DNA of 64,000 nt from Bacteroidota bacterium. GTDB lineage: Bacteria > Bacteroidota > Bacteroidia > SXHM01. Positions 1-64,000 of this stretch are shown in pieces. Within the stretch, counting starts at the first letter, position 1; each line of letters begins with the position of its first letter. The translations under genes and the position numbers were made by a program. The notes beneath the pieces were generated by a model. That model worked only from the letters and a program-made list of their open reading frames with translations, was not told the origin of the DNA and searched no databases. The stretch spans positions 1 through 64,000 of the forward strand of contig CANJWH010000003.1 of assembly GCA_947478465.1 (NCBI GenBank). Reading direction: 5' to 3'.

Positions 1-63
1 GCTATGCCGGGTTTTGCGGTAAGGGTTGCGGACATGGGGTGATGATTAAATGAGGGGGCGAAA
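1..63. other. window-edge fragment, possible end or start of an unresolved gene
   Basis: Two readings are possible and I cannot choose. On the plus strand the first frame is open from the edge and stops at 40-42, which could be the last 13 codons of a gene. On the minus strand an ATG at 35-33 opens a frame (M-S-A-T-L-T-A-K...) that runs off the left edge and would follow the SRPBCC gene in the same direction. Sequence to the left is required. Confidence 0.2.
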
Positions 64-543
64 TTAGTAATTCTTCACCACCTCCCTCCACCTCTCCGTT
101 TCCGCAAACTCCTTAATCATTTTATTACGTTCGGTTAAAAGATTGGTAAGATAGTTTGTAAGAACTAATTTATTGGCAATGTTTCCTAAAATCCCCAAAG
201 GAGATTCAAAATGAAAATCATCGGTCATAATAATAACATCACCTTCCTGACGGAACTGATGCTTATGGTAAATGGATTTAAAAGCGCCTTGCAGCATTTC
301 ATCCACAAAAAAATGAGGTCGTTCAAACTCCGTAATTTTTGAAGTCAACTTTTGCCAAACACGAAAATGTTTTGCGCGCCAGGTAACAGTTTCATTTAAG
401 CCAATCAGTCCGCTGATAGTTCCCGCAATAGCTTCTTCCTGTGTGTTGCCGGTGCTTAGTTTGTGCAGATCAATGCTTCGCGCTAAGTCAAAGCAGCGTT
501 CAATCGGAGCGTTGATGCGGGTTTCAAGATGGATATGAGGCAT
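64..543 (-). CDS. SRPBCC (START-like fold) family protein
   Basis: A 159-residue soluble protein with no signal peptide. The opening HIHLETRINAPIERCFDLAR is the usual first strand and helix of SRPBCC/polyketide-cyclase-like proteins, where a small helix-grip fold encloses a hydrophobic ligand. The later DDFHFESPLGILGNIANKL segment matches the C-terminal part of the bacterial 'cell division inhibitor'-annotated branch of this superfamily. Ligand and function cannot be read from sequence. The start codon lies 10 bases beyond the terminator of the Cys-rich gene upstream, so its own promoter or read-through must supply transcription. The family call is good; a specific role is not supported. Confidence 0.7.
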   Translation of the reverse strand: MPHIHLETRINAPIERCFDLARSIDLHKLSTGNTQEEAIAGTISGLIGLNETVTWRAKHFRVWQKLTSKITEFERPHFFVDEMLQGAFKSIYHKHQFRQEGDVIIMTDDFHFESPLGILGNIANKLVLTNYLTNLLTERNKMIKEFAETERWREVVKNY

Positions 544-553
544 GGTATAAAAA

Positions 554-592
554 AGAAAGTCAACCTGAAATTCAAAATCAGGTTGACTTTCT
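554..592 (-). terminator. rho-independent terminator of the Cys-rich membrane protein gene
   Basis: A perfect 15-bp inverted repeat (AGAAAGTCAACCTGA and its complement) with a 9-base loop lies just downstream of the stop of the 607-1107 gene. On the minus strand it is followed by a T run that ends almost on the ATG of the SRPBCC gene. Confidence 0.75.
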
Positions 593-606
593 AGTATGTT
601 GAAAAA

Positions 607-1107
607 TTATTTTTTCTCTTTAACAATCACTTCCACCTCTTTGTGCATCTGGCAGCCTTCTTTTTCGGCACCTTCGTTACAACATGCCATTTTGCAATTT
701 CCCTCATCCTTGCATTTGCCATCTTCGCCTTTCGGGCAAGTGCATTCTTCGTCTGAAACAATACACTTTCCATCTTCAGTCATTTTGCATTTGCGTCCGT
801 CTTCGGTCATGGTGCATCCGCCTTCCATGCCCCCTTCTTTATGGCATTTTTTCATCATCATGTGATGATCACCCTCTCCACCCATCATCATTTCGCGGCT
901 GCATTCTTTTTTACATTTTTTGCCGCCATGTCCCATTTTATCCACTCCGCGGAAAAGCTGACAACAAAGCATTAATAAAGCAACAATCAAAACAAGGTAA
1001 GAAACTAATTTTGAAAAAATTCCAAGATTTTCGTTGCGCACTTTTGCAAGCAGATGAACCGATGCAATAATTACTAATAACGTTACAGATAGAGTGAGGA
1101 AATACAT
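607..1107 (-). CDS. Cys/Met/His-rich two-TM membrane protein, putative metal binder
   Basis: 166 residues, not a family I recognise. Two hydrophobic segments (about residues 3-21 and 33-50, the second ending in CC) are followed by a hydrophilic tail with 13 further cysteines plus Met clusters (MMM twice) and HH. The tail contains a near-repeat, MTEDGRKCK and MTEDGKC, and pairs such as CTC and ACC. Charged Lys and Glu are plentiful. The composition suggests binding of soft metals such as copper or zinc, but there is no recognised metallothionein or heavy-metal-associated motif, so this is inference. The tail could face either side of the membrane. It is flanked by its own terminator at 554-592 and seems monocistronic. 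Confidence 0.6.
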   Translation of the reverse strand: MYFLTLSVTLLVIIASVHLLAKVRNENLGIFSKLVSYLVLIVALLMLCCQLFRGVDKMGHGGKKCKKECSREMMMGGEGDHHMMMKKCHKEGGMEGGCTMTEDGRKCKMTEDGKCIVSDEECTCPKGEDGKCKDEGNCKMACCNEGAEKEGCQMHKEVEVIVKEKK

Positions 1108-1151
1108 GATGTTTGGTGTTTAAAGGTTAATACTTAGTACGAATTTAAGAA

Positions 1152-1550
1152 TTAATCAATTGGTGGCGGTTGAATCATGTCTTTACGGACAAAAGCATAA
1201 GGAAACTCCACATTAATGCTGTTCAGGAATTTACGGGCTTCCAACTTTGTTCTGAAGTCACCAACGCGAACAATAAAATTAGGATTATTAAAATCAAGGT
1301 AAGCAGGAACATCAGGATATTTTGACACAAAAGATGAACGTTTTTCGTTTGCACGTTCGCGGGCTCCGTTTCCGGAATCAGAAAAAATCTGAACCCTGAA
1401 ACCGGGAAAGCCTTTGCCTTCTTCATTAAGGCGGATGTGTTTTGCAACCAATGAATCAATTGCCGGTTGGGCAACAACAGTTACCTGAGCAGATGAAAAT
1501 TTTGCAACTGCTGAAAAGGCAAGAAGGACAATAAAAAATTTAAAGTTCAT
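1152..1550 (-). CDS. secreted SPOR-domain protein
   Basis: 132 residues. An N-terminal signal peptide ends near KFSSAQ, typical of Bacteroidota exported proteins. The segment from about residue 50 (GFRVQIFSDSGNGARERANEK...FIVRVGDFRTKLEARKFLNSI) matches the SPOR fold: two beta-alpha units with the FxVRVGxFxxxxEA signature. SPOR domains bind peptidoglycan lacking stem peptides, so the protein is probably periplasmic and associated with the cell wall. Such single-SPOR secreted proteins are common in this phylum and their role is usually unknown. It has no operon partner here. Confidence 0.82.
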   Translation of the reverse strand: MNFKFFIVLLAFSAVAKFSSAQVTVVAQPAIDSLVAKHIRLNEEGKGFPGFRVQIFSDSGNGARERANEKRSSFVSKYPDVPAYLDFNNPNFIVRVGDFRTKLEARKFLNSINVEFPYAFVRKDMIQPPPID

Positions 1551-1563
1551 AATAATATTGTTG

Positions 1564-1571
1564 CAAATGTA
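1564..1571 (-). promoter_or_regulatory. putative -7 box (TACATTTG) of the SPOR gene
   Basis: TACATTTG on the minus strand matches the Bacteroidota -7 consensus TAnnTTTG. It lies 13 bases before the ATG at 1550, giving a very short leader. No clear -33 TTTG was seen. Confidence 0.5.
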
Positions 1572-1667
1572 AAACTATAACTGTTCAATAGTTTTGATAA
1601 AAACACATAGTATGCCACAATCTTACGGGCAGTTTATTTTTTACCTTCGCGGCAAGAAAAGTATCCC

Positions 1668-2381
1668 TTGGAAAATATTATTAAAATAACACACATCGCC
1701 AGGCACTATACCATTGGTACCGAGCTGGTAAAAGCGCTGAACGATGTTTCCATCAACATCAATAAGAACGAATACGTGGCGCTTATGGGCCCTTCGGGTT
1801 CGGGCAAATCAACGCTGATGAATATTCTGGGATGCCTTGACACGCCTACTGCCGGAAGCTATGTGCTGAACGGAACGGATGTAAGCAAATTGCAGGATAA
1901 TGACCTTGCCGAAATAAGAAACAAGGAAATAGGTTTTGTGTTTCAGACCTTTAATTTATTGCCTCGTTCCACCGCACTTGAAAATGTGATGTTGCCTTTG
2001 ATTTATGCAGGAATGGGTAAAGCAGATAGAATAATTCGGGCGCAGGAAGTATTAAAACAGGTTGGTCTAGCCGATCGGGTTAAACACCAACCTAATGAAC
2101 TTTCGGGCGGACAACGTCAGCGTGTAGCAGTGGCCAGAGCATTAGTAAATCATCCTTCTATTATTCTTGCCGATGAACCAACCGGAAATCTTGACTCGAA
2201 AACATCTGTAGAAATTATGGGTTTGTTTGAAGAAATTCATAGGCAGGGAAATACCATAATTGTGGTAACACACGAAGAAGATATTGCAAAACACGCACAT
2301 CGCATTGTGCGATTGAAAGATGGTTTTGTAGAATCGGATCAGTTGAATCCAAACATTACAAGAGTTTTAGCAAAAGCATAA
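1668..2381 (+). CDS. ABC transporter ATP-binding protein, MacB/LolD type
   Basis: 237 residues starting at TTG. It has a Walker A (GPSGSGKST, residues 41-49), a Q-loop ([11 protein letters not shown]), the signature [15 protein letters not shown] and a Walker [12 protein letters not shown], and closes with the H-loop VVTHEED. The order and the [20 protein letters not shown] stretch are characteristic of the MacB/LolD/FtsE group, whose ATPases work with four-TM permeases on lipoprotein sorting, efflux of large molecules or cell-wall regulation. No permease lies next to it. Instead its stop codon directly abuts the ammonium channel gene. A MacA-like adaptor and TolC are encoded at 58.8-61.7 kb, so it may serve a split system. 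Confidence 0.88.
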
Positions 2382-3716
2382 ATGAAAGAAAAAGAACGAA
2401 AGAAAAAGTACGGAACCATAGCTTTTGTTTTGCTTTTTGCATTGAGTTTACTCATGGCATTTTTCCCTGCCAACCATCCCGAAGCAGTTGAAGGTTCAAT
2501 AGATACAGGAAATCTTGCATGGATAATTACAGCATCGGCTTTTGTGTTAATTATGACTCCGGGGCTTTCCTTTTTCTACGGTGGAATGGTAAAACCGAAA
2601 AATATTATTTCCACCATGCTGCAAAGTTTTATTGCATTAGGTGTAATTACTATTGTCTGGTTTACCGTAGGTTTTAGTCTTGCCTTTGGCGAAAGTATCG
2701 GTGGCATTATCGGCAATCCTATGACCTATTTTCTTTTCAATAATGTAGGAACCGCACCACACCCTCTTATTGGCAGCACCGTTCCTTTTGTGTTGTTCGC
2801 AGCTTTTCAGCTAAAGTTTGCAATTATTACACCAGCGCTTATTACAGGCTCGTTTGCTGAACGTGTGCGATTCTGGAGCTATTTGATTTTTATCACACTT
2901 TTCAGTTTGCTTATTTATTGTCCGCTTGCACATTGGACCTGGCATCCTGATGGATTTCTTTACAAATGGGGTGTACTTGATTTTGCCGGTGGCAGCGTGG
3001 TTCATATCTCAGCAGGATTTGCTGCGCTTGCAGGTGCAATGGTTTTAGGAAGAAGAAAATCTCATTTAATAAAAGAAGAATTTTCACCTGTTAATATTCC
3101 CTATGTAATTCTTGGAACAGGTTTGCTTTGGTTCGGTTGGTTTGGATTTAATGCCGGTTCTGCTCTTGGCGCAAATGCGCTTGCCGTAACTGCTTTCATC
3201 AACACTAATCTTGCTTCGGCTGCAGCTATGCTTGCTTGGGTGCTTTTAGATGCTATGCGCGGACGCAAACCTTCTGCGTTGGGAGCATGCATTGGTGCTG
3301 TAGTTGGGCTTGTTGCCATAACTCCTGCGGCAGGTTTTGTAGAATATGGTCCAGGAATTTTTATTGGTGTTATTGCAGCAGTTGTAAGCAATTATGCTGT
3401 TCACTGGAAAGAAACAAAATCAACCTTAGATGACACCTTAGATGTTTTCCCTTGTCACGGTGTTGGCGGAATTGTAGGAATGATTGCAACCGCAATTTTT
3501 GCAAAAGAAGGTGGAGTAATCACCGGCTCGTTTGAATTATTGAAGTATCATCTTTTAGCATTGGTCATTGTTTCGTTATTTACTTTTTTTGGTTCGGTGT
3601 TAATTTTTAAACTCACGAACTTTATCACCCCTTTGCGTGTTAGAGAGGAACAAGAACTGATGGGGCTGGATTTAAGTCAGCACAAGGAATCGGTTTTTAT
3701 GGCAAATCAGAACTAA
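2382..3716 (+). CDS. amt: ammonium transporter
   Basis: 444 residues of the Amt/MEP/Rh family, inner-membrane channels for NH4+/NH3. The protein starts with a basic tail and a hydrophobic segment, then the usual eleven-helix core. The family signature DFAGGSVVHISAG is present (pore His about 208), and the second pore histidine is in FPCHGVGGIVGM (about 359). The FFYGGMV motif of the first core helix is also seen. The ATG follows the ABC ATPase stop with no gap, and the stop overlaps the next ATG by one base, so the three genes are probably translationally coupled. No GlnK-type PII regulator is nearby, which is unusual because amt and glnK usually pair. Confidence 0.95.
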   Translation: MKEKERKKKYGTIAFVLLFALSLLMAFFPANHPEAVEGSIDTGNLAWIITASAFVLIMTPGLSFFYGGMVKPKNIISTMLQSFIALGVITIVWFTVGFSLAFGESIGGIIGNPMTYFLFNNVGTAPHPLIGSTVPFVLFAAFQLKFAIITPALITGSFAERVRFWSYLIFITLFSLLIYCPLAHWTWHPDGFLYKWGVLDFAGGSVVHISAGFAALAGAMVLGRRKSHLIKEEFSPVNIPYVILGTGLLWFGWFGFNAGSALGANALAVTAFINTNLASAAAMLAWVLLDAMRGRKPSALGACIGAVVGLVAITPAAGFVEYGPGIFIGVIAAVVSNYAVHWKETKSTLDDTLDVFPCHGVGGIVGMIATAIFAKEGGVITGSFELLKYHLLALVIVSLFTFFGSVLIFKLTNFITPLRVREEQELMGLDLSQHKESVFMANQN

Positions 3717-4267
3717 TGAAAATTTATACCAAAACTGGCGACAAAGGAACCACTGCACTCTTCGGTGGTAAGCGCGTTTCAAAAAGCAATATACGAATTG
3801 AGGCATACGGAACAGTGGATGAACTTAACTCCTATATTGGGTTAATTCGTTTCAAAGATATTGATGAACGCGCCATTGAAACACTTGGTGAAATTCAGGA
3901 CAGACTCTTTACACTCGGTTCTATACTTGCTTCAGAGCCAGGAAAAAATAACCTAAAAGTTCCCGATCTGCACGAAAGTGATGTGGAACTTTTGGAAAAA
4001 GAAATTGACGCAATGAATGAAACGCTTCCGGAACTAACATCATTCGTTTTGCCTGGTGGAAATGATGCAATCGGTTTCTGTCATGTTGCTCGTTGCGTTT
4101 GCCGCAGAGCGGAGAGAGACACCGTTCATCTTGCCCAAACCGAAGTTGTTCCCAACATCGTTATCAAGTATCTCAATCGTCTTTCCGACTATCTTTTTGT
4201 TCTTTCGCGCAAACTGACGTATGATGCGAACCTGCACGAAACGCCTTGGAAGCCCCGTATTCAGTAA
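3716..4267 (+). CDS. cob(I)yrinic acid a,c-diamide adenosyltransferase, PduO type
   Basis: 183 residues. It transfers the adenosyl group of ATP to Co(I) of corrinoids to make adenosylcobalamin. The ATP-binding N-terminal motif TKTGDKGTTALFGG and the helix-bundle signature CHVARCVCRRAERD, with the conserved RRAER, identify the PduO/MMAB family rather than CobA or EutT. Length is normal for a stand-alone enzyme. The start shares one base with the amt stop (TAATG), so expression is tied to amt. It implies use of adenosylcobalamin-dependent enzymes such as methylmalonyl-CoA mutase or class II ribonucleotide reductase; none lies in this window. Confidence 0.93.
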   Translation: MKIYTKTGDKGTTALFGGKRVSKSNIRIEAYGTVDELNSYIGLIRFKDIDERAIETLGEIQDRLFTLGSILASEPGKNNLKVPDLHESDVELLEKEIDAMNETLPELTSFVLPGGNDAIGFCHVARCVCRRAERDTVHLAQTEVVPNIVIKYLNRLSDYLFVLSRKLTYDANLHETPWKPRIQ

Positions 4268-4314
4268 GGTTTCCACAAATTTTCCACAACTATTTTTTTA
4301 TATCATTTAATTTT

Positions 4315-4322
4315 TACTTTTG
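4315..4322 (+). promoter_or_regulatory. putative -7 box TACTTTTG upstream of the DUF2795 gene
   Basis: An exact TAnnTTTG match in the 130-base gap before the DUF2795 gene. The ATG is 75 bases downstream, so a leader of roughly 70 bases is implied. No convincing -33 TTTG is seen. Confidence 0.5.
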
Positions 4323-4397
4323 CGGACTTGTAAAAACTGAATTTGTAAAAACATTGCTTCAACAAATTACCGTTGAATCGTTTAATAATATAGAACT

Positions 4398-4619
4398 ATG
4401 TATTGGACATTAGAATTGGCATCGTATCTTGAAGATGCTCCGTGGCCTGCCACAAAAGACGAGTTAATTGACTATGCCATGCGTTCAGGCGCACCATTGG
4501 AAGTAATTGAAAACCTTCAGGAAATTGAAGACGAAGGAGAAGTGTATGATGCTATTGAAGACATCTGGCCGGATTACCCAACCAAAGACGATTTTTTCTT
4601 TAATGAGGACGAATACTAA
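4398..4619 (+). CDS. DUF2795 family small acidic protein
   Basis: 73 residues, strongly acidic toward the C-terminus (DDFFFNEDEY). The core, WTLELASYLEDAPWPATKDELIDYAMRSGAP, matches the DUF2795 pattern, a short helical domain found in many Bacteroidota and Actinobacteria with no assigned function. It has its own -7 box and a strong bidirectional terminator, so it is a single-gene unit. It has no signal peptide or membrane segment and is presumably cytoplasmic. The short length and intact framing next to a terminator argue that it is real. Confidence 0.8.
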   Translation: MYWTLELASYLEDAPWPATKDELIDYAMRSGAPLEVIENLQEIEDEGEVYDAIEDIWPDYPTKDDFFFNEDEY

Positions 4620-4634
4620 AGTCCAAGTTATAAA

Positions 4635-4673
4635 ACAAAAAAGGATGAAATCACTGATTTCATCCTTTTTTGT
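4635..4673. terminator. bidirectional terminator between DUF2795 and pheT
   Basis: A perfect 19-bp inverted repeat (ACAAAAAAGGATGAAATCA and complement) around a single central base. The A run on the left and T run on the right allow it to terminate both the plus-strand DUF2795 gene and the minus-strand pheT transcript. Confidence 0.85.
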
Positions 4674-4680
4674 TGTTACC

Positions 4681-4698
4681 CGTCATAACGAGCGAAGC
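4681..4698. repeat. possible degenerate half of a dispersed CGTCATTGCGAG-type repeat
   Basis: CGTCATAACGAGCGAAGC resembles the left arm of the palindromic element at 52389-52462 (CGTCATTGCGAG...). No right arm is present. It may be a remnant or chance. Confidence 0.3.
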
Positions 4699-4715
4699 TT
4701 GAAATAATCTTTAAA

Positions 4716-7157
4716 TTATCTGATTGTAGCTCCCAGATTTTCTTTCAGCGTTGTTGTCATTTTTTCCATCACCTTACTGATAGTTTTATCATTCAGCGTA
4801 GCTTTCTCATCCTGAATGATAAATGAAATAGCGTAAGATTTTTTACCCGACTCCAGATTTTTTCCTTCGTAAACATCAAACAGATTTACTTCTTTCAAAA
4901 GATTTCTCTCAGTTTTGAAAGCAAGTTCTTTGATATCGGAATAGCGAACTTTTTTATCAACAAGCAATGCTAAATCCCTGCGAACAGAAGGATAAACAGG
5001 AACTTCAATGTATTTTACAGAAACTTTTTTAATCTGATTTAGAATTTCATCCCAATCAAAATCTGCATAGAAGACTTCCTGGTCAATACCCAGTTTTTTT
5101 AACACTGATTTTTTTACTTCTCCGAATTCAACAATTTTTTTCTTTCCTGATTCATAAACTGTGGAGTAAGAAAATAATTGAGAATTATTTTCAGCAGTTA
5201 CTTCTTTTGTCTCAATCCCCAGTTTAGTTATTACTGATTCAACGATGCCTTTCAATTGAAAGAAATTTGCGTTATCGGAATTGCTGTTCCAACTTTCTGA
5301 TTGTTTTCTTCCGGTTACAAGGACAGAGAATCTTTTTTTCTCTGTGTATTTCCAATTTTCTGAATCGCTTAAGTGATAGGTCTTTCCGAATTCATAAAAT
5401 TTTAAATCAGGATTTTTACGGTTGATGTTATGGGCAATCATTTCCAATCCGTTGAAAAGCAAAGTTTGTCGCATTACATTCAAATCAGTGCTCAATGGAT
5501 TCAGAATGTGAACATTTTTTGCTTTTTCAGTTTCACCCAAGAGGTCAGAATAATTTTCTGCTGTTAGAGAGTTGCACATAATTTCCAAAAATCCTTTTGC
5601 ACTGAGCAAATCAGAAATGGTATTTTTCACTTTCTCCACATCAGGTTTTGTGGAATAAGAAATTGATGAACGCAATAGTGAAGGAATTTCAACATTGTTG
5701 TAACCATACACTCGTAGAATTTCTTCAATTACATCAACCTCGCGCGTAACATCTGCCTTGAAAGGTGGAACAGAAAGCAACAAACCTGTTTCAGTTTCTT
5801 TTTCAACCCCGATTTGTAAATCGCGAAGAATATTTTTGATAGTTTCATTTGGTAAAGCTTTACCAATAAGTCTTTCACAGTTATTGTAAGAGAAATCTAT
5901 TTTGAAATTTTCAATGGCTTTTGGATATACATCAACTACCTGAGAAGAGATTTTTCCGCCAGCAATTTCTTTTATCAGTTTCGCAGCACGTTTAAGTGCG
6001 TACAGTGTTATATTAGGGTCAGCTCCACGTTCAAAACGGAATGAAGCATCTGTTTTTAATCCATGCAATCGTGAAGTTTTACGAATGGAAACGGAATTGA
6101 AATAAGCGCTTTCCAGAAATATATTTTTTGTTTCTGCACTTATACCCGATTTCAAACCACCGAAAACTCCGGCAATGCACATACCTTCTTCTGCATTACA
6201 AATCATTAAATCATTGGATGAAAGCTCGCGTTCTGTTCCGTCAAGTGTTGTGAATTTTGTTCCTTGTGGCATTTTTTTCACCACAACTTTGTGGCCTATA
6301 ATTTTATCTGCATCAAAAGCGTGAAGCGGTTGTCCAAACTCATGCAAAACAAAATTGGTGGCGTCAACAATATTATTAATCGGTTTCAATCCGATTGATT
6401 TTAATCGCGTTTGCAACCATTCAGGTGAATTTTTTACTTCAACTCCTGAAATGGTAACTCCTGAATAACGCGGACATGATTCAGCATCTTCAACAATCAC
6501 TTCAATTTTCAAATTCTCATTGTCAACAGAAAAAGTATCAATTGCAGGTATCTTAATACTTGTATCTTGATTCTTGCCCCCATTCATTACAGCTGCCAAA
6601 TCCCTCGCCACACCAATATGAGAAGCCGCATCGGAGCGGTTTGGTGTTAACCCAATTTCAAGAATATAATCATCTGCTATTCCGAAATATTCTTTTGCGC
6701 TTGTTCCCACTTTTGCGTTTGCATCCAACACCATAATTCCGGCATGGCTTGTCCCTAAACCGATTTCATCTTCAGCGCAAATCATACCTTCTGAAAGCGC
6801 ACCACGGATTTTTGATTTTTTGATTTGAAAAGAATCTCCGGTCACAGGATGAACAGTGGCGCCAACCACAGCAACAACTACTTTTTGTCCGGCTTCAACA
6901 TTTGGTGCACCGCAAACAATGTTCAGTAATTCTCCGCTGCCAACATCTACTTTGGTAACACTCAATCTGTCAGCATCAGGATGCTTTTCCCGTTCTTTTA
7001 CTTCACCAATTATTAAGCCTTCCAGTCCGCCTTTTACAGATTGAAATTTATCTATGCTCTCTACTTCTAGTCCGCAGCCAGTGAGTATAGCCGCAGTTTC
7101 TTCCGGAAAAATATTTAGGTCAATATATTGTTTAAGCCAGTTGTAAGAAATTTTCAT
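4716..7157 (-). CDS. pheT: phenylalanine--tRNA ligase beta subunit
   Basis: 813 residues, normal for bacterial PheT. Domains in order: the EMAP/tRNA-binding fold at about 39-150 (IIGEVKEREKHPDADRLSVTKVDVG), the B3/B4 domain with the editing site, B5 at about 400-475, the catalytic-like core, and the C-terminal anticodon-binding FDX-ACB domain (about 720-813, YPSVRRDLALLVDK). With PheS it forms the alpha2beta2 enzyme that charges tRNA-Phe. pheS is not in this window, so the two subunits are encoded apart, a common arrangement in this phylum. The Rid gene lies just upstream on the same strand (9 bases), so they may be cotranscribed. Confidence 0.97.
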   Translation of the reverse strand: MKISYNWLKQYIDLNIFPEETAAILTGCGLEVESIDKFQSVKGGLEGLIIGEVKEREKHPDADRLSVTKVDVGSGELLNIVCGAPNVEAGQKVVVAVVGATVHPVTGDSFQIKKSKIRGALSEGMICAEDEIGLGTSHAGIMVLDANAKVGTSAKEYFGIADDYILEIGLTPNRSDAASHIGVARDLAAVMNGGKNQDTSIKIPAIDTFSVDNENLKIEVIVEDAESCPRYSGVTISGVEVKNSPEWLQTRLKSIGLKPINNIVDATNFVLHEFGQPLHAFDADKIIGHKVVVKKMPQGTKFTTLDGTERELSSNDLMICNAEEGMCIAGVFGGLKSGISAETKNIFLESAYFNSVSIRKTSRLHGLKTDASFRFERGADPNITLYALKRAAKLIKEIAGGKISSQVVDVYPKAIENFKIDFSYNNCERLIGKALPNETIKNILRDLQIGVEKETETGLLLSVPPFKADVTREVDVIEEILRVYGYNNVEIPSLLRSSISYSTKPDVEKVKNTISDLLSAKGFLEIMCNSLTAENYSDLLGETEKAKNVHILNPLSTDLNVMRQTLLFNGLEMIAHNINRKNPDLKFYEFGKTYHLSDSENWKYTEKKRFSVLVTGRKQSESWNSNSDNANFFQLKGIVESVITKLGIETKEVTAENNSQLFSYSTVYESGKKKIVEFGEVKKSVLKKLGIDQEVFYADFDWDEILNQIKKVSVKYIEVPVYPSVRRDLALLVDKKVRYSDIKELAFKTERNLLKEVNLFDVYEGKNLESGKKSYAISFIIQDEKATLNDKTISKVMEKMTTTLKENLGATIR

Positions 7158-7166
7158 AAAACGTTT

Positions 7167-7589
7167 TTAAATAGTAGCAATCACTTTCAATTCAATAGCA
7201 ATGGGAGTAGGCAGACAATTTATTTCCACCGTTGTGCGGCATGGTCGATTGTCTTTAAAATAGTCAGCATAAATGCGATTGTATGTGGCAAAGTCATCCT
7301 TCATATTGGTAAGAAAAACAGTTACATCCACAATATTATCCCAACTGCTGCCGGCATCTTCCAGAATGTAACGCACGTTTGCAAATACTGAGTGACATTG
7401 CTTTTCAATGTCATAAGAATTAATTTTTCCTGCCGCATCTAACTCAACTCCTGGAATTTTTTTGCTTCCTTTTTCGCGCGGCCCAACACCGGAAAGAAAA
7501 AGTAAATTTCCAACCTTGCGGGCATGTGGATATAAGCCTACAGGTTCAGGTGCTTTTGAAGAATTGATAATTGATTTTTCGTCAGCCAT
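7167..7589 (-). CDS. RidA/YjgF/YER057c family protein (enamine/imine deaminase-like)
   Basis: 140 residues. The core pattern GLYPHARKVGNLLFLSGVGP, then the helix QCHSVFANVRYILEDAGSSWDNIVDVTVFLTNM and the final RTTVEINCLPTPIAIELKVIA, is the Rid fold, in which trimers hydrolyse reactive enamines or imines. In RidA itself an Arg near position 105 (PxRxxVxV) binds the acid group; here the sequence is NRPCRTTVEINCLP, so the Arg is kept but the surroundings resemble the Rid branch of 2-aminomuconate deaminase-like proteins. It lies upstream of pheT and divergent to the dehydrogenase gene. The threonine-related enzyme next door is suggestive, because Rid proteins quench 2-aminoacrylate and related intermediates, but that link is inference. 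Confidence 0.85.
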   Translation of the reverse strand: MADEKSIINSSKAPEPVGLYPHARKVGNLLFLSGVGPREKGSKKIPGVELDAAGKINSYDIEKQCHSVFANVRYILEDAGSSWDNIVDVTVFLTNMKDDFATYNRIYADYFKDNRPCRTTVEINCLPTPIAIELKVIATI

Positions 7590-7657
7590 ACAGAGTTATT
7601 TTACAATTGTGTAAAAGTATGCAAAGATTGATATTTTTACGCTCTAATATTTCAAAT

Positions 7658-8635
7658 ATGACCAGAAAAGAGAAAGCAATTGTCATTGGCGCATCAGGAC
7701 AAATAGGAACGGATTTGGTTGAAAAACTTCGTGAACTTTATGGTGTTGATAATGTGGTTGCCTCCGATATAAAAGGCGCTTCAGATACTGTGATGAATGA
7801 TGGGCCATTTGAAATTCTGGATGTTTTGGATGGAAATAAATTGGCTGAGGTAATTGAAAAACATAAAATCACTCAGGTTTATTTGTTGGCTGCTTTACTT
7901 TCTGCTACAGCTGAAGCAAAAATTAAATCTGCATGGAGACTTAATATGGATGGGCTTTTTAATGTGCTTGATTTAGCAAAAGAAAAAAAGATTCAGAAAA
8001 TTTTCTGGCCCAGTTCCATCGCTGTTTTTGGTCCCAGTACTCCAAAAGTAAAAACGCCACAAAATACAATTGCGGAACCCAGCACTGTTTATGGTATCAG
8101 CAAACTGGCAGGCGAAAGATGGTGTGAATATTATTACAAAAAGTTTGGCGTGGATGTGCGCAGCATTCGTTATCCCGGTTTGATTGGCTATAAATCCATG
8201 CCGGGTGGAGGAACTACAGATTATGCTGTTCAGATTTTTCATGATGCAATTTTAAAAGGCAAGTTTGAGTGTTTTCTTGGTAAACAAACTACACTTCCAA
8301 TGATGTATATGCCTGATGCGATTAAAGCGACAATAGATTTGATGCATGCGCCATCAGAAAAACTATCGGCCCGATATGGATATAACATTACAGGAATGAG
8401 TTTTTCACCTAAAGAAATTGCGGCTGAAGTAAAAAAACATTTTCCCGACTTTGAAATTACCTACAAACCTGACCATCGCCAGCAGATTGCAGACAGTTGG
8501 CCGCACTCAATAGATGATACATTTGCAAAAATGGAGTGGGGCTGGAAAGCTGATTATGATTTGGAAAAAATGACAAACGATATGTTTAAACATCTTATAC
8601 CGATGCTTAAAAATTCTGAATTACAAAAACGGTAA
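7658..8635 (+). CDS. SDR-family L-threonine 3-dehydrogenase (NAD-dependent epimerase-like)
   Basis: I place the start at the ATG at 7658 (325 residues); the longer ORF overlaps the divergent Rid gene. The Rossmann motif VIGASGQIGTDLVEKL opens the protein, and the SDR catalytic pair is in VYGISKLAGE (YxxxK). The sequence RYPGLIGYKSMPGGGTTDYAVQIFHDA and the MMYMPDAIKATIDLM block match the UDP-galactose-epimerase-like threonine dehydrogenases described from Flavobacterium and Cupriavidus, which oxidise L-threonine to 2-amino-3-ketobutyrate with NAD+. The enzyme is cytoplasmic. The next gene, a GH1 glucosidase, begins only 5 bases after the stop, so the two are probably cotranscribed although their functions are unrelated. 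Confidence 0.85.
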   Translation: MTRKEKAIVIGASGQIGTDLVEKLRELYGVDNVVASDIKGASDTVMNDGPFEILDVLDGNKLAEVIEKHKITQVYLLAALLSATAEAKIKSAWRLNMDGLFNVLDLAKEKKIQKIFWPSSIAVFGPSTPKVKTPQNTIAEPSTVYGISKLAGERWCEYYYKKFGVDVRSIRYPGLIGYKSMPGGGTTDYAVQIFHDAILKGKFECFLGKQTTLPMMYMPDAIKATIDLMHAPSEKLSARYGYNITGMSFSPKEIAAEVKKHFPDFEITYKPDHRQQIADSWPHSIDDTFAKMEWGWKADYDLEKMTNDMFKHLIPMLKNSELQKR

Positions 8636-8640
8636 GGACC

Positions 8641-10071
8641 ATGAATAGAAGAGAACTTTTAAAGGCGCTTGGAGCAACTACAGCAGGTGTTGCGTTGTTG
8701 CCAAAATTAAATGCAATGGGATATTTTGCTCCTGCAGAATTATCAAAATCTGCTTTTGGTGATGATTTTTTATGGGGAGTTGCTACTGCTGCATACCAAA
8801 TTGAAGGAGCGCACGATGCTGATGGAAAAGGACCTTCGGTGTGGGATACTTTTTCACACGGAAAGAAAAATATAAAGACAGGCGAGAATGGTGATGTAAG
8901 TTGCGATTTTTATCACAGCTACGCCCAGGATATTGATTTTATTCGACAGATGAATATGCAGGTATTTCGTTTTTCTACTGCATGGTCGCGAATTTTACCT
9001 CAAGGCATCGGAACTGTAAATCAAAAAGGCTTGGACTTTTATAACCGGGTTATTGACACTTGTTTAGAAAAAGGAATTCAACCATGGCTTACAACCTATC
9101 ACTGGGATATTCCGCAAGCTTTGCAGGATAAAGGTGGATGGACAAACCGTGATGTACTCAGTTGGTATAATGAATATGTTGAAGTTATAACTAAAGCATA
9201 TGGTGACCGGGTGAAGAATTGGATGGTGATGAATGAGCCACTTGCATTTACCGCTATTGGTTATTTATTAGGTATTCATGCTCCCGGGAAAACAGGTTTT
9301 AAAAATTTTATTCCAGCTGCACATCATACAACACTTTGTCAGGCCGAAGGAGGAAGAATAATAAGGCGCAATGTCAAAGATGCTAATGTGGGAACTACAT
9401 TTTCCTGCTCATCTATTGAACCTTTTAAAGGCAAAGAAGTCCACGCAAAAACAGTGGAGCGTTGGGATGCAATGGTCAACCGTCTTTTTATAGAACCTGC
9501 TTTAGGAATGGGGTATCCAATGGAGTCGTTGCCTGCAATAAAAAAGGTAGAAAAATATATGCAACCCGGTGATGAAGAAAAAATGAAATTTGATTTTGAT
9601 TTTATCGGTGTTCAGAATTATACGCGTGAAATAGCACGAGCAAATTTTATTATTCCTTATATGAAAGGTTTGCAGGTTCCCGCAAAAAGAAGGCATGTTG
9701 AGACTACTGAAATGGGCTGGGAAGTTTACCCTGAAGGAATTTATAAAGTGCTGAAAAAATTTGCTGCCTATCCTAACGTGAAGAAATTATACGTTACAGA
9801 GAATGGTTGCGCGTTTCCTGATGTGGTTGAAAACGGAAGAGTTCACGATGCAAAACGCGTTCAGTTTTTTAAAGATTATTTAGCTCAGGTTCTTCGTGCT
9901 AAAAATGAAGGAGTAAATGTGCAAGGTTATTTTGTATGGACCTTAATGGATAATTTTGAATGGGCTGAAGGTTATAAAACCCGTTTCGGATTAGTTCATG
10001 TTGATTTTAAAACACAACAGCGGATAATGAAAGACTCAGCTTTGTGGTTTAAAGAATTTTTAGCTGATTAA
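8641..10071 (+). CDS. glycoside hydrolase family 1 beta-glucosidase with Tat signal
   Basis: 476 residues. The N-terminus MNRRELLKALGATTAGVALL is a twin-arginine signal (RRELLK then a mild hydrophobic core), so the enzyme is predicted to be exported folded. The catalytic domain starts near residue 40 (FLWGVATAAYQIEGAH). Acid/base Glu199 lies in VMNEPLAF and nucleophile Glu387 in YVTENGCAF; the WTLMDNFEWAEGY motif of the aglycone region is present. GH1 enzymes cleave beta-linked glucosides or galactosides. A Tat signal is unusual for GH1, which is mostly cytoplasmic. The stop codon overlaps the stop of the convergent lipoprotein gene (shared TTAA). Substrate cannot be assigned. Confidence 0.93.
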   Translation: MNRRELLKALGATTAGVALLPKLNAMGYFAPAELSKSAFGDDFLWGVATAAYQIEGAHDADGKGPSVWDTFSHGKKNIKTGENGDVSCDFYHSYAQDIDFIRQMNMQVFRFSTAWSRILPQGIGTVNQKGLDFYNRVIDTCLEKGIQPWLTTYHWDIPQALQDKGGWTNRDVLSWYNEYVEVITKAYGDRVKNWMVMNEPLAFTAIGYLLGIHAPGKTGFKNFIPAAHHTTLCQAEGGRIIRRNVKDANVGTTFSCSSIEPFKGKEVHAKTVERWDAMVNRLFIEPALGMGYPMESLPAIKKVEKYMQPGDEEKMKFDFDFIGVQNYTREIARANFIIPYMKGLQVPAKRRHVETTEMGWEVYPEGIYKVLKKFAAYPNVKKLYVTENGCAFPDVVENGRVHDAKRVQFFKDYLAQVLRAKNEGVNVQGYFVWTLMDNFEWAEGYKTRFGLVHVDFKTQQRIMKDSALWFKEFLAD

Positions 10072-10505
10072 TTTTTGCGTAAGGGGAAAAGCATTTCAAA
10101 AAGCTCCACTCTTGGCTTTCCATCAACTTTGTAGGCTGAGCCTATAGTTTTGCCTAATTCAGTTTCACGATAATTAAGAAAATCCTTTTCTGAAGCCCAA
10201 AGGTAAATTCCGCTGTATTCGCCTGTAGCTTTTTCCTGCATATAATACTTCTGTACCAATCCCGGAACTTCCAGAAACTGAAGTTTGCGCTCGTTAATAG
10301 TTTTTATCACTTCCGAATCGTGAAGTGTACTTTTAAATTTTACAATCTGCACAAATGTTATTTCCTGCTTTGAATTATTTTTTTGCAATGAATCAATTGT
10401 CGTTTTCAAAGCTTCATTTTCTGCTCTCAGTACATCATATTCTTTTTGGTTTTGAACATTTGAGCAGGCTGTAAGAATAAACAGAAAGGGAATTAAAGCC
10501 TTCAT
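10068..10505 (-). CDS. lipoprotein with short coiled coil and YdhR-like domain
   Basis: 145 residues. The signal MKALIPFLFILTAC ends in a lipobox (LTAC|S), so the mature protein is lipid-anchored. A short coiled coil (YDVLRAENEALKTTIDSLQK) follows, then from about residue 50 a compact domain (EITFVQIVKFKSTL...VPGLVQKYYMQEKATGEYSGIYLWASEKDF) resembling the YdhR/antibiotic-biosynthesis-monooxygenase-like ferredoxin fold. YdhR-like proteins are usually cytoplasmic, so the membrane-anchored form is odd. No cofactor motif is visible, and function is unknown. The gene converges on the GH1 gene and lies 7 bases downstream of the thioesterase gene on the same strand. Confidence 0.7.
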   Translation of the reverse strand: MKALIPFLFILTACSNVQNQKEYDVLRAENEALKTTIDSLQKNNSKQEITFVQIVKFKSTLHDSEVIKTINERKLQFLEVPGLVQKYYMQEKATGEYSGIYLWASEKDFLNYRETELGKTIGSAYKVDGKPRVELFEMLFPLRKN

Positions 10506-10512
10506 TCCAAAA

Positions 10513-11025
10513 TTATCTTGAGAACATTGCTTTTAACTCAGTAGCATCATCAGGTTTCATTTTTCCGGCAAGAATTAAACTTAATTGCCTTCTTCTTAAA
10601 GCACCTTCAAATCTTTCTTTTTCCAATTCTGTTTCAGGAACAATTTCAGGAACATTAATCGGACGCCCAACTTGATCAACAGCTACAAAGGTGTAAATAG
10701 CTTCGTTACATTTTTTCTTTTCACCAGTAACAGTACTTTCCACCCAAACATCAATAAATATCTCCATACTTGAAGAGAATGCGCGAGATATTTTTGATTC
10801 AAGCGTAACGATTTCTCCGAGTTTTATAGGTTGATTGAAATTTACATTGTTAACAGATGCAGTTACAACAACGCGACCGCAATGACGCTGAGCAGTTATT
10901 GCTGCAGCAATATCCATCCAATGTAGTAATTTACCTCCCATTAAGTTGCCAAGTGTATTGGTATCGTTTGGCAAAACCATTTCAGTTAGAACTGCTTTTG
11001 ATTCCTCAGGTGTTTTCTTTTTCAT
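10513..11025 (-). CDS. acyl-CoA thioesterase, hotdog fold (YciA/ACOT7-like)
   Basis: I start at the ATG at 11025 (170 residues). The track's TTG at 11034 lies within a -7 promoter box. A single hotdog domain is visible: LPNDTNTLGNLMGGKLLHWMDIAAAITAQRH with the catalytic Asp region, then VVTASVNNVNFNQPIKLGEIVTLESKI and the IFIDVWVESTVTGEKKKCNEAIYTFVAVD strand-helix segment. This is the YciA/brain acyl-CoA hydrolase group, which cleaves long- or medium-chain acyl-CoA to fatty acid and CoA in the cytoplasm. The C-terminal charged helix (ERFEGALRRRQL) is typical. Its mRNA may be nearly leaderless. Confidence 0.9.
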   Translation of the reverse strand: MKKKTPEESKAVLTEMVLPNDTNTLGNLMGGKLLHWMDIAAAITAQRHCGRVVVTASVNNVNFNQPIKLGEIVTLESKISRAFSSSMEIFIDVWVESTVTGEKKKCNEAIYTFVAVDQVGRPINVPEIVPETELEKERFEGALRRRQLSLILAGKMKPDDATELKAMFSR

Positions 11026-11031
11026 AGGGTA

Positions 11032-11039
11032 CAAAGATA
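11032..11039 (-). promoter_or_regulatory. -7 box TATCTTTG of the thioesterase gene
   Basis: An exact TAnnTTTG match on the minus strand, only 6 bases before the ATG at 11025. Transcription starting 5-7 bases downstream would begin essentially at the start codon. The -33 position would fall inside the neighbouring terminator. Confidence 0.55.
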
Positions 11040-11044
11040 ATCAG

Positions 11045-11092
11045 CAATAAATAAAAAACCCCGCGCTTTTGCGCAGGGTTTTTTATTTATTG
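11045..11092 (-). terminator. strong terminator of the T9SS cargo gene
   Basis: A 22-bp stem with one mismatch (core ACCCCGCGC / GCGCAGGGT) around a TTTT loop and flanked by A/T runs, 11 bases downstream of the stop of the 11104-12183 gene. It is nearly symmetric. Confidence 0.9.
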
Positions 11093-11103
11093 CTTAAAAG
11101 AAA

Positions 11104-12183
11104 TTATTTGGTAACAACCATTTTCTTAGTAAGTCTGTTTCCGTTAGCTTTCAAAGAGTAGTAGTATGTTCCTGCAGCAAGTTTTGTGTTCTCGATGCTG
11201 ATGCTGTGACGACCTGCAGCTTTTTCGCCTTCGTTAATCACAACAGCTTTTCTTCCCTGAACATCAAAAATTTCAAGTTCAACGCTGGTTGTATATTTTT
11301 CCAACTCGTATTGAATAACTGTGTTTCCGTTCATTGGGTTAGGGTTGTTTTGGCTTAATTTCATGCCATTGAAAAACTCAAGGCTTTCAACACCGATGAA
11401 GTTTTCATCAATTACAGCAAAAATCGCGATGTCATTATCAACATCACCACTTCCTGTTTGGCTGAAAGCAAAGTCTGTAACATACCAAGCACCTTGAAAT
11501 TTGTGGAATGCATAGTCAAGACCGTCAGCATCTCCAACTTGGTCGCAAAGTAATCCCGCAGTATCTTGAGCTGCGTTCAGGTTCGAGAAGTCAACAGAAA
11601 CAGCAAAGTCAGTTCCGTTAATGAAAACAGGAGTTGGGAAAGTAACAACGTTCCAGTTTCCGAAAGTAGTGTCAATATCATCAAAGAAATAATCTTGTGA
11701 TCCAAGCAATTGGTTTGGACCTGGTGAGTTAAGAGCATTACCTCCAGCGCCATCTGTGTTCTTAGCTTTGTTTGCTGCCATGTTGTAAACTTTTACAACT
11801 GCTTTTGAAGTAGCACTTCCTGATACTCCTGTTTTTCCTGTGAAAAGCATCAGAACTTCTTCAACACCTAAAGTTGCTTGGTTAACGTTCAAGAAACCTT
11901 GTGCACATTCATTTAATCCATCAGCATTGTTTCCGTATACCCAACCACCGCCTTGGTAGCCAAAAGCAACTACTTGTCCGCTTATGCCGGCAAAATTAGG
12001 AGCCCAGTTACCGCTATCAACCCATCCTGTTGTGTCAGTTGGTGTTGCAGATTGTGCAGGGTTGTTGTTTGGTGCAGGCATAACTCTTTTAATTACACCT
12101 TTGTTTTGTGTTTGCAATGTTCCCTGTGCAAATACTGTTGCACCTGAAATTAACATTGCTGCCATTAAGTAGATTTTTTTCAT
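11104..12183 (-). CDS. secreted protein with T9SS type A C-terminal sorting domain
   Basis: 359 residues. A Sec signal peptide ends at VFAQ. The middle (about 55-270) is a beta-rich domain with many Gly, Asn and Asp residues (GWVYGNNADGLNECAQGFLNV, QDYFFDDIDTTFGNWNVVTFP) that I cannot assign. The last 80 residues form a T9SS type A sorting domain: the NPNPMNG motif, LEIFDVQGRKAVV and the final GTYYYSLKANGNRLTKKMVVTK. Such domains direct export across the outer membrane and are then removed, with the cargo anchored or released. A strong -33/-7 promoter and a strong terminator suggest an abundant, monocistronic product. No T9SS machinery is encoded nearby. Confidence 0.88.
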   Translation of the reverse strand: MKKIYLMAAMLISGATVFAQGTLQTQNKGVIKRVMPAPNNNPAQSATPTDTTGWVDSGNWAPNFAGISGQVVAFGYQGGGWVYGNNADGLNECAQGFLNVNQATLGVEEVLMLFTGKTGVSGSATSKAVVKVYNMAANKAKNTDGAGGNALNSPGPNQLLGSQDYFFDDIDTTFGNWNVVTFPTPVFINGTDFAVSVDFSNLNAAQDTAGLLCDQVGDADGLDYAFHKFQGAWYVTDFAFSQTGSGDVDNDIAIFAVIDENFIGVESLEFFNGMKLSQNNPNPMNGNTVIQYELEKYTTSVELEIFDVQGRKAVVINEGEKAAGRHSISIENTKLAAGTYYYSLKANGNRLTKKMVVTK

Positions 12184-12229
12184 TTTTTTTATTTGATTGA
12201 TTAATACTTGATTTTTTAAGTCAGGACGG

Positions 12230-12259
12230 CAAAAGTAAACCTTTTTTATTCAGAACAAA
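12230..12259 (-). promoter_or_regulatory. full Bacteroidota promoter (TTTG-N18-TACTTTTG) of the T9SS cargo gene
   Basis: On the minus strand a -33 TTTG (12259-12256) is followed after 18 bases by TACTTTTG (12237-12230), matching the -33/-7 consensus of this phylum. The ATG at 12183 is 46 bases further on. Confidence 0.75.
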
Positions 12260-12363
12260 ATCCTTAAAAGATAAAATTTTGTGTCATGATTTTGTCGGGC
12301 AATGCCACGAACAGATACACAGTTGAAAATCCTTAATATTGCAAACCTAAATAACAATAGAAA

Positions 12364-13332
12364 ATGCTACACCGCCCGCGCAGATTAAGAAAGAACGCAA
12401 TTATCAGAAATGCAGTTGCTGAAGTAAGATTGAGCAAAGAAATGTTCGTTTACCCCTATTTTGTTACAGGTGGAAAAAATATAGCCGAACCTATTAAAGC
12501 CATGCCGGGAGTTTCCCATTTTTCGGTTGACAGGCTTTTGAAAGATGTTGAAAAGGGTTTGAAGCTTGGAATTAATAAAATATTGCTTTTTGGAGTTGGC
12601 GAAGTGAAAACCAAAAATGCTTCGTCTTCTTTTGATAAAAATTCAATTGTAGCAAAGGCTGTTCGCGAACTGAAAAACAAATTCGGGGATGATTTATATG
12701 TTATTACCGATGTTTGTGTTTGTGCCTATACTACGCATGGGCATTGCGGAATTCTGGAACACGAGTACGTGCAGAATGATAAAAGCGTTGATGTATTGGC
12801 AAAAATGGCTTTGACTCATGCACAGGCAGGAGCAGATATGGTTGCGCCCTCTGACATGATGGATGGTCGCGTATTTGCTATTCGCCAAACATTGGACAAG
12901 AATGGTTTTGAGAATACCGCCATCATGTCCTACTCAACAAAATTTGCTTCAGCATATTACGGCCCATTCCGTGAGGCAGCGGATTCCTCACCTTCACATG
13001 GCGACAGAAAATCGTATCAAATGGATTTCCGGAATGGAAGAGAAGCGCTGCAGGAATCATTGATTGACGAAAACGAAGGTGCAGATATTCTGATGGTAAA
13101 ACCCGCGCTTGCTTATCTGGATGTTATTCATCAACTAAGAAATAATACTCTTTTGCCAATTGCCTGCTACAATGTTTCGGGCGAATACAGCATGGTGAAA
13201 GCAGCAGCTAAACAAGGCCTGGTTGACGAACAAAAAATTGTGATGGAAAACATGTATGCCTTTGCCCGTGCCGGTGCCGGTATAATTATCACCTACCACG
13301 CCAAAGATATTTTAGAAAAAGGCTGGCTTTAG
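12364..13332 (+). CDS. hemB: porphobilinogen synthase (delta-aminolevulinic acid dehydratase)
   Basis: 322 residues, full length. It condenses two 5-aminolevulinate molecules to porphobilinogen, the second common step of tetrapyrrole synthesis. The metal-binding cysteines are in DVCVCAYTTHGHCG (C118, C120, C128), marking the zinc-type active site. The two Schiff-base lysines are in STKFASAYYGPFR (K193) and MVKPALAYLDVI (K246). The sequence PSDMMDGRV is also diagnostic. It is a single plus-strand gene whose stop directly abuts the stop of the convergent DUF502 gene. hemW lies 2.5 kb away on the other strand, but the two are not in one operon. Confidence 0.97.
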   Translation: MLHRPRRLRKNAIIRNAVAEVRLSKEMFVYPYFVTGGKNIAEPIKAMPGVSHFSVDRLLKDVEKGLKLGINKILLFGVGEVKTKNASSSFDKNSIVAKAVRELKNKFGDDLYVITDVCVCAYTTHGHCGILEHEYVQNDKSVDVLAKMALTHAQAGADMVAPSDMMDGRVFAIRQTLDKNGFENTAIMSYSTKFASAYYGPFREAADSSPSHGDRKSYQMDFRNGREALQESLIDENEGADILMVKPALAYLDVIHQLRNNTLLPIACYNVSGEYSMVKAAAKQGLVDEQKIVMENMYAFARAGAGIIITYHAKDILEKGWL

Positions 13333-13899
13333 TTATTTATCTACCTCGGTTACTCCACCGGAAACAATAAACTTCATAATTTCTGAAGAAGGAGCCTCAA
13401 GTTCACGAACATTTTTTTCCGGAACGATAAAGAGGTTTCCTGAAAAAGCATAGGAATGTGGAAAATATACGGCTACAAATCCTGATTGAATATTCAATTC
13501 CGTTAAATCCTTTTGAGTAATAAATCCTAATTTATAAACCTCGGAAAGTTCGTTCATTTTTACCATAACCGGTTTGCCGAATCGCTGCTTCTCTCCAACA
13601 AATGCTGAAATCAAATCTTTAACTGAGCCGTAAATTAGTTTTACAAGCGGAACTTTTTCAACCTGTTCGTCAACAAATGATAAAACAGTTGTGGAAATAA
13701 AGCGCGAGCCAATATAGCCTGCAACTGTAATGGCAACAAGCAAAATCAATATTCCAAGTCCTGGAATTTTTTCAGGAATAACATCATCAAAAAAACCATC
13801 AAAAAAACGGAATACTGAAATTACCACATAGATGGTAACTGCAATAGGCACAACATAAAGTAAGCCCTGAAAGAAGTAACGTAATAATCGTTTTGCCAT
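13333..13899 (-). CDS. DUF502 family membrane protein
   Basis: 188 residues. Two transmembrane helices (about 10-30 and 47-68) are followed by a soluble region: FISTTVLSFVDEQVEKVPLVKLIYGSVKDL, then GKPVMVKMNELSEVYKLGFITQ and VAVYFPHSYAFSGNLFIVPEKNVREL. This is the DUF502 pattern, found in many bacteria and in plant proteins named LIKE-COV; the molecular role in bacteria is unknown. It is the last gene of a minus-strand run (Lrp, YjbR, DUF502) with 1-base spacing to YjbR. The stop meets the hemB stop head to head. Confidence 0.9.
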   Translation of the reverse strand: MAKRLLRYFFQGLLYVVPIAVTIYVVISVFRFFDGFFDDVIPEKIPGLGILILLVAITVAGYIGSRFISTTVLSFVDEQVEKVPLVKLIYGSVKDLISAFVGEKQRFGKPVMVKMNELSEVYKLGFITQKDLTELNIQSGFVAVYFPHSYAFSGNLFIVPEKNVRELEAPSSEIMKFIVSGGVTEVDK

Positions 13900-13900
13900 T

Positions 13901-14254
13901 TTATAAATTTTTTAAGTGTTGTTGTTGAGCTTTTGTCAGACTTTTTACAACTAAGTGGTAAGACTGATCTACCCACTCTTTTGTATCTAAATCAGAAACA
14001 GATCCATCAAAGTAAATAGTATTCCAGTGCTTTTTGTTCATGTGATAACCCGGTTTAACCCCTGAATATTTTTCACGCAGTTCAATTGCTTTTTCGGGTT
14101 CGCATTTGAGGTTGATAGTGAACTCTCCTTCGGTGCTGGTTAGTGCAAATATTTTACCCATAACTTTAAAAACCAAAACTGTTTCGTCAAAAGGAAAGCT
14201 TTCATCTACACCTTTCTTCTTTAAACAATATTCGCGCAGCTCTTCAATATTCAT
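13901..14254 (-). CDS. MmcQ/YjbR family protein
   Basis: 117 residues. The N-terminal helix MNIEELREYCLKKKGVDESFPFDETVLVFKVMGKIFAL and the C-terminal GYHMNKKHWNTIYFDGSVSDLDTKEWVDQSYHLVVKSL match the MmcQ/YjbR family, a small 'CyaY-like' alpha/beta fold. Members are often labelled DNA-binding but the function is not established. The start codon shares one base with the stop of the Lrp gene upstream, so the two are translationally coupled. Confidence 0.88.
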   Translation of the reverse strand: MNIEELREYCLKKKGVDESFPFDETVLVFKVMGKIFALTSTEGEFTINLKCEPEKAIELREKYSGVKPGYHMNKKHWNTIYFDGSVSDLDTKEWVDQSYHLVVKSLTKAQQQHLKNL

Positions 14255-14727
14255 TACTCGTAATTAAGTGGAAGCACAGATGATTTTTTTACTTCACTCA
14301 GAATAACATTTGTTTGCATTTGCCCGATATCGGGTATTTTGCTGAGTTTTTCACCTATCAGTTTTTCAAAAGATGGAATATCTTTTACAACTACTTTCAG
14401 CAAGTAATCGTAGTTGCCCGTTACCTGATAACATTCTACAATCTCAGCAATTTTATCAATGTGTTTTTTGAAATTTGAAATGGCATTGTCCTTCTGCCTC
14501 ACCAGCGAAACCTGAATCATGGCTTTAATACCTAGGTCAACAAATTTTTCTTCTACAACAGCGTGATAGCTTTTTATAACCCCAGAGTTTTCTAATTTCT
14601 TTACCCTTTCCAGAGTTGGTGCAGGAGAAAGCCCTATTTCTGTTGAGAGTTGCACATTCGTTTTGCGTCCATTTTCCTGCAAAAGTTTTAAAATCATTAA
14701 ATCAATTTTGTCTAAGTTTACTTCCAT
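14254..14727 (-). CDS. Lrp/AsnC family transcriptional regulator
   Basis: 157 residues. An N-terminal winged helix-turn-helix (about 5-60: DLMILKLLQENGRKTNVQLSTEIGLSPAPTLERVKKLENSGVI) is followed by a C-terminal RAM/AsnC effector domain (about 70-150: IKAMIQVSLV...VVECYQVTGNYDYLLKVVVKDIPSFEKLI). The YQVTGNYDYLL segment forms the amino-acid-binding interface in the family. It is probably a regulator of amino-acid metabolism; the ligand is unknown. It heads the Lrp-YjbR-DUF502 run. An 83-base AT-rich gap separates it from hemW. Confidence 0.93.
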   Translation of the reverse strand: MEVNLDKIDLMILKLLQENGRKTNVQLSTEIGLSPAPTLERVKKLENSGVIKSYHAVVEEKFVDLGIKAMIQVSLVRQKDNAISNFKKHIDKIAEIVECYQVTGNYDYLLKVVVKDIPSFEKLIGEKLSKIPDIGQMQTNVILSEVKKSSVLPLNYE

Positions 14728-14810
14728 ATAATTTTATTTATAGTTAAATTTCAAAATAATATTTTTAAAATCGTCATAAAACTAGTGAAATAAAGTATAA
14801 TATTCTGCAA

Positions 14811-15938
14811 TCATGCAAAAAAATCGGAACTTATTCTGTCGGCTATTAGTTTTCCTGAATTAGTGAGGATAAGATGGTTTCGTTTCAGAATAATTTTACT
14901 GCAATCAAGATAATTTTTGGCTTCAGTCAAAAGTTTGCTGAGGTAATCTTCGCCAAACTCTGTCGATACTTTTTCCAGACTGATACCGGTTGAAGTTCGC
15001 AAGCCCGTCATCATATACTCATTAAAATTTTGCTCAGTGGTTAGTATTTCTTTTTCGCTTGGAATTTTGTTTTCGGCAATGGATTTAATATATCTGAAAT
15101 TGTTGGAAACGTTCCATTGGCGTGAGTTTCCGTCAAATGAATGTGCCGAAGGACCAAGCCCTAAATACTTTACCCCTTTCCAGTAATTGCTGTTGTGTCG
15201 CGAATGAAAACCAGGTTTGCAAAAGTTTGAAATCTCGTATTGTTCGTATCCATTCTTTGTAGTTTCTTCCACCAGAATTAAAAACTGTTCAGCCGATTGT
15301 TCTTCATCAACTGGTTTTACTTTCCCTTTTTTAATGTGGCTTTCCAGTGGAGTTTTTTCTTCAACCGTAAGCGAGTAAGATGACAAATGAGGAACCCCGA
15401 AGTCAAAAACTTTCGCAAGATTTTTCTTCCAGTTTGTATTGCTTAAACCAGGCGTTCCGTAAATCAAATCAACAGTTAGGTTTTCAAATCCTGCCTGTTG
15501 ACTTTCCTTAATGCAGTTTTCAGCATTTTGTGCAGTATGCGCACGATTCATCAGTTTTAAATCCTCTTCAAAAAAACTTTGAATGCCAATACTCAAGCGG
15601 TTTATAGGTGATAGCTTCAATTCCTGCAACTTTGTTTTACTCAAATCGTCAGGGTTTGCTTCCAATGTAATTTCTGCATTTTTTGTAATGCTAAAATTTG
15701 CATAAAGTGATTTGAAAATTTTATCTAATTCATCTGTTGAAAGCAGGGAAGGAGTTCCTCCTCCAAAATAAATTGTTTCAATCAAAGTATTTTTTCCCAG
15801 ATAATTTTTTTGCAGCTCTATTTCGTGAATTAACGAAGAGATAAAAGCATCTTTACTTTTCAGCGAAGTTGAAAAATGAAAATCGCAATACGAACAGGTT
15901 TGCTTGCAATAAGGAATATGAATGTAAATACCAGCCAC
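14811..15938 (-). CDS. hemW: radical SAM heme chaperone HemW
   Basis: 375 residues, GTG start one base after the kinase stop codon. The opening GIYIHIPYCKQTCSYCDFHF has the radical SAM CxxxCxxC cluster; the HemW-type spacing and the absence of the HemN N-terminal extension favour HemW, a heme-transfer protein, over the oxygen-independent coproporphyrinogen oxidase HemN. TIYFGGGTPSLL, the SAM-binding EANPDD and IGIQSFFEEDLKLMNRAH follow. The HemW C-terminal domain includes NEYMMTGLRTSTGI. It is cotranscribed with the histidine kinase upstream. Confidence 0.93.
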   Translation of the reverse strand: MAGIYIHIPYCKQTCSYCDFHFSTSLKSKDAFISSLIHEIELQKNYLGKNTLIETIYFGGGTPSLLSTDELDKIFKSLYANFSITKNAEITLEANPDDLSKTKLQELKLSPINRLSIGIQSFFEEDLKLMNRAHTAQNAENCIKESQQAGFENLTVDLIYGTPGLSNTNWKKNLAKVFDFGVPHLSSYSLTVEEKTPLESHIKKGKVKPVDEEQSAEQFLILVEETTKNGYEQYEISNFCKPGFHSRHNSNYWKGVKYLGLGPSAHSFDGNSRQWNVSNNFRYIKSIAENKIPSEKEILTTEQNFNEYMMTGLRTSTGISLEKVSTEFGEDYLSKLLTEAKNYLDCSKIILKRNHLILTNSGKLIADRISSDFFA

Positions 15939-15939
15939 C

Positions 15940-17091
15940 TTAAGAATTCAAAATAATTCTGAAAGTAGTTCCCTTATCAACGACAGAATTTTTTACAAAA
16001 ATTTTTCCGGAATGGTAATTTTCAATAATGCGTTTGGTAAGCGAAAGTCCAAGCCCCCAGCCACGTTGCTTTGTAGTAAAGCCTGGTTCAAAAACCGTTT
16101 TGAATTTTGATTTTGGCATTCCTTTCCCTGTGTCTGAAACATCAATAATAACTTGCCCTTCTTTCGCTTCCATTTCAACGCTAATAGTTCCTGCACCATT
16201 CATCGCATCAATTGCATTGCGACATAAATTCTCTATTACCCATTCAAACAACGGAATATTCATCGGAACATTTACATCTGTTGTATTTCCCGGATTGAAA
16301 TTATAAACCACTTTTTTTGATGAACGTAACTTCATGTAATTAACCGACTCTTCCATTACCTGAGCAATATTTTTCAATTCAAGTTTTGGTGTTGCTCCAA
16401 TTTTTGAAAAACGTTCGGTAATAGTTTCTAATCGTTTTAAATCCTGTCCAATCTCAGTTAACGTTTGTTCGTCAACACCTTTTGCTCGCAGGTGTTCCAT
16501 CCACGCTAGTAAGGATGAAATAGGGGTACCCAATTGGTGAGCAGTTTCTTTTGCCATGCCTACCCAAACCTGATTTTGTTCAGCTTTACGTGAGGTGCTG
16601 AATGCAATATAAGAGACAAAAATGAAAAGTGATATTACGCCCAACTGAACGTACGGATAATATTTCAGGCTGTAATAAAGTTTTGAATTGCGGTAAAAGA
16701 TCAGATTCTTTTCACCTGCAACAAGACCTACTTCTATAGGAGTATGTTCTTCTTTCATAAGTAGCAGTTGTTCTTTCACGTATGTGCTATCAAGCGATTG
16801 CAGCGAGTCAAGGTTTCTTACAGAAATAACATTTTCATTCTGGTCTGTAAGAATTACGGGAACCGTTTCATTGTCACGAATAACTTCAAATACAAAACTG
16901 ATATCAATATTTTCATCAGCTGAGTTGGCAAGCAATTCAGTTGCTTTTGCCCAGAGTTTTACTTTGTTCTCTTCTTCCTGTGCCAGTTGTTTCACCAGCC
17001 TGTCGGTATATACAAGTGACGAAATACCTATCAAAGCTGCAGTAACAAAAAGCAGTCGTTTCCAGGTTTGTTTTTTGGAGTAAATGTTCAA
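15940..17091 (-). CDS. membrane-bound sensor histidine kinase
   Basis: 383 residues, TTG start. TM1 at about 13-29 and TM2 at about 148-165 bracket an extracytoplasmic sensor region of about 115 residues with no named domain. The phospho-acceptor helix is GMAKETAHQLGTPISSLLAWMEHL, with His185; the AHQLGTPIS form is a Bacteroidota-typical H-box variant. The ATPase domain has an N-box NLCRNAIDAM, a G1 box DTGKGMP, an F-box EPGFTTK and a G2 box GWGLGLSL. There is no HAMP linker. No response regulator is adjacent; hemW follows after one base. The stimulus is unknown. Confidence 0.9.
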   Translation of the reverse strand: MNIYSKKQTWKRLLFVTAALIGISSLVYTDRLVKQLAQEEENKVKLWAKATELLANSADENIDISFVFEVIRDNETVPVILTDQNENVISVRNLDSLQSLDSTYVKEQLLLMKEEHTPIEVGLVAGEKNLIFYRNSKLYYSLKYYPYVQLGVISLFIFVSYIAFSTSRKAEQNQVWVGMAKETAHQLGTPISSLLAWMEHLRAKGVDEQTLTEIGQDLKRLETITERFSKIGATPKLELKNIAQVMEESVNYMKLRSSKKVVYNFNPGNTTDVNVPMNIPLFEWVIENLCRNAIDAMNGAGTISVEMEAKEGQVIIDVSDTGKGMPKSKFKTVFEPGFTTKQRGWGLGLSLTKRIIENYHSGKIFVKNSVVDKGTTFRIILNS

Positions 17092-17112
17092 GAGGCCTTA
17101 TTTAACAGGTTT

Positions 17113-17120
17113 CAAAGCTA
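17113..17120 (-). promoter_or_regulatory. -7 box TAGCTTTG of the histidine kinase-hemW operon
   Basis: An exact TAnnTTTG match on the minus strand between the hpf terminator and the kinase start. The TTG start at 17091 is 21 bases downstream, implying a leader of about 15 bases. Confidence 0.5.
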
Positions 17121-17135
17121 TAAAATAAAGAAACA

Positions 17136-17166
17136 AAAAGCCCCTCGCCAAAGGCGAAGGGCTTTT
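17136..17166 (-). terminator. terminator of the rpsU-xerC-hpf operon
   Basis: A 14-bp GC-rich stem with one mismatch (AAAAGCCCCTCGCC / GGCGAAGGGCTTTT) and an AAA loop, 18 bases past the hpf stop. On the minus strand it continues into a T-rich tract. Confidence 0.88.
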
Positions 17167-17183
17167 CAAAGATTTGATTATTG

Positions 17184-17483
17184 TTATAAACCTTTAATTT
17201 TTTCTTTGTGTTTTTTTATTTGTCTTGTTAGTGCTTCCACTGCTGTGTCGGTAGCTTCCTCAAAGGTTTTGCATTGTTTTTTTACAAATAAATCATTGCC
17301 CGGAATATGAAGTTTTATCTCAGCAACTTTATTTTCGGTATTGCTGTTTTTGTCAAGTTTAAGAAATACCTCGCTTGCAATTATTTCATTGTAAAAATGA
17401 CCTAATTTGTCCACTTTTTCTTCTACGAACTGAAGTAGTTTAACATCAGCGTCAAAATGGATACTTTGAATTTTCACTTTCAT
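17184..17483 (-). CDS. hpf: ribosome hibernation-promoting factor, short form
   Basis: 99 residues of the HPF/RaiA (YfiA) family: MKVKIQSIHFDADVKLLQFVEEKVDKLGHF, the central VFLKLDKNSNTENKVAEIKLHIPGNDLFV and a basic C-terminal helix (RQIKKHKEKIKGL). It binds the 30S decoding centre of idle ribosomes. The long-form dimerisation domain is absent. It is the last gene of rpsU-xerC-hpf, an order I recall as common in this phylum. Uniquely among the starts I checked, it has a strong Shine-Dalgarno sequence, AAGGAGG, ending 5 bases before the ATG and immediately after the xerC stop. Confidence 0.93.
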   Translation of the reverse strand: MKVKIQSIHFDADVKLLQFVEEKVDKLGHFYNEIIASEVFLKLDKNSNTENKVAEIKLHIPGNDLFVKKQCKTFEEATDTAVEALTRQIKKHKEKIKGL

Positions 17484-17488
17484 GTTGT

Positions 17489-17495
17489 CCTCCTT
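17489..17495 (-). promoter_or_regulatory. strong Shine-Dalgarno sequence of hpf
   Basis: AAGGAGG on the minus strand, 5 bases from the hpf ATG. Other starts in the window are preceded by A-rich sequence without GGAGG, as is usual in Bacteroidota. Confidence 0.85.
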
Positions 17496-17497
17496 TT

Positions 17498-18385
17498 TTA
17501 TGCCCTTGGATGGGCTTGTTTATAAATTGATTTTAATTTCTCTATTGTGTTATGCGTGTAAATTTGTGTGGCTGAAAGATTGGTGTGACCAAGGATTTCT
17601 TTTATCGTGTTTAACTCGGCTCCGTTGTTCAGCATATGCGTTGCAAATGTGTGTCTCATAACGTGCGGGCTTCTTTTTTCTATCGTTGTGACAAGGCTAA
17701 GGTAACTATTCACAAGACTGTAAACAAGTTTTTCGCCCATTTTTTTGCCTTTGTCATTCACAAAAAGAACTTCATTATCCATATTTTTTCCGGTTTGCTT
17801 CTGTTTTTCAGCGAGATAGACTTTAAGAGAGGCAGCCAGTTTATCTGTGAACGGGATAATCCGCTCTTTATTTCGTTTACCTAAAACTTTAAGCTCACGA
17901 TTGTAAAAATTAATGTCAGAAGTTTTCAAATTAATTAGTTCTGCCCGCCTCATTCCAGTTGAATAAAGCATTTCCAGCACTAACTTATCACGTTTTCCCT
18001 TAAAACCAGGTTTAAATTCAAGCGTATTAAACAATTGCTCCATATCAGGCTCGCTGGCAAAGTGAGGAATTTGTTTTTTCACTTTCAGAGCAGTAATTTT
18101 CTGTGTTGGATTGTAGTCAATCACTCCTTCACGTTTCAGAAACTTGAAGTAGGAGCGAAGTGCGGTAATTTTTCTATTTACGCTGCGCGGATTGAGTTCT
18201 TTCTCCATCAGAGAAACAATCCAGGCGCGCACATCGTGGTGCTCGGGTTTGTGCTCGTCAGGCAATTGAAGTTCCCCTTTCATGAAAAGGTAGAACTGAC
18301 TTAAGTCGTTTTTGTAAGAAATCAGGGAATGAGGCGAGTAACGTCTTTCCTTTTTCAGATAATCAATGAAAGTTTCAATCGCCAT
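17498..18385 (-). CDS. xerC: tyrosine recombinase, XerC/XerD type
   Basis: 295 residues, full length. An N-terminal SAM-like core-binding domain (about 1-85) precedes the catalytic domain. The active-site residues are all visible: Arg in STGMRRAEL (about 146), Lys170 in VLGKRNK, His241 and Arg244 in SPHVMRHTFATH, His267 in ILGHTNLSATQIYTH and the nucleophile Tyr276. Xer recombinases resolve chromosome dimers at dif sites. Its operon position between rpsU and hpf, rather than next to mobile genes, supports a housekeeping role. C versus D cannot be settled here. The ATG directly follows the T run of the rpsU hairpin. Confidence 0.92.
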   Translation of the reverse strand: MAIETFIDYLKKERRYSPHSLISYKNDLSQFYLFMKGELQLPDEHKPEHHDVRAWIVSLMEKELNPRSVNRKITALRSYFKFLKREGVIDYNPTQKITALKVKKQIPHFASEPDMEQLFNTLEFKPGFKGKRDKLVLEMLYSTGMRRAELINLKTSDINFYNRELKVLGKRNKERIIPFTDKLAASLKVYLAEKQKQTGKNMDNEVLFVNDKGKKMGEKLVYSLVNSYLSLVTTIEKRSPHVMRHTFATHMLNNGAELNTIKEILGHTNLSATQIYTHNTIEKLKSIYKQAHPRA

Positions 18386-18392
18386 AAATAAA

Positions 18393-18457
18393 AAAGGAAT
18401 TTGACTTTAGTACGAAGGCAAACGGTTAAAGTTTACCTTTATAAGTCAAATTCCTTT
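18393..18457 (-). terminator. compound terminator/attenuator hairpin between rpsU and xerC
   Basis: A perfect 15-bp outer stem (AAAGGAATTTGACTT and complement, 18393-18407 and 18443-18457) encloses a second 7-bp stem (18417-18423 with 18431-18437, one wobble pair). On the minus strand the structure runs into TTTTTTATTT and then the xerC ATG. It probably ends most rpsU transcripts and limits read-through to xerC-hpf. Confidence 0.8.
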
Positions 18458-18508
18458 CTTCACGAAAAGAATGTATGTCTTGTTGAAGAGTTAAGCGAGT
18501 GCTTATTA

Positions 18509-18706
18509 CTAAGCCTCTTCTTCTGCTCTTCTAAGGCCTTGAACGTAAACGGCCTTTTTTATTTCGGTTCTTCTTTTAACCGAAGGCTTTGTAAATTGTT
18601 GTCTTTCACGAAGTTCTTTAACAACAGCAGTTTTTTCAAACTTACGTTTAAACTTCTTAAGAGCTCTTTCAATGTTTTCGCCTTCTTTGATAGGAATTAC
18701 TAGCAT
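18509..18706 (-). CDS. rpsU: 30S ribosomal protein bS21
   Basis: 65 residues, very basic and helical. MLVIPIKEGENIERALKKFKRKFEKTAVVKELRERQQFTKPSVKRRTEIKKA is the standard bS21 sequence with the Bacteroidota C-terminus (LRRAEEEA). The protein sits on the 30S platform near the 3' end of 16S rRNA; in Flavobacterium johnsoniae it is known to help occlude the anti-Shine-Dalgarno. Here it heads rpsU-xerC-hpf with a full -33/-7 promoter. The leader of about 25 bases is A-rich and shows no Shine-Dalgarno, unlike reports for rpsU of some relatives. Confidence 0.96.
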   Translation of the reverse strand: MLVIPIKEGENIERALKKFKRKFEKTAVVKELRERQQFTKPSVKRRTEIKKAVYVQGLRRAEEEA

Positions 18707-18734
18707 GTTTTTATCTTTTTTTTAAAACGGGCTG

Positions 18735-18764
18735 CAAAGATAGAAAAAGGTTTTTAATCACAAA
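18735..18764 (-). promoter_or_regulatory. rpsU promoter (TTTG-N18-TATCTTTG)
   Basis: On the minus strand TTTG (18764-18761) is followed after 18 bases by TATCTTTG (18742-18735), the same spacing as the T9SS cargo promoter at 12230-12259. The rpsU ATG is 28 bases downstream. Confidence 0.75.
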
Positions 18765-18798
18765 ATCGGTTTCAATATTAATTTAGCCGCTTCTTGAA

Positions 18799-20904
18799 AT
18801 GGCAGGAACTTTTTTAGAAACCCCGATAGAATACCTCAAAGGAGTTGGTCCGGAGCGCGGCAAATCGTTAAGGGCCGAGTTGAGCATTGAATGCTTTGCC
18901 GACCTGCTTTCTTATTATCCCTTCCGCTATGTTGACCGTACTAAGTTTCATAAAACCACAGAGTTGGATGCCGATATGCCTTATGTGCAGTTGAAAGGCA
19001 AAATAATTTCAATGGAAGTAATTGGGAAAAGTCGTCCACAAAGGTTAGTTGCTGTTTTTAAAGATGATTTCGGTAAAATTGATTTGGTCTGGTTCCAGGG
19101 AATAAAATGGGTTAAAAATTCAATCAAGCCCGGAACTGAATATGTGATTTTTGGGAAACCAACGGTTTTTAACGGGAAGTTCAATATCGCACATCCTGAA
19201 GTAGATGAAGTGAATGAAGAAAACCTGAAACTGCAAAGCGCCTTGCAGGCCATGTATAACAGCACAGAAAAGCTGAAACTGAAAGGACTGGATAGTCGTG
19301 GGATTTCAAAACTTGTTCGTGCACTTATGCAAACCAGTGATAATAAAATTCCTGAAAATCTGCCTGTTGAAATTATTAACAGCAACCATTTTATTTCAAG
19401 GGGAAGTGCTTTTTATCAAATTCATCTTCCTGCAAATCCAGAGCTGCTTAAAAAAGCAGAATTACGTTTGAAATTTGAAGAGCTTTTTTACATACAGTTG
19501 ATGTTGTTGCGCCAGAAAGCAATCAACCAGAAAATATATCACGGTTTCAGGTTTGGCAGTATTGGCGAACATTTCAATGCGTTTTTTAAAAATAACCTTC
19601 CGTTTGAATTAACAAATGCGCAGAAACGGGTTTTAAAAGAAATTCGTTCAGATGTTGGTTCCGGAAAACACATGAATCGCCTTTTGCAGGGCGATGTAGG
19701 AAGCGGAAAAACAATTGTTGCGCTGATGACTATGCTTATGGCATTGGATAACGGTTTTCAAGCTTGTCTGATGGCACCAACCGAAATTCTGGCGGTTCAG
19801 CATTTTGAAAGCATTACTGCACTTCTGAAAGGCATGAATATAAAAGTGGGTTTGCTCACAGGCTCTTCAAAAGGTTCAGCACGGAAGCAAATTCATGAAC
19901 AGTTGCTTTCAGGTGAAATGCATATTTTACTGGGAACCCATGCCTTAATTGAACCAATTGTTCAGTTTAAAAATTTAGGGATGGTAGTGGTTGACGAGCA
20001 GCATCGTTTTGGAGTGGAGCAGCGCGCCAAACTTTGGAGAAAAAATGTCAACCCACCCCATGTGTTGATTATGACTGCAACACCGATTCCACGAACGTTG
20101 GCAATGACACTTTATGGCGATCTTGATGTTTCAGTTATTGATGAATTGCCACCGGGGCGTCAACCGATAAAGACCATTCATCTTTTTGATTCAAACCGGT
20201 TGAAAATTCATGGGTTCATGAAAGAACAAATTAAGTTGGGAAGACAGATTTATGTGGTATATCCGTTGATTGAAGAGTCTGAAAAAATGGATTACAAAGA
20301 TCTGATGGAAGGTTATGAAAGTATGTTGCGTGCTTTTCCGCGACCTGAATATCAGGTGAGCGTTGTGCATGGAAGAATGACTGCAAAAGACAAAGATTTT
20401 GAGATGCAACGTTTCCAAAAAAATCAAACTAATATCATGGTAGCAACAACGGTAATCGAGGTTGGTGTAAATATTCCCAATGCTTCGGTAATGGTGATTG
20501 AAAGCGCGGAACGTTTCGGACTTTCGCAGTTGCATCAGTTGCGCGGAAGGGTTGGTCGCGGTGCCGATCAGAGTTATTGTATGTTGGTTACATCGTTCAA
20601 ACTTTCTGCCGATGCAAAATTGCGTTTAGAAACCATGTGCAAAACCAATGATGGTTTTGAAATTGCAGATGTTGATTTGCGTTTGCGCGGACCAGGCGAT
20701 TTGGCAGGAACGCAGCAAAGCGGACTTCCCGATTTTAAAATTTCAAACATTGCAACGGACGGTGCAATTCTTACTGAGGCGCGAAACGCAGCGTTAAAGA
20801 TTCTGGAAGACGACCCGCAATTTTCACAACCCAAAAACAATGTGATTGCTTTGTATTTGAATTTTATCAATCGCAATAAACAGGACTGGGCGAGGATTTC
20901 ATGA
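18799..20904 (+). CDS. recG: ATP-dependent DNA helicase RecG
   Basis: 701 residues. The N-terminal wedge OB domain (about 60-150) is followed by the SF2 helicase core: Walker A LLQGDVGSGKTIVALM, the DEQH box VVVDEQHRFGVEQR, motif III TATPIPRTLAMTLYGDLDVS and motif VI LHQLRGRVGRGADQSYC, with the RecG-specific C-terminal part (DLRLRGPGDLAGTQQSGLPDF). It remodels stalled replication forks and branch-migrates Holliday junctions. It is divergent from rpsU. The lipoprotein gene downstream is on the same strand with a 43-base gap and its own -7 box. Confidence 0.97.
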   Translation: MAGTFLETPIEYLKGVGPERGKSLRAELSIECFADLLSYYPFRYVDRTKFHKTTELDADMPYVQLKGKIISMEVIGKSRPQRLVAVFKDDFGKIDLVWFQGIKWVKNSIKPGTEYVIFGKPTVFNGKFNIAHPEVDEVNEENLKLQSALQAMYNSTEKLKLKGLDSRGISKLVRALMQTSDNKIPENLPVEIINSNHFISRGSAFYQIHLPANPELLKKAELRLKFEELFYIQLMLLRQKAINQKIYHGFRFGSIGEHFNAFFKNNLPFELTNAQKRVLKEIRSDVGSGKHMNRLLQGDVGSGKTIVALMTMLMALDNGFQACLMAPTEILAVQHFESITALLKGMNIKVGLLTGSSKGSARKQIHEQLLSGEMHILLGTHALIEPIVQFKNLGMVVVDEQHRFGVEQRAKLWRKNVNPPHVLIMTATPIPRTLAMTLYGDLDVSVIDELPPGRQPIKTIHLFDSNRLKIHGFMKEQIKLGRQIYVVYPLIEESEKMDYKDLMEGYESMLRAFPRPEYQVSVVHGRMTAKDKDFEMQRFQKNQTNIMVATTVIEVGVNIPNASVMVIESAERFGLSQLHQLRGRVGRGADQSYCMLVTSFKLSADAKLRLETMCKTNDGFEIADVDLRLRGPGDLAGTQQSGLPDFKISNIATDGAILTEARNAALKILEDDPQFSQPKNNVIALYLNFINRNKQDWARIS

Positions 20905-20921
20905 TTTGAAAAATATTCGTT

Positions 20922-20929
20922 TAGATTTG
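20922..20929 (+). promoter_or_regulatory. -7 box TAGATTTG upstream of the lipase-like lipoprotein gene
   Basis: An exact TAnnTTTG match in the 43-base gap after recG, 18 bases before the ATG at 20948. This favours that ATG over the TTG at 20906, which lies upstream of the box. Confidence 0.5.
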
Positions 20930-20947
20930 TCAAAACTAATTTCCCCC

Positions 20948-22270
20948 ATGAAAAAATTACTTACACAATCACTCATTCTTCTTGGTCTGTTTTTTATTAC
21001 AGGACATTTTTCGTCATGCAAAAAAGACGACTGTGATCACGATTCAATTCCACAGAACGAAGTATGCAAAACGAGTAATCTTCCCGTAGTGATGGTGCAT
21101 GGTTTTCTTGCTTCGGGTGACACCTGGGCCAATCATGCCATGCGTTTCAGAGAGAACGGATATGAATCAACTCAGTTATATGCATTTGACTGGAATACAT
21201 TAAGCCAAAGCGGAAATGAAGCTTTACTGGATGCATTTATTGATGAAGTTTTGGCAGCAACGGGTGCCAGTCAGGTAGATTTAATTGGCCACTCTGCCGG
21301 TGGCGGTTTGGGTTATACCTATTTAAATGATAGCACACGTGCTGCAAAAGTTGCACACTATGTTCACGTTGCCAGTTCAGTTCAACCGGGACCTGCGGGT
21401 ACAAATGGTGAAATACCTACTTTAAATTTATGGAGTGAAGATGATGAAATTGCTGCCGGAGGTGATATTACCGGAGCAACCAATGTAAAACTTGTTGGTG
21501 CTGATCATTATCAGGTAGCAACAAATGCAGAATCATTTGCTTCAATTTTTTCTTTTCTCAATGAAGGTAAAACAGCTTGCGTTACTTCTATAGTTGCTGA
21601 AGAGCCTGTTCAACTTTCCGGGCGTGTTGTTACCTTGGGCGAAAATACACCACTTCTAGCTGCAAGTGTTGAAATCTATGAAGTTTCTGCTGCTACCGGT
21701 TTCAGGGTTTCAACTTCACCTGAAACTATCTTAACAACAGACAGCAAAGGTTACTGGGGACCATTTGCCGCAAAATCAAATACAAACTATGAGTTTCGTG
21801 TGGTAAGTGCTGATCCAGCTGACAGAGTTGTGCACTATTATCGTGAAGGAGCAATCCGCTCTAATAAGTTTGTTTATCTGCGCACCTTTCCTCCTGCGGG
21901 TTCAACTATTGCATTGCTTTTAAATGGTGTTCCTGAAAACACCAATCAAAGCGCAGTTGTTGTATTTTCTTCCAGCCAGGCAGTGGTAAACGGAAGGGAT
22001 TCGCTTTCATCCGGTGGTGTTGATTTGTCTTCTGCGCAATATGCTTCACCTGCAAAAACCGCTATTGCCTATTTTCTTTATGATGATGGCGACAGCCAAA
22101 CCAGTGGAAGCCCTGTTGGTTTTTTTGGTTCATTTTCTTTTTTGAACGGAGTGGATATCTTTTTTCCGGCAAGCCCGGAAACTACTATTCCTGTTTACTT
22201 TAACGGAAGAACATTGAATGTAAAAAACTGGGCTTCGGAAGAAGGAGTTATTGTTACGGTATTCGATTAA
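20948..22270 (+). CDS. alpha/beta-hydrolase lipoprotein, lipase-like
   Basis: 440 residues from the ATG at 20948. A signal ending in a lipobox-like HFSSC|KK anchors the protein. The hydrolase domain (about 45-210) has the oxyanion segment VVMVHGFLASGDTWANHAMRF and the nucleophile elbow LIGHSAGGG (Ser about 125); a likely acid is in NLWSEDDEI and the His in VGADHYQV. A second half (about 220-440) is beta-rich: a carboxypeptidase-regulatory-like segment (LSGRVVTLGENTPLLAASVEIY) and a C-terminal jelly-roll-like region. The pattern recalls secreted lipases or polyester depolymerases. Substrate is unknown. Confidence 0.8.
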   Translation: MKKLLTQSLILLGLFFITGHFSSCKKDDCDHDSIPQNEVCKTSNLPVVMVHGFLASGDTWANHAMRFRENGYESTQLYAFDWNTLSQSGNEALLDAFIDEVLAATGASQVDLIGHSAGGGLGYTYLNDSTRAAKVAHYVHVASSVQPGPAGTNGEIPTLNLWSEDDEIAAGGDITGATNVKLVGADHYQVATNAESFASIFSFLNEGKTACVTSIVAEEPVQLSGRVVTLGENTPLLAASVEIYEVSAATGFRVSTSPETILTTDSKGYWGPFAAKSNTNYEFRVVSADPADRVVHYYREGAIRSNKFVYLRTFPPAGSTIALLLNGVPENTNQSAVVVFSSSQAVVNGRDSLSSGGVDLSSAQYASPAKTAIAYFLYDDGDSQTSGSPVGFFGSFSFLNGVDIFFPASPETTIPVYFNGRTLNVKNWASEEGVIVTVFD

Positions 22271-22299
22271 ATTTTTTCTGTAAGAAAAAATATTTTTTT
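22271..22299 (+). terminator. weak AT-rich terminator after the lipase-like gene
   Basis: A 9-bp stem (ATTTTTTCT / AGAAAAAAT, loop GTA) directly after the stop codon, followed by a T run. It is entirely A/T except for one pair, so efficiency is doubtful. Confidence 0.4.
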
Positions 22300-22360
22300 G
22301 GCTTTGCACAATATCTGAAAATAATGTGCGTTAGACCTATATAACTAATAACACAAAGCC

Positions 22361-23005
22361 ATGCAAAAACTAATTATCATCATTGCCATGGCGCTGGTAA
22401 GTTACCAGGCGCAGGCACAGAAAAGCGCAGCCGACAAGCATCTTGCCGGAGGTGGAGATTTTGATTTAGGAATGCGAACCTCTGTAAGTTTTTTTAACGA
22501 TGCAGGTTACGTTGGTCAGGGAGTAGGGGGGCAATTTAGATTACGTTTCCTTGAACGTTTGAATACTGAATGGTATGCCGACATTCTTGCCACTAACATT
22601 GGAAATGTAGGAACAAGAAAAGATATGCATATTGGATGGAGCGTGATGTTTTACATGTTTAACACCGAACGGGTAAAAGGGAAATTCACTCCTTATATTA
22701 TAGCAGGACATTGTTTTGACGGTTCGCATGTATTTGAAAACCGCGACCATTCCAACTCAGGAAAAATAAACAGTTCGGCTGTGCAAATGGGATTGGGAAC
22801 TTCTTATAACATCACTGATAATTTTGATCTTACGCTTACCTGTCAATATATGAATCATTTGGGCGGACATATGCACAGCGAGATTTATACAGACCCTGAG
22901 GGTTATAAACGGTTGAACATTGAGCGTTCGTCAAAAACCGATTTTGATGGGCACCTGTTGGTGAATTTAAGTTTGAATGTGAAACTGTTTGATTTCTGGA
23001 AGTAG
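22361..23005 (+). CDS. small outer-membrane beta-barrel protein
   Basis: 214 residues. A signal peptide ends at YQAQAQ. The mature part alternates polar and hydrophobic residues with many aromatic girdle positions (GVGGQFRLRFLERLNTEWYADILATN, GWSVMFYMF, FTPYIIAGHCFDG) and ends with LLVNLSLNVKLFDFWK, an even-strand finish typical of eight-stranded barrels. It belongs to the broad OMP_b-brl group; no specific function. The next gene encodes a similar-size barrel 48 bases downstream, and they may be cotranscribed. The His/Asp-rich loop (HCFDGSHVFENRDHSNSG) is notable. Confidence 0.75.
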   Translation: MQKLIIIIAMALVSYQAQAQKSAADKHLAGGGDFDLGMRTSVSFFNDAGYVGQGVGGQFRLRFLERLNTEWYADILATNIGNVGTRKDMHIGWSVMFYMFNTERVKGKFTPYIIAGHCFDGSHVFENRDHSNSGKINSSAVQMGLGTSYNITDNFDLTLTCQYMNHLGGHMHSEIYTDPEGYKRLNIERSSKTDFDGHLLVNLSLNVKLFDFWK

Positions 23006-23053
23006 TTTTATTTTTAATAGAAGAACGACTAATAACCTTTAAAATTAGAAATC

Positions 23054-23674
23054 ATGAAACGAATAATCATATTAATACTTGCAATTGCAGCTGCTAAGTT
23101 TGCTTTTTCGCAGAACGATAATCCTAAGATAAAATACCACCACATGTTGCGTGACGGGTTAAGCTTTGCCCCCGGATTTATGGTAAACGGTATGACCAAC
23201 GCTTATATCAGCGGTGTGCTCGAATACTACATTGCCGACCATGTATCCATTTCATCCACTGCTTACTACTTTCTCAATTCGCGCAAAGAAGCCTTGCCTG
23301 AAATGGCTGAGTTGAAAATGAATCATCAGCTTTACACAGGTGTGCAATACCATTTGTTGAAAGACAAAGCCTTTGATCCTTACATTGGTTTGGAGCCGGG
23401 TTTCGCACTTACACAAACAAGGGCTGCATATCCGGTCAATATTGAAAATCCTTCTGTAACCCAAATAAAAGATTCAAATATTTCAATGAACCCTATGCTT
23501 TCTTTAGATGCAGGTTTTAATGTGTATGCTGTAAAGTTTTTTCACCTGTTTGTGAATGTGCGCTACGCAACAGGTCGCCATTTGGGAGGACCAACTTCAT
23601 ATAATCTGAGTGAAATTACTACCAGTTTCGGGTTAGGTTTGAATGCTAACTTCTGGAATAAAAAGAAGAAATAG
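23054..23674 (+). CDS. small outer-membrane beta-barrel protein
   Basis: 206 residues. A signal peptide ends at KFAFSQ. Amphipathic strands such as YISGVLEYYIADHVSISSTAYYFL, LYTGVQYHLLKDKAFDPYIGLEPGFAL and the C-terminal TTSFGLGLNANFWNKKKK mark a porin-like eight-strand barrel. It resembles the preceding barrel in size and layout, though I see no close sequence identity. It is likely the second gene of a two-gene unit closed by a terminator near 23695. No function can be assigned. Confidence 0.75.
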   Translation: MKRIIILILAIAAAKFAFSQNDNPKIKYHHMLRDGLSFAPGFMVNGMTNAYISGVLEYYIADHVSISSTAYYFLNSRKEALPEMAELKMNHQLYTGVQYHLLKDKAFDPYIGLEPGFALTQTRAAYPVNIENPSVTQIKDSNISMNPMLSLDAGFNVYAVKFFHLFVNVRYATGRHLGGPTSYNLSEITTSFGLGLNANFWNKKKK

Positions 23675-23694
23675 AACGTGTGTTCATGATGTCG

Positions 23695-23732
23695 GAAGGC
23701 GTTGGGATTTATTCTCTGCGCCTTCTGTTTTT
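23695..23732 (+). terminator. putative terminator after the two barrel genes
   Basis: GAAGGCG and CGCCTTC form a 7-bp GC-rich stem with a 17-base loop, followed by TGTTTTTAT. The long loop lowers confidence. Confidence 0.55.
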
Positions 23733-23750
23733 ATGCGTTGGCTAATTTCT

Positions 23751-23758
23751 TAGCTTTG
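23751..23758 (+). promoter_or_regulatory. -7 box TAGCTTTG of ileS
   Basis: An exact TAnnTTTG match 29 bases before the ileS GTG. No clear -33 TTTG. Confidence 0.5.
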
Positions 23759-23787
23759 CGCCTCTTTTTAAAAAAGAAGATAAACCA

Positions 23788-26700
23788 GTGTCAAAAAAAT
23801 ACCCCGAATACAAACAACTCGAACTTTCCAACATAGGCAAGGAAATGCTGGAGGTGTGGAAAAAAGAAGAAACTTTTAAGCAGAGTGTGGAAAGCCGCAA
23901 CGGTAAACCTGACTTTGTTTTTTATGAAGGGCCACCTTCTGCAAACGGGTTGCCCGGAATTCACCACGTTATGGCGCGTGCCATTAAAGATATTTTTTGC
24001 CGATACAAAACACTAAAAGGTTTTCGCGTAAAACGCAAAGCCGGTTGGGATACGCATGGTTTGCCAATTGAACTCTCCGTAGAAAAAACACTCGGCATCA
24101 CCAAAGAAGACATTGGCAAAAAAATCTCTGTTGAGGATTATAATAAAGCCTGCCGCAAGGAGGTGATGAAATACACCCATGTTTGGAACGACCTTACAGA
24201 GAAGATGGGTTATTGGGTGGATATGGAGCATCCGTATATCACCTACGAGAATGATTACATAGAAAGTGTGTGGTACTTGCTCAGCAAGTTTTACGAAAAA
24301 GGTTTGCTCTATAAAGGCTATACCATTCAACCGTATTCACCGGCAGCGGGAACTGGGTTGAGCACGCATGAGCTGAATCAGCCGGGGGCCTACAGAGATG
24401 TTAAAGACAGGACTGCGGTGGCAATGTTTAAAGCAGTAATCAATAATAACAATGCTTATTTTCTGGCATGGACAACCACACCATGGACATTGCCTTCAAA
24501 TACAGCTCTCGCAGTTGGAAAAAATATTGATTATGTTTTGGTGAAGACGTTTAGTCCGTTTACGTATCAAGCGGTTTCGGTTGTACTTGCGAAGGATTTG
24601 TTGGGGAAATATTTTCCGGAGAAAAATGCGGAACTGAAATTTGAAGAGTATAAAGAAGGAGATAAAAATATTCCGTTCGCTATTGTTGATGAATTTAAAG
24701 GAAGTGATTTAGAAGGTATTCGCTACGAACAGCTTTTACCCTTTGCACAACCCACAGATGGCGATGCTTTCAAAGTTGTGTTAGGTGATTTTGTAACTAC
24801 ATCGGATGGAACCGGAATAGTTCACATCGCTCCAAGTTTTGGTGCAGATGACTTTCGTGTTGCTAAACAAAATGGCATTGGTTCGCTGACCTTGGTTGAC
24901 AAACGGGGACGCTTTTTGCCGGAAGTAAAAGATGATGTTTTTCTATACGGTGAGGAATATGTGAAAGAAGCATATCTCAGCGATGAGGAAAAGAAAGCGG
25001 AGTTTCAGAAGCAGAAAAAAATTCTTGAAACCACAGGAAAAATAAAAGACCTGAAAGCATATTTAAGTGTTGACGAGCGTATTGTTTTGAAATTGCAGGA
25101 AGAAGGAAAATTATTTAAAAAAGAAACATACGAGCACAGCTATCCGCATTGCTGGAGAACCGATAAACCAGTGTTGTATTATCCGTTGGATTCGTGGTTT
25201 ATTAAAACCACTGCCATGAAAGATAAACTTATTGCGTATAATAAAACCATCAACTGGAAACCGGAAGCCACGGGTAGCGGGCGTTTCGGAAACTGGCTGG
25301 AAAATTTGGTGGACTGGAATCTTTCGCGTTCACGCTTTTGGGGAATTCCAATTCCTATCTGGAGAACGGAAGATGGAGCGGAAGAAAAGGTTATCAATTC
25401 AGTAGAGCAACTGAAAACTGAAATTGAAAAATCCGTGAAGGCAGGATTTGAAACATTGACTGATGTTCACGATCTACACAAACCATATATTGATAAAGTT
25501 GTGCTGGTTTCTGATTCTGGAAAACCAATGTATCGCGAATCTGATTTGATAGATGTGTGGTTCGACAGCGGCTCAATGCCTTACGCGCAGTTACACTATC
25601 CTTTTGAGAATAAAGAACTGATTGACGAGAAAAAATATTTTCCTGCCGATTTTATTGCAGAAGGAGTTGACCAAACGAGAGGCTGGTTCTTCACGCTTCA
25701 TGCGATTAGCGTAATGTTGTTTGATTCGGTTGCTTACAAAACAGTTGTCTCAAACGGTTTGGTTCTGGATAAGAACGGAAACAAAATGAGCAAGAGCAAA
25801 GGAAATGCTGTTGACCCGTTTGAAACGATTGAGAAATACAGTGCCGATGCAACGCGCTGGTATATGATTACTAACGCTCAGCCTTGGGATAACCTAAAAT
25901 TTGACACCGAAGGAATTGCTGAGGTGCAGCGGAAGTTTTTCGGAACGTTGCATAATACATATACGTTTTTCTCGCTGTATGCAAACATTGATAAGTTCAC
26001 TTATGCGGAAGAGGAAATTCCGGTTGAAGAAAGACCAGAGCTTGACAGATGGATTCTTTCGTTATTGAATTCATTGGTGAAAGATGTGGATGAGGCATTG
26101 GCAGATTACGAGCCAACAAAGGCGGGAAGAGCGATACAGGATTTTGTGACCGAGCATTTGAGCAATTGGTATGTCCGTTTGAGCCGCAGAAGATTTTGGA
26201 AAGGAGATTATACAAAAGACAAAATTTCGGGCTACCAGACAATTTACAAATGCTTGGAAACCATTGCCAAGCTTAGTTCACCTCTTGCACCTTTTTATGC
26301 TGACAAGATTTTCCGTGATTTGAATTTTGCAACAGGAAAAGACAATTCAGGTTCTGTTCATCTTTCTGATTTTCCAGTAGCAGATGAAAAAATAATCAAC
26401 AAGGAATTGGAAGCGCGGATGGAAGTTGCACAACGGATTTCTTCTCTGGTGTTATCGCTTCGTAAGGCTAGCAAGATCAGAGTTCGTCAGCCATTGAGCA
26501 GAATCATGGTTCCTGTTTTGAACGAAGAATTTCAACGCAACGTTGACGCAGTGAAAGATTTAATTTTGAGTGAAGTGAATGTGAAAGGGATTGAATTTCT
26601 TACCGATTCATCAGGAATATTGGTGAAGAAAATCAAACCGAATTTTAAATCGCTGGGACCAAAATTCGGAAAACACATGAAGGCGATTGCAGCCGAAGTA

Positions 26701-27156
26701 AACAAATTTGGGCAGGAACAAATTGCAGAAATTGAGCAGACCGGAAATTATAATCTGGAAATTGAAGGCGAAAAAATTCAACTTTCATTGGAAGATGTGG
26801 AAATCAGTTCGCAGGATATTCCTGGCTGGTTGGTAGCAAGTGAAGGCAAACTTACCGTTGCGTTAGACATTACTATTTCTGAAAAATTGCATGAAGAGGG
26901 AATTGCCCGTGAGTTTGTGAACCGCATCCAAAACATTCGAAAAGACAGAGATTTTAAGGTAACCGACCGTATCCGACTGAAAATGAAATCACACGAAGGC
27001 ATCAATTCGGCTATCCAAAGCAATTTAAATTATATTTGCACCGAAATTTTGGCGGAAAGCCTTGATATTGTGGATGAAATCAGCGCCACAGAAGGAGTTC
27101 CGGTGGATGTGGAGGAAAATCTATCCACGTTAGTTTCACTTAGTAATCTGAACTAA
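23788..27156 (+). CDS. ileS: isoleucine--tRNA ligase
   Basis: 1122 residues, GTG start. The HIGH signature appears as PSANGLPGIHHV (about residue 50-60) and KMSKS as NKMSKSKGNAVDP (about 666). The CP1 editing domain lies between, with TTTPWTLPSNTALAV and GTGIVHIAPSFGADD. The length, the GIHH form and a C-terminus lacking the usual zinc-finger cysteines place it in the larger eukaryote-like type 2 IleRS group, common in Bacteroidota; type 2 enzymes tend to be less sensitive to mupirocin, though that is not shown here. The DksA-like gene follows after 12 bases, so co-expression is likely. Confidence 0.97.
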   Translation: MSKKYPEYKQLELSNIGKEMLEVWKKEETFKQSVESRNGKPDFVFYEGPPSANGLPGIHHVMARAIKDIFCRYKTLKGFRVKRKAGWDTHGLPIELSVEKTLGITKEDIGKKISVEDYNKACRKEVMKYTHVWNDLTEKMGYWVDMEHPYITYENDYIESVWYLLSKFYEKGLLYKGYTIQPYSPAAGTGLSTHELNQPGAYRDVKDRTAVAMFKAVINNNNAYFLAWTTTPWTLPSNTALAVGKNIDYVLVKTFSPFTYQAVSVVLAKDLLGKYFPEKNAELKFEEYKEGDKNIPFAIVDEFKGSDLEGIRYEQLLPFAQPTDGDAFKVVLGDFVTTSDGTGIVHIAPSFGADDFRVAKQNGIGSLTLVDKRGRFLPEVKDDVFLYGEEYVKEAYLSDEEKKAEFQKQKKILETTGKIKDLKAYLSVDERIVLKLQEEGKLFKKETYEHSYPHCWRTDKPVLYYPLDSWFIKTTAMKDKLIAYNKTINWKPEATGSGRFGNWLENLVDWNLSRSRFWGIPIPIWRTEDGAEEKVINSVEQLKTEIEKSVKAGFETLTDVHDLHKPYIDKVVLVSDSGKPMYRESDLIDVWFDSGSMPYAQLHYPFENKELIDEKKYFPADFIAEGVDQTRGWFFTLHAISVMLFDSVAYKTVVSNGLVLDKNGNKMSKSKGNAVDPFETIEKYSADATRWYMITNAQPWDNLKFDTEGIAEVQRKFFGTLHNTYTFFSLYANIDKFTYAEEEIPVEERPELDRWILSLLNSLVKDVDEALADYEPTKAGRAIQDFVTEHLSNWYVRLSRRRFWKGDYTKDKISGYQTIYKCLETIAKLSSPLAPFYADKIFRDLNFATGKDNSGSVHLSDFPVADEKIINKELEARMEVAQRISSLVLSLRKASKIRVRQPLSRIMVPVLNEEFQRNVDAVKDLILSEVNVKGIEFLTDSSGILVKKIKPNFKSLGPKFGKHMKAIAAEVNKFGQEQIAEIEQTGNYNLEIEGEKIQLSLEDVEISSQDIPGWLVASEGKLTVALDITISEKLHEEGIAREFVNRIQNIRKDRDFKVTDRIRLKMKSHEGINSAIQSNLNYICTEILAESLDIVDEISATEGVPVDVEENLSTLVSLSNLN

Positions 27157-27168
27157 AAAAGAGAAATT

Positions 27169-28194
27169 ATGGCAAAAAAATCTACCAAACCAGCAAAGAA
27201 AACAGCAAAACCGGCAGCTAAAAAAGGACCTGCTAAACCTGCTAAAAAAGCTGCTCCTAAAAAACCGGCATCTAAAAAGCCCGCACCTAAAAAAGTTGCT
27301 GCTAAGAAGCCTGTGAAAAAAGTTGCTGCGAAAAAACCCGCAGCTAAGAAACCTGCTCCTAAAAAAGTAGTGGCTAAAAAGCCGGCACCTAAAAAAATTG
27401 CACCAAAAAAACCAGTAAAAAAGGTAGTAGCAAAAAAGCCTGCAGCTAAGAAACCGGCACCTAAAAAAGTAGTAGCAAAAAAGCCTGTGAAGAAGGTTGT
27501 AGCTAAAAAAGTAGTAGCAAAAAAGCCTGTAAAGAAGGTTGTGGCTAAAAAAGTAGTTGCTAAACCAGTTGCAAAAAAACCTGAGCCTAAAAAGCCTGCA
27601 GCGAAACCAGTAGCAAAAGTAGTTGCAAAACCTGTAGTTGAAAAAGCAAAACCGGCTGCACCTGCACCAAAACAAGCACTTATAAAAACGGAACCTAAAA
27701 AATTATCGAAACCAGACAGACGCTCATATGAAGGTTCAATTGACCCGGACCCGATTCAAGCGCCAATAATTATACCCCAAGCACAGATTAAAGTCCCTAA
27801 AGGAGCTATGCAAGACAACGAAAACAGAGTTAGATATTCAGACAAAGAATTGGCAGAGTTTAAAGAAATTATTCTCAAAAAATTAGACGAGGCACGCAAG
27901 GACTATGAATTGCTGAAAGCCACTATTTCTCATAAAGACGACCACGGAACAGATGACACTTCTCCAACTTTCAAATTATTGGAAGATGGATCTGATGTAT
28001 TGTCAAAAGAAGAAAGCAATGCATTGGCTGTTCGTCAACAGAAATTTATACAAAGCCTGGAAAACGCACTTATCCGTATTCAAAATAAGACTTACGGAAT
28101 TTGCCGCGTTACCGGAAAACTGATTGGAAAAGACCGTTTGCGTGTTGTTCCCCATGCTACATTAAGCATTGAGGCGAAAAATATGCAAGGCTAA
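27169..28194 (+). CDS. TraR/DksA-type protein with histone-H1-like lysine-rich N-terminus
   Basis: 341 residues. Residues 1 to about 170 are low-complexity repeats of Lys, Ala, Pro and Val (AAKKPAPKKV, KKPVKKVVAKK) like the tail of histone H1 and bacterial nucleoid proteins. From about 215 there is a TraR/DksA C4-type domain: FKEIILKKLDEARKDYELLKATIS, then QSLENALIRIQNKTYGICRVTGKLIGKDRLRVVPHATLSIEAK. The zinc cysteines are largely replaced; only the first is kept (YGICRVTG), as in other Bacteroidota homologues. The combination suggests nucleic-acid binding plus an RNA-polymerase-binding coiled coil; this is inference. It lies between ileS and lspA, closely spaced. Confidence 0.88.
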   Translation: MAKKSTKPAKKTAKPAAKKGPAKPAKKAAPKKPASKKPAPKKVAAKKPVKKVAAKKPAAKKPAPKKVVAKKPAPKKIAPKKPVKKVVAKKPAAKKPAPKKVVAKKPVKKVVAKKVVAKKPVKKVVAKKVVAKPVAKKPEPKKPAAKPVAKVVAKPVVEKAKPAAPAPKQALIKTEPKKLSKPDRRSYEGSIDPDPIQAPIIIPQAQIKVPKGAMQDNENRVRYSDKELAEFKEIILKKLDEARKDYELLKATISHKDDHGTDDTSPTFKLLEDGSDVLSKEESNALAVRQQKFIQSLENALIRIQNKTYGICRVTGKLIGKDRLRVVPHATLSIEAKNMQG

Positions 28195-28203
28195 AACCTG
28201 ATT

Positions 28204-28848
28204 TTGAAAAAAGCGTTCATCGTTATTTTCTCGGTTCTTTTTATTGACCAATTTTTAAAAATTTGGGTAAAGACCCACATGTTTTTAGGTCAGGAATATG
28301 AGTTTCTGGGCGGGAAATTTATCCTGCATTTTACAGAAAATAACGGAATGGCTTTTGGAATGGAGCTTGCGGGTGAATATGGAAAACTATTCCTCAGCGT
28401 TTTCCGCATTGCAGCAGTTGCAGGAATTGGCTGGTATCTTTATTTACTTATTAAAACCCAAGCACCTTCACTTGCCATCATCAGCATTGCATTGGTGTTT
28501 TCAGGTGCCATCGGAAATATTATTGACAGCGCTTTTTACGGAATGATATTCACAGAAAGCTATGGTGAAGTAGCAAAGGTTTTTCCACCCGAAGGTGGTT
28601 ATGCCGGTTTTCTGCACGGTAGGGTAGTGGACATGCTTTATTTCCCGATTATTGAAGGGCATTTCCCATCCTGGTTTCCAATTTGGGCAAACGAACATTT
28701 TTTATTTTTTCGTCCTGTTTTTAATATTTCCGATTCTGCTATTACTTGTGGAGTTGGGCTTATCCTTCTTTTTCAGAGAAAGTTTTTCATGACTAATGAA
28801 AACGGGAAACTTGTGAAAAAAATAGAAGAAAGTCAGTCAGAGAGTTAA
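28204..28848 (+). CDS. lspA: lipoprotein signal peptidase II
   Basis: 214 residues, TTG start 9 bases after the DksA-like stop. Four TM helices are visible. The catalytic aspartates are in HGRVVDMLYFP (about 141) and FNISDSAITCGV (about 178); the N-terminal DQFLKIWVK and NNGMAFG motifs are also characteristic. It cleaves the signal peptide of diacylglyceryl-modified prolipoproteins, several of which are encoded in this window. It is longer than the roughly 160-170 residues of Proteobacteria because of an insertion between helices (FTESYGEVAKVFPPEGGYAG), usual in Bacteroidota. The stop overlaps the convergent gene's stop by TTAA. Confidence 0.95.
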   Translation: MKKAFIVIFSVLFIDQFLKIWVKTHMFLGQEYEFLGGKFILHFTENNGMAFGMELAGEYGKLFLSVFRIAAVAGIGWYLYLLIKTQAPSLAIISIALVFSGAIGNIIDSAFYGMIFTESYGEVAKVFPPEGGYAGFLHGRVVDMLYFPIIEGHFPSWFPIWANEHFLFFRPVFNISDSAITCGVGLILLFQRKFFMTNENGKLVKKIEESQSES

Positions 28849-30464
28849 CGTTCCGTTTTTTCTATTTTGTAAGAAATAGAAAATAAATTCTTTGGACTGA
28901 AACTTGCGCAAGGGCATCCATCTTCATGATAACCACCATCAGAGGTTGCTGAAAAATTCGCATACTTTTTAGGTATTTCTTCCATGCTATGCAAACGAAA
29001 AGCATTGCCCAAAGGATCATCAAGGCATCCGCCAATACCAACAGGAGTAAAGTCAATCATCATGTTGTTTATTAATTTTTTGGTAGCACGGTTGCAGGGA
29101 GAGTAATTGTCAACAATGTGCCCAAAAAGTTTGTCTACCCCATCTGCTTCCCAACCATGAGCTGAAATCCTGAATTTCTTGTCATGCGGAATGTAAAGTG
29201 TAAAAGCATTGTTGAACCTCCATTTGTGTTTTCTTGTTTTACCTAATCCGTTTTTCAGAATGTCTTTGCTTTTTGCAAAATCATTTAAAAAAATGAAATT
29301 TCCTCCAATGTCAACGAACATACGTATCTCAGCTTTGCCTAATGCCTCATGAAAACGATCAAAAATCAATTCATCGAGCGTTACTTTTATTTCATCAATT
29401 TCATAATCTGAAGGAACTCCTTGTCCTTCGTCCCAATATAAGTAAACAGTTTTTGCAAAAATCGCATCATCATTTACTGCGTTTGACTTCCATGGAATTT
29501 TTATGGTTATTGTTCCTTGTTTTGAATCAGTACTATATTCAACCGATTCATTGAAACTGTTCGGTTTCCTTTCCTTTACAATATATTTCAAAACTGAACT
29601 TTCAGAAGGTTTGGGCAAGACCTGTTTAATAGTAAAAACATAATCTTTAGAACTCATTTTTACCTTACGGACAAAAGCTTTTTGGTTTGCACGGTTATTA
29701 TCAAAAGCACCTCCATCACCACTGGCAAAAACATCAACACGTGTTGCGAATTTGTCAAGATTTTCTGTTCTGATTTTTTCGGGCAAAGCTCTTCTAATTG
29801 CCATCAGACGAGCAGGGTGGATTTCTGTTCCAGCCGGTGGATGTCCTCGGTCCCAAACCTTTATCCCTTCAACATGCACCCAATCACCCCAAGTTGGCCA
29901 GTTCCAGATAGTATCGCCTCGTTCATGCCCCGCACTGTAAAATCCACAACTTTTTCCTTGCCTGTTTAATTCAGCACAAATATTTCCTTTATTGCTTTGA
30001 GCTAATCCAGACTCCCATTCAATATGCATGATTTTGTTCCTTATTGTATCCCGGGTCCCATCAGGTTTTGTTTTCACATCATAAGAGAGCAATTTTTTGA
30101 AATTCTTATCGGGAATAAGATTAAATGAAAGATCATGTGTATAATGATAAATAGGTAAATCGCCTTCACTAACTGAAGGACGACCTGTTTCAGGCTCAAC
30201 TATTCCTTCTGCTACTGTAACGGAATCATATCCAACTGCAGGTCTCCATGTTGGGAATAATAAACCGATATCATGAATCTGCGTTACAAAAGGAATGGGA
30301 TGTATAGTATCGTAGCAAGGTTTGCAGCCATCTTCAGCTTCTTCTGAACTGTGGTGCATTTCAAATTCCTCTTCTTCGCCTTCATCAATATTCAGAAATT
30401 GAAATTGCTGGGCAAATGCAATTTGGTAAAGGAGAAAAAATAATGAAAGAAAAATAATCCTCAT
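28845..30464 (-). CDS. secreted protein of unknown function
   Basis: 539 residues, not recognised. A signal peptide ends at IAFAQ. An acidic stretch (EGEEEEFEMHHSSEEAEDG) follows, then CKPCYD. A conserved-looking block HIEWESGLAQSNKG and GDWVHVEGIKVWDRGHPPAGTEIHP, with His, Asp and Glu residues, could be a metal or sugar site. A later Lys-rich, beta-predicted region and the terminal DGCPCASFSPKN complete it. There are five cysteine pairs or singles suggesting disulfides. There is no T9SS sorting domain, so it may be periplasmic. It is adjacent to asd (15-base gap), but the functions do not connect. Confidence 0.7.
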   Translation of the reverse strand: MRIIFLSLFFLLYQIAFAQQFQFLNIDEGEEEEFEMHHSSEEAEDGCKPCYDTIHPIPFVTQIHDIGLLFPTWRPAVGYDSVTVAEGIVEPETGRPSVSEGDLPIYHYTHDLSFNLIPDKNFKKLLSYDVKTKPDGTRDTIRNKIMHIEWESGLAQSNKGNICAELNRQGKSCGFYSAGHERGDTIWNWPTWGDWVHVEGIKVWDRGHPPAGTEIHPARLMAIRRALPEKIRTENLDKFATRVDVFASGDGGAFDNNRANQKAFVRKVKMSSKDYVFTIKQVLPKPSESSVLKYIVKERKPNSFNESVEYSTDSKQGTITIKIPWKSNAVNDDAIFAKTVYLYWDEGQGVPSDYEIDEIKVTLDELIFDRFHEALGKAEIRMFVDIGGNFIFLNDFAKSKDILKNGLGKTRKHKWRFNNAFTLYIPHDKKFRISAHGWEADGVDKLFGHIVDNYSPCNRATKKLINNMMIDFTPVGIGGCLDDPLGNAFRLHSMEEIPKKYANFSATSDGGYHEDGCPCASFSPKNLFSISYKIEKTER

Positions 30465-30479
30465 TTCAGCTTGTGAATT

Positions 30480-31469
30480 TTAGAAAAGATTTTCTCTCTG
30501 AAGATATTCAGCAATCTGCACGGCATTGGTAGCAGCGCCTTTGCGAAGGTTATCAGAAACAATCCACATATTTAATGTATTAGCCTGGCTCTCGTCTCTG
30601 CGTAAACGACCAACAAAAACTTCGTCTCTGTTATGCGAATCAATCGGCATAGGATATTGTAGATTTTTAACATCATCTTTTACTATTATCCCAAAAGAAT
30701 TTGAAAGAATGTCACGTACTTCATTCAGGTCAAAATCATTTTCAAATTCTACATTTACTGCTTCGGAATGCCCGCCAATAACTGGAACGCGCACAGTGGT
30801 TGCTGTTACACGGATTGAATCATCCCCCATTATTTTTTTTGTCTCATTCACCATTTTCATTTCTTCTTTGGTATAACCATTTTCAAGAAAAACATCAATC
30901 TGCGGAATAATATTTAAGTCAATCGGATAAGCATAAGCCATTGGCCCCTGAATGCCATCACGCTCGTTGTAAAGCTGGTCAACCGCTTTTTTTCCGGTAC
31001 CTGTAACGCTTTGATAAGTGGAGACAACTACGCGTTTAATTTTGTATTTTTTGTGAAGCGGATTAAGTGCAACAACCATCTGAATTGTTGAGCAATTTGG
31101 GTTCGCAATGATTTTATCTGTTTTAGTTAAAACATGAGCATTTACTTCAGGAACGATTAATTTTTTTGTTGGATCCATGCGCCAAGCAGAAGAATTGTCA
31201 ATCACTGTTGAACCCACTTCAGCAAACTTTGGTGCCCACTCTAATGAAGTGCTTCCTCCTGCTGAGAAGATAGCAATATCAGGTTTCAAGGCAATAGCTT
31301 CTGCCATTCCAATCACTTTATAATTAGTCCCCTTAAAAGCAACTTCTTTTCCAACAGATTTTTCTGATGCTACAGGAAAAAACTCTGTTACAGGAAAACT
31401 TCTTTCCTCCAATACTTTCATCATTTGTGTTCCTACAAGGCCCGTGGAACCTACAACTGCTACTCTCAT
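30480..31469 (-). CDS. asd: aspartate-semialdehyde dehydrogenase
   Basis: 329 residues. The Rossmann motif VVGSTGLVGTQMMKVL opens the protein, the catalytic Cys126 lies in IANPNCSTIQMV, and the substrate-binding and His residues are in GGHSEAVNVEF (about 234). The enzyme reduces aspartyl phosphate to aspartate semialdehyde, the branch point to lysine/diaminopimelate, threonine and methionine. The RKGAATNAVQIAEYL C-terminal motif is diagnostic. The gene is preceded by a -7 box at 31507-31514 and followed closely by the unknown secreted-protein gene on the same strand. Confidence 0.97.
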   Translation of the reverse strand: MRVAVVGSTGLVGTQMMKVLEERSFPVTEFFPVASEKSVGKEVAFKGTNYKVIGMAEAIALKPDIAIFSAGGSTSLEWAPKFAEVGSTVIDNSSAWRMDPTKKLIVPEVNAHVLTKTDKIIANPNCSTIQMVVALNPLHKKYKIKRVVVSTYQSVTGTGKKAVDQLYNERDGIQGPMAYAYPIDLNIIPQIDVFLENGYTKEEMKMVNETKKIMGDDSIRVTATTVRVPVIGGHSEAVNVEFENDFDLNEVRDILSNSFGIIVKDDVKNLQYPMPIDSHNRDEVFVGRLRRDESQANTLNMWIVSDNLRKGAATNAVQIAEYLQRENLF

Positions 31470-31506
31470 TAGTTAATATGTAATTACGTTTTTAAATAAA
31501 ATTTGC

Positions 31507-31514
31507 CAAAAATA
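31507..31514 (-). promoter_or_regulatory. -7 box TATTTTTG of asd
   Basis: A TAnnTTTG match on the minus strand 37 bases before the asd ATG. No clear -33 element. The rest of the 252-base gap to 31722 is AT-rich and shows nothing else I can name apart from the leader of the giant T9SS gene. Confidence 0.45.
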
Positions 31515-31721
31515 CTACAAATAAAAACTGATTTATTTACACATGTACATTTATTAATCAACAATTCTCAACAAGATTTAAATTGTCATGCAGAGACTTT
31601 TATCCTATAAAATTTCATTTTTTCATGACGAGTTAAAATATTTTATATCTTGCCGCTCCTTTTTCCAAAAAAAAGTGATAAAAATCATATAGAAAAGGTA
31701 ATAAAACATTTACAAAAAGCA

Positions 31722-34700
31722 ATGAAAAAAATCTACTATTATTTATCCGTTTTAATCATTTCTCTATTAACCCTGAACAGCTTTGAAACCCAGGCTCAGT
31801 GCGCAAAGTCAATTTTTCAGGCTGCTAACCTTGGAGCACCACCTTGTGGAGGTGCCTATGCACAAACAAGTCTGGGAAGTGGAGAGTTTGTGTCACTTTC
31901 AGTTGTTGCAGGAGCTCAATACTGCATCAGTACTTGCGGATCTACTTGGAATACTCAACTGACAGGTTATAACGGAGGTAGTGCTGTTTTCTTTAATGAT
32001 AATAATGGGTTTGATTGTAATCCTTCACAGCAGGCAAGTATTCAGTGGATAGCAACTTTTACCGGAACATTGGATGTTATGGTAAACAAAAGCAATTGTC
32101 TTGGATACCAGGGCGGAGGTACTGCAAACTCGGCTATTCTGCAATATAAGCAATGCTCTCCTACCATTACATCTTCTTCTGCTGATTTATGCACAGGACA
32201 ATGCGTAACTTTAACAGCAGATCAGGCAGGCGGAACATGGAGCGTATCGCCAAATAATGGAAGTTTTAATAGCCCCCCTCAATTTTGTCCGACAGCACTT
32301 GGTGTTTATACTATTTCTTATACTCTAGCGGCATGTACAGTCACTCAGATAATCAATGTCATTACTCCTTCTATAGACCCTACGTCTGCAATTTCAAATC
32401 CATCTTCGGTTTGTCCGGGAGGAACAGCAGCAGTTTCAGTTATTGGAGGGTCCTTAGGAACAAATGCTCAATGGGTGTGGTATGCCGGAGGATGCGGAGT
32501 TGGAGCTCCGATAGGAACGGGAGCTACACTTAGTGGAAGTCCAGCTAATACTTCAACATATTACGTTCGAGCAGAAGGTGGTTGTTTATCTACTGCTTGC
32601 GCAAGTGTAACCGTTCCAGTTAATACATTATCAACTGACCCTGTTTCTGTTACCGCATCAAATACAACAATTTGCCAAGGAACTTCTACTACATTAACTG
32701 TAAATGGCGGTTCTTTAGGAAGTGCTTCCAACTGGTTTTGGTATAATGGTGCCTGCGGAGGTGTCCTTGTAGGTTCAGGTTCTTCTATAACAGTAAATCC
32801 GCTCTCTTCAACTACATATTACGTTCGAGCAGAAGGCCCTTGCAATACTACAAATTGTGTAAGCATTGCCGTCAACGTATTTTCAGCACCTCAGGTTGGT
32901 TTTAATTATATAACAACACCTTCTGCCTGCGGGGCGTCTGATGGAAGTATATCTGTTTTTGGTGGTGGTGGCACACCTCCATATAACTGGACTTTGAACG
33001 GAGCTCCATCTTCAACAATTATGAACAATTTGAGTGCAGGTCCTTATATTATTCAGGCAATTGATCAAAATGGTTGCAGTGATGTTGTTTCTGTATCCAT
33101 GAATGATCCAGGTGCTACACCTGCAACAGTTGTTTCTTCTGATCAGGACAATATTATTTGTCAAGGTGATTATGTTACATTCACTGCAAGTGGATCATAC
33201 CTATATACTTATTATGTAAATGGAGTTCCTGTATCTACATCAAATCCATGGACAACCAATACATTAAATAACGGGGACATAGTTCATGTGCAGGCGCTTG
33301 ATTTCAACTTCTGCTCCTTTACAACACTTGGTATTACTATGACAGTAAATCCCAATCCAACTATTACTATGTCTTCTAACAACCCGTCACAATGCGGTTT
33401 GAATGATGGAGATGCTTCTGGACTAGTATCAGGAGGATTACCCCCATATACTTATTCATGGTCGCATGATGTTAATGAAACATCATCTGCTGCTTACAAT
33501 TTGGTTGCCGGTGCTTATTTCCTTACTGTAAGCGATCAAAATGGTTGCTCTGATCAGGCTGTTGCTGCACTTAGTGACCCTGGAGCAGCTCCTGTTTCTC
33601 TTACCAGCAGCGATCAAGACAGCATGATTTGTTCCGGTGAAAATGTTGATTTTACAGCAACAGGTTCAGTTGACTATACTTTCTATCAAAGCGGTCCGAT
33701 TGTTCAGGGTCCAGGAACAAATAACATTTACTCAACCACAGGATTAGTTGATGGTGATATTGTAATTGCAACAGGAACTGACGCTAATGGATGTACTGCA
33801 ACAAGTAATTATTTTACAACTGCAGTTCTTCCAGGTCCAAACGTAGTATTGGTTAGTAGTGATATTGATAACACTATTTGTATAGGTCAATCAATTACCT
33901 ACACTGCAACAGGAGCCTTGTTTTATCAGTTTTTCATAAATGGTGTTTCTCAGGGACCTCCGGGGTCAAATGATGTTTATCAATCAAACACATGGACTCA
34001 TGGAGATGTAATTTATGTTGAAGGAACAGATGCAAACCATTGTATTGTTGCCAGCGCGCAAATTACTATTACTGTTAATCCTCCACCAACTGTTTCTATA
34101 ACTGCTCAGCAAGACCCAACAAGTTGCGGTGCTCAGGATGGTTTGGTTATTGTAACTGCTGCAGGCGGAACATCACCTTACAACTACGTATGGAATCAAG
34201 ATGTTACACATACTACCTACGCAGATGCTCCTAATATTACCGGAGTTTATGCTGGACCTTACCATGTTGAAGTAACTGATGCATCAGGTTGTTCTGCTGA
34301 TGTTACTGCTTCATTAAGCGATGTAGGTTCATCTCCTGTAACATTAACAAGCAGCGATAATGATGGAGTAATTTGTGAGGGAGAGACTGTAACATTTACA
34401 GGAACAGGAGCTACTACATATGTTTTCTATATTGATGGAGTGGTAGCAAGTACTAATAATCCATTTACAACAAGTACTCTTCAAGATGGACAAGGTATAG
34501 CTGTGGTTGGACTTGATACAGCACTCTGTGCTGCTACGAGCTCAGCTATTGATTATGTTGTTAACCCAACTCCTTTTATTCAGATGGGAGTGGTTACTCC
34601 TCCATCTGCATGTGGGTTAAGTGATGGAAGCATTACTACCAATACATATGGTGGAACCTTGCCTTACAACTGGACTTGGAACGGAGGGTTACCAAATGCT

Positions 34701-36251
34701 GAGGATATTACAGGAATTCCTGCAGGTTCGTACACAGTAATTGTAACAGATTTTAATGGTTGTTCAGATCAGGTTAGTGCTTCCATAAGTGATATTGGAG
34801 CTCCGCTAGCTACCATTTTTGCCAGCGACCCAGATCTTCTTATCTGTGAAAATGATACAATTGACTTCCTTGGTGTAGGCACAGGAGGCGTATCACCGTA
34901 TACATTTAATTTCTTTTTAAATGGCCCACCCGCAATACCGGGAGCACCTGATACATACTCTGCATCAACACTTGCAGATAATGACGTTGTAGCGGTAACC
35001 GTAACAGACGCTAATGGGTGTACCGGAACATCACAATCCCTTACATTCTCTGTAACGCAAACCATTGTTCCTTCATTTGCCAGTGCATTTGCGGATGTTT
35101 GCGAAAACATTGACCAACTAATGTTGCCCGGTTTAGCAGGTGAAAGCCCAAGTGGTGGTGAATTTAGTACCGACTATAATGGAATAGAAATTACCAGTGA
35201 CTTATTCTTCCCTTATGGCATTGGTGATGGAACTCACCCGATTACCTATACAGTTGATAACGGAAACGGCTGCTTTACATCAGTAACACAAGATATCAAT
35301 GTTATAGCAAGCCCTGTTGTTGATTTGGGAGCAGATTTTGCAGTTTGCGACTCGGCAATTATCGTTGCTCCGGGTGGTTATGTGAATTATGATTGGTTCC
35401 CATCTGACTTGGTTTTATTAGATGACTCTACAGTTTTAATCTACAACTCTGCAAACGTTTCGGTTGATGTCACAGACGTTAATGGTTGTATAGGAACTGG
35501 AGAGATTGGAGCAGTTATAAATCACCCTCCAATTCTTGAAATTGTTACTTCACCAGCAAATGCACCTACTGAAATCTGTATGGGTGATACCGTTACACTT
35601 TGTGTGGTTGGAAATTGGGCTACTATTACATGGAGTACAGGTTCTTCTAATGTTTCCTGTATTGATGTTTATCAAAACAGTAATATTGGTGTGTCTGCAG
35701 AAGATCCAAACGGTTGTGCTGACGAAATCCTGCAAGGTCAGGGAGTTGTAGTTACCGTTCACAATCCAATGCCTGTTGTTACTGTTATTCAGGATGAATT
35801 CCAAAGCTCAGGTGGTTTTGTATCTTACCAGTGGTTCTTAAATGGTGACTCAATATTGACTAATGGTAACTTCCAGACTTACCATGCTACTGAAAGTGGT
35901 AATTACTATGTGCAGGTTACAGATCAATGGGGTTGTGTTGGTCAATCATCAGTTATTGAACACACTTGCGTTTGCGTTGGTATTGAAGAAAATGAGTTGA
36001 ACTACAACCTGAATATCTTCCCGAACCCAACCAATGGAGTATTCACAATGAATGTAGGTTTTGATTTACCTGTTAATATGCGTTTAGAGTTGACCAACAT
36101 ACTTGGTCAGCCTGTAATTAATGTTGAAGATGTGAAGAATACTCAAAATCTTCGCAGAGATTATAACCTGAACCATTTGGCACAAGGTGTATACATCTTT
36201 ACTATCAGAACGGGTGAGCAGACTATTGTTCGCAGAGTTGTGAAGAACTAA
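31722..36251 (+). CDS. large secreted protein with Ig-like and SprB-type repeats and T9SS sorting domain
   Basis: About 1509 residues from the ATG at 31722; the 24 residues before it in the track lack a signal peptide. The signal ends at ETQAQ. An N-terminal Cys-rich domain is followed by two tandem Ig-like units (GGSLG...TYYVRAEG) sharing a 23-base identical DNA repeat, then four SprB-like modules (CGASDGSIS, CGLNDGDAS, CGAQDGLVI, CGLSDGSIT) alternating with units starting SSDQDNIICQGD or similar. The end (NIFPNPTNG...GVYIFTIRTGEQTIVRRVVKN) is a type A sorting domain. It is probably a cell-surface or released adhesin, perhaps linked to gliding as SprB is, but that is inference. Confidence 0.88.
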   Translation: MKKIYYYLSVLIISLLTLNSFETQAQCAKSIFQAANLGAPPCGGAYAQTSLGSGEFVSLSVVAGAQYCISTCGSTWNTQLTGYNGGSAVFFNDNNGFDCNPSQQASIQWIATFTGTLDVMVNKSNCLGYQGGGTANSAILQYKQCSPTITSSSADLCTGQCVTLTADQAGGTWSVSPNNGSFNSPPQFCPTALGVYTISYTLAACTVTQIINVITPSIDPTSAISNPSSVCPGGTAAVSVIGGSLGTNAQWVWYAGGCGVGAPIGTGATLSGSPANTSTYYVRAEGGCLSTACASVTVPVNTLSTDPVSVTASNTTICQGTSTTLTVNGGSLGSASNWFWYNGACGGVLVGSGSSITVNPLSSTTYYVRAEGPCNTTNCVSIAVNVFSAPQVGFNYITTPSACGASDGSISVFGGGGTPPYNWTLNGAPSSTIMNNLSAGPYIIQAIDQNGCSDVVSVSMNDPGATPATVVSSDQDNIICQGDYVTFTASGSYLYTYYVNGVPVSTSNPWTTNTLNNGDIVHVQALDFNFCSFTTLGITMTVNPNPTITMSSNNPSQCGLNDGDASGLVSGGLPPYTYSWSHDVNETSSAAYNLVAGAYFLTVSDQNGCSDQAVAALSDPGAAPVSLTSSDQDSMICSGENVDFTATGSVDYTFYQSGPIVQGPGTNNIYSTTGLVDGDIVIATGTDANGCTATSNYFTTAVLPGPNVVLVSSDIDNTICIGQSITYTATGALFYQFFINGVSQGPPGSNDVYQSNTWTHGDVIYVEGTDANHCIVASAQITITVNPPPTVSITAQQDPTSCGAQDGLVIVTAAGGTSPYNYVWNQDVTHTTYADAPNITGVYAGPYHVEVTDASGCSADVTASLSDVGSSPVTLTSSDNDGVICEGETVTFTGTGATTYVFYIDGVVASTNNPFTTSTLQDGQGIAVVGLDTALCAATSSAIDYVVNPTPFIQMGVVTPPSACGLSDGSITTNTYGGTLPYNWTWNGGLPNAEDITGIPAGSYTVIVTDFNGCSDQVSASISDIGAPLATIFASDPDLLICENDTIDFLGVGTGGVSPYTFNFFLNGPPAIPGAPDTYSASTLADNDVVAVTVTDANGCTGTSQSLTFSVTQTIVPSFASAFADVCENIDQLMLPGLAGESPSGGEFSTDYNGIEITSDLFFPYGIGDGTHPITYTVDNGNGCFTSVTQDINVIASPVVDLGADFAVCDSAIIVAPGGYVNYDWFPSDLVLLDDSTVLIYNSANVSVDVTDVNGCIGTGEIGAVINHPPILEIVTSPANAPTEICMGDTVTLCVVGNWATITWSTGSSNVSCIDVYQNSNIGVSAEDPNGCADEILQGQGVVVTVHNPMPVVTVIQDEFQSSGGFVSYQWFLNGDSILTNGNFQTYHATESGNYYVQVTDQWGCVGQSSVIEHTCVCVGIEENELNYNLNIFPNPTNGVFTMNVGFDLPVNMRLELTNILGQPVINVEDVKNTQNLRRDYNLNHLAQGVYIFTIRTGEQTIVRRVVKN
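32556..32836 (+). repeat. two 23-base direct repeats in the giant T9SS gene
   Basis: The same 23 bases, beginning ACATATTACGTTCGAGC, occur at 32556-32578 and 32814-32836, exactly 258 bases (86 codons) apart. They encode TYYVRAEG in two tandem Ig-like domains and point to recent duplication or gene conversion. Confidence 0.85.
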
Positions 36252-36275
36252 GTTTATTAAATTGAATTAAACAAG

Positions 36276-36309
36276 AGAGGCTTGTTTTGCAAAGGCAAAA
36301 CAAGCCTCT
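36276..36309 (+). terminator. terminator of the giant T9SS gene
   Basis: A perfect 15-bp stem (AGAGGCTTGTTTTGC and complement) with an AAAG loop. It ends 7 bases before the ATG of the next gene at 36317. Confidence 0.85.
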
Positions 36310-36316
36310 TTGATTT

Positions 36317-38068
36317 ATGAGAGTGGTGAATAAATTTTTTTCAGGTCTTATTGTTGCAATGTTTGCGCTGATTACTGGGTGTGCAAATATCGTTACACCT
36401 TCCGGTGGTGATAAAGACATAGCGCCACCTAAAATTCTGCAACTTGTTCCCGAAAATCAAAGCTTGAATTTTAGCTCTAAATCATTTGTTATTTCGTTTA
36501 ATGAGTTTGTTCAATTAAACGATATAAGTTCTCAGTTGATTGTTTCGCCTCCGTTGAAATCGTTGCCGGAATTTATAGTCAAAGGCAAAAATGTGATTGT
36601 AAAATTCAATGAAGCGTTGTTGCCTAACACAACCTATACCATGAATTTCGGGAGCGCTATTCGCGATATCAACGAAAATAATCCGCTTGAAGGATTTACG
36701 TATGTTTTTTCTACAGGTAGTTTTATTGATTCTCTTTCATTGAAAGGCTCGGTGAGAAATGCCTTAACACTTGAGAATGAGAAAGAGGTATTGGTTTTAT
36801 TGTATGAAGAAAATACCGATTCTATTCCTTTCCTCAAGCTACCTTATTACTATGCAAAAACAGACGGTTCAGGAATTTTCGCCTTGGATAATCTGAAGTC
36901 AGGGAAATTTAAAGTAGTGGCACTCAAGGATGAGAATTCAAGTTTTCTATACGATGATTTCGATAAAGAAAGAATAGGTTTTGTTGATACTTTGGTTTCA
37001 CCTTATTTTATTGAAAAAGCAAAACCTGAAAAAGCAGACAGTCTGAAATCGGATTCTATTCCTGTTGCTAAAGCAGATACGATCTCTAAAGAAATGGGAA
37101 TGAAAAAATCAGGCGAAAAAACTTTATCGCTTTATATTTTCAAAGAAGAAAAGAGTAAGCAGTATTTCAAAAAGGCATACTGTGAGTATTACGGCAAATT
37201 GGTTTTTATTTTCAATAAAAAACCGGAAGAGCTGGTACTAAACACACTTAATACTTCTTTTAAAAAAGAATGGAATATTCAGGAGCAAAGCGTAACAGGT
37301 GATACTGTTATTGTTTGGTTAAGTGATGTGGAAATGGATAGCCTTAAGCTCGAAATATCTGACAAAGGAACTGTTCTTGACACCGTTGAGCTTGCTCTGA
37401 AAAAACGCAATGATAAAATTGAGACACAAGGTGGTTCATCAAAAGGCGCAAAAAAGACAGCACCCTTCAAGTTGCTAATAGAACAAAGCAAAGCCGCTTT
37501 AATCCATAATGCCGCCAAAGATTTTTACATCACCTTCAATCATCCTGTAAAAGATTATGTGATTGAAAATTTAATGCTGAAAGAAGATAGTCTTCCAGTA
37601 AAATTTGTTCTTGATTCAAAAGACCCGGCATTAAGAAAATACCTAATTCGTTATAAATGGAAAGAGGAGAAAAAGTATGAACTCTTTTTGCCGCCCTCAA
37701 CAGTTACCGATATTTTTGACTTAAAAAACGACAGTATAAAAATCAATTTTACTACACAGGCAAAAACCTATTTTGGCAATGTTCAGTTCATCCTGAAAGC
37801 TAAACCTGAAAATTATATCCTGCAATTAACGGATGACAAGAATAACATCGTTTTTGAAAAGCCTGCAACAGGCAACGACAAATTTTCTGTTGAAGGATTA
37901 GACCCCAAAAGCTACAACTTGCGCTTAGTGGTTGATGAAAATAACAACGGCAAATGGGACACCGGAAACTATTTGCAGAAACGTCAAGCCGAAAAAATTA
38001 TCCTCTACCCCAAAAAAGTAACTGTCCGCAGCAATTGGGATGTTGAAGTGGAATGGGAGGTAAAATAA
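36317..38068 (+). CDS. lipoprotein with N-terminal bacterial Ig-like (SbsA/Big_5) domain
   Basis: 583 residues. The signal ends in a lipobox ALITGC|AN. The domain at about 35-140 (APPKILQLVPENQSLNFSSKSFVISFNEFVQLNDI...LLPNTTYTMNFGSAIRD) is the Big_5/SbsA Ig-like domain. The rest includes a second beta-sandwich-like region (SLKGSVRNALTLENEKEVLVLLYEE), a Lys/Ser linker and a C-terminal segment RLVVDENNNGKWDTGNY, which resembles a calcium-binding-like turn. It is a conserved Bacteroidota envelope protein, localised by lipid to the outer membrane; its function is unknown. The start follows the preceding terminator by 7 bases. Confidence 0.82.
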   Translation: MRVVNKFFSGLIVAMFALITGCANIVTPSGGDKDIAPPKILQLVPENQSLNFSSKSFVISFNEFVQLNDISSQLIVSPPLKSLPEFIVKGKNVIVKFNEALLPNTTYTMNFGSAIRDINENNPLEGFTYVFSTGSFIDSLSLKGSVRNALTLENEKEVLVLLYEENTDSIPFLKLPYYYAKTDGSGIFALDNLKSGKFKVVALKDENSSFLYDDFDKERIGFVDTLVSPYFIEKAKPEKADSLKSDSIPVAKADTISKEMGMKKSGEKTLSLYIFKEEKSKQYFKKAYCEYYGKLVFIFNKKPEELVLNTLNTSFKKEWNIQEQSVTGDTVIVWLSDVEMDSLKLEISDKGTVLDTVELALKKRNDKIETQGGSSKGAKKTAPFKLLIEQSKAALIHNAAKDFYITFNHPVKDYVIENLMLKEDSLPVKFVLDSKDPALRKYLIRYKWKEEKKYELFLPPSTVTDIFDLKNDSIKINFTTQAKTYFGNVQFILKAKPENYILQLTDDKNNIVFEKPATGNDKFSVEGLDPKSYNLRLVVDENNNGKWDTGNYLQKRQAEKIILYPKKVTVRSNWDVEVEWEVK

Positions 38069-38073
38069 AAACC

Positions 38074-38081
38074 TATCTTTG
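38074..38081 (+). promoter_or_regulatory. -7 box TATCTTTG of the PorT-like gene
   Basis: An exact TAnnTTTG match 14 bases before the ATG at 38096, giving a leader of only about 8-15 bases depending on which ATG is used. Confidence 0.55.
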
Positions 38082-38095
38082 CTCGCTCAAAAAAA

Positions 38096-38788
38096 ATGAA
38101 TATGAAGAAACTATTTATACTTACCGCCTCTTTTATTTTTGCATTATCAGCCATTGCATCTCCTCCTGACAGCACTGTTACAAAGAAAAAACCTGCTGCA
38201 GCCAAAGACCGCATTTTAATAGGTGCAGGTTTTGCAAACTGGTTGAATGCACCTGCAGGTGTAAATGTAAAATTTGCAGGTAGCCGCAGTTTTGATGCAG
38301 CCGTTATGTACGACCAGCCGCTAGGCACCAGCCCCATCAGCCTTGCTCTTGGTCTTGGTTTCTCGGCACAAAATATTTCTTCTAACGCACAGTTTAAAGA
38401 CACTTTAGGTGTTACATCACTCGCTCCTTATGCTGATTCAGTTTACAGCGATATCAAACGTAACAAAATCTCTATGAGCTACCTTACTGTTCCTTTTGAA
38501 TTACGGTTCCGCTCAAAACCTGATAAAGCATATCGCAGATGGAATGTAGCAGCTGGTTTTAAGTTTGGCCTTTTGGTGCAAAGCCACAGTAAATATCAGG
38601 ATAGCAATGTTAAAACAAAATCATACCCTGTTGATAACCTCAATCTATTAAACTACGGTCCAACCTTTCGTTTTGGTTACGGACAGGTTTCACTTTATGG
38701 CTACTACGCCCTTTCAAATGTATTTGAAAACGGCAAAGGTCCCTGGGTTACACCTTTCAACTTTGGATTGGTGTTAGCACCGTTCTAA
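38096..38788 (+). CDS. PorT-like outer-membrane beta-barrel protein
   Basis: 230 residues; a second ATG two codons in (38102) is an equally good start. A signal ending near SAIAS precedes a barrel with amphipathic strands (ILIGAGFANWLNAPAGVNVKF, FDAAVMYDQPL, SLALGLGFSAQNI) and the C-terminal PWVTPFNFGLVLAPF. The internal SYLTVPFELRFRSKP is the hallmark phrase of the PorT family barrels (YLEIPLxLRF). PorT itself is a T9SS component, but many paralogues exist, so a machinery role is unproven. Confidence 0.78.
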   Translation: MNMKKLFILTASFIFALSAIASPPDSTVTKKKPAAAKDRILIGAGFANWLNAPAGVNVKFAGSRSFDAAVMYDQPLGTSPISLALGLGFSAQNISSNAQFKDTLGVTSLAPYADSVYSDIKRNKISMSYLTVPFELRFRSKPDKAYRRWNVAAGFKFGLLVQSHSKYQDSNVKTKSYPVDNLNLLNYGPTFRFGYGQVSLYGYYALSNVFENGKGPWVTPFNFGLVLAPF

Positions 38789-38885
38789 GTAAGTTGGATT
38801 TTTAAAAATAAATGAAGCTATAAGGTAACTCTGTTATCTCTGGCACACCTATTGCCTAAATCTCTGCGCTGAAAAGAAAAAATTC

Positions 38886-38893
38886 TACCTTTG
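38886..38893 (+). promoter_or_regulatory. -7 box TACCTTTG of the ompH-dnaG unit
   Basis: An exact TAnnTTTG match 39 bases before the ATG at 38933. The TTG used by the ORF track at 38891 lies within this box, which argues for the downstream ATG. Confidence 0.55.
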
Positions 38894-38932
38894 ACATCCC
38901 TAAAAAAAATAAACCAACATAAAAGAACGAAC

Positions 38933-39505
38933 ATGAGAATGAAATTTTTGATTGCAACACTAGCAGCAGCAGTATTTACAGTGCAGGGTGCATTGGCCCA
39001 GATTAAAATCGGCTACACTAATATTGAAATGATTTTGGCCTATATGCCAGAAACCCAGCAGATGAATAAGGATCTTCAAATCTATGCCGGAAAATTAGAC
39101 AAAGCCATGCAGGTTGAAGAAAACTACTTCCAGTTGAAAATGGATGAATACACCGCCCTTTCAAAACAAAACAAACTAACTCCTGCCGAAGACGAAAACC
39201 GCCAGAGAGAACTGATGAAGTTAGACAGCACCCTGCGTCAAAAACAAGCCGTTCAGGAGCAGCAGGTAATGGCTATGCAACAGGAATTAATTGCACCAAC
39301 ATTAGATAAATTGCAAAAAGCAATTGACGAAATAAGCAAAGCAGAAGGCTATACCTACGTGCTTAACCAAAGCACATCAACCGGTGTTTCTACTATTCTT
39401 TTCGGTCCTGAAAGCGATAACCTTACCGAAAAAATATTAACTAAATTAGGCGTTCCAATTCCTAAAGAAATGCAGGACGCAAAAGCAACACCACCCGGAC
39501 AATAA
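38933..39505 (+). CDS. OmpH/Skp family periplasmic chaperone
   Basis: About 190 residues from the ATG at 38933 (38939 is also possible). A signal peptide ends at GALAQ. The mature start IKIGYTNIEMILAYMPETQQM is the Skp/OmpH strand-helix, and the middle (about 50-140) is a long charged helix pair (QLKMDEYTALSKQNKL...QKQAVQEQQVMAMQQELI), the tentacle of the jellyfish-like trimer. The closing segment YTYVLNQSTSTGVSTILFGPESDNLTEKIL matches family members. Skp escorts outer-membrane proteins through the periplasm, fitting the many barrel proteins here. dnaG follows after 9 bases. Confidence 0.9.
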   Translation: MRMKFLIATLAAAVFTVQGALAQIKIGYTNIEMILAYMPETQQMNKDLQIYAGKLDKAMQVEENYFQLKMDEYTALSKQNKLTPAEDENRQRELMKLDSTLRQKQAVQEQQVMAMQQELIAPTLDKLQKAIDEISKAEGYTYVLNQSTSTGVSTILFGPESDNLTEKILTKLGVPIPKEMQDAKATPPGQ

Positions 39506-39514
39506 CAACCCGTT

Positions 39515-41479
39515 TTGATTGACAGGCAAACGATAGACAAAATCTTTGAAGCCGCCCGCATTGAAGAGGTGGTAGGAGATTTTGTAAGCCTGAAAAAACG
39601 CGGAGCCAATTTGCTTGGCCTCTGTCCTTTTCACAACGAAAAAACACCTTCGTTCAATGTATCACCTGCCCGCGGCATCTATAAATGCTTTGGCTGCGGC
39701 AAGGGCGGCAACCCCGTAAATTTTATCATGGAACACGAGCACCTCACTTATCCTGAGGCGCTGCGTTTTCTTGCGCGTAAATACAGCATTGAAATAGAGG
39801 AGAAAGAAGAAAGCCCCGAAGAAATTCAGGCGCATAATGAGAAAGAAAGTCTGATGCTTGTCTCAGGTTTTGCCCAGCAATTTTTTACCGAAACGTTACT
39901 GGAAACCGAAGACGGCAAAGCCATAGGTATGCCGTACTTTATTGAGCGCGGTTTTACTGCCGATATTGTTGCAAAATTTCAGATGGGCTACAGCCCCGAA
40001 AAACGTACAGCCCTGGCCGAAGCCGCCACAGCAAAGGGCTACAAAGCCGAATACCTGGAAGCAACGGGCCTTTGCATCAAGCGCGATGATGGTGGTTTAT
40101 TAGACCGTTTTGCAGGCCGTGTAATGTTTCCCATTCACAATGTTTCGGGTCGCGTAATTGCATTTGGCGGCCGCACCCTGCGCACCGACAAAAAAATTGC
40201 CAAGTACATCAACTCACCCGAAAGCCCGATATACCACAAGAGCAATGTGCTGTACGGAATTTATTTTGCAAAAAATAAAATCGTAAGCAACGACAATTGT
40301 TTGTTGGTGGAAGGTTATACCGATGTTGTTTCCATGCATCAGGCGGGTATTGAAAACGTGGTGGCCTCATCGGGAACATCACTTACCGTTGAGCAAATCA
40401 GATTAATCAAGCGCTACACAAAAAATATAACAATCCTCTACGATGGCGATGCCGCGGGTATTAAAGCATCGTTCCGCGGAATTGATTTGGTGCTGGAAGA
40501 AGGCATGAATGTGAAGGTAGTGCTCTTCCCCGAAGGCGATGACCCCGATTCATTTTCCAAAAAAGTGGGTGGCGAAGAACTGCAGGAATTCATCAGAAAA
40601 GAATCAAAAGATTTCATCGGCTTCAAAACAGGTCTGTTATTAAAAGACACCCAAAACGACCCCATAGCCAAAGCCGGTTTAATTCGAGAAATCATGGAAA
40701 CCATCTCCCTGATTCCCGATGCCATTTCGCGCAACATTTATACTACTGAGTGCAGCCGCATTATGAATGTGGATGAGCAATTGCTCATCAGCGAGCTGAA
40801 CAAAACACGCAGAAAAAACTTCACCAAAAACTTAAAGGAAGAAGAAGCACAACAAATTCCTGAAAGCGAAGAACCGTATGACCATCCGCAACCTGTTTCC
40901 GAAAAAATGGAACCTGATTACGAAGAGCAGGAGCGTGATATTATTCGTCAACTCATAACCTTTGGCGACAAAGCTGTGATGCCTGCAAAAACAATAAATG
41001 AAGCCGGTGAAGAAGTGGATATACTCATCACCGTTGCCGAATTTATCTACCACGATTTAACTGCCGATAACATGTATTTCGATAACCTGCTTTACCAGCT
41101 CATTTTCAATGAAGCCGGCAAAGCAATTGAGAAAAACATCATTCCCGATGATAAATTTTATGTGCAAAACCCTGACCAGAGAATAAGCGGATTTGCCGCA
41201 GGAATAATCTCAAGCCCTTATTTACTAAGTCCTAAATGGCTTGATAAACATAAGATACATACCAATCTTGAAGAAGGAGTAATTTCAAAGTCGGTAAAGC
41301 ACTCCATCTATTCTCTTAAGGTAAAACGCCTGATGAAAAAGATCAGCGAAACCGAAGAACAGTTTGCCACAGCCAAAACCGAAGAAGAAACAATGGAGAT
41401 TTTGGAACAGCACAAATTGCTGTTAGACATCAAACGAAAAATTGCTACACAAGAACTGGGTAGGGTAGTGCTGAAGTAG
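39515..41479 (+). CDS. dnaG: DNA primase
   Basis: 654 residues, TTG start. The N-terminal CHC2 zinc finger has C37, H40, C58 and C61 (CPFHNEKTPSF, KCFGCGKGG). The catalytic core follows with RFAGRVMFPIHNVSGRVIAFGGR and the TOPRIM domain (about 255-340: LLVEGYTDVVSMHQAG and the metal-binding ILYDGDAAGIKA). The C-terminal helicase-binding domain is acidic and poorly conserved, as is usual. It makes RNA primers for replication. Cotranscription with the ompH gene is likely from the 9-base gap. The stop lies 2 bases from the convergent sdhB stop with no hairpin between. Confidence 0.96.
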   Translation: MIDRQTIDKIFEAARIEEVVGDFVSLKKRGANLLGLCPFHNEKTPSFNVSPARGIYKCFGCGKGGNPVNFIMEHEHLTYPEALRFLARKYSIEIEEKEESPEEIQAHNEKESLMLVSGFAQQFFTETLLETEDGKAIGMPYFIERGFTADIVAKFQMGYSPEKRTALAEAATAKGYKAEYLEATGLCIKRDDGGLLDRFAGRVMFPIHNVSGRVIAFGGRTLRTDKKIAKYINSPESPIYHKSNVLYGIYFAKNKIVSNDNCLLVEGYTDVVSMHQAGIENVVASSGTSLTVEQIRLIKRYTKNITILYDGDAAGIKASFRGIDLVLEEGMNVKVVLFPEGDDPDSFSKKVGGEELQEFIRKESKDFIGFKTGLLLKDTQNDPIAKAGLIREIMETISLIPDAISRNIYTTECSRIMNVDEQLLISELNKTRRKNFTKNLKEEEAQQIPESEEPYDHPQPVSEKMEPDYEEQERDIIRQLITFGDKAVMPAKTINEAGEEVDILITVAEFIYHDLTADNMYFDNLLYQLIFNEAGKAIEKNIIPDDKFYVQNPDQRISGFAAGIISSPYLLSPKWLDKHKIHTNLEEGVISKSVKHSIYSLKVKRLMKKISETEEQFATAKTEEETMEILEQHKLLLDIKRKIATQELGRVVLK

Positions 41480-41481
41480 TT

Positions 41482-42255
41482 CTAAAACCCGCCTGTAATT
41501 TCTTTCTTCTCTTCGCCCGTAAGCGCAGCCGAAAGATATTCGCGATTCATACGCGCAATATTTTCCAGTGAAATTCCTTTAGGGCATTCAACTTCGCAGG
41601 CACCTGTATTGGTGCAGTTTCCAAAACCTTCCACATCCATTTGTTCCACCATGTTCAGTACACGCTCCTGTGCTTCAATTTTACCTTGCGGTAACAAAGC
41701 CAGTTGCGAAACCTTAGCTGAAACAAACAACATAGCCGAAGAGTTTTTGCACGTTGCCACGCAGGCACCGCAGCCTATACAGGTTGCAGCATCAAACGCT
41801 TTGTCGGCATCAACCTTACTAACAGGAAGGCAGTTTGCATCCTGTGCTCCGCCTGTATTTACAGATACAAAACCACCAACATTCATAATACGGTCAAACG
41901 CACCGCGGTCAACAACAAGGTCTTTCACCACCGGAAAAGCCTTAGCTCTCCATGGCTCAATATAAATGGTTTCACCATCTTTAAATGAGCGCATGTGTAA
42001 TTGACAAGTGGTTACCAGTCTTTCAGGGCCGTGCGCCTGTCCGTTAATATAAAGACTGCACATTCCGCAAATGCCTTCGCGGCAATCGTGGTCAAATGAT
42101 ACAGGCTCTTCCCCTTTTACAACTAACTGGTCGTTCAATACGTCCAGCATTTCAAGAAACGACATATCTTCTGAAATGTCCGTTACAGGGTAATCAACCA
42201 TTTTGCCAGGTGAGTTTGGACCTTTCTGGCGCCAGATTTTGAGTAGTAGATTCAT
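41482..42255 (-). CDS. sdhB: succinate dehydrogenase/fumarate reductase iron-sulfur subunit
   Basis: 257 residues. The [2Fe-2S] site is in [15 protein letters not shown] with a final Cys in TTCQLH; the [4Fe-4S] and [3Fe-4S] sites are in [13 protein letters not shown] and [15 protein letters not shown]. It passes electrons from the flavoprotein subunit to menaquinone through the cytochrome b subunit. The sequence belongs to the Bacteroides/epsilon-type b558 complexes. It is the third gene of sdhC-sdhA-sdhB, but unlike the rest of the operon it is separated from sdhA by a 147-base gap containing a decayed gene. Confidence 0.96.
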
Positions 42256-42266
42256 AGTTTAATATA

Positions 42267-42293
42267 AGCCACAAGCCACTTAGCCACAAGCCA
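42267..42293. repeat. 12-base direct repeat beside the decayed element
   Basis: AGCCACAAGCCA occurs twice, separated by CTT, in the gap between sdhA and sdhB. Such GGCTTGTGGC-type repeats flank the decayed element at 42299-42379 on its downstream side. Confidence 0.75.
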
Positions 42294-42298
42294 AATAG

Positions 42299-42379
42299 TT
42301 ATGGAGTTGTTTCTATTTCTTTTGGTTTTTCAATTGTATTAATAAGCGACTTCAACATTTTGCTGATTTCTTCATTTGG
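42299..42379 (-). pseudogene. remnant of a four-helix-bundle (S23/IVP-like) protein gene
   Basis: A 26-codon open stretch in the gap between sdhA and sdhB reads PNEEISKMLKSLINTIEKP... and then stops. The EISKMLKSLINTI segment looks like the last helix of 'four helix bundle protein' genes (the 23S rRNA intervening-sequence protein family), which insert between genes and in rRNA in many Bacteroidota. The upstream part is missing: an in-frame stop lies directly before it and the usual start region is not there. The call rests on a short motif and on the repeats flanking it, so it is tentative. Confidence 0.4.
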
Positions 42380-42402
42380 CTAACTCCTAATTGGCTATTT
42401 GC

Positions 42403-44322
42403 CTACTTATAACTTCTTTGAGCAATTTTAATATTCTCGAATTTCAATTCTTCTTTGTGTAATACAGGTTCTGCATTCTCTCCTTTGTATTCCCAGGCAG
42501 CAACATAAGCGTAGTTTTCATCATCACGCATTGCCTCACCTTCTTCTGTCTGGTATTCTTCACGGAAGTGTCCTCCACAGCTTTCGTTGCGGTTAAGAGC
42601 GTCTTTGCACATCAGTTCGCCTAACTCTATAAAGTCTGCAACACGACCTGCTTTCTCCAGCTCCTGATTAAATTCATTCAGACTTCCGGGAACTCTTACA
42701 TCTTTCCAGAACTCTTTTTTCAGTTCCTGAATTTCTGCAATGGCTTCTTTCAAGCCTTTTTCGTTGCGTGCCATTCCACATTTGTCCCACATAATCTTAC
42801 CAAGCTTTTTGTGGAAGTGGTCAACAGGTTTTGTGCCTTTATTATTGATAAAATGATTCAAACGTTCTTTCACCTGCTTCTCTGCCTCATCAAATTCAGG
42901 TGTATTAGTTGGAATCTTTCCGGTGCGGATATCATCAGCTAAATAATCACCAATGGTATAAGGAATAACGAAGTAACCATCAGCTAAGCCTTGCATCAGT
43001 GCAGAAGCTCCAAGGCGGTTTGCACCGTGGTCAGAGAAATTAGCTTCGCCCAACGCAAACAATCCGGGAACAGTGGTCATTAAGTCATAATCAACCCAGA
43101 TCCCGCCCATGGTATAGTGTACCGCAGGATAAATACGCATCGGAGTTGCATAAGGATCTTCATCCGTAATTTTTGCATACATCTGAAACAGGTTGCCATA
43201 CTTGGCTGCAACTGCATCTTTTCCTAAACGTTTTATTGCATCCGAAAAGTCAAGGTAAACAGCAAGCTTTGATTTTCCTACTCCGTAACCTGCATCGCAG
43301 CGCTCTTTTGCAGCACGTGAAGCCACATCGCGCGGAACAAGATTTCCGAATGCAGGGTAGCGTCTTTCCAGATAATAATCTCTTTCCTCTTCAGGAATAT
43401 CAGTTGGTTTACGATTATCATCTTTCTTTTTCGGCACCCAAATTCTTCCATCGTTACGCAATGACTCTGACATCAGGGTCAGTTTACTCTGGTGGTCGCC
43501 CGAAACAGGAATACAGGTCGGGTGAATTTGTGTATAGCAAGGGTTTCCGAAGAAAGCACCTTTCTTATGTATCTTCCAGGCAGCTGTTACATTACTTCCC
43601 ATTGCATTGGTAGAAAGGAAGAAAACGTTTCCGTAACCGCCCGTTGCAATAATAACTGCGTGTGCTGAGTGTCTTTCAATTTCACCGGTAATTAAGTTGC
43701 GAGCAATAATCCCGCGTGCCTTTCCATTTACAACTACCACATCCAGCATCTCGTGGCGGTTATACATTTTAATAGTTCCTTTTCCAATCTGGCGGCTCAT
43801 TGCTGAATAAGCTCCAAGCAACAATTGTTGTCCCGTTTGTCCGCGGGCATAAAATGTACGTTGTACCTGCACGCCACCAAACGACCGGTTGTCAAGCAAA
43901 CCTCCGTAATCGCGTGCAAATGGAACACCTTGTGCAACACACTGGTCAATAATATTAGCAGAAACTTCGGCAAGACGATAAACATTTGCTTCGCGTGCAC
44001 GGTAGTCACCACCTTTAATAGTATCATAAAACAAGCGGAAGGTGCTGTCACCATCATTCTGATAATTTTTTGCAGCATTGATACCGCCTTGTGCGGCAAT
44101 ACTGTGCGCTCTGCGAGGACTATCCTGAAAACAAAATGCTTTTACACTGTATCCCATCTCGGCAAGCGAAGCGGCAGCTGCTCCCCCGGCAAGACCTGTT
44201 CCTACTACAATAATATCTATGTGTCTTTTGTTGGCAGGGTTTACCAGACGAATATGGTCTTTATGGTCAGACCACTTTTTTTCTAAAGGGCCTGCAGGAA
44301 TTTTTGAATTAAGAGTTGACAT
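42403..44322 (-). CDS. sdhA: succinate dehydrogenase/fumarate reductase flavoprotein subunit
   Basis: 639 residues. The FAD-binding N-terminus [22 protein letters not shown] is followed by the covalent-FAD histidine region [17 protein letters not shown], the substrate loop with [17 protein letters not shown], and the active-site Arg/His region [22 protein letters not shown]. It oxidises succinate to fumarate, or the reverse. The sequence type matches the b558-linked complexes of Bacteroidota. sdhC is upstream after an 18-base gap; the promoter is presumably that of sdhC. sdhB is downstream beyond the remnant element. Confidence 0.96.
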
Positions 44323-44340
44323 ATCTTGAATGTTGAAAGA

Positions 44341-45009
44341 TTAATGAACCAAGTGGAAATACATGCTGATAGGCATCAGAGCAAAAACAGCCGGAACTAT
44401 AATAGAAAAAGCAATTCCGGCTACCTCAACAGCTTTATTGTACTTAGAATGATTTAGTCCCAGACTTTGGAAGGCACTTTTAAAGCCATGCAATAAATGC
44501 CAGAAAAGTGAGAAACATCCTGCGCAATAAAGCAAAACAATAGGGAGGCTTTCAAATCGTTCCTGCATCATTTGAAAAAGATCTTTTTCTTCACCTGTTG
44601 TAACATATTCAACGCGGTTGGGTGCCCAGAAATCGTACAGGTGAATAACAAGAAAAAGCAGAATAAGTGTTCCCAGAACTGCCATGCTGCGTGAGTACCA
44701 TGTTGAATTTTTGCCCGGATTGTTATAAGCGTATTGCACCGGACGGGCATCTCGGTTTTGTTTCCAGAGCAACAAACCATCAACTATATGAAGGATTAAA
44801 CCCGCGAACAAACCTGCTTCAATAAAATGAACAATAGTATTTGTTCCCATAAAGTGGGCATAAAAAGTAAATGTTTCTCCACCATCATTAAACCAGATGC
44901 ATGCATTAATAGAGGCATGTACCACTAAAAAGCTGATGAGAAATAAACCGGTTAAACCCATGATGATTTTTTTGCCGATTGAAGATTTTATTAAACCAGA
45001 GGAAGTCAT
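44341..45009 (-). CDS. sdhC: succinate dehydrogenase cytochrome b558 subunit
   Basis: 222 residues with five predicted TM helices: about 15-35 (IIMGLTGLFLISFLVVH), 60-80, 105-125, 155-175 and 195-215. Histidines in VVHASI, HFIEAGLFAGLILHIVDG, VIHLYDF and FWHLLHGF are suited to bind two hemes, as in the single-subunit diheme anchor of Wolinella and Bacteroides fumarate reductases. It transfers electrons between sdhB and menaquinone. It is the first gene of the operon, with a -7 box at 45044-45051. Confidence 0.93.
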   Translation of the reverse strand: MTSSGLIKSSIGKKIIMGLTGLFLISFLVVHASINACIWFNDGGETFTFYAHFMGTNTIVHFIEAGLFAGLILHIVDGLLLWKQNRDARPVQYAYNNPGKNSTWYSRSMAVLGTLILLFLVIHLYDFWAPNRVEYVTTGEEKDLFQMMQERFESLPIVLLYCAGCFSLFWHLLHGFKSAFQSLGLNHSKYNKAVEVAGIAFSIIVPAVFALMPISMYFHLVH

Positions 45010-45043
45010 AAGTGAAAGTTAAGAAAATATAAATATTTCGGTG

Positions 45044-45051
45044 CAAATGTA
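45044..45051 (-). promoter_or_regulatory. -7 box TACATTTG of the sdhCAB operon
   Basis: An exact TAnnTTTG match on the minus strand, 34 bases before the sdhC ATG. A TTG lies 20 bases upstream of it at the -33 position. Confidence 0.6.
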
Positions 45052-45092
45052 TGTTCTGCAATCGTATGTTTCAAGGAAATTATAGGATTATT

Positions 45093-45422
45093 TCACCACT
45101 TTTTAAACATAAAAAAAACAGCTGCTATTATTAACACAAAAGACACTAAATAGTTCCATTTCAGCGGCTCTTTCAGGTAAAATACCGAGAAAATGGCAAA
45201 AACAGCCAAGGTAATTACTTCCTGAATGGTCTTGAGCTGTGCTCCACTGAACTGCTGGTAGCCAATACGATTGGCAGGAACCATAAAGCAATACTCGGCA
45301 AATGCGATAAGCCAGCTGAAGAGCACAACTTTCCAGAGTGCCACTTCCTTAAATTTAAGGTGTCCGTACCAGGCGAAAGTCATAAAAATATTGAAAGCGC
45401 ATAGCAGAAGAATTGTTTTCAT
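45093..45422 (-). CDS. DUF486 (DMT-type) small membrane protein
   Basis: 109 residues with four TM helices. FMTFAWYGHLKF, WLIAFAEYCFMVPANRIGYQQFSGAQLKTIQEVITLAVFAIFSVFYL and the final SFVLIIAAVFFMFKKW match DUF486, a family of small inner-membrane proteins related to the drug/metabolite transporter fold. Function is unknown. It lies between sdhC and a divergent sterol-desaturase gene and appears to be an isolated gene. The family call is strong because of the PANRIGY and TIQEVI motifs. Confidence 0.9.
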   Translation of the reverse strand: MKTILLLCAFNIFMTFAWYGHLKFKEVALWKVVLFSWLIAFAEYCFMVPANRIGYQQFSGAQLKTIQEVITLAVFAIFSVFYLKEPLKWNYLVSFVLIIAAVFFMFKKW

Positions 45423-45461
45423 AACTGAGAAGTTTTGTAAATAATGGATTGCAATAATCCG

Positions 45462-45469
45462 TAATTTTG
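45462..45469 (+). promoter_or_regulatory. -7 box TAATTTTG of the sterol-desaturase-like gene
   Basis: An exact TAnnTTTG match only 10 bases before the ATG at 45480, implying an almost leaderless mRNA. Confidence 0.55.
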
Positions 45470-45479
45470 GTAAACTTTT

Positions 45480-46316
45480 ATGAAAACTCAGGCTTCGTTT
45501 TCTTATATTATTGAAAAGGGCATTGCCATTTTCACCATCAGCACCATCCGTTATATTGTGTTTGCGGGTTTGGCGTATCTGTTATTTTATGTCATTTTTA
45601 AAAACAAATGGCTCCATAAGAGAATACAACAAAAGTTTCCGGGAAAGGAAAATATCTTTTACGAGATAAAATACTCAATGCCTAACATGGTTATTTTTGG
45701 AATCAACGGGATGTTTGTTGTTTGGGCTTCGCGGCAGGGATGGACGCATTTTTACACAAAAATAGCTGACTACGGAACAGCCTATTTTATTTTCAGCATT
45801 GTATTAATGATTTTTGTTCATGATACTTACTTTTACTGGACACATCGTTTTATGCACATGAAAAAAGTGTTTCCATTAGTGCATAAAGTTCATCATCATT
45901 CATTGAACCCTACTCCCTGGGCTGCTTTTTCTTTTCACCCTATAGAGGGCTTTATTGAGGCAGCAATTCTGCCATTAATTGTTTTTATTTTTCCGGTTCA
46001 CCCGATAGCAATTTTAATCTTTTTGCTTTTTATGACTGCACTAAATGTGATGGGACATCTTGGTTTTGAAATGTACCCTAAAGGATTTACAAAACATCCG
46101 CTGTTGGGTATTAACAATACATCAACACATCATAATATGCACCACAGTCTAACTAATTGTAACTATGGTTTGTATTTTAATTTCTGGGATAAATGGATGG
46201 GAACCAACCACAAAAAATACCACGAAACGTTTGAAAAACTTGCTTCAACTGAGAGCTCAGCAATAAGCAAAGAAGCAGAAAATCCTGAAACGGCCTTTGC
46301 AGAAAAGGTCTATTGA
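45480..46316 (+). CDS. sterol desaturase/fatty acid hydroxylase family membrane enzyme
   Basis: 278 residues with about four TM segments and the eight-histidine di-iron clusters: HDTYFYWTHRFMH (about 120-132), HKVHHHS (about 140-146) and NTSTHHNMHHSLTN (about 220). These are the fatty acid hydroxylase/C-5 sterol desaturase superfamily motifs; the enzymes use O2 and a di-iron site to hydroxylate or desaturate lipids in the membrane. The substrate is unknown; carotenoid, sphingolipid or fatty acid are all possible in Bacteroidota. The stop overlaps the convergent lipoprotein gene by 7 bases. Confidence 0.92.
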   Translation: MKTQASFSYIIEKGIAIFTISTIRYIVFAGLAYLLFYVIFKNKWLHKRIQQKFPGKENIFYEIKYSMPNMVIFGINGMFVVWASRQGWTHFYTKIADYGTAYFIFSIVLMIFVHDTYFYWTHRFMHMKKVFPLVHKVHHHSLNPTPWAAFSFHPIEGFIEAAILPLIVFIFPVHPIAILIFLLFMTALNVMGHLGFEMYPKGFTKHPLLGINNTSTHHNMHHSLTNCNYGLYFNFWDKWMGTNHKKYHETFEKLASTESSAISKEAENPETAFAEKVY

Positions 46317-46780
46317 AATTCTATATCAAACTCACCATTTTTCAAAATCTTCTTTACAAATGAATTTGAAAGAACAATGGTGTCAAAAGTGCCTTTTACT
46401 CTTGTGTCGTTAATTTCAGTAACAGTTATAGTTCCGCTGCTACCGTAAAGATTTTTATAAATGTCCCATGTGCCGGGTCCGTCAGTATATTGTACGTAAC
46501 TCGCTGTGCTGTCCATTACCTGATAAACACCCGGATCCGTTAACCCGTTTATATTTATTATCAGTGTAGATACACTATCTCTTCCAATAATATTTACGGG
46601 TGCACCTGCATGAAGCGCAATAGTTTCTTTTGATGCGCTCCAGACGAGGGGATTGATAGTGTCATTTCCCGAATAAATATCACATTTATAGATACCTAAA
46701 CCCGGATTACTTTTCTTGCAGGATGAGATTAATAGAACTACTGCAGAAAGAATAAATAATGAAGAATAAATTTTTTTCAC
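46310..46780 (-). CDS. small lipoprotein of unknown function
   Basis: 156 residues, GTG start. The signal peptide ends in a lipobox LLISSC|KK. The mature part is beta-rich (YKCDIYSGNDTINPLVWSASKETIALHAGAPVNI, TLIININGLTDPGVYQV, SGTITVTEINDTRVKGTFDTIV) and resembles the small calycin-like or immunoglobulin-like lipoproteins labelled DUF6252-type in Bacteroidota; I cannot assign it firmly. It likely faces the periplasm or surface. It overlaps the end of the convergent desaturase gene by 7 bases. Confidence 0.7.
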   Translation of the reverse strand: MKKIYSSLFILSAVVLLISSCKKSNPGLGIYKCDIYSGNDTINPLVWSASKETIALHAGAPVNIIGRDSVSTLIININGLTDPGVYQVMDSTASYVQYTDGPGTWDIYKNLYGSSGTITVTEINDTRVKGTFDTIVLSNSFVKKILKNGEFDIEFQ

Positions 46781-46850
46781 GTCCGTAATAAATTAATGGG
46801 TTAAGGATGCCCGAAAATACGGATTTATTTTATTCATTTTAATCTAAAAT

Positions 46851-47285
46851 TTATTCCAGAAATTTTTCCATGTGTTTTACCAAGTCAAGAGAAGAGACAA
46901 TTCCCGTCACTTTCCCACTTTCCACAATAGGAATAGCATGGAACATATTTAATTTAAATAAAGCTATAGCATCTGACAACTTTGAATCAGGACTTAATGA
47001 AACAGGGTTGGGTGTCATTAGCTTTTCAACGGTTAAGTAATCCAGAATTACTTTATTGATTCCTTCGTTGTCAAAGGTTTCTCCTTTCTCAACAATTTCA
47101 GCGCCCAACGTAACGCGCAGAAAATCGGTAAGGCTGATGATGCCTGCAAGTTTTCCGTCTTTCACTACCGGAATATGATGCAGATGATGATGCTCAAAAA
47201 GTTTTTTCACATCTTCGGTTTTGTTAGTGATGTCAACTGTAATGGTTGCAGCCGACATAATTTCGCGGAGGGTTATGTTTTTCAT
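46851..47285 (-). CDS. CBS-pair protein
   Basis: 144 residues composed of two CBS domains: about 5-60 (LREIMSAATITVDITNKTEDVKKLFEHHHLHHIPVVKDGKLAGIISLTDF) and about 80-140 (VEKLMTPNPVSLSPDSKLSDAIALFKLNMFHAIPIVESGKVTGIVSSLDLVKH). Stand-alone CBS pairs sense adenine nucleotides or other ligands and often regulate other proteins. The HHHLHH run is a normal variant of the 'xHHxxHxPVV' motif. There is no other domain, so the partner is unknown. It has no obvious operon. Confidence 0.9.
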   Translation of the reverse strand: MKNITLREIMSAATITVDITNKTEDVKKLFEHHHLHHIPVVKDGKLAGIISLTDFLRVTLGAEIVEKGETFDNEGINKVILDYLTVEKLMTPNPVSLSPDSKLSDAIALFKLNMFHAIPIVESGKVTGIVSSLDLVKHMEKFLE

Positions 47286-47369
47286 GGGTTATTAATTTTA
47301 TTGCAATATTTGCTCTATTCATTTACAAAATAAATGACAGTAGTCAATTAATAAACTGACATATATCAC

Positions 47370-48158
47370 ATGCAAAAACTTGTACTCTCTACTTTCTTCT
47401 TGTTTATTGCTTTTAACACACAGGCACAGGTTGTTTACACTGACGTAAACCCTGATTCTCTGGTAAGTTCAAACTATGAACTTGACCTTAATAATGACGG
47501 AACGCCTGAATTCCTGATTGAAAAAACTACCGATGGCGGAATTGATATTGTACAGGCAACAGGTCTTTCTAATCAGGACTCACTTATAGGTTATTATGCA
47601 GGCTTTCCTGCAATTACAGGATACCCTTCAGCACTGTCTTCGAATGAAGTTATTGATGGCACTTCAACATTTGTAGATGAAGGAGTAATGGGTGGAGACC
47701 ATGAGTTAATAATGGAAGATGCCGATTGGCCCGATGGCTTTAACCGTTATCTCGGCTTAAAATTTAACATTAGCGGTGAGGTGCATTATGGCTGGGCAAA
47801 AATTAAAATCTCAACCGATTATGTGGCATTCACTATTACTGAGTATGCTTACAATGCAACAGCAGGTGCTGCAATTAATTCAGGAGTAGTATCAGTAGAA
47901 GAAAATACTTCTGTTACAGAAATGACGTTTTTCCCTAACCTGGTAAGTGAAAATGCAACACTCAGCTTTTTTCTGCGCGATGAATCTGCAATTGATTTAT
48001 CCGTTTATGATTTAAGCGGAAAGTTGATTTTAGCAGAAAGCAGAAAAATTGAAAAGCCCGGCAAGCAGGCTTTTCAATTGAATGTTTCGCAATGGAATTC
48101 CGGAATTTATTTCTGTCGTGTTAATTCCTCCACGTTAAAATTAAGTGTGGTGCACTAA
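47370..48158 (+). CDS. secreted protein with T9SS type A sorting domain
   Basis: 262 residues. A signal peptide ends at NTQAQ. The body (about 20-170) is beta-rich with an Asp-rich NNDGTPEF segment and YLGLKFNISGEVHYGWAKIKIS, common in short 'surface' proteins of the phylum. From about 180 a type A sorting domain is visible (FFPNLVSENATLSFFL, LSVYDLSGKLILAESRK, SGIYFCRVNSSTLKLSVVH). It lacks the typical NP motif (here FFPNLVSENA). The last codons form a terminator hairpin with those of the convergent gene. Confidence 0.82.
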   Translation: MQKLVLSTFFLFIAFNTQAQVVYTDVNPDSLVSSNYELDLNNDGTPEFLIEKTTDGGIDIVQATGLSNQDSLIGYYAGFPAITGYPSALSSNEVIDGTSTFVDEGVMGGDHELIMEDADWPDGFNRYLGLKFNISGEVHYGWAKIKISTDYVAFTITEYAYNATAGAAINSGVVSVEENTSVTEMTFFPNLVSENATLSFFLRDESAIDLSVYDLSGKLILAESRKIEKPGKQAFQLNVSQWNSGIYFCRVNSSTLKLSVVH

Positions 48159-48176
48159 CGCACAACACTTAATTTT
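48137..48176. terminator. bidirectional terminator formed by the ends of two convergent genes
   Basis: A 17-bp stem with one mismatch (AAAATTAAGTGTGGTGC / GCACAACACTTAATTTT) and a 6-base loop containing both stop codons. The arms are the last codons of the two genes (KLSVVH and KLSVVR ends) and run into A and T tracts, so the same sequence ends both transcripts. Confidence 0.75.
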
Positions 48177-49246
48177 CCTGATGCTTTATGCAGGTTATTT
48201 CTGTCAATAAACTGCCACGAGTATAAACCCTGTGGTAAATTCTGCACCGAGAAATTATAGGTTGAGTTTGATGTTGCATACACTTTTTCCTGCATCAGCA
48301 TTTTTCCTGTTAGATCATAAACGGTGAAAAAATATTCACCCGCTTCAAATTCATTTCCAATTCTAATTGAAACAGTTTCTGAAGCCGGTACAGGGAAAAT
48401 TTCTGTGCTGATGGTATTTTCTTCAACACCAACAGTTCCCGGAGGAGGTAATAAAGTCCATTTGAATGTTTTGGGCTGGTCAAGACTATCATAGTTCAAT
48501 TCTGCAACAGCAAGTTTCATTTGTTTTCCCAACCACTGATAGCTGAAAGAAGTATCATCCTTTGTGCTGAAAACCGACCATGCAGGAGGAAAGCCGATGG
48601 TAGGCAATATCCAGATGGTGTCTTTTCCGTGATCGCTGCGTTTTACGCGCAACACATCACTATAAGTGCCGTTAGGCGTTGTAATTGAACCCCAGCCATC
48701 GGTAACATCGGTAACAGTTGCCACACGTTTGTAACGAACCTGACTAACCAAGGGAGAAATAACGCTTCCGTTTATGGTAATATCTACAGCATAATTATCA
48801 GTGAATGAGCTGTTATAAGTGCGTGGAAAATTGTGAAGTTTTAAATCAGGATTTAAAGGAGCTACAATTGTATTCCCCAACATCAATAAATCTCCCGCAC
48901 CGCCCTGTGTAGTCATGGTTGAGCTATTGTTGTTTGTGTAAACATAGCTTACATTATCATTGGTCATTGCAACATTAGAATTTGAAAATTGTGCAGCATA
49001 AGGTGTGCTGGCAACGGTAACTACCGAAGTATTTTCGTTCAGGATATAAGCAGTGTTTGAACTAATCGTAGTCATTGTCCAGGTTTGGTTAGCACCTGCC
49101 GGACCGGGACCGGTAATAGGAGTAAGTGTATCAGCTTTGCGGTTGATAACATCACCAATAACTGCTATATCACTTAAATCAATGCTTATTTGCGCAAAGG
49201 CAGAGAACGAGAAAATTGAAAGAGAAAAGAGTAATAGTTTTTTCAT
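48155..49246 (-). CDS. secreted protein with T9SS type A sorting domain
   Basis: 363 residues. A signal peptide ends at AFAQ. The mature region (about 18-270) is rich in Thr, Asn and aromatic beta strands (NQTWTMTTISSNTAYIL, YKRVATVTDVTDGWGSITTPNGTYSDVLRVKR), a pattern seen in many T9SS cargo proteins of unknown function. The sorting domain is at about 280-363 (VEENTISTEIFPVPASETVSIRI, FFTVYDLTGKMLMQEKV, GLYSWQFIDRNNLHKASGKLSVVR). It converges with another T9SS cargo gene; their stops overlap by CTAA. Confidence 0.85.
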   Translation of the reverse strand: MKKLLLFSLSIFSFSAFAQISIDLSDIAVIGDVINRKADTLTPITGPGPAGANQTWTMTTISSNTAYILNENTSVVTVASTPYAAQFSNSNVAMTNDNVSYVYTNNNSSTMTTQGGAGDLLMLGNTIVAPLNPDLKLHNFPRTYNSSFTDNYAVDITINGSVISPLVSQVRYKRVATVTDVTDGWGSITTPNGTYSDVLRVKRSDHGKDTIWILPTIGFPPAWSVFSTKDDTSFSYQWLGKQMKLAVAELNYDSLDQPKTFKWTLLPPPGTVGVEENTISTEIFPVPASETVSIRIGNEFEAGEYFFTVYDLTGKMLMQEKVYATSNSTYNFSVQNLPQGLYSWQFIDRNNLHKASGKLSVVR

Positions 49247-49354
49247 TTGTAGTATTTTAATTTTTGCGAAAGGTAGAAAAAAGTAAAGAGTTTATAACCT
49301 ATTTGCTCAAGAAAAACGTTTGATGAGTTAATCATTAAATTTACCGCCTTTCAA

Positions 49355-51820
49355 ATGATTTTCAGAAAACTTGTAATCCTTTTTTCAGCCCTTATTTTTT
49401 CGGCTACTGCCTTTGCAGCAAAACTCAGCGGCCGTGTTTCTGATAAGAAAAATGAGCCGTTGGCTTTTCTTACCGTTAATATTGAAGGTACAACAGTCAG
49501 CACCATGACCAACATTAATGGTGAATACTTTCTGGATCTGAAAGATGGTTTTTATCACGTAGTGTTTCGCTACATCGGTTACCGCACCGAAACGCGCAAT
49601 ATTGAAATACGAGGGAACGATGTTACATTGGATGTTACTATGGATCCTCAGGCAATCGTATTAATGGAGGCCGATGTAAATGGCAATGGTGAAGACCCTT
49701 CTTATGAGATTATCCGCAAGGCACAGCAGAAGCGTAAGTTCTACTTAGAGCAGGTAAAAAAGTACTCCTGTGATGTATACATCAAAGGGATGAACTATGC
49801 CGAAAATGTTCCTAAAAGTATTCTCGGGCGCAATATTGAAATTGACGGCTTGGATAAAAATCGTAGCGGAATAGTTTACCTGAGCGAATCGGTTTCGCGC
49901 CTGCATTTTGAAGCGCCAAACAAACGCAAGGAAACGGTTATCTCTTCTAAAGTAAGCGGCAAGTCGCAGGCCTTTACATGGAACAGCGCTATTGATTTTG
50001 ATTTCAACTTTTATGAACCCAACATTGAGGTAAGTTTTGCCGAGCGTAATTTTATTTCGCCCATAGCACCTTCGGCTATGCTTCATTATCGCTACAAGTT
50101 GGCAGGCGCATTTTATGAAGACACAGTGCTTATAAATAAGATTGAGATTATTCCGCGCGTGAAAGGTTCGCCTGTTTACAATGGATTTATCTACATACAG
50201 GAAAACACCTGGCGTATCCACAGCATTGAGTTTTACCTGACACGGGAATCTAACATTGAGTTTTTAGATACGCTGAAAATAAAACAGGTTTACATTCCTG
50301 TTAGCAATGATGTATGGATGAAAGGAACACAGAATTTCAATTTCAAATTTGATGTAAAGTTACTTGGATTTAAGGGCAACGGATATTTCAACGGAGTGTA
50401 TTCAAAATACGATTTAGGGCCTGAGTTCAGCAAAAAATTCTTCAAAGCCGAGAAACTAAAAGTGGAAGAGAATTCCAACAAACGCAGCGAAGAATACTGG
50501 AACGATGTGCGCCTTGTACCCCTTACCCCGCTTGAAGTTCAGGACTATAAACTGAAAGACAGTGTGGAGGTTTTAAAAGAAAGTAAAGTGTATATGGATT
50601 CCATCGACACGAAGAAAAATAAATACCATGTTTCTAATTTTATTTTTGGTTACACGATGCGAAATTCGTTCAAAAATATTGACTGGAATATTCCCACACT
50701 GTTTGAGATATTGCAGTTTAATACCGTGGAAGGAATTGTTATAAATCCGACTTACAGTGTGGAGTGGGAACACAAGGAACTAAAAAAACGGTTGCGCATT
50801 GATAATGCATTCCGTTACGGTTTCAGCAGTCAAAAATTTTATGGTAAGCTTGGGTTTAATTATCGCTTTAATGCTATCAACCGCATGAGTATCCGCGCTG
50901 AGGTTGGAAAATTTGTAAGCCAGTTTAATGAGGCAAATCCGATAGCGCCTTTCATCAATTCACTTTACACCGTTTTCTTAGAAAAAAATTATCTGAAAAT
51001 TTTTGAGAAGACTTATGCAAATGTGGGTTGGGGAAGCGAAATTTTTAACGGTGTAACACTTAACACCGGTATTGAATATGCGGCAAGAAATCCGTTGTTG
51101 AATGCAGGCAACCTTAGTGCTGTTTATGTTGACAGCAAGAACAAAGAGTTTACTTCTAATAATCCGCAAAATCCTGCCAGCGATTTAGCTGCATTTGTGC
51201 CATACCGTTCATTTACTTTCAATGCCAGTCTGCGTATCCGTTTTGGCCAAAAATATTATTTGTATCCGCATGAAAAGTTCAATTCCGATTCGAAATATCC
51301 TGCTATCAGGATTGCTTACGAAAAAGGAATTGCAGGAATTTTTCAAAGTAAAACAAACTTTGATTTTGTAAAAATTTCAGTTGAAGATGATATGAAGCTG
51401 GGAGTGTTTGGTACTTCTGAATATACCGTAAGTGTTGGAAAATTCTTTAACTCCAACAATATCCCTTTTGTGGATTACCGCCACTTTATGACGAGTGAAG
51501 TTATTCTTGCTCCTCAACGTTTATCAGCGTTTCGTGCCATGCCGTATTATCGCTTGAGCACCACAGGCGAATACCTGGAGGCGCATTACGAACATCATTT
51601 TAATGGTTTTCTTTTCGGCACCATTCCCGTTTGGAAAAAGTTAGGATGGCAGCCGGTTGCAGGCTCGCATTTGCTCTTGGACTTCCGCAACAATCACCAG
51701 TATGTGGAGGTAACTGCCGGACTGGAACACATTTTCAAAATAGGCAGAGTTGACTTTGTGGCTGCTTTTGAAAACAACCACAAAGCCCGCACTGCAATAC
51801 GAATTAGTTTAGGATTTTAG
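49355..51820 (+). CDS. DUF5686 family outer-membrane protein with carboxypeptidase-like regulatory domain
   Basis: 821 residues. The signal ends at AFAA. The first domain (about 22-105: KLSGRVSDKKNEPLAFLTVNIEGTTVSTMTNINGEYFLDLKDGFYHVVFRYIGYRT) is the carboxypeptidase D regulatory-like fold that precedes many Bacteroidota outer-membrane proteins. The remainder matches DUF5686: SYEIIRKAQQKRKFYLEQVKKYSCDVYIKG, then alternating strands ending in VEVTAGLEHIFKIGRVDFVAAF and a final aromatic (ISLGF). It is probably an outer-membrane barrel of unknown role. The stop overlaps the convergent FKBP stop by TTAG. Confidence 0.85.
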   Translation: MIFRKLVILFSALIFSATAFAAKLSGRVSDKKNEPLAFLTVNIEGTTVSTMTNINGEYFLDLKDGFYHVVFRYIGYRTETRNIEIRGNDVTLDVTMDPQAIVLMEADVNGNGEDPSYEIIRKAQQKRKFYLEQVKKYSCDVYIKGMNYAENVPKSILGRNIEIDGLDKNRSGIVYLSESVSRLHFEAPNKRKETVISSKVSGKSQAFTWNSAIDFDFNFYEPNIEVSFAERNFISPIAPSAMLHYRYKLAGAFYEDTVLINKIEIIPRVKGSPVYNGFIYIQENTWRIHSIEFYLTRESNIEFLDTLKIKQVYIPVSNDVWMKGTQNFNFKFDVKLLGFKGNGYFNGVYSKYDLGPEFSKKFFKAEKLKVEENSNKRSEEYWNDVRLVPLTPLEVQDYKLKDSVEVLKESKVYMDSIDTKKNKYHVSNFIFGYTMRNSFKNIDWNIPTLFEILQFNTVEGIVINPTYSVEWEHKELKKRLRIDNAFRYGFSSQKFYGKLGFNYRFNAINRMSIRAEVGKFVSQFNEANPIAPFINSLYTVFLEKNYLKIFEKTYANVGWGSEIFNGVTLNTGIEYAARNPLLNAGNLSAVYVDSKNKEFTSNNPQNPASDLAAFVPYRSFTFNASLRIRFGQKYYLYPHEKFNSDSKYPAIRIAYEKGIAGIFQSKTNFDFVKISVEDDMKLGVFGTSEYTVSVGKFFNSNNIPFVDYRHFMTSEVILAPQRLSAFRAMPYYRLSTTGEYLEAHYEHHFNGFLFGTIPVWKKLGWQPVAGSHLLLDFRNNHQYVEVTAGLEHIFKIGRVDFVAAFENNHKARTAIRISLGF

Positions 51821-52332
51821 TGATGATGCCCGCCCGGTCCGTGAACGTGACCGTGTGCTAATTCATCAGCAGTAGCCGCTCTTAAAGCAACTACCTCGCC
51901 TTCAAAACGCAGGTGTTGTCCTGCCAGCGGGTGGTTAAAATCCATGGTTACATCATTGATTCCAACTTTTGTCACAACGCCACGCATGTGATGACCTTCA
52001 TTATCCTGCATGGGAATAATAGCTCCCACTTTTAGCATATCGCGTTGAACTTCTCCTTTCTCATTTTTAAAAGCTTCTATAGGAAGGTCAACCAGATTAT
52101 CAGGATGTTTTTCACCGTAAGCATCTTCAGGTTTAATGCTGAAGTTGAAGGTGTCACCAAGTGAAAGACCGTTAAGATTTGCTTCAAATCCGGCAATCAT
52201 TCCGCCCACACCAAAAAGGAAAGTGAGTGGATTGTTTTTTCCTGCCTCTTCAATAAATTTCTCTTCTCCGCCTTCCGGTTTTGAATTGAGTTTGTAGGTT
52301 ACTGACACTACTGAGTTAAGTGTTATTTTCAT
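51817..52332 (-). CDS. FKBP-type peptidyl-prolyl isomerase, SlyD-like, with His-rich tail
   Basis: 171 residues from the ATG at 52332. The track ORF extends 89 residues upstream through a palindromic repeat and is not coding there. The FKBP part (about 1-70) is SVVSVTYKLNSKPEG with FLFGVGGMIAGFEANLNGLSLGDTFNFSIKPEDAYGE; the insert-in-flap domain (about 75-130, IPMQDNEGHHMRGVVTKVG) and NHPLAGQHLRFEGEVVALR complete a SlyD-like chaperone/isomerase. The C-terminus HGHVHGPGGHHH should bind nickel or zinc, as in SlyD. Probably cytoplasmic, as no signal is seen. Confidence 0.92.
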   Translation of the reverse strand: MKITLNSVVSVTYKLNSKPEGGEEKFIEEAGKNNPLTFLFGVGGMIAGFEANLNGLSLGDTFNFSIKPEDAYGEKHPDNLVDLPIEAFKNEKGEVQRDMLKVGAIIPMQDNEGHHMRGVVTKVGINDVTMDFNHPLAGQHLRFEGEVVALRAATADELAHGHVHGPGGHHH

Positions 52333-52388
52333 ATTTTTTTGAATTTTTTTGCATAGGTAATACTTTTTCCTGCAATGAGAAAATGTTT

Positions 52389-52462
52389 CGTCATTGCGAG
52401 AGAGGAACGAACGATGCAATCTCAATAAAATACCAGATTGCTTCGCTATGCTCGCAATGACG
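52389..52462. repeat. palindromic dispersed repeat (CGTCATTGCGAG type)
   Basis: A perfect 12-bp outer inverted repeat (CGTCATTGCGAG at 52389-52400, CTCGCAATGACG at 52451-52462) encloses a 7-bp inner one (GCAATCT / AGATTGC). This is a REP-like element of a type widespread in bacterial genomes. It fills the gap between the divergent FKBP and aminotransferase genes. Confidence 0.85.
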
Positions 52463-52501
52463 GGATGATTTCCTACTTTTATTCCCGAAACAAAAAGAGC
52501 C

Positions 52502-53656
52502 ATGCAATTTCCCGGAGAAGTAACTTCACGATTACCAAAAACAGGTACCACTATTTTTACTGTAATGTCAAAACTTGCCGCTGAAGTTGGTGCCACCAAT
52601 CTTTCGCAGGGTTTTCCGGATTACAGCAGTTCACATGATTTGTTTGACAAGGTGCATCACTACATGAACAAGGGTTTTAACCAATATGCACCTATGCCGG
52701 GTTTAATTGGTTTGCGCGAAGCCATTGCAGAGAAGATTGAAAAACTGTATGCAACAAAATACAATCCCGAAACGGAAATAACCATTACAGCCGGAGCCAC
52801 ACTTGCCATTTATACAGCCATTGCAGCTTTAATTCGTGAAGGTGATGAAGTGATTGTATTTGAACCTGCTTATGATAGTTACACACCTTCTGTAGAGCTG
52901 AACGGAGGTATTCCAATTTATATTCAGTTAAAGCAACCCGATTTTCACATCGACTGGAATGAGGTGCGTAAATTAGTTTCTCCTCGCACCAAGATGATTA
53001 TTATCAATAGTCCGCATAATCCAACAGGAAGTGTTTTAAGTGAAACAGATTTGCATGAACTGGAAAAGCTCACCAATGATTCAAATATCATTGTTTTGAG
53101 TGATGAAGTGTATGAGCATATTATTTTTGACGGGCAGCAACACCAGAGTGTGTGCAGATTTCCAAAACTTGCTGAACGAAGTCTCGCAGTTTTTTCATTT
53201 GGAAAAACATTTCACAATACAGGCTGGAAAATGGGTTATGTTGTAGGTCCTGAAAATTTAATGACAGAATACCGTAAGGCACATCAATACATTGTTTTCA
53301 GTTGCAACACACCAATACAAATGGCACTGGCAGATTTTCTGAAAGAAGAAAATAATTATTTAAGTCTTCCCGGTTTTTATCAGCAAAAAAGAGATTACTT
53401 CAATTCACTGATAAAAAATTCACGTTTCAGTTTTGTGCCCAGTGCGGGAACGTATTTTCAGTTGGTGAAGTACGAGAACATCTCACAAGAGAAAGATACT
53501 GAGTTTGCAGTTCGCATTACCAAAGAAAATAAAGTTGCTTCTATTCCTATTTCTGTTTTTTATCACGAGGGAGTGGATAATAAATACATACGGTTTTGTT
53601 TTGCTAAAAGTGAGGAAGTGCTTACTGCTGCAGCAGAAAAACTTTGTAAAATATAA
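52502..53656 (+). CDS. PLP-dependent methionine/glutamine-type aminotransferase (YbdL-like)
   Basis: 384 residues, fold type I class I/II. The substrate-side opening PGEVTSRLPKTGTTIFTVMSKLAAEVGATNLSQGFPDY and NQYAPMPGLIGLREAIAEKI are typical of the methionine-specific YbdL/KAT group; the PLP lysine is in SFGKTFHNTGWKMGYVVG (about 238), with NSPHNPTGSVL and SDEVYEHI lining the site. It probably transaminates methionine or the methionine-salvage keto acid, using glutamine or aromatic donors. The omega-amidase gene follows with no gap, which supports a glutamine-linked reaction, because omega-amidase removes the alpha-ketoglutaramate formed. Confidence 0.92.
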   Translation: MQFPGEVTSRLPKTGTTIFTVMSKLAAEVGATNLSQGFPDYSSSHDLFDKVHHYMNKGFNQYAPMPGLIGLREAIAEKIEKLYATKYNPETEITITAGATLAIYTAIAALIREGDEVIVFEPAYDSYTPSVELNGGIPIYIQLKQPDFHIDWNEVRKLVSPRTKMIIINSPHNPTGSVLSETDLHELEKLTNDSNIIVLSDEVYEHIIFDGQQHQSVCRFPKLAERSLAVFSFGKTFHNTGWKMGYVVGPENLMTEYRKAHQYIVFSCNTPIQMALADFLKEENNYLSLPGFYQQKRDYFNSLIKNSRFSFVPSAGTYFQLVKYENISQEKDTEFAVRITKENKVASIPISVFYHEGVDNKYIRFCFAKSEEVLTAAAEKLCKI

Positions 53657-54451
53657 ATGGAAGACTTAAAAATATCACTCATTCAAACTCAACTGCACTG
53701 GGAAAATGTGGACAAGAATATTTCCATGTTCGATGAGTTATTGAACAGTGTCAAAGAGCAAACAGATTTAATAATTCTTCCTGAAATGTTCAGCACCGGT
53801 TTTACGATGAACACTTCTGTTGCTGAAACCATGGACGGAAAATCAATGTCCTGGCTGAAAGAAAAAGCGAAAGAAAAAAACTGTGTTATTACCGGAAGCC
53901 TAATGATTAATGAAACTGGTAAAAACTACAACCGCTTAATCTGGATGCATCCTGACGGTAATTTTCAAACTTATGATAAACGCCATCTTTTCCGCATGGC
54001 GAATGAACAAAATCATTTTACCGCAGGAGAAAAGAAACTGATAGTAAAAATAAAAGGCTGGAATGTTTCACCTCTCATATGTTATGATTTACGTTTTCCT
54101 GTTTGGAGCAGAAATGCGGCAGCATCGCGTGGAGGAGCAGGCTGGTATGATTTATTGATTTATGTTGCCAACTGGCCTGCGCGGAGAAGCCTTGCATGGA
54201 ATACACTGGTTCCTGCACGTGCAGTGGAGAATCAAAGTTATGTTGTTGCCGTAAACCGCATTGGTGCTGACGGATATAATGTGGATTATTCGGGAGACAG
54301 TGCTTCTTATAATCCGTTGGGAGAAAAGTTAAGCACCATTCAGCCGAATGAATCAAAACACGAAACGATAACACTTTCATGGAAATTTTTGCAGGATTAT
54401 CGTGAGAAATTTCCTGCCATGCTGGATGCCGATGACTTTGAAATAAAATAA
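53657..54451 (+). CDS. omega-amidase / carbon-nitrogen hydrolase (YafV/Nit2-like)
   Basis: 264 residues of the nitrilase superfamily. The catalytic triad is visible: Glu43 in LPEMFSTGF, Lys108 in YDKRHLFRM, Cys142 in ICYDLRFPVW. The family's tetrameric sandwich fold spans the whole protein. YafV/Nit2 enzymes hydrolyse alpha-ketoglutaramate or alpha-ketosuccinamate to the keto acid and ammonia. The ATG follows the aminotransferase stop directly, and the next gene follows its stop directly, so the three genes are one transcript. Known bacterial neighbours (YbdL-YafV pairing) agree. Confidence 0.92.
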   Translation: MEDLKISLIQTQLHWENVDKNISMFDELLNSVKEQTDLIILPEMFSTGFTMNTSVAETMDGKSMSWLKEKAKEKNCVITGSLMINETGKNYNRLIWMHPDGNFQTYDKRHLFRMANEQNHFTAGEKKLIVKIKGWNVSPLICYDLRFPVWSRNAAASRGGAGWYDLLIYVANWPARRSLAWNTLVPARAVENQSYVVAVNRIGADGYNVDYSGDSASYNPLGEKLSTIQPNESKHETITLSWKFLQDYREKFPAMLDADDFEIK

Positions 54452-55063
54452 ATGGAAGAAAAATTCGCGAAAATAATCTCTATCATTTTTCAGCCTCTGA
54501 TGATGCCGCTGTTAACTCTGCTGATACTGTTTAACAGCGATACATTTATTGCTTTCAGCATCGCAGATGAGATGAAAACATTTATCTATTTCCTGTTCAT
54601 AGCATTTACGGTAGTGTTGCCTACTATGATTTTTCTTTGGCTTATAAAACGCGGAGTCATCTCCAGCCTGGATATGCCTGAGGCCTCAGAGAGAAAAATT
54701 CCATTTCTCATTTCCATTATCTTGTATTTTGCGTTGTATTATTTGTTGCGCAAACTAGCACTGCCGGAACTGGTTTATCTGTTATTACTCGGAACAATTT
54801 TATCCATTGTAGTTTGTTTTTTCATCACCATCATCTGGAAAATCAGTATCCATATGATTGCTGTTGGTGGTGTTATAGGAAGCTTGCTGGCATTGTCAAT
54901 CCGCTTAGGTGCAGATTTTATTTTTCCGATATACGTAGTTACACTTCTGGCAGGTTTTATCGGTTATGCAAGACTTAAATTATATGCACATACACCTGCA
55001 CAGGTATATTCCGGCTTCATTGTTGGAACAGCATTGATGGCAGGGATTATTTTCTTTGTGTAG
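54452..55063 (+). CDS. six-TM membrane protein, PAP2-related
   Basis: 203 residues with about six TM helices (about 15-30, 45-65, 80-100, 108-128, 135-150, 160-180). The IWKISIHMIAVGG and ARLKLYAHTPAQVYSG motifs resemble parts of the PAP2 phosphatase core (KxS/GH and R-x-H), and Bacteroidota homologues are labelled PAP2-like; the full PAP2 catalytic signature (KxxxxxxRP) is not evident, so activity is doubtful. It follows the omega-amidase stop with no gap. Its link to the aminotransferase pair is unclear and could be simple operon packing. Confidence 0.65.
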   Translation: MEEKFAKIISIIFQPLMMPLLTLLILFNSDTFIAFSIADEMKTFIYFLFIAFTVVLPTMIFLWLIKRGVISSLDMPEASERKIPFLISIILYFALYYLLRKLALPELVYLLLLGTILSIVVCFFITIIWKISIHMIAVGGVIGSLLALSIRLGADFIFPIYVVTLLAGFIGYARLKLYAHTPAQVYSGFIVGTALMAGIIFFV

Positions 55064-55069
55064 AATTCC

Positions 55070-55131
55070 CGTCATGCTGAACTTGTTTCAGCATCTCACT
55101 CTTAAGACCCTGAAATAAATTCAGGGTGACG
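55070..55131. repeat. double-hairpin dispersed repeat (CGTCATGCTGAA...TTCAGGGTGACG)
   Basis: Outer CGTCA/TGACG ends enclose two 8-bp hairpins, ATGCTGAA/TTCAGCAT (55074-55094) and ACCCTGAA/TTCAGGGT (55107-55127). It lies between the convergent membrane-protein and leuS genes and may act as a bidirectional terminator. The type is a known REP-like form in many bacteria. Confidence 0.82.
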
Positions 55132-55135
55132 TTAA

Positions 55136-58054
55136 TCAGACAACAATATTCACAATCTTTTTATGCACCACAATCACCTTTTTAGGCTGTTTGCCTTCAA
55201 GGTATTTTTGTGTTTGCTCTAATGCCATCACTTCTTTCTCCACATCCTCTTTTGAAAGTGCAACATCAAGCTCCTGAAAGAAACGTGTTTTGCCATTAAA
55301 TGAAACAGGATAGCTGAATGAATTCTCAACCGTGTGTTCTTCTTTGTATTCAGGCCATTTGGCAATTGTTACGCTTTCAGTATGCCCAAATTTATTCCAT
55401 AATTCCTCAGCAATATGAGGAGCTAAGGGAGCAATCAAAACAACCAATGGTTCTAATATTTCACGTTTGTTGCATTTCAAATCGGTGAGTTCATTTACAC
55501 AAATCATAAATGTGCTCACGCATGTATTGAACGAAAGCTTCTCAATGTCATCAGTGATTTTCTTGATGGTTTTGTGAAGCACTTTTAATTCTGCTTTTGT
55601 TGCAGTCTCATCAGAAACGTTTTGATACAGCTTCCAGAATTTTTTCAGAAAGCCCGAAACACCTGTAATTCCATTGGTGTTCCAGGGCTTGCTTTGCTCC
55701 AGCGGACCAAGGAACATTTCATACATGCGTAAAGTATCTGCTCCGTATTTCTCTACCAACTCATCTGGGTTTACAACATTCCATTTTGACTTGGACATTT
55801 TTTCGACTTCTGGTTTAAGCCAAACTTTATCTCTAAAAAGTTTGCCTTCTATTTTCGGTTTAATTTGATTCTTTTCTTCTACGGTTGTTGGCCAGAAAGA
55901 AAAGTAATCTTCAATTGTTGCAACCCGAGCAGTCTTGAATTTAGAATATGTATCTTTTAATTTTTCAAGTTCTTCGCTTGTTAAAAAATATTCGCCATTT
56001 GAAAAGGAAACAGATTCAACGGGGATTCTTTCCATTAAAGTATTTGGTAGTCTTTCTCCTAAATTTAAAGGGAAAAGAAGCATCTCTGTTGAGTCGTCTG
56101 GCTTTGTGAGTTCTTCCTCTGAAATAGGTTCATCACTGCTATTCTCAAGTGCAGATAACAAGTCCTTAGTATAATTTGGATTCAAACTTTTATAAGCTAC
56201 GCCAACAAATTTTGTTTCCCCCTGTATCATCCCCTGATTTACCAATTTCTTTGCAGGTTCTTCAATAGAAATAAATCCACGGTCTTTCAAAAATTTTGTC
56301 CAGAAGCGCACATACAATAAATGTCCTGTAGCGTGTTCTGAACCACCTAAATAAAAGTCAACATCTTTCCAGTAATCAGCTGCTTCTTTGGAAACAAACT
56401 CTTTGTCGTTATTCGGATCCATGTAACGCAGATAATACCAGGAGCTACCAGCCCAGCCTGGCATAGTGGTAGATTCGTAATCGTACTGTCCTTTGTATTT
56501 CCAGTCTTTCGCTCGCGCTAGTGGCGGTTCGCCATCCTCTGTTGGTAAAAATTTATCTACTTCAGGCAACACAACCGGCAAATCTTTTTCATCAACTGCA
56601 AACGGAATTCCGTCTTTATAATAAATAGGAATTGGCTCGCCCCAATAGCGCTGACGACCAAAAGCAGCATCTCGCAAACGGTAATTTATTTTTCCTTTTC
56701 CTAATCCACGTTTTTCAATTTCAGCAATTATTTTCTTGATTGCAAATTTCACTTCCAAGCCATTCAGGAAATCTGAATTAATCATTTTTCCATCCTTGCT
56801 TTCGTTTGCTTCCTTGTCAATGTCGCTTCCTTCAATCACAGGAATAATGGGCAAACCAAAATGTTTTGCAAAACTCCAGTCGCGTTGGTCTCCACCCGGT
56901 ACCGCCATAACAGCGCCTGTTCCGTAACCTGCCAACACATAATCACCAACCCAAACCGGAATCTGTTTTCCGGTAAAAGGATGAATAGCATAAGCGCCCG
57001 TAAATTGTCCTGTTATTTTTTTTACATCCGCCTGACGCTCACGCTCACTGCGGTTTTTGGCGTAGTTTAAATACGATTCAACATCTTGTTTGTATTCGGG
57101 TGTTGTAATTTTTTCTACTAAATCATGTTCAGGTGCTAAAGTCAAAAATGTAATTCCGAATAATGTATCTGGTCTTGTTGTGAATACTTCAATTGTCCAT
57201 TCTCCATTGTCCATTTTAAATTGCAGCGAAGCACCTTCACTTTTTCCAATCCAATTCCTCTGAGCTTCTTTAATTGATTCACTCCAGTCAATAGAATCTA
57301 AACCGGTTAATAATCTTTCAGCATAATCAGTGTTGCGCATACTCCATTGTTTCATCAACTTTCGCTCAACAGGATAGCCGCCACGTTCCGAAACACCGTC
57401 TTTCACTTCATCATTTGCCAGCACCGTTCCCAATGCAGGGCACCAGTTCACAAATGCTTCGCCCAAATAAGCAATGCGATATTCCATAAGCACATCGCTC
57501 TTTTCTTTTTCATTTAACTCATTCCACTTCTTGTCTCCATCTAACTTCCAACTTCCAGCTTCTAACTTCTGAATCAAAGTTTCAATTGCTTCCGCTTTAT
57601 TCGTTTCAGGATTATACCACGAATTAAAAAGCTGTAGAAAAATCCACTGAGTCCATTTGTAATAACTAGGGTCAGAAGTTTTAACTTGTCTGTCCCAGTC
57701 AAATGAAAAACCTAATTTATCTAATTGTTCGCGGTAGCGTTTAATGTTTTGTTCAGTTGTTAAAGCCGGATGCTGTCCTGTTTGAATAGCATATTGTTCA
57801 GCAGGCAAACCAAATGAATCATAGCCCATCGGATGCAATACATTAAACCCCTGCGAACGTTTATAGCGCGAATAAATATCGGAAGCGATGTAGCCCAGCG
57901 GATGACCTACGTGCAGCCCAGCACCTGAGGGATAGGGGAACATATCCAATACATAATATTTTGGCAATGAACTATCGTTTTTAGGAGCGAATGTTTTTTT
58001 ATCGGCCCAGTATTTCTGCCAGCGCTCTTCTATTTCTTTGTGATTGTATTCCAT
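55136..58054 (-). CDS. leuS: leucine--tRNA ligase
   Basis: 972 residues, longer than typical (about 860-930). HIGH appears as GLHVGHPLGY (about 48) and KMSKS as EKMSKSKWNVVNPDE (about 750). The editing CP1 domain has TTRPDTLFGITFLTLAPEHD and GTGAVMAVPGGDQRDW. The C-terminal anticodon-binding part ends with VHKKIVNIVV. Two regions are enlarged: QKLEAGSWKLDGDKK (about 160-180) and the stretch of some 110 residues before KMSKS (ALENSSDEPISEEELTKP...). The first looks repeat-derived. It charges tRNA-Leu and is expressed alone. Confidence 0.96.
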   Translation of the reverse strand: MEYNHKEIEERWQKYWADKKTFAPKNDSSLPKYYVLDMFPYPSGAGLHVGHPLGYIASDIYSRYKRSQGFNVLHPMGYDSFGLPAEQYAIQTGQHPALTTEQNIKRYREQLDKLGFSFDWDRQVKTSDPSYYKWTQWIFLQLFNSWYNPETNKAEAIETLIQKLEAGSWKLDGDKKWNELNEKEKSDVLMEYRIAYLGEAFVNWCPALGTVLANDEVKDGVSERGGYPVERKLMKQWSMRNTDYAERLLTGLDSIDWSESIKEAQRNWIGKSEGASLQFKMDNGEWTIEVFTTRPDTLFGITFLTLAPEHDLVEKITTPEYKQDVESYLNYAKNRSERERQADVKKITGQFTGAYAIHPFTGKQIPVWVGDYVLAGYGTGAVMAVPGGDQRDWSFAKHFGLPIIPVIEGSDIDKEANESKDGKMINSDFLNGLEVKFAIKKIIAEIEKRGLGKGKINYRLRDAAFGRQRYWGEPIPIYYKDGIPFAVDEKDLPVVLPEVDKFLPTEDGEPPLARAKDWKYKGQYDYESTTMPGWAGSSWYYLRYMDPNNDKEFVSKEAADYWKDVDFYLGGSEHATGHLLYVRFWTKFLKDRGFISIEEPAKKLVNQGMIQGETKFVGVAYKSLNPNYTKDLLSALENSSDEPISEEELTKPDDSTEMLLFPLNLGERLPNTLMERIPVESVSFSNGEYFLTSEELEKLKDTYSKFKTARVATIEDYFSFWPTTVEEKNQIKPKIEGKLFRDKVWLKPEVEKMSKSKWNVVNPDELVEKYGADTLRMYEMFLGPLEQSKPWNTNGITGVSGFLKKFWKLYQNVSDETATKAELKVLHKTIKKITDDIEKLSFNTCVSTFMICVNELTDLKCNKREILEPLVVLIAPLAPHIAEELWNKFGHTESVTIAKWPEYKEEHTVENSFSYPVSFNGKTRFFQELDVALSKEDVEKEVMALEQTQKYLEGKQPKKVIVVHKKIVNIVV
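57541..57571. repeat. CTTCCAACTTCCAGCTTCTAACTTC-type repeat within leuS
   Basis: An array of four near-copies of the 6-8-base unit AACTTCCA/GCTTCTA, within a coding insertion of leuS. It encodes the peptide KLEAGSWKLDG. Similar GAAGTTGGAAG-type strings occur as scattered minirepeats in many Bacteroidota genomes. Confidence 0.5.
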
Positions 58055-58116
58055 AATTTCTGCTTGTTCCTGAAGCGCGCGAAGTTAATCAGAATTGAGA
58101 TATAAGAATTCTATTT

Positions 58117-58124
58117 TAACTTTG
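58117..58124 (+). promoter_or_regulatory. -7 box TAACTTTG of the carbonic anhydrase gene
   Basis: An exact TAnnTTTG match 23 bases before the ATG, with ATTG 19 bases upstream at the -33 position. Confidence 0.6.
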
Positions 58125-58147
58125 GAAAATCAAATCCTGAAAAACAT

Positions 58148-58792
58148 ATGATAGAATACAAACAGATTTTTGAGAATAATAAAAAATGGATTGAGCAGAA
58201 GCAAAATTCTGAAGCAGATTTTTTTGAAAAGCTGAATAAAGAACAGCACCCTGATTATCTATACATCGGTTGCAGCGACAGTCGCGTAACTGCTGAAGAT
58301 TTGATGGGAGCTGAACCTGGAGAAATTTTCGTGCACCGAAATGTTGCTAACATGGTAATCAGCATTGATCTGAATGTGATGTCAGTAATTAATTATGCGG
58401 TACGCCATCTGAATGTGAAGCATATCATTGTTTGCGGACATTATAATTGTGGTGGTGTGAAAGCTGCCATGACTTCAAAAGATTTAGGAATTCTGAATCC
58501 CTGGTTGCGAAATATTCGCGATGTGTATCGCTTACATAAAGAAGAATTGAATGCCATTGAGGATGAGCATTTACGCTACAACCGATTAGTTGAGTTAAAT
58601 GTAAGAGAACAATGCATCAATGTAATTAAAACTGCTGCAGTTCAGGAGCATTATATAAAAGACAAATTACCAACCGTTCACGGCTGGGTGTTTGATATTT
58701 CAAACGGTAAAATTATAGACCTGGATATTGATTTCAGGAAAGAACTGGAAGGTATCCGCGAGATTTATAACTTAATGGGAACAGGTAAATAA
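58148..58792 (+). CDS. beta-class carbonic anhydrase
   Basis: 214 residues. The zinc ligands are C42, H98 and C101 (IGCSDSRVTAEDL and CGHYNCGGVKAAM), with the catalytic dyad D44-R46 in CSDSR. RNVANMV, the dimer-interface motif, and MSVINYAVRHLNVKHIIVCGH are also typical. It interconverts CO2 and bicarbonate in the cytoplasm, supplying bicarbonate to carboxylases. It has its own promoter; the stop abuts the convergent HlyD-type gene stop with no intervening bases. Confidence 0.95.
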   Translation: MIEYKQIFENNKKWIEQKQNSEADFFEKLNKEQHPDYLYIGCSDSRVTAEDLMGAEPGEIFVHRNVANMVISIDLNVMSVINYAVRHLNVKHIIVCGHYNCGGVKAAMTSKDLGILNPWLRNIRDVYRLHKEELNAIEDEHLRYNRLVELNVREQCINVIKTAAVQEHYIKDKLPTVHGWVFDISNGKIIDLDIDFRKELEGIREIYNLMGTGK

Positions 58793-60187
58793 TTATTCTT
58801 TTTTCTTCTTTCCGTAAAGTTCTTTTTCGTCTACTACTTGTACCTCATCTTCTGCTTTTAATAGCTTTGAAACCTGACTGTAAGGTGCAGTGATAACTTC
58901 TGTATTTTCCTGTAAGCCAGAAATTATTTCAATGTAGTTGTTATCCTGAATTCCTGTTTTTACATACACCAATTTTGCTTTTCCGTTTTCCAAAACAAAA
59001 ACACATTCTTTAACCTCTACTTCGGTTTCGGCAACAGTTTTTTTCTCGCTTTCTTCCGTTGCATCGGCAAACTCTTTTTCTTTAAATTTTTTCTTTTCTT
59101 TCTTCTCTTCAGGCATTAATGTGTCATTTGCGGAGCGCGATGTTACTGCTTGAATAGGAACAGAAAGAATATCCTTTGATGTTTTGGTACGAATTTCCAC
59201 AGTTGCTGACATTCCCGGGCGGAAAGGAGAAAGCAAGGGTTGTTTTTCGTTCACTAAATCTTTGTAAGATTCCTGTAGAATGCGAATTTTTACTTCAAAG
59301 TTGGTTACCTGATCAACCAAAGCTCCAGAAACATTTGCAGAGTTGGCAATGCTGGTAACAACACCGCGAAATTTTCTGCCGATGTAGGCATCCACTTCAA
59401 TGTCGGCACTATCGCCAACTCCAACACGCACAATATCGTTTTCGTTTACATCAACATTCACCTCCATTTCATTCAAATTGGCAATGGTCATAATCTCTGT
59501 TCCTGCCATTTGCGAAGTGCCTACTACACGCTCACCTTTCTCAACTGAAAGCTTTGAAATAGTTCCGCTTACTGGTGAAAAAATGGTTGTCTTGGTTAAA
59601 TTTTTCTTTGCTTCCTGTAGGGCTGCCTGCGCACTTTTTACACTAAAATCTGCACCATTTACGTTTTGTTTTGCAGCTTCTACTTCGTTCTTAGCAACTT
59701 CATAACTTGACGTTGCAGCATCATATTCCTGTTCTGAAATTACTTTTTGTTCAAACAGTTTTTTGTTGCGTTCATACAAAGCTTTTGCATTTGTGTATTG
59801 AGCATCAACCTGCGCTTTTCTTGATTTGGCATTGGCTAGGGTTGCTTTTGAAGTATTGAGTCCAGCCTCCAAACGCTCAACTGTTGATTGCTGAATATCC
59901 GGGTCAATGCGCAGCAGCAATTGCCCTGCTATTACTTTATCGCCTTCTTTTACTGTTAGTTCAATAATTTCACCGGGAACATCGGGTGAAATTTTTACCT
60001 CTGCTTCAGGTTGTACTTTGCCACTGGCAGCAACGGTTTCAACGATTGTGCGTTTGGTAACTTTTTCAATACTTACTTCAGTAGTATCGCTTTTGCCAAT
60101 CCAGCCCTGTTTTTTACCAATTATTAAAGCAATAATAATAATGACGGTTGCAATGCCTGCAATAATCAGAAGTTTGTTGTTCTTCAT
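58793..60187 (-). CDS. efflux periplasmic adaptor subunit (HlyD/MacA-like membrane fusion protein)
   Basis: 464 residues. A single TM helix (about 5-24) anchors the protein. The order is: beta-barrel/lipoyl strand (VAASGKVQPEAEVKISPDVPGEIIELTVKEGDKVIAGQLLLRID), a long coiled-coil hairpin (about 95-200, VERLEAGLNTSKATLANAKSRKAQVDAQYTNAKALYERNKKLFEQKVIS), the second lipoyl half (TIFSPVSGTISKLSVEKGERV), barrel domain and membrane-proximal region. An acidic Lys/Glu insert (EKKEKKKFKEKEF, about 380) is unusual. It links an inner-membrane transporter to TolC; it follows the TolC gene by 39 bases. No inner-membrane partner is adjacent; the MacB-type ATPase at 1668 is a candidate. Confidence 0.9.
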   Translation of the reverse strand: MKNNKLLIIAGIATVIIIIALIIGKKQGWIGKSDTTEVSIEKVTKRTIVETVAASGKVQPEAEVKISPDVPGEIIELTVKEGDKVIAGQLLLRIDPDIQQSTVERLEAGLNTSKATLANAKSRKAQVDAQYTNAKALYERNKKLFEQKVISEQEYDAATSSYEVAKNEVEAAKQNVNGADFSVKSAQAALQEAKKNLTKTTIFSPVSGTISKLSVEKGERVVGTSQMAGTEIMTIANLNEMEVNVDVNENDIVRVGVGDSADIEVDAYIGRKFRGVVTSIANSANVSGALVDQVTNFEVKIRILQESYKDLVNEKQPLLSPFRPGMSATVEIRTKTSKDILSVPIQAVTSRSANDTLMPEEKKEKKKFKEKEFADATEESEKKTVAETEVEVKECVFVLENGKAKLVYVKTGIQDNNYIEIISGLQENTEVITAPYSQVSKLLKAEDEVQVVDEKELYGKKKKE

Positions 60188-60226
60188 GAAAAGATTTTTT
60201 TAAAACGCAGGCAAATGTAATGATGA

Positions 60227-61663
60227 TTACAACGTAATTGGCTTGCCCATGTAAAAATCCAACACCTTGGATTTGAAAATAAAGTTGAACTTATTGCGCA
60301 GTAAATCAGATTGTGCGTTATTCAGCCTGTTTTTGGCAGTATTGTAATCGGTGCTGTTCAACGCCCCGGCATTGAATCTTTTATCTGCATAATCAAAAGC
60401 CTGTGAAAGTGCTTCGACCGATTTCTTTGTTGCATAAAACTGTTTCAGAGCACTTTGTGCATCTACGTGTGCCTGCTCTATGGTTTTTCTCAGATTCTGT
60501 TCGTTCAGCTCCAGCGTATATTCAGCATTTTGTTTGGCAATTTTGGCTCGACTGATGGAATTCTGGCTTTGCCACCCGTTAAAAATTGGGATGTTAAGAT
60601 TGAAGCCCAGATTTTCGTTTACATTGTTTTTTAATTGTTCACCGAAAGGAGTTTTTTCTGTGATAGGAATTACAGATGAAGAAACCGAATAAACTGGAAC
60701 AGTATCGGGAGTATAGCCTATAATACTTGGAGTGCCGGGTTCAAACCCTACTACTTTTTTACTCAACCCTGAATAACCTGTTCCTACTGAACCGCTCATT
60801 GTTATGCTTGGATAAGCTGTTCCTTTTGCAACTTTTATAGCTCTGTCGGCACTCAACACTTTTGTTTCAGCACTTTTTATCACCGGTTGATTATTTACAG
60901 CAAACTGATAAATCTGTTCAGGATTCTCTGCAAGGATTGGATTTGATGGCATTTCTAAATTTGGTTTTACAATAGTAAAATCAGCTGTATTATCAAGATT
61001 GATAAGCTGAACCAGTGTAAGATTGGCAATGTTTAGTTGGTTTTCATTGTTTACCACATTTAATTCATCAGTGGCAAGCTGCGCCTGCAAATCAAGAAGA
61101 CTGCCAAGCGCAAGTGTTCCGGCATCTACTAATTTTTGTGTGCGGGTAACCTGTGATTCGGTAATTGATTTTTGTGTCTTTGCAACGCCCAACAATTCCT
61201 GAGTAAACAAAACATTGAGGTATGCAGTAGCGACATTAAGTGAAATGTCGTTTTTCATTTTCTCAACATCGTATTTGCCGGCAAGGTAATTCAGGCTGTT
61301 TTGTTTCAGCGTATTTTGCAGTTGCAATCCACTGAAAAGCGTTACCTGCGAACTAATGAAAAGATTATTGGAACGCACTCGGTTTGTAGCAAATGTGTTT
61401 GTGAAAGGGTCAATACGTTGCCCCCAGTTGTAGGAGTGCGATGCACCAGCATTAAGAGAAGGAAGTAGATTTGCAATACTCTGATTATAATTTTCTTTTG
61501 CTACATCAGCATTCAGTTCATTTTGTTTTACAGAGATATTATTTTCAAGTGCGTATTCAATGCACTTTTGTAAAGACCATGCTTCCTGAGCCTTTCCCTG
61601 CAATGAGAAAAGTGTGATTGAAGCAAAGAAAAAAAGGAATATTTTCAAAGATTTCTGGTTCAT
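60227..61663 (-). CDS. TolC-family outer-membrane efflux protein
   Basis: 478 residues from the ATG at 61663. The track's longer start would read through the promoter. The signal ends at GKAQ. The two repeats of the OEP fold are visible: about 25-230 (AWSLQKCIEYALENNISVKQNELNADVAKENYNQSIANLLPSLNAGASHS ... LGSLLDLQAQLATDELN) and about 260-470 (AVNNQPVIKSAETKVLSADRAIKVAKGTAYPSITMSGSVGTGYS ... NAEYTLELNEQNLRKTIEQAHVDAQSALKQFYATK). It forms the outer-membrane tunnel; the adaptor gene follows. The pair belongs to a tripartite exporter. Confidence 0.92.
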   Translation of the reverse strand: MNQKSLKIFLFFFASITLFSLQGKAQEAWSLQKCIEYALENNISVKQNELNADVAKENYNQSIANLLPSLNAGASHSYNWGQRIDPFTNTFATNRVRSNNLFISSQVTLFSGLQLQNTLKQNSLNYLAGKYDVEKMKNDISLNVATAYLNVLFTQELLGVAKTQKSITESQVTRTQKLVDAGTLALGSLLDLQAQLATDELNVVNNENQLNIANLTLVQLINLDNTADFTIVKPNLEMPSNPILAENPEQIYQFAVNNQPVIKSAETKVLSADRAIKVAKGTAYPSITMSGSVGTGYSGLSKKVVGFEPGTPSIIGYTPDTVPVYSVSSSVIPITEKTPFGEQLKNNVNENLGFNLNIPIFNGWQSQNSISRAKIAKQNAEYTLELNEQNLRKTIEQAHVDAQSALKQFYATKKSVEALSQAFDYADKRFNAGALNSTDYNTAKNRLNNAQSDLLRNKFNFIFKSKVLDFYMGKPITL

Positions 61664-61705
61664 TTTTTGGCTGTTAAAAGCGTATAGCTTTTTTAGAATT
61701 GGCGG

Positions 61706-61713
61706 CAAAGTTA
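61706..61713 (-). promoter_or_regulatory. -7 box TAACTTTG of the TolC-adaptor operon
   Basis: An exact TAnnTTTG match on the minus strand, 42 bases before the TolC ATG at 61663. The alternative start at 61708 lies inside this box. Confidence 0.6.
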
Positions 61714-61775
61714 ATGATTGGCAGATAATCGGCAGGGTTCCGGTTTCGCTTAATTATTAAATAATGTTAAATACC

Positions 61776-61783
61776 TACTTTTG
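61776..61783 (+). promoter_or_regulatory. -7 box TACTTTTG of hflX
   Basis: An exact TAnnTTTG match 16 bases before the ATG at 61800. The track start at 61764 lies upstream of it, so it cannot be used from this promoter. Confidence 0.6.
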
Positions 61784-61799
61784 CCACCTACAAGACAAA

Positions 61800-62999
61800 A
61801 TGAGCAAGAAACAATTATTTGATACCGCGAAAAAGCAGGAGACGGCAATTCTTATTGGTATGATTAACCAACACCAGAATGAACAGAAGGTGAGGGAGTA
61901 CATGGACGAACTTGCTTTCCTGACAGAAACTGCAGGAGCAATTCCTGTAAAACGCTTCACGCAGAAAATGGATAAACCTGATTCCGCAACGTTTTTAGGT
62001 TCTGGAAAAATAAACGAGATAAAAATTTTCATCAAGGAAAATGAAATTAACATTGCCATTTTTGATGATGAATTAAGTCCTTCTCAGCTGCGGAATATTG
62101 AAAAAATTCTTGAGTGCAGAATCCTTGATCGTAGTAATCTTATACTCGATATTTTTGCAGCACGAGCGCGAACAGCTCATGCAAAAGCGCAGGTAGAGCT
62201 TGCGCAATATGAATATTTGCTCCCAAGACTGACGAGAATGTGGACTCACCTGGAGAGGCAGAAAGGTGGTATTGGTATGCGTGGTCCCGGGGAATCGGAA
62301 ATTGAAACTGACAGACGTATTATCCGTGATAAAATTGTGCTCCTGAAACAAAAGTTGGAGACCATTGATAAGCAGATGGCAACACAACGTAAAAACCGAG
62401 GGGCTTTGGTTCGTGTTGCATTGGTGGGTTACACCAACGTTGGAAAATCTACCATCATGAATTTGATGAGTAAAAGCGAAGTGTTTGCAGAAAATAAATT
62501 GTTTGCAACGCTGGATACAACGGTAAGAAAAGTTGTAATTGAAAATCTTCCTTTTTTGCTGACTGACACTGTTGGATTCATTCGCAAACTTCCTCACCAG
62601 TTAGTTGAATCGTTTAAATCAACATTGGATGAAGTGCGCGAAGCAGATATATTATTGCACGTTGTTGATATTTCACATCCTGAATTTGAAGACCAGATGC
62701 GAGTGGTAAATGAAACGCTCATAGAGATTGGCGCAAAAGACAAAGAAGTGATTGTAGTGTTCAATAAAATTGATGCATTTACTTACACTAAAAAAGAGGA
62801 AGATGATTTATTGCCTTCCACAAAAGAGAATCTTTCATTGGATGATTTGCGAGAAAGTTGGATGTCGCGATTGGGAAATAATTGTGTTTTTATTTCAGCC
62901 GAGAAAAAAATAAACATTGATGAATTCCGTGATAAAATTTATGCGCAGGTAAAAACGATTCATATGAAGCGTTACCCCTTTGAGAATTTATTGTTCTGA
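61800..62999 (+). CDS. hflX: ribosome-associated GTPase HflX
   Basis: 399 residues from the ATG at 61800. The N-terminal HflX domain (about 20-170) includes the SATFLGSGKINEIK region; a coiled linker with RLTRMWTHLERQKGGIGMRGPGESEIETDRR, the family signature, leads into the G domain (about 200-360): G1 ALVGYTNVGKSTIMN, G3 DTVGFIRKLPHQLVESF, G4 VFNKID. HflX splits or rescues 70S ribosomes stalled under stress. The following PhoH-type gene starts 110 bases downstream. hflX is divergent from the TolC-adaptor operon. Confidence 0.95.
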   Translation: MSKKQLFDTAKKQETAILIGMINQHQNEQKVREYMDELAFLTETAGAIPVKRFTQKMDKPDSATFLGSGKINEIKIFIKENEINIAIFDDELSPSQLRNIEKILECRILDRSNLILDIFAARARTAHAKAQVELAQYEYLLPRLTRMWTHLERQKGGIGMRGPGESEIETDRRIIRDKIVLLKQKLETIDKQMATQRKNRGALVRVALVGYTNVGKSTIMNLMSKSEVFAENKLFATLDTTVRKVVIENLPFLLTDTVGFIRKLPHQLVESFKSTLDEVREADILLHVVDISHPEFEDQMRVVNETLIEIGAKDKEVIVVFNKIDAFTYTKKEEDDLLPSTKENLSLDDLRESWMSRLGNNCVFISAEKKINIDEFRDKIYAQVKTIHMKRYPFENLLF

Positions 63000-63109
63000 A
63001 GAAATAAATATTTAGTAACAGCATTTTGTTTAAAAATTGAATCGCTTGATTCGATTTAATGTGATTCCAAAACATACTTTCGTTGCGAACTATCCCCCCA
63101 GCATCGAGT

Positions 63110-64000
63110 ATGCCGCCAAAAGAAAAAAACAAAAAAATCTTCGTTCTTGACACTTCTGTAATCATCTACGACCACAATGCAATCCAAAGTTTTCAGGAGC
63201 ATGATGTAGCTATTCCAATAACAGTTCTTGAGGAACTTGACAACTTTAAAAAAGGTAACGACACCAAAAATTTTTCAGCGCGTGAATTCATCCGCATGAT
63301 TGATGCACTTTCTGAGCATCACACTTTGCAGGAGTGGGTAAATCTGAATGGCTCCGATAAAAAAGGGAAATTCAAAGTGGTAATGAACAGTCACAGCACC
63401 GTAGATGCAGACAAAGTTTTTGGTGAGAAAAAAGCCGATCATAAAATTCTGAATTCTGCACTTTCGCTGGTGAATGAATTTCCGGACAGAAAAGTAATTC
63501 TGGTTTCAAAAGATATTAACCTTCGTCTTAAAGCAAAATCGCTTAACCTCACTGCAGAAGATTTTGAAACGGGAAAAATTAAAAATGTAGATACACTTTA
63601 TACAGGTAGAACTATAGTTGATAAAAGCACTACCGAAGCTATCAATAAAGTATATGAAACCGGAACCTGTGAAGCTAAAGAAGCAGGAATAAAAGAACCG
63701 CTCACCAATCATTACTACATTCTGCGCAACGGAAAAACTTCAGCAATGACTTGTTACAATGCTGAATCAAAATTGCTGGAGCGGGTTGAAAAAAATAGTG
63801 CGTTTGGTATAAAGGCGTTGAATGCTGAGCAGGTTTTTGCATTGAACGCGATTATGAATCCACGTATCAGTCTGGTAACAATACAAGGTGTTGCCGGAAC
63901 AGGAAAAACATTGTTGGCATTGGCTGGCGCTTTGGAACAAAAAAGAGAATTCCGTCAGATTTATCTTGCACGGCCAATTGTTCCGCTAAGCAATAAAGAC
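63110..64000 (+). CDS. PIN domain-PhoH family ATPase (partial, runs off the window)
   Basis: At least 297 codons are open from the ATG at 63110 to the edge; the track omits it because it has no stop. The N-terminal PIN domain (about 9-140) begins KIFVLDTSVIIYDHNAI and includes VLEELDNFKKGN, with acidic residues for metal-dependent RNA cleavage. After a linker the PhoH ATPase starts with ISLVTIQGVAGTGKTLLALAGAL (Walker A GVAGTGKT) and continues QIYLARPIVPLSNKD. PIN-PhoH fusions (YlaK/PhoH2-like) are RNA-unwinding nucleases. The remaining ATPase domain lies beyond 64000. Some weak upstream starts are possible, but this ATG fits the PIN domain best. Confidence 0.93.
   Translation, partial: MPPKEKNKKIFVLDTSVIIYDHNAIQSFQEHDVAIPITVLEELDNFKKGNDTKNFSAREFIRMIDALSEHHTLQEWVNLNGSDKKGKFKVVMNSHSTVDADKVFGEKKADHKILNSALSLVNEFPDRKVILVSKDINLRLKAKSLNLTAEDFETGKIKNVDTLYTGRTIVDKSTTEAINKVYETGTCEAKEAGIKEPLTNHYYILRNGKTSAMTCYNAESKLLERVEKNSAFGIKALNAEQVFALNAIMNPRISLVTIQGVAGTGKTLLALAGALEQKREFRQIYLARPIVPLSNKD

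Follow-up and report, generated by a model that had tools for sequence, protein, structure and literature searches.

What ends the transcription of rpsU, and where does that of xerC and hpf begin, when rpsU and xerC are separated by 123 bp and the final 72 bp of this gap are filled with a hairpin and its T tail? The locus lies in a window of 64,000 nucleotides, the whole stretch of DNA analysed here, from a genome of 3.41 Mb in 131 contigs that belongs to the class Bacteroidia. The order of the genes on the minus strand is rpsU, xerC, hpf, and recG is divergent from them with its start at 18799. rpsU (18509-18706) encodes ribosomal protein bS21 of 65 aa (TIGR00030, 57.8 bits, above the cut-off). 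xerC (17498-18385) encodes a tyrosine recombinase of the XerC/XerD type of 295 aa (TIGR02224, 309.9 bits, slightly under the cut-off of 335), and hpf (17184-17483) encodes a ribosome hibernation promoting factor of 99 aa (TIGR00741, 47.9 bits, above the cut-off). On the 3' side of hpf a pattern scan and the sequence reveal a compact terminator-like hairpin with higher G+C content (17134-17168, minus strand).

The promoter of rpsU is predicted at 18735-18765 of the minus strand by its match to the published -33/-7 consensus. It consists of TTTTG (18765-18761), a spacer of 18 nt and TATCTTTG (18742-18735), with the predicted transcription start at about 18730, and is identical across five species of the genus. 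The rpsU leader (18707-18734, minus strand) is A-rich and has no Shine-Dalgarno sequence in all five of these species. In many Bacteroidia rpsU is reported to be preceded by a strong Shine-Dalgarno sequence, and autoregulation by bS21 is described (PMC9976891). In this genus such autoregulation may be absent or different.

Structure of the hairpin

From 18457 to 18386 the minus strand reads AAAGGAATTTGACTT-ATA-AAGGTAAAC-TTTAACC-GTTTGCCTT-CGTACTA-AAGTCAAATTCCTTT-TTTATTT, and the ATG of xerC comes next, at 18385. The arms of the outer stem, each of 15 nt (5' arm 18443-18457, 3' arm 18393-18407), form 15 perfect pairs, 18457-18443 with 18407-18393. The 9-nt arms of the inner stem (5' arm 18431-18439, 3' arm 18415-18423) form nine pairs in the fold, one of which is G-U. 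The T-rich tail TTTTTTATTT (18395-18386) follows the 3' arm directly and lies on the transcribed strand of rpsU, as is characteristic of a terminator. It extends up to the xerC ATG, and its first three T are paired with AAA in the 5' arm. Hence, the 15-bp outer stem and the tail reaching the start codon, both noted in the sequence-only reading, are confirmed, while the inner stem is longer than the seven pairs given there. The same reading placed the structure across the initiation region of xerC. However, 7 nt separate the end of the stem from the ATG, and the stem thus does not include the start codon.

The minimum free energy of the 83-nt region is -32.0 kcal/mol, compared to -11.6 ± 2.7 kcal/mol for its shuffles (z = -7.45), and none of the 200 shuffles equals it. 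The neighbourhood of the hairpin ranks sixth in stability among 31,964 windows of 72 nt on both strands and second after the adjustment for G+C content. The stem is composed mainly of A-U pairs and the composite loop is long, in contrast to the compact terminator after hpf. The combination of a G+C-rich stem with a short loop, which is typical of intrinsic terminators and is no requirement for them, is absent here, and the pattern scan with loops of 3-8 nt missed the hairpin. No Rfam model matched in the window at gathering scores.

Three other roles of the structure are excluded. It is not a repeat element, as it is present in the genome in a single copy. It is not a terminator of a plus-strand gene, as none ends there and recG begins only at 18799. 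Finally, an attenuator with an alternative pairing upstream is excluded by the divergence of the 5' part of the gap within the genus.

The rpsU-xerC hairpin is not unique in the window, because other strong hairpins also adjoin start codons, near 36317 on the plus strand and near 543 on the minus strand. These hairpins, at 36276-36319 and about 543-590, respectively, end 5-10 nt before an ATG on the same strand; therefore, the close spacing of terminator and start is not restricted to xerC. The highest stability in the window is that of a hairpin at 11030-11090 of the minus strand, whose long stem is nearly perfect and flanked by A and T tails. This hairpin is immediately followed by the -7 box TATCTTTG, with an ATG 8 nt beyond the box, which makes it another pile-up of terminator, promoter and start.

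Conservation of the hairpin

We compared the gap in the five species of the genus in which it is readable. Two further sister genomes were left out since their contigs end inside rpsU; both stop after codon 19 of the gene, probably as an effect of assembly. In the arms of the outer stem 14 of the 15 positions are identical in all five species, and the fifteenth pair is U-A, U-G or G-C. The upstream half of the gap varies freely. Pairing is kept in 97.5% of the cells and falls to 22-58% when the partners are slid by 1-3 columns. A check of covariation had been proposed together with the terminator assignment, and it returns one two-sided compensatory change in the outer stem and one in the inner stem. 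Since shuffles of the 3' letters match the observed values in 47 of 500 cases, this covariation, which is modest and comes from few informative changes, is only suggestive.

For the wider comparison the rpsU-xerC gaps were drawn from a balanced set of Bacteroidia genomes and from 80 GTDB loci, which gave 146 distinct gaps after filtering. A hairpin was considered strong if it had a T tail and a free energy of at most -15 kcal/mol, and dinucleotide shuffles served as the control. In 23 of the 146 gaps such a hairpin has its end no more than 15 nt from the xerC start, compared to a mean of 0.7 in the shuffles, and in another 21 it ends farther off (0.9 in the shuffles). The distance to the start codon is 0-9 nt for 21 of the 44 strong hairpins, and the others are spread across 10-170 nt. 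With a looser criterion an abutting hairpin (≤15 nt) occurs in 19 of 45 families, against 5 of 113 same-strand gaps of the genome studied here, a control which is only rough because it covers 464 kb of this single genome with crude gene calls. Between the families the sequence of the hairpin cannot be aligned, while its position, the stem and the T tail recur.

Many other rpsU-xerC loci among the 146, chiefly of Prevotella, have no hairpin. Nine loci of Bacteroidales MAGs share a gap of about 50 nt with similar sequence and without a hairpin. It ends with GGTTCCTTYATG, often with AGGGG directly 5' of it, which may be a signal of the Shine-Dalgarno type, rarely used in this class.

The anatomy, the pairing at the genus level and the repeated occurrence at this position in many families uphold the earlier assignment of the hairpin to rpsU as its terminator. 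The hairpin is real and conserved and is probably an ordinary terminator, in a layout that is unusually tight. As judged from sequence, the hairpin is most likely an ordinary stop signal of rpsU.

Candidate promoter of xerC

Of the 146 loci, 61 have the -7 box of Bacteroidota, TAnnTTYG, within 80 nt upstream of xerC, compared to 13.5 expected (at most 21 in 200 shuffles); related species are counted separately here, and relatives of Prevotella supply many of the cases. The box mostly ends 20-40 nt before the ATG, and a TTG located exactly 20 nt upstream of it forms a sharp peak of 32 cases. The enrichment is class-wide and represents a promoter signal. Among the loci with the abutting hairpin the box is present at 18-42 nt in 12 of 37, compared to 1.5 expected, and in 8 of 32, compared to 1.2, when this genus is left out. 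Some of the hairpin-abutting loci of other families have no exact box.

In four sister species the box, TACCTTCG or TACATTCG, is part of the hairpin sequence at a distance of 27-28 nt from the xerC ATG. The alignment and the enrichment place the candidate box of the window, TGCCTTCG, at 18413-18420 of the minus strand, 27 nt before the ATG. It has one mismatch to TAnnTTYG, as the conserved A is missing. In the genus the box overlaps the 3' arm of the inner stem and the internal loop, and its TTCGT is invariant, although C, G and T are unpaired in the internal loop in the fold of the window. With the -7 box set at positions -12 to -5, as published (PMC9723704), the xerC transcript is predicted to start at 18408, one base 5' of the outer 3' arm, with a leader of 23 nt.

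The promoter claim is weaker for the window than for the sister species, because the promoter-matrix score of the window is no better than that of shuffles (p ~0.26) and the TTG of the genus is located 25 nt before the box instead of about 20 nt. The -33 box is described as weak in Flavobacterium in published work. A promoter 5' of the hairpin (TACATTCT in the window) is excluded, as it is not conserved in the sister species. Taken together, xerC probably has a promoter of its own.

Proposed mechanism

We consider it likely that the hairpin is the intrinsic terminator of rpsU, with the T tail meeting the start of xerC, and that xerC-hpf is transcribed mainly from a promoter located in the hairpin. 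Transcripts starting at about 18730 would end in the T run near 18390, so that the mRNA of rpsU would be short, about 340 nt. This fits the report that rpsU of F. johnsoniae is transcribed alone (PMC9976891). xerC-hpf would be transcribed mainly from its own promoter, with the -7 box within the 3' half of the hairpin and the start bordering on the 3' arm. Since the predicted start is at this border, the own mRNA of xerC would not contain the hairpin. Read-through from rpsU may contribute some part of xerC expression. The earlier view of xerC-hpf as a read-through product is thus probably incomplete, because the -7 box is enriched class-wide and the four sister species have it within the hairpin, although the box of the window carries the mismatch.

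More tentatively, the rpsU terminator and the xerC promoter could form one overlapping DNA element, in which the hairpin encloses the -7 box and which is under joint selection in parts of Bacteroidia; we regard this as possible but not as the expected outcome. If it is true, the same 3' arm serves as a terminator in one transcript and as an unstructured leader in the other, and the output of xerC-hpf is kept independent of the very high transcription of rpsU. Should the overlap prove correct, several families of Bacteroidia would share this compact layout. A literature search on rpsU-xerC in Bacteroides found nothing.

A plain partial terminator without an internal promoter, with xerC-hpf expressed solely by read-through from rpsU, is an unlikely alternative. 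It would agree with the degenerate box and the unremarkable promoter score of the window and with the hairpin-abutting loci that lack an exact box, and the T1 terminator between rpsU and dnaG of E. coli is a precedent for an attenuating terminator at rpsU (PMC7863352). However, it leaves aside that the box is kept at an equal distance in the four sister species, besides its enrichment in the class.

The hairpin could instead act on translation, a possibility raised in the sequence-only reading. As a translational insulator, the read-through RNA would fold back and block translation of xerC, and the RNA started at the proximal promoter, which lacks the 5' arm, would be translated, as in gene e of phage T4. 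We consider this improbable. The geometry suits such an insulator, as transcription is predicted to begin at the border of the 3' arm, and initiation in Bacteroidota is sensitive to structure (PMC6847099). In other families opening of the start region costs on average 14.6 kcal/mol with the 5' arm and 5.5 kcal/mol without it, for 24 loci that were chosen by hand among the hairpin-abutting ones and with an assumed leader of 21 nt for the short RNAs. This comparison is unmatched, however, and 47 loci without the hairpin average 11.4 kcal/mol with full-length leaders. In the window, opening of the region from -15 to +12 costs 12.3 kcal/mol for the RNA that reads through from rpsU and 11.5 kcal/mol for the short RNA. 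The two costs are nearly equal because in the short RNA codons 11-14 of xerC, which are rich in purines, pair with the U-rich leader. Also the start codon lies beyond the stem. Hence, translational control of xerC is unsupported in the window, while the difference is large in other families. A literature search on the fold-back of IS10 found nothing.

That the inverted repeat is a mobile or recombinase-binding palindrome, i.e. a repeat element or a dif-like site, is suggested by its position next to a tyrosine recombinase gene, but is extremely improbable, since it is present in a single copy with the arms 35 nt apart and is largely refuted by the turnover of its sequence between families in which the stem and the T tail recur.

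Transcription of rpsU up to the T run and of xerC-hpf mainly from within the hairpin would explain how a gene for a ribosomal protein, which is highly transcribed, and a recombinase gene of low level share a gap of 123 bp, with the terminator, and probably the next promoter, in one element. The knowledge of termination and of XerC is unchanged by it.

Comparison with known systems

In gene e (lysozyme) of phage T4 the promoter is located inside a hairpin, so that the 5' arm is missing from the short transcript, and the hairpin blocks translation of the longer transcripts (PMC3014915). The predicted xerC promoter within the hairpin sequence resembles it in geometry. The T4 hairpin acts on translation, with either the ribosome-binding site or the start codon hidden in it, whereas the stem between rpsU and xerC stops 7 nt short of the ATG and is followed by a T tail. 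Sequestration of the start in the longer transcript only, which is the feature of T4 gene e, is not seen in the opening costs of the window, and no effect on translation is predicted there.

The candidate xerC promoter is similar to the promoters of the primary sigma factor of Bacteroidota (-33 TTTG, -7 TAnnTTTG). The type of the box and the predicted 23-nt leader fit the published maps, with a median leader of 24 nt in F. psychrophilum (PMC9723704). Unlike in these promoters, the xerC box is mostly TAnnTTCG, overlaps the terminator stem in the genus and has one mismatch in the window.

A comparable arrangement is that of T1 of E. coli, a rho-independent terminator which limits transcription downstream of rpsU (PMC7863352). 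In both cases a terminator comes directly after rpsU and upstream of a gene of DNA transactions, although here it is recognized by sequence. The downstream genes are xerC-hpf here and dnaG-rpoD in E. coli. Compared to T1, the hairpin described here has a greater length and nested stems rich in A+U. Its T tail reaches as far as the following start codon, and it seems to enclose a promoter box.
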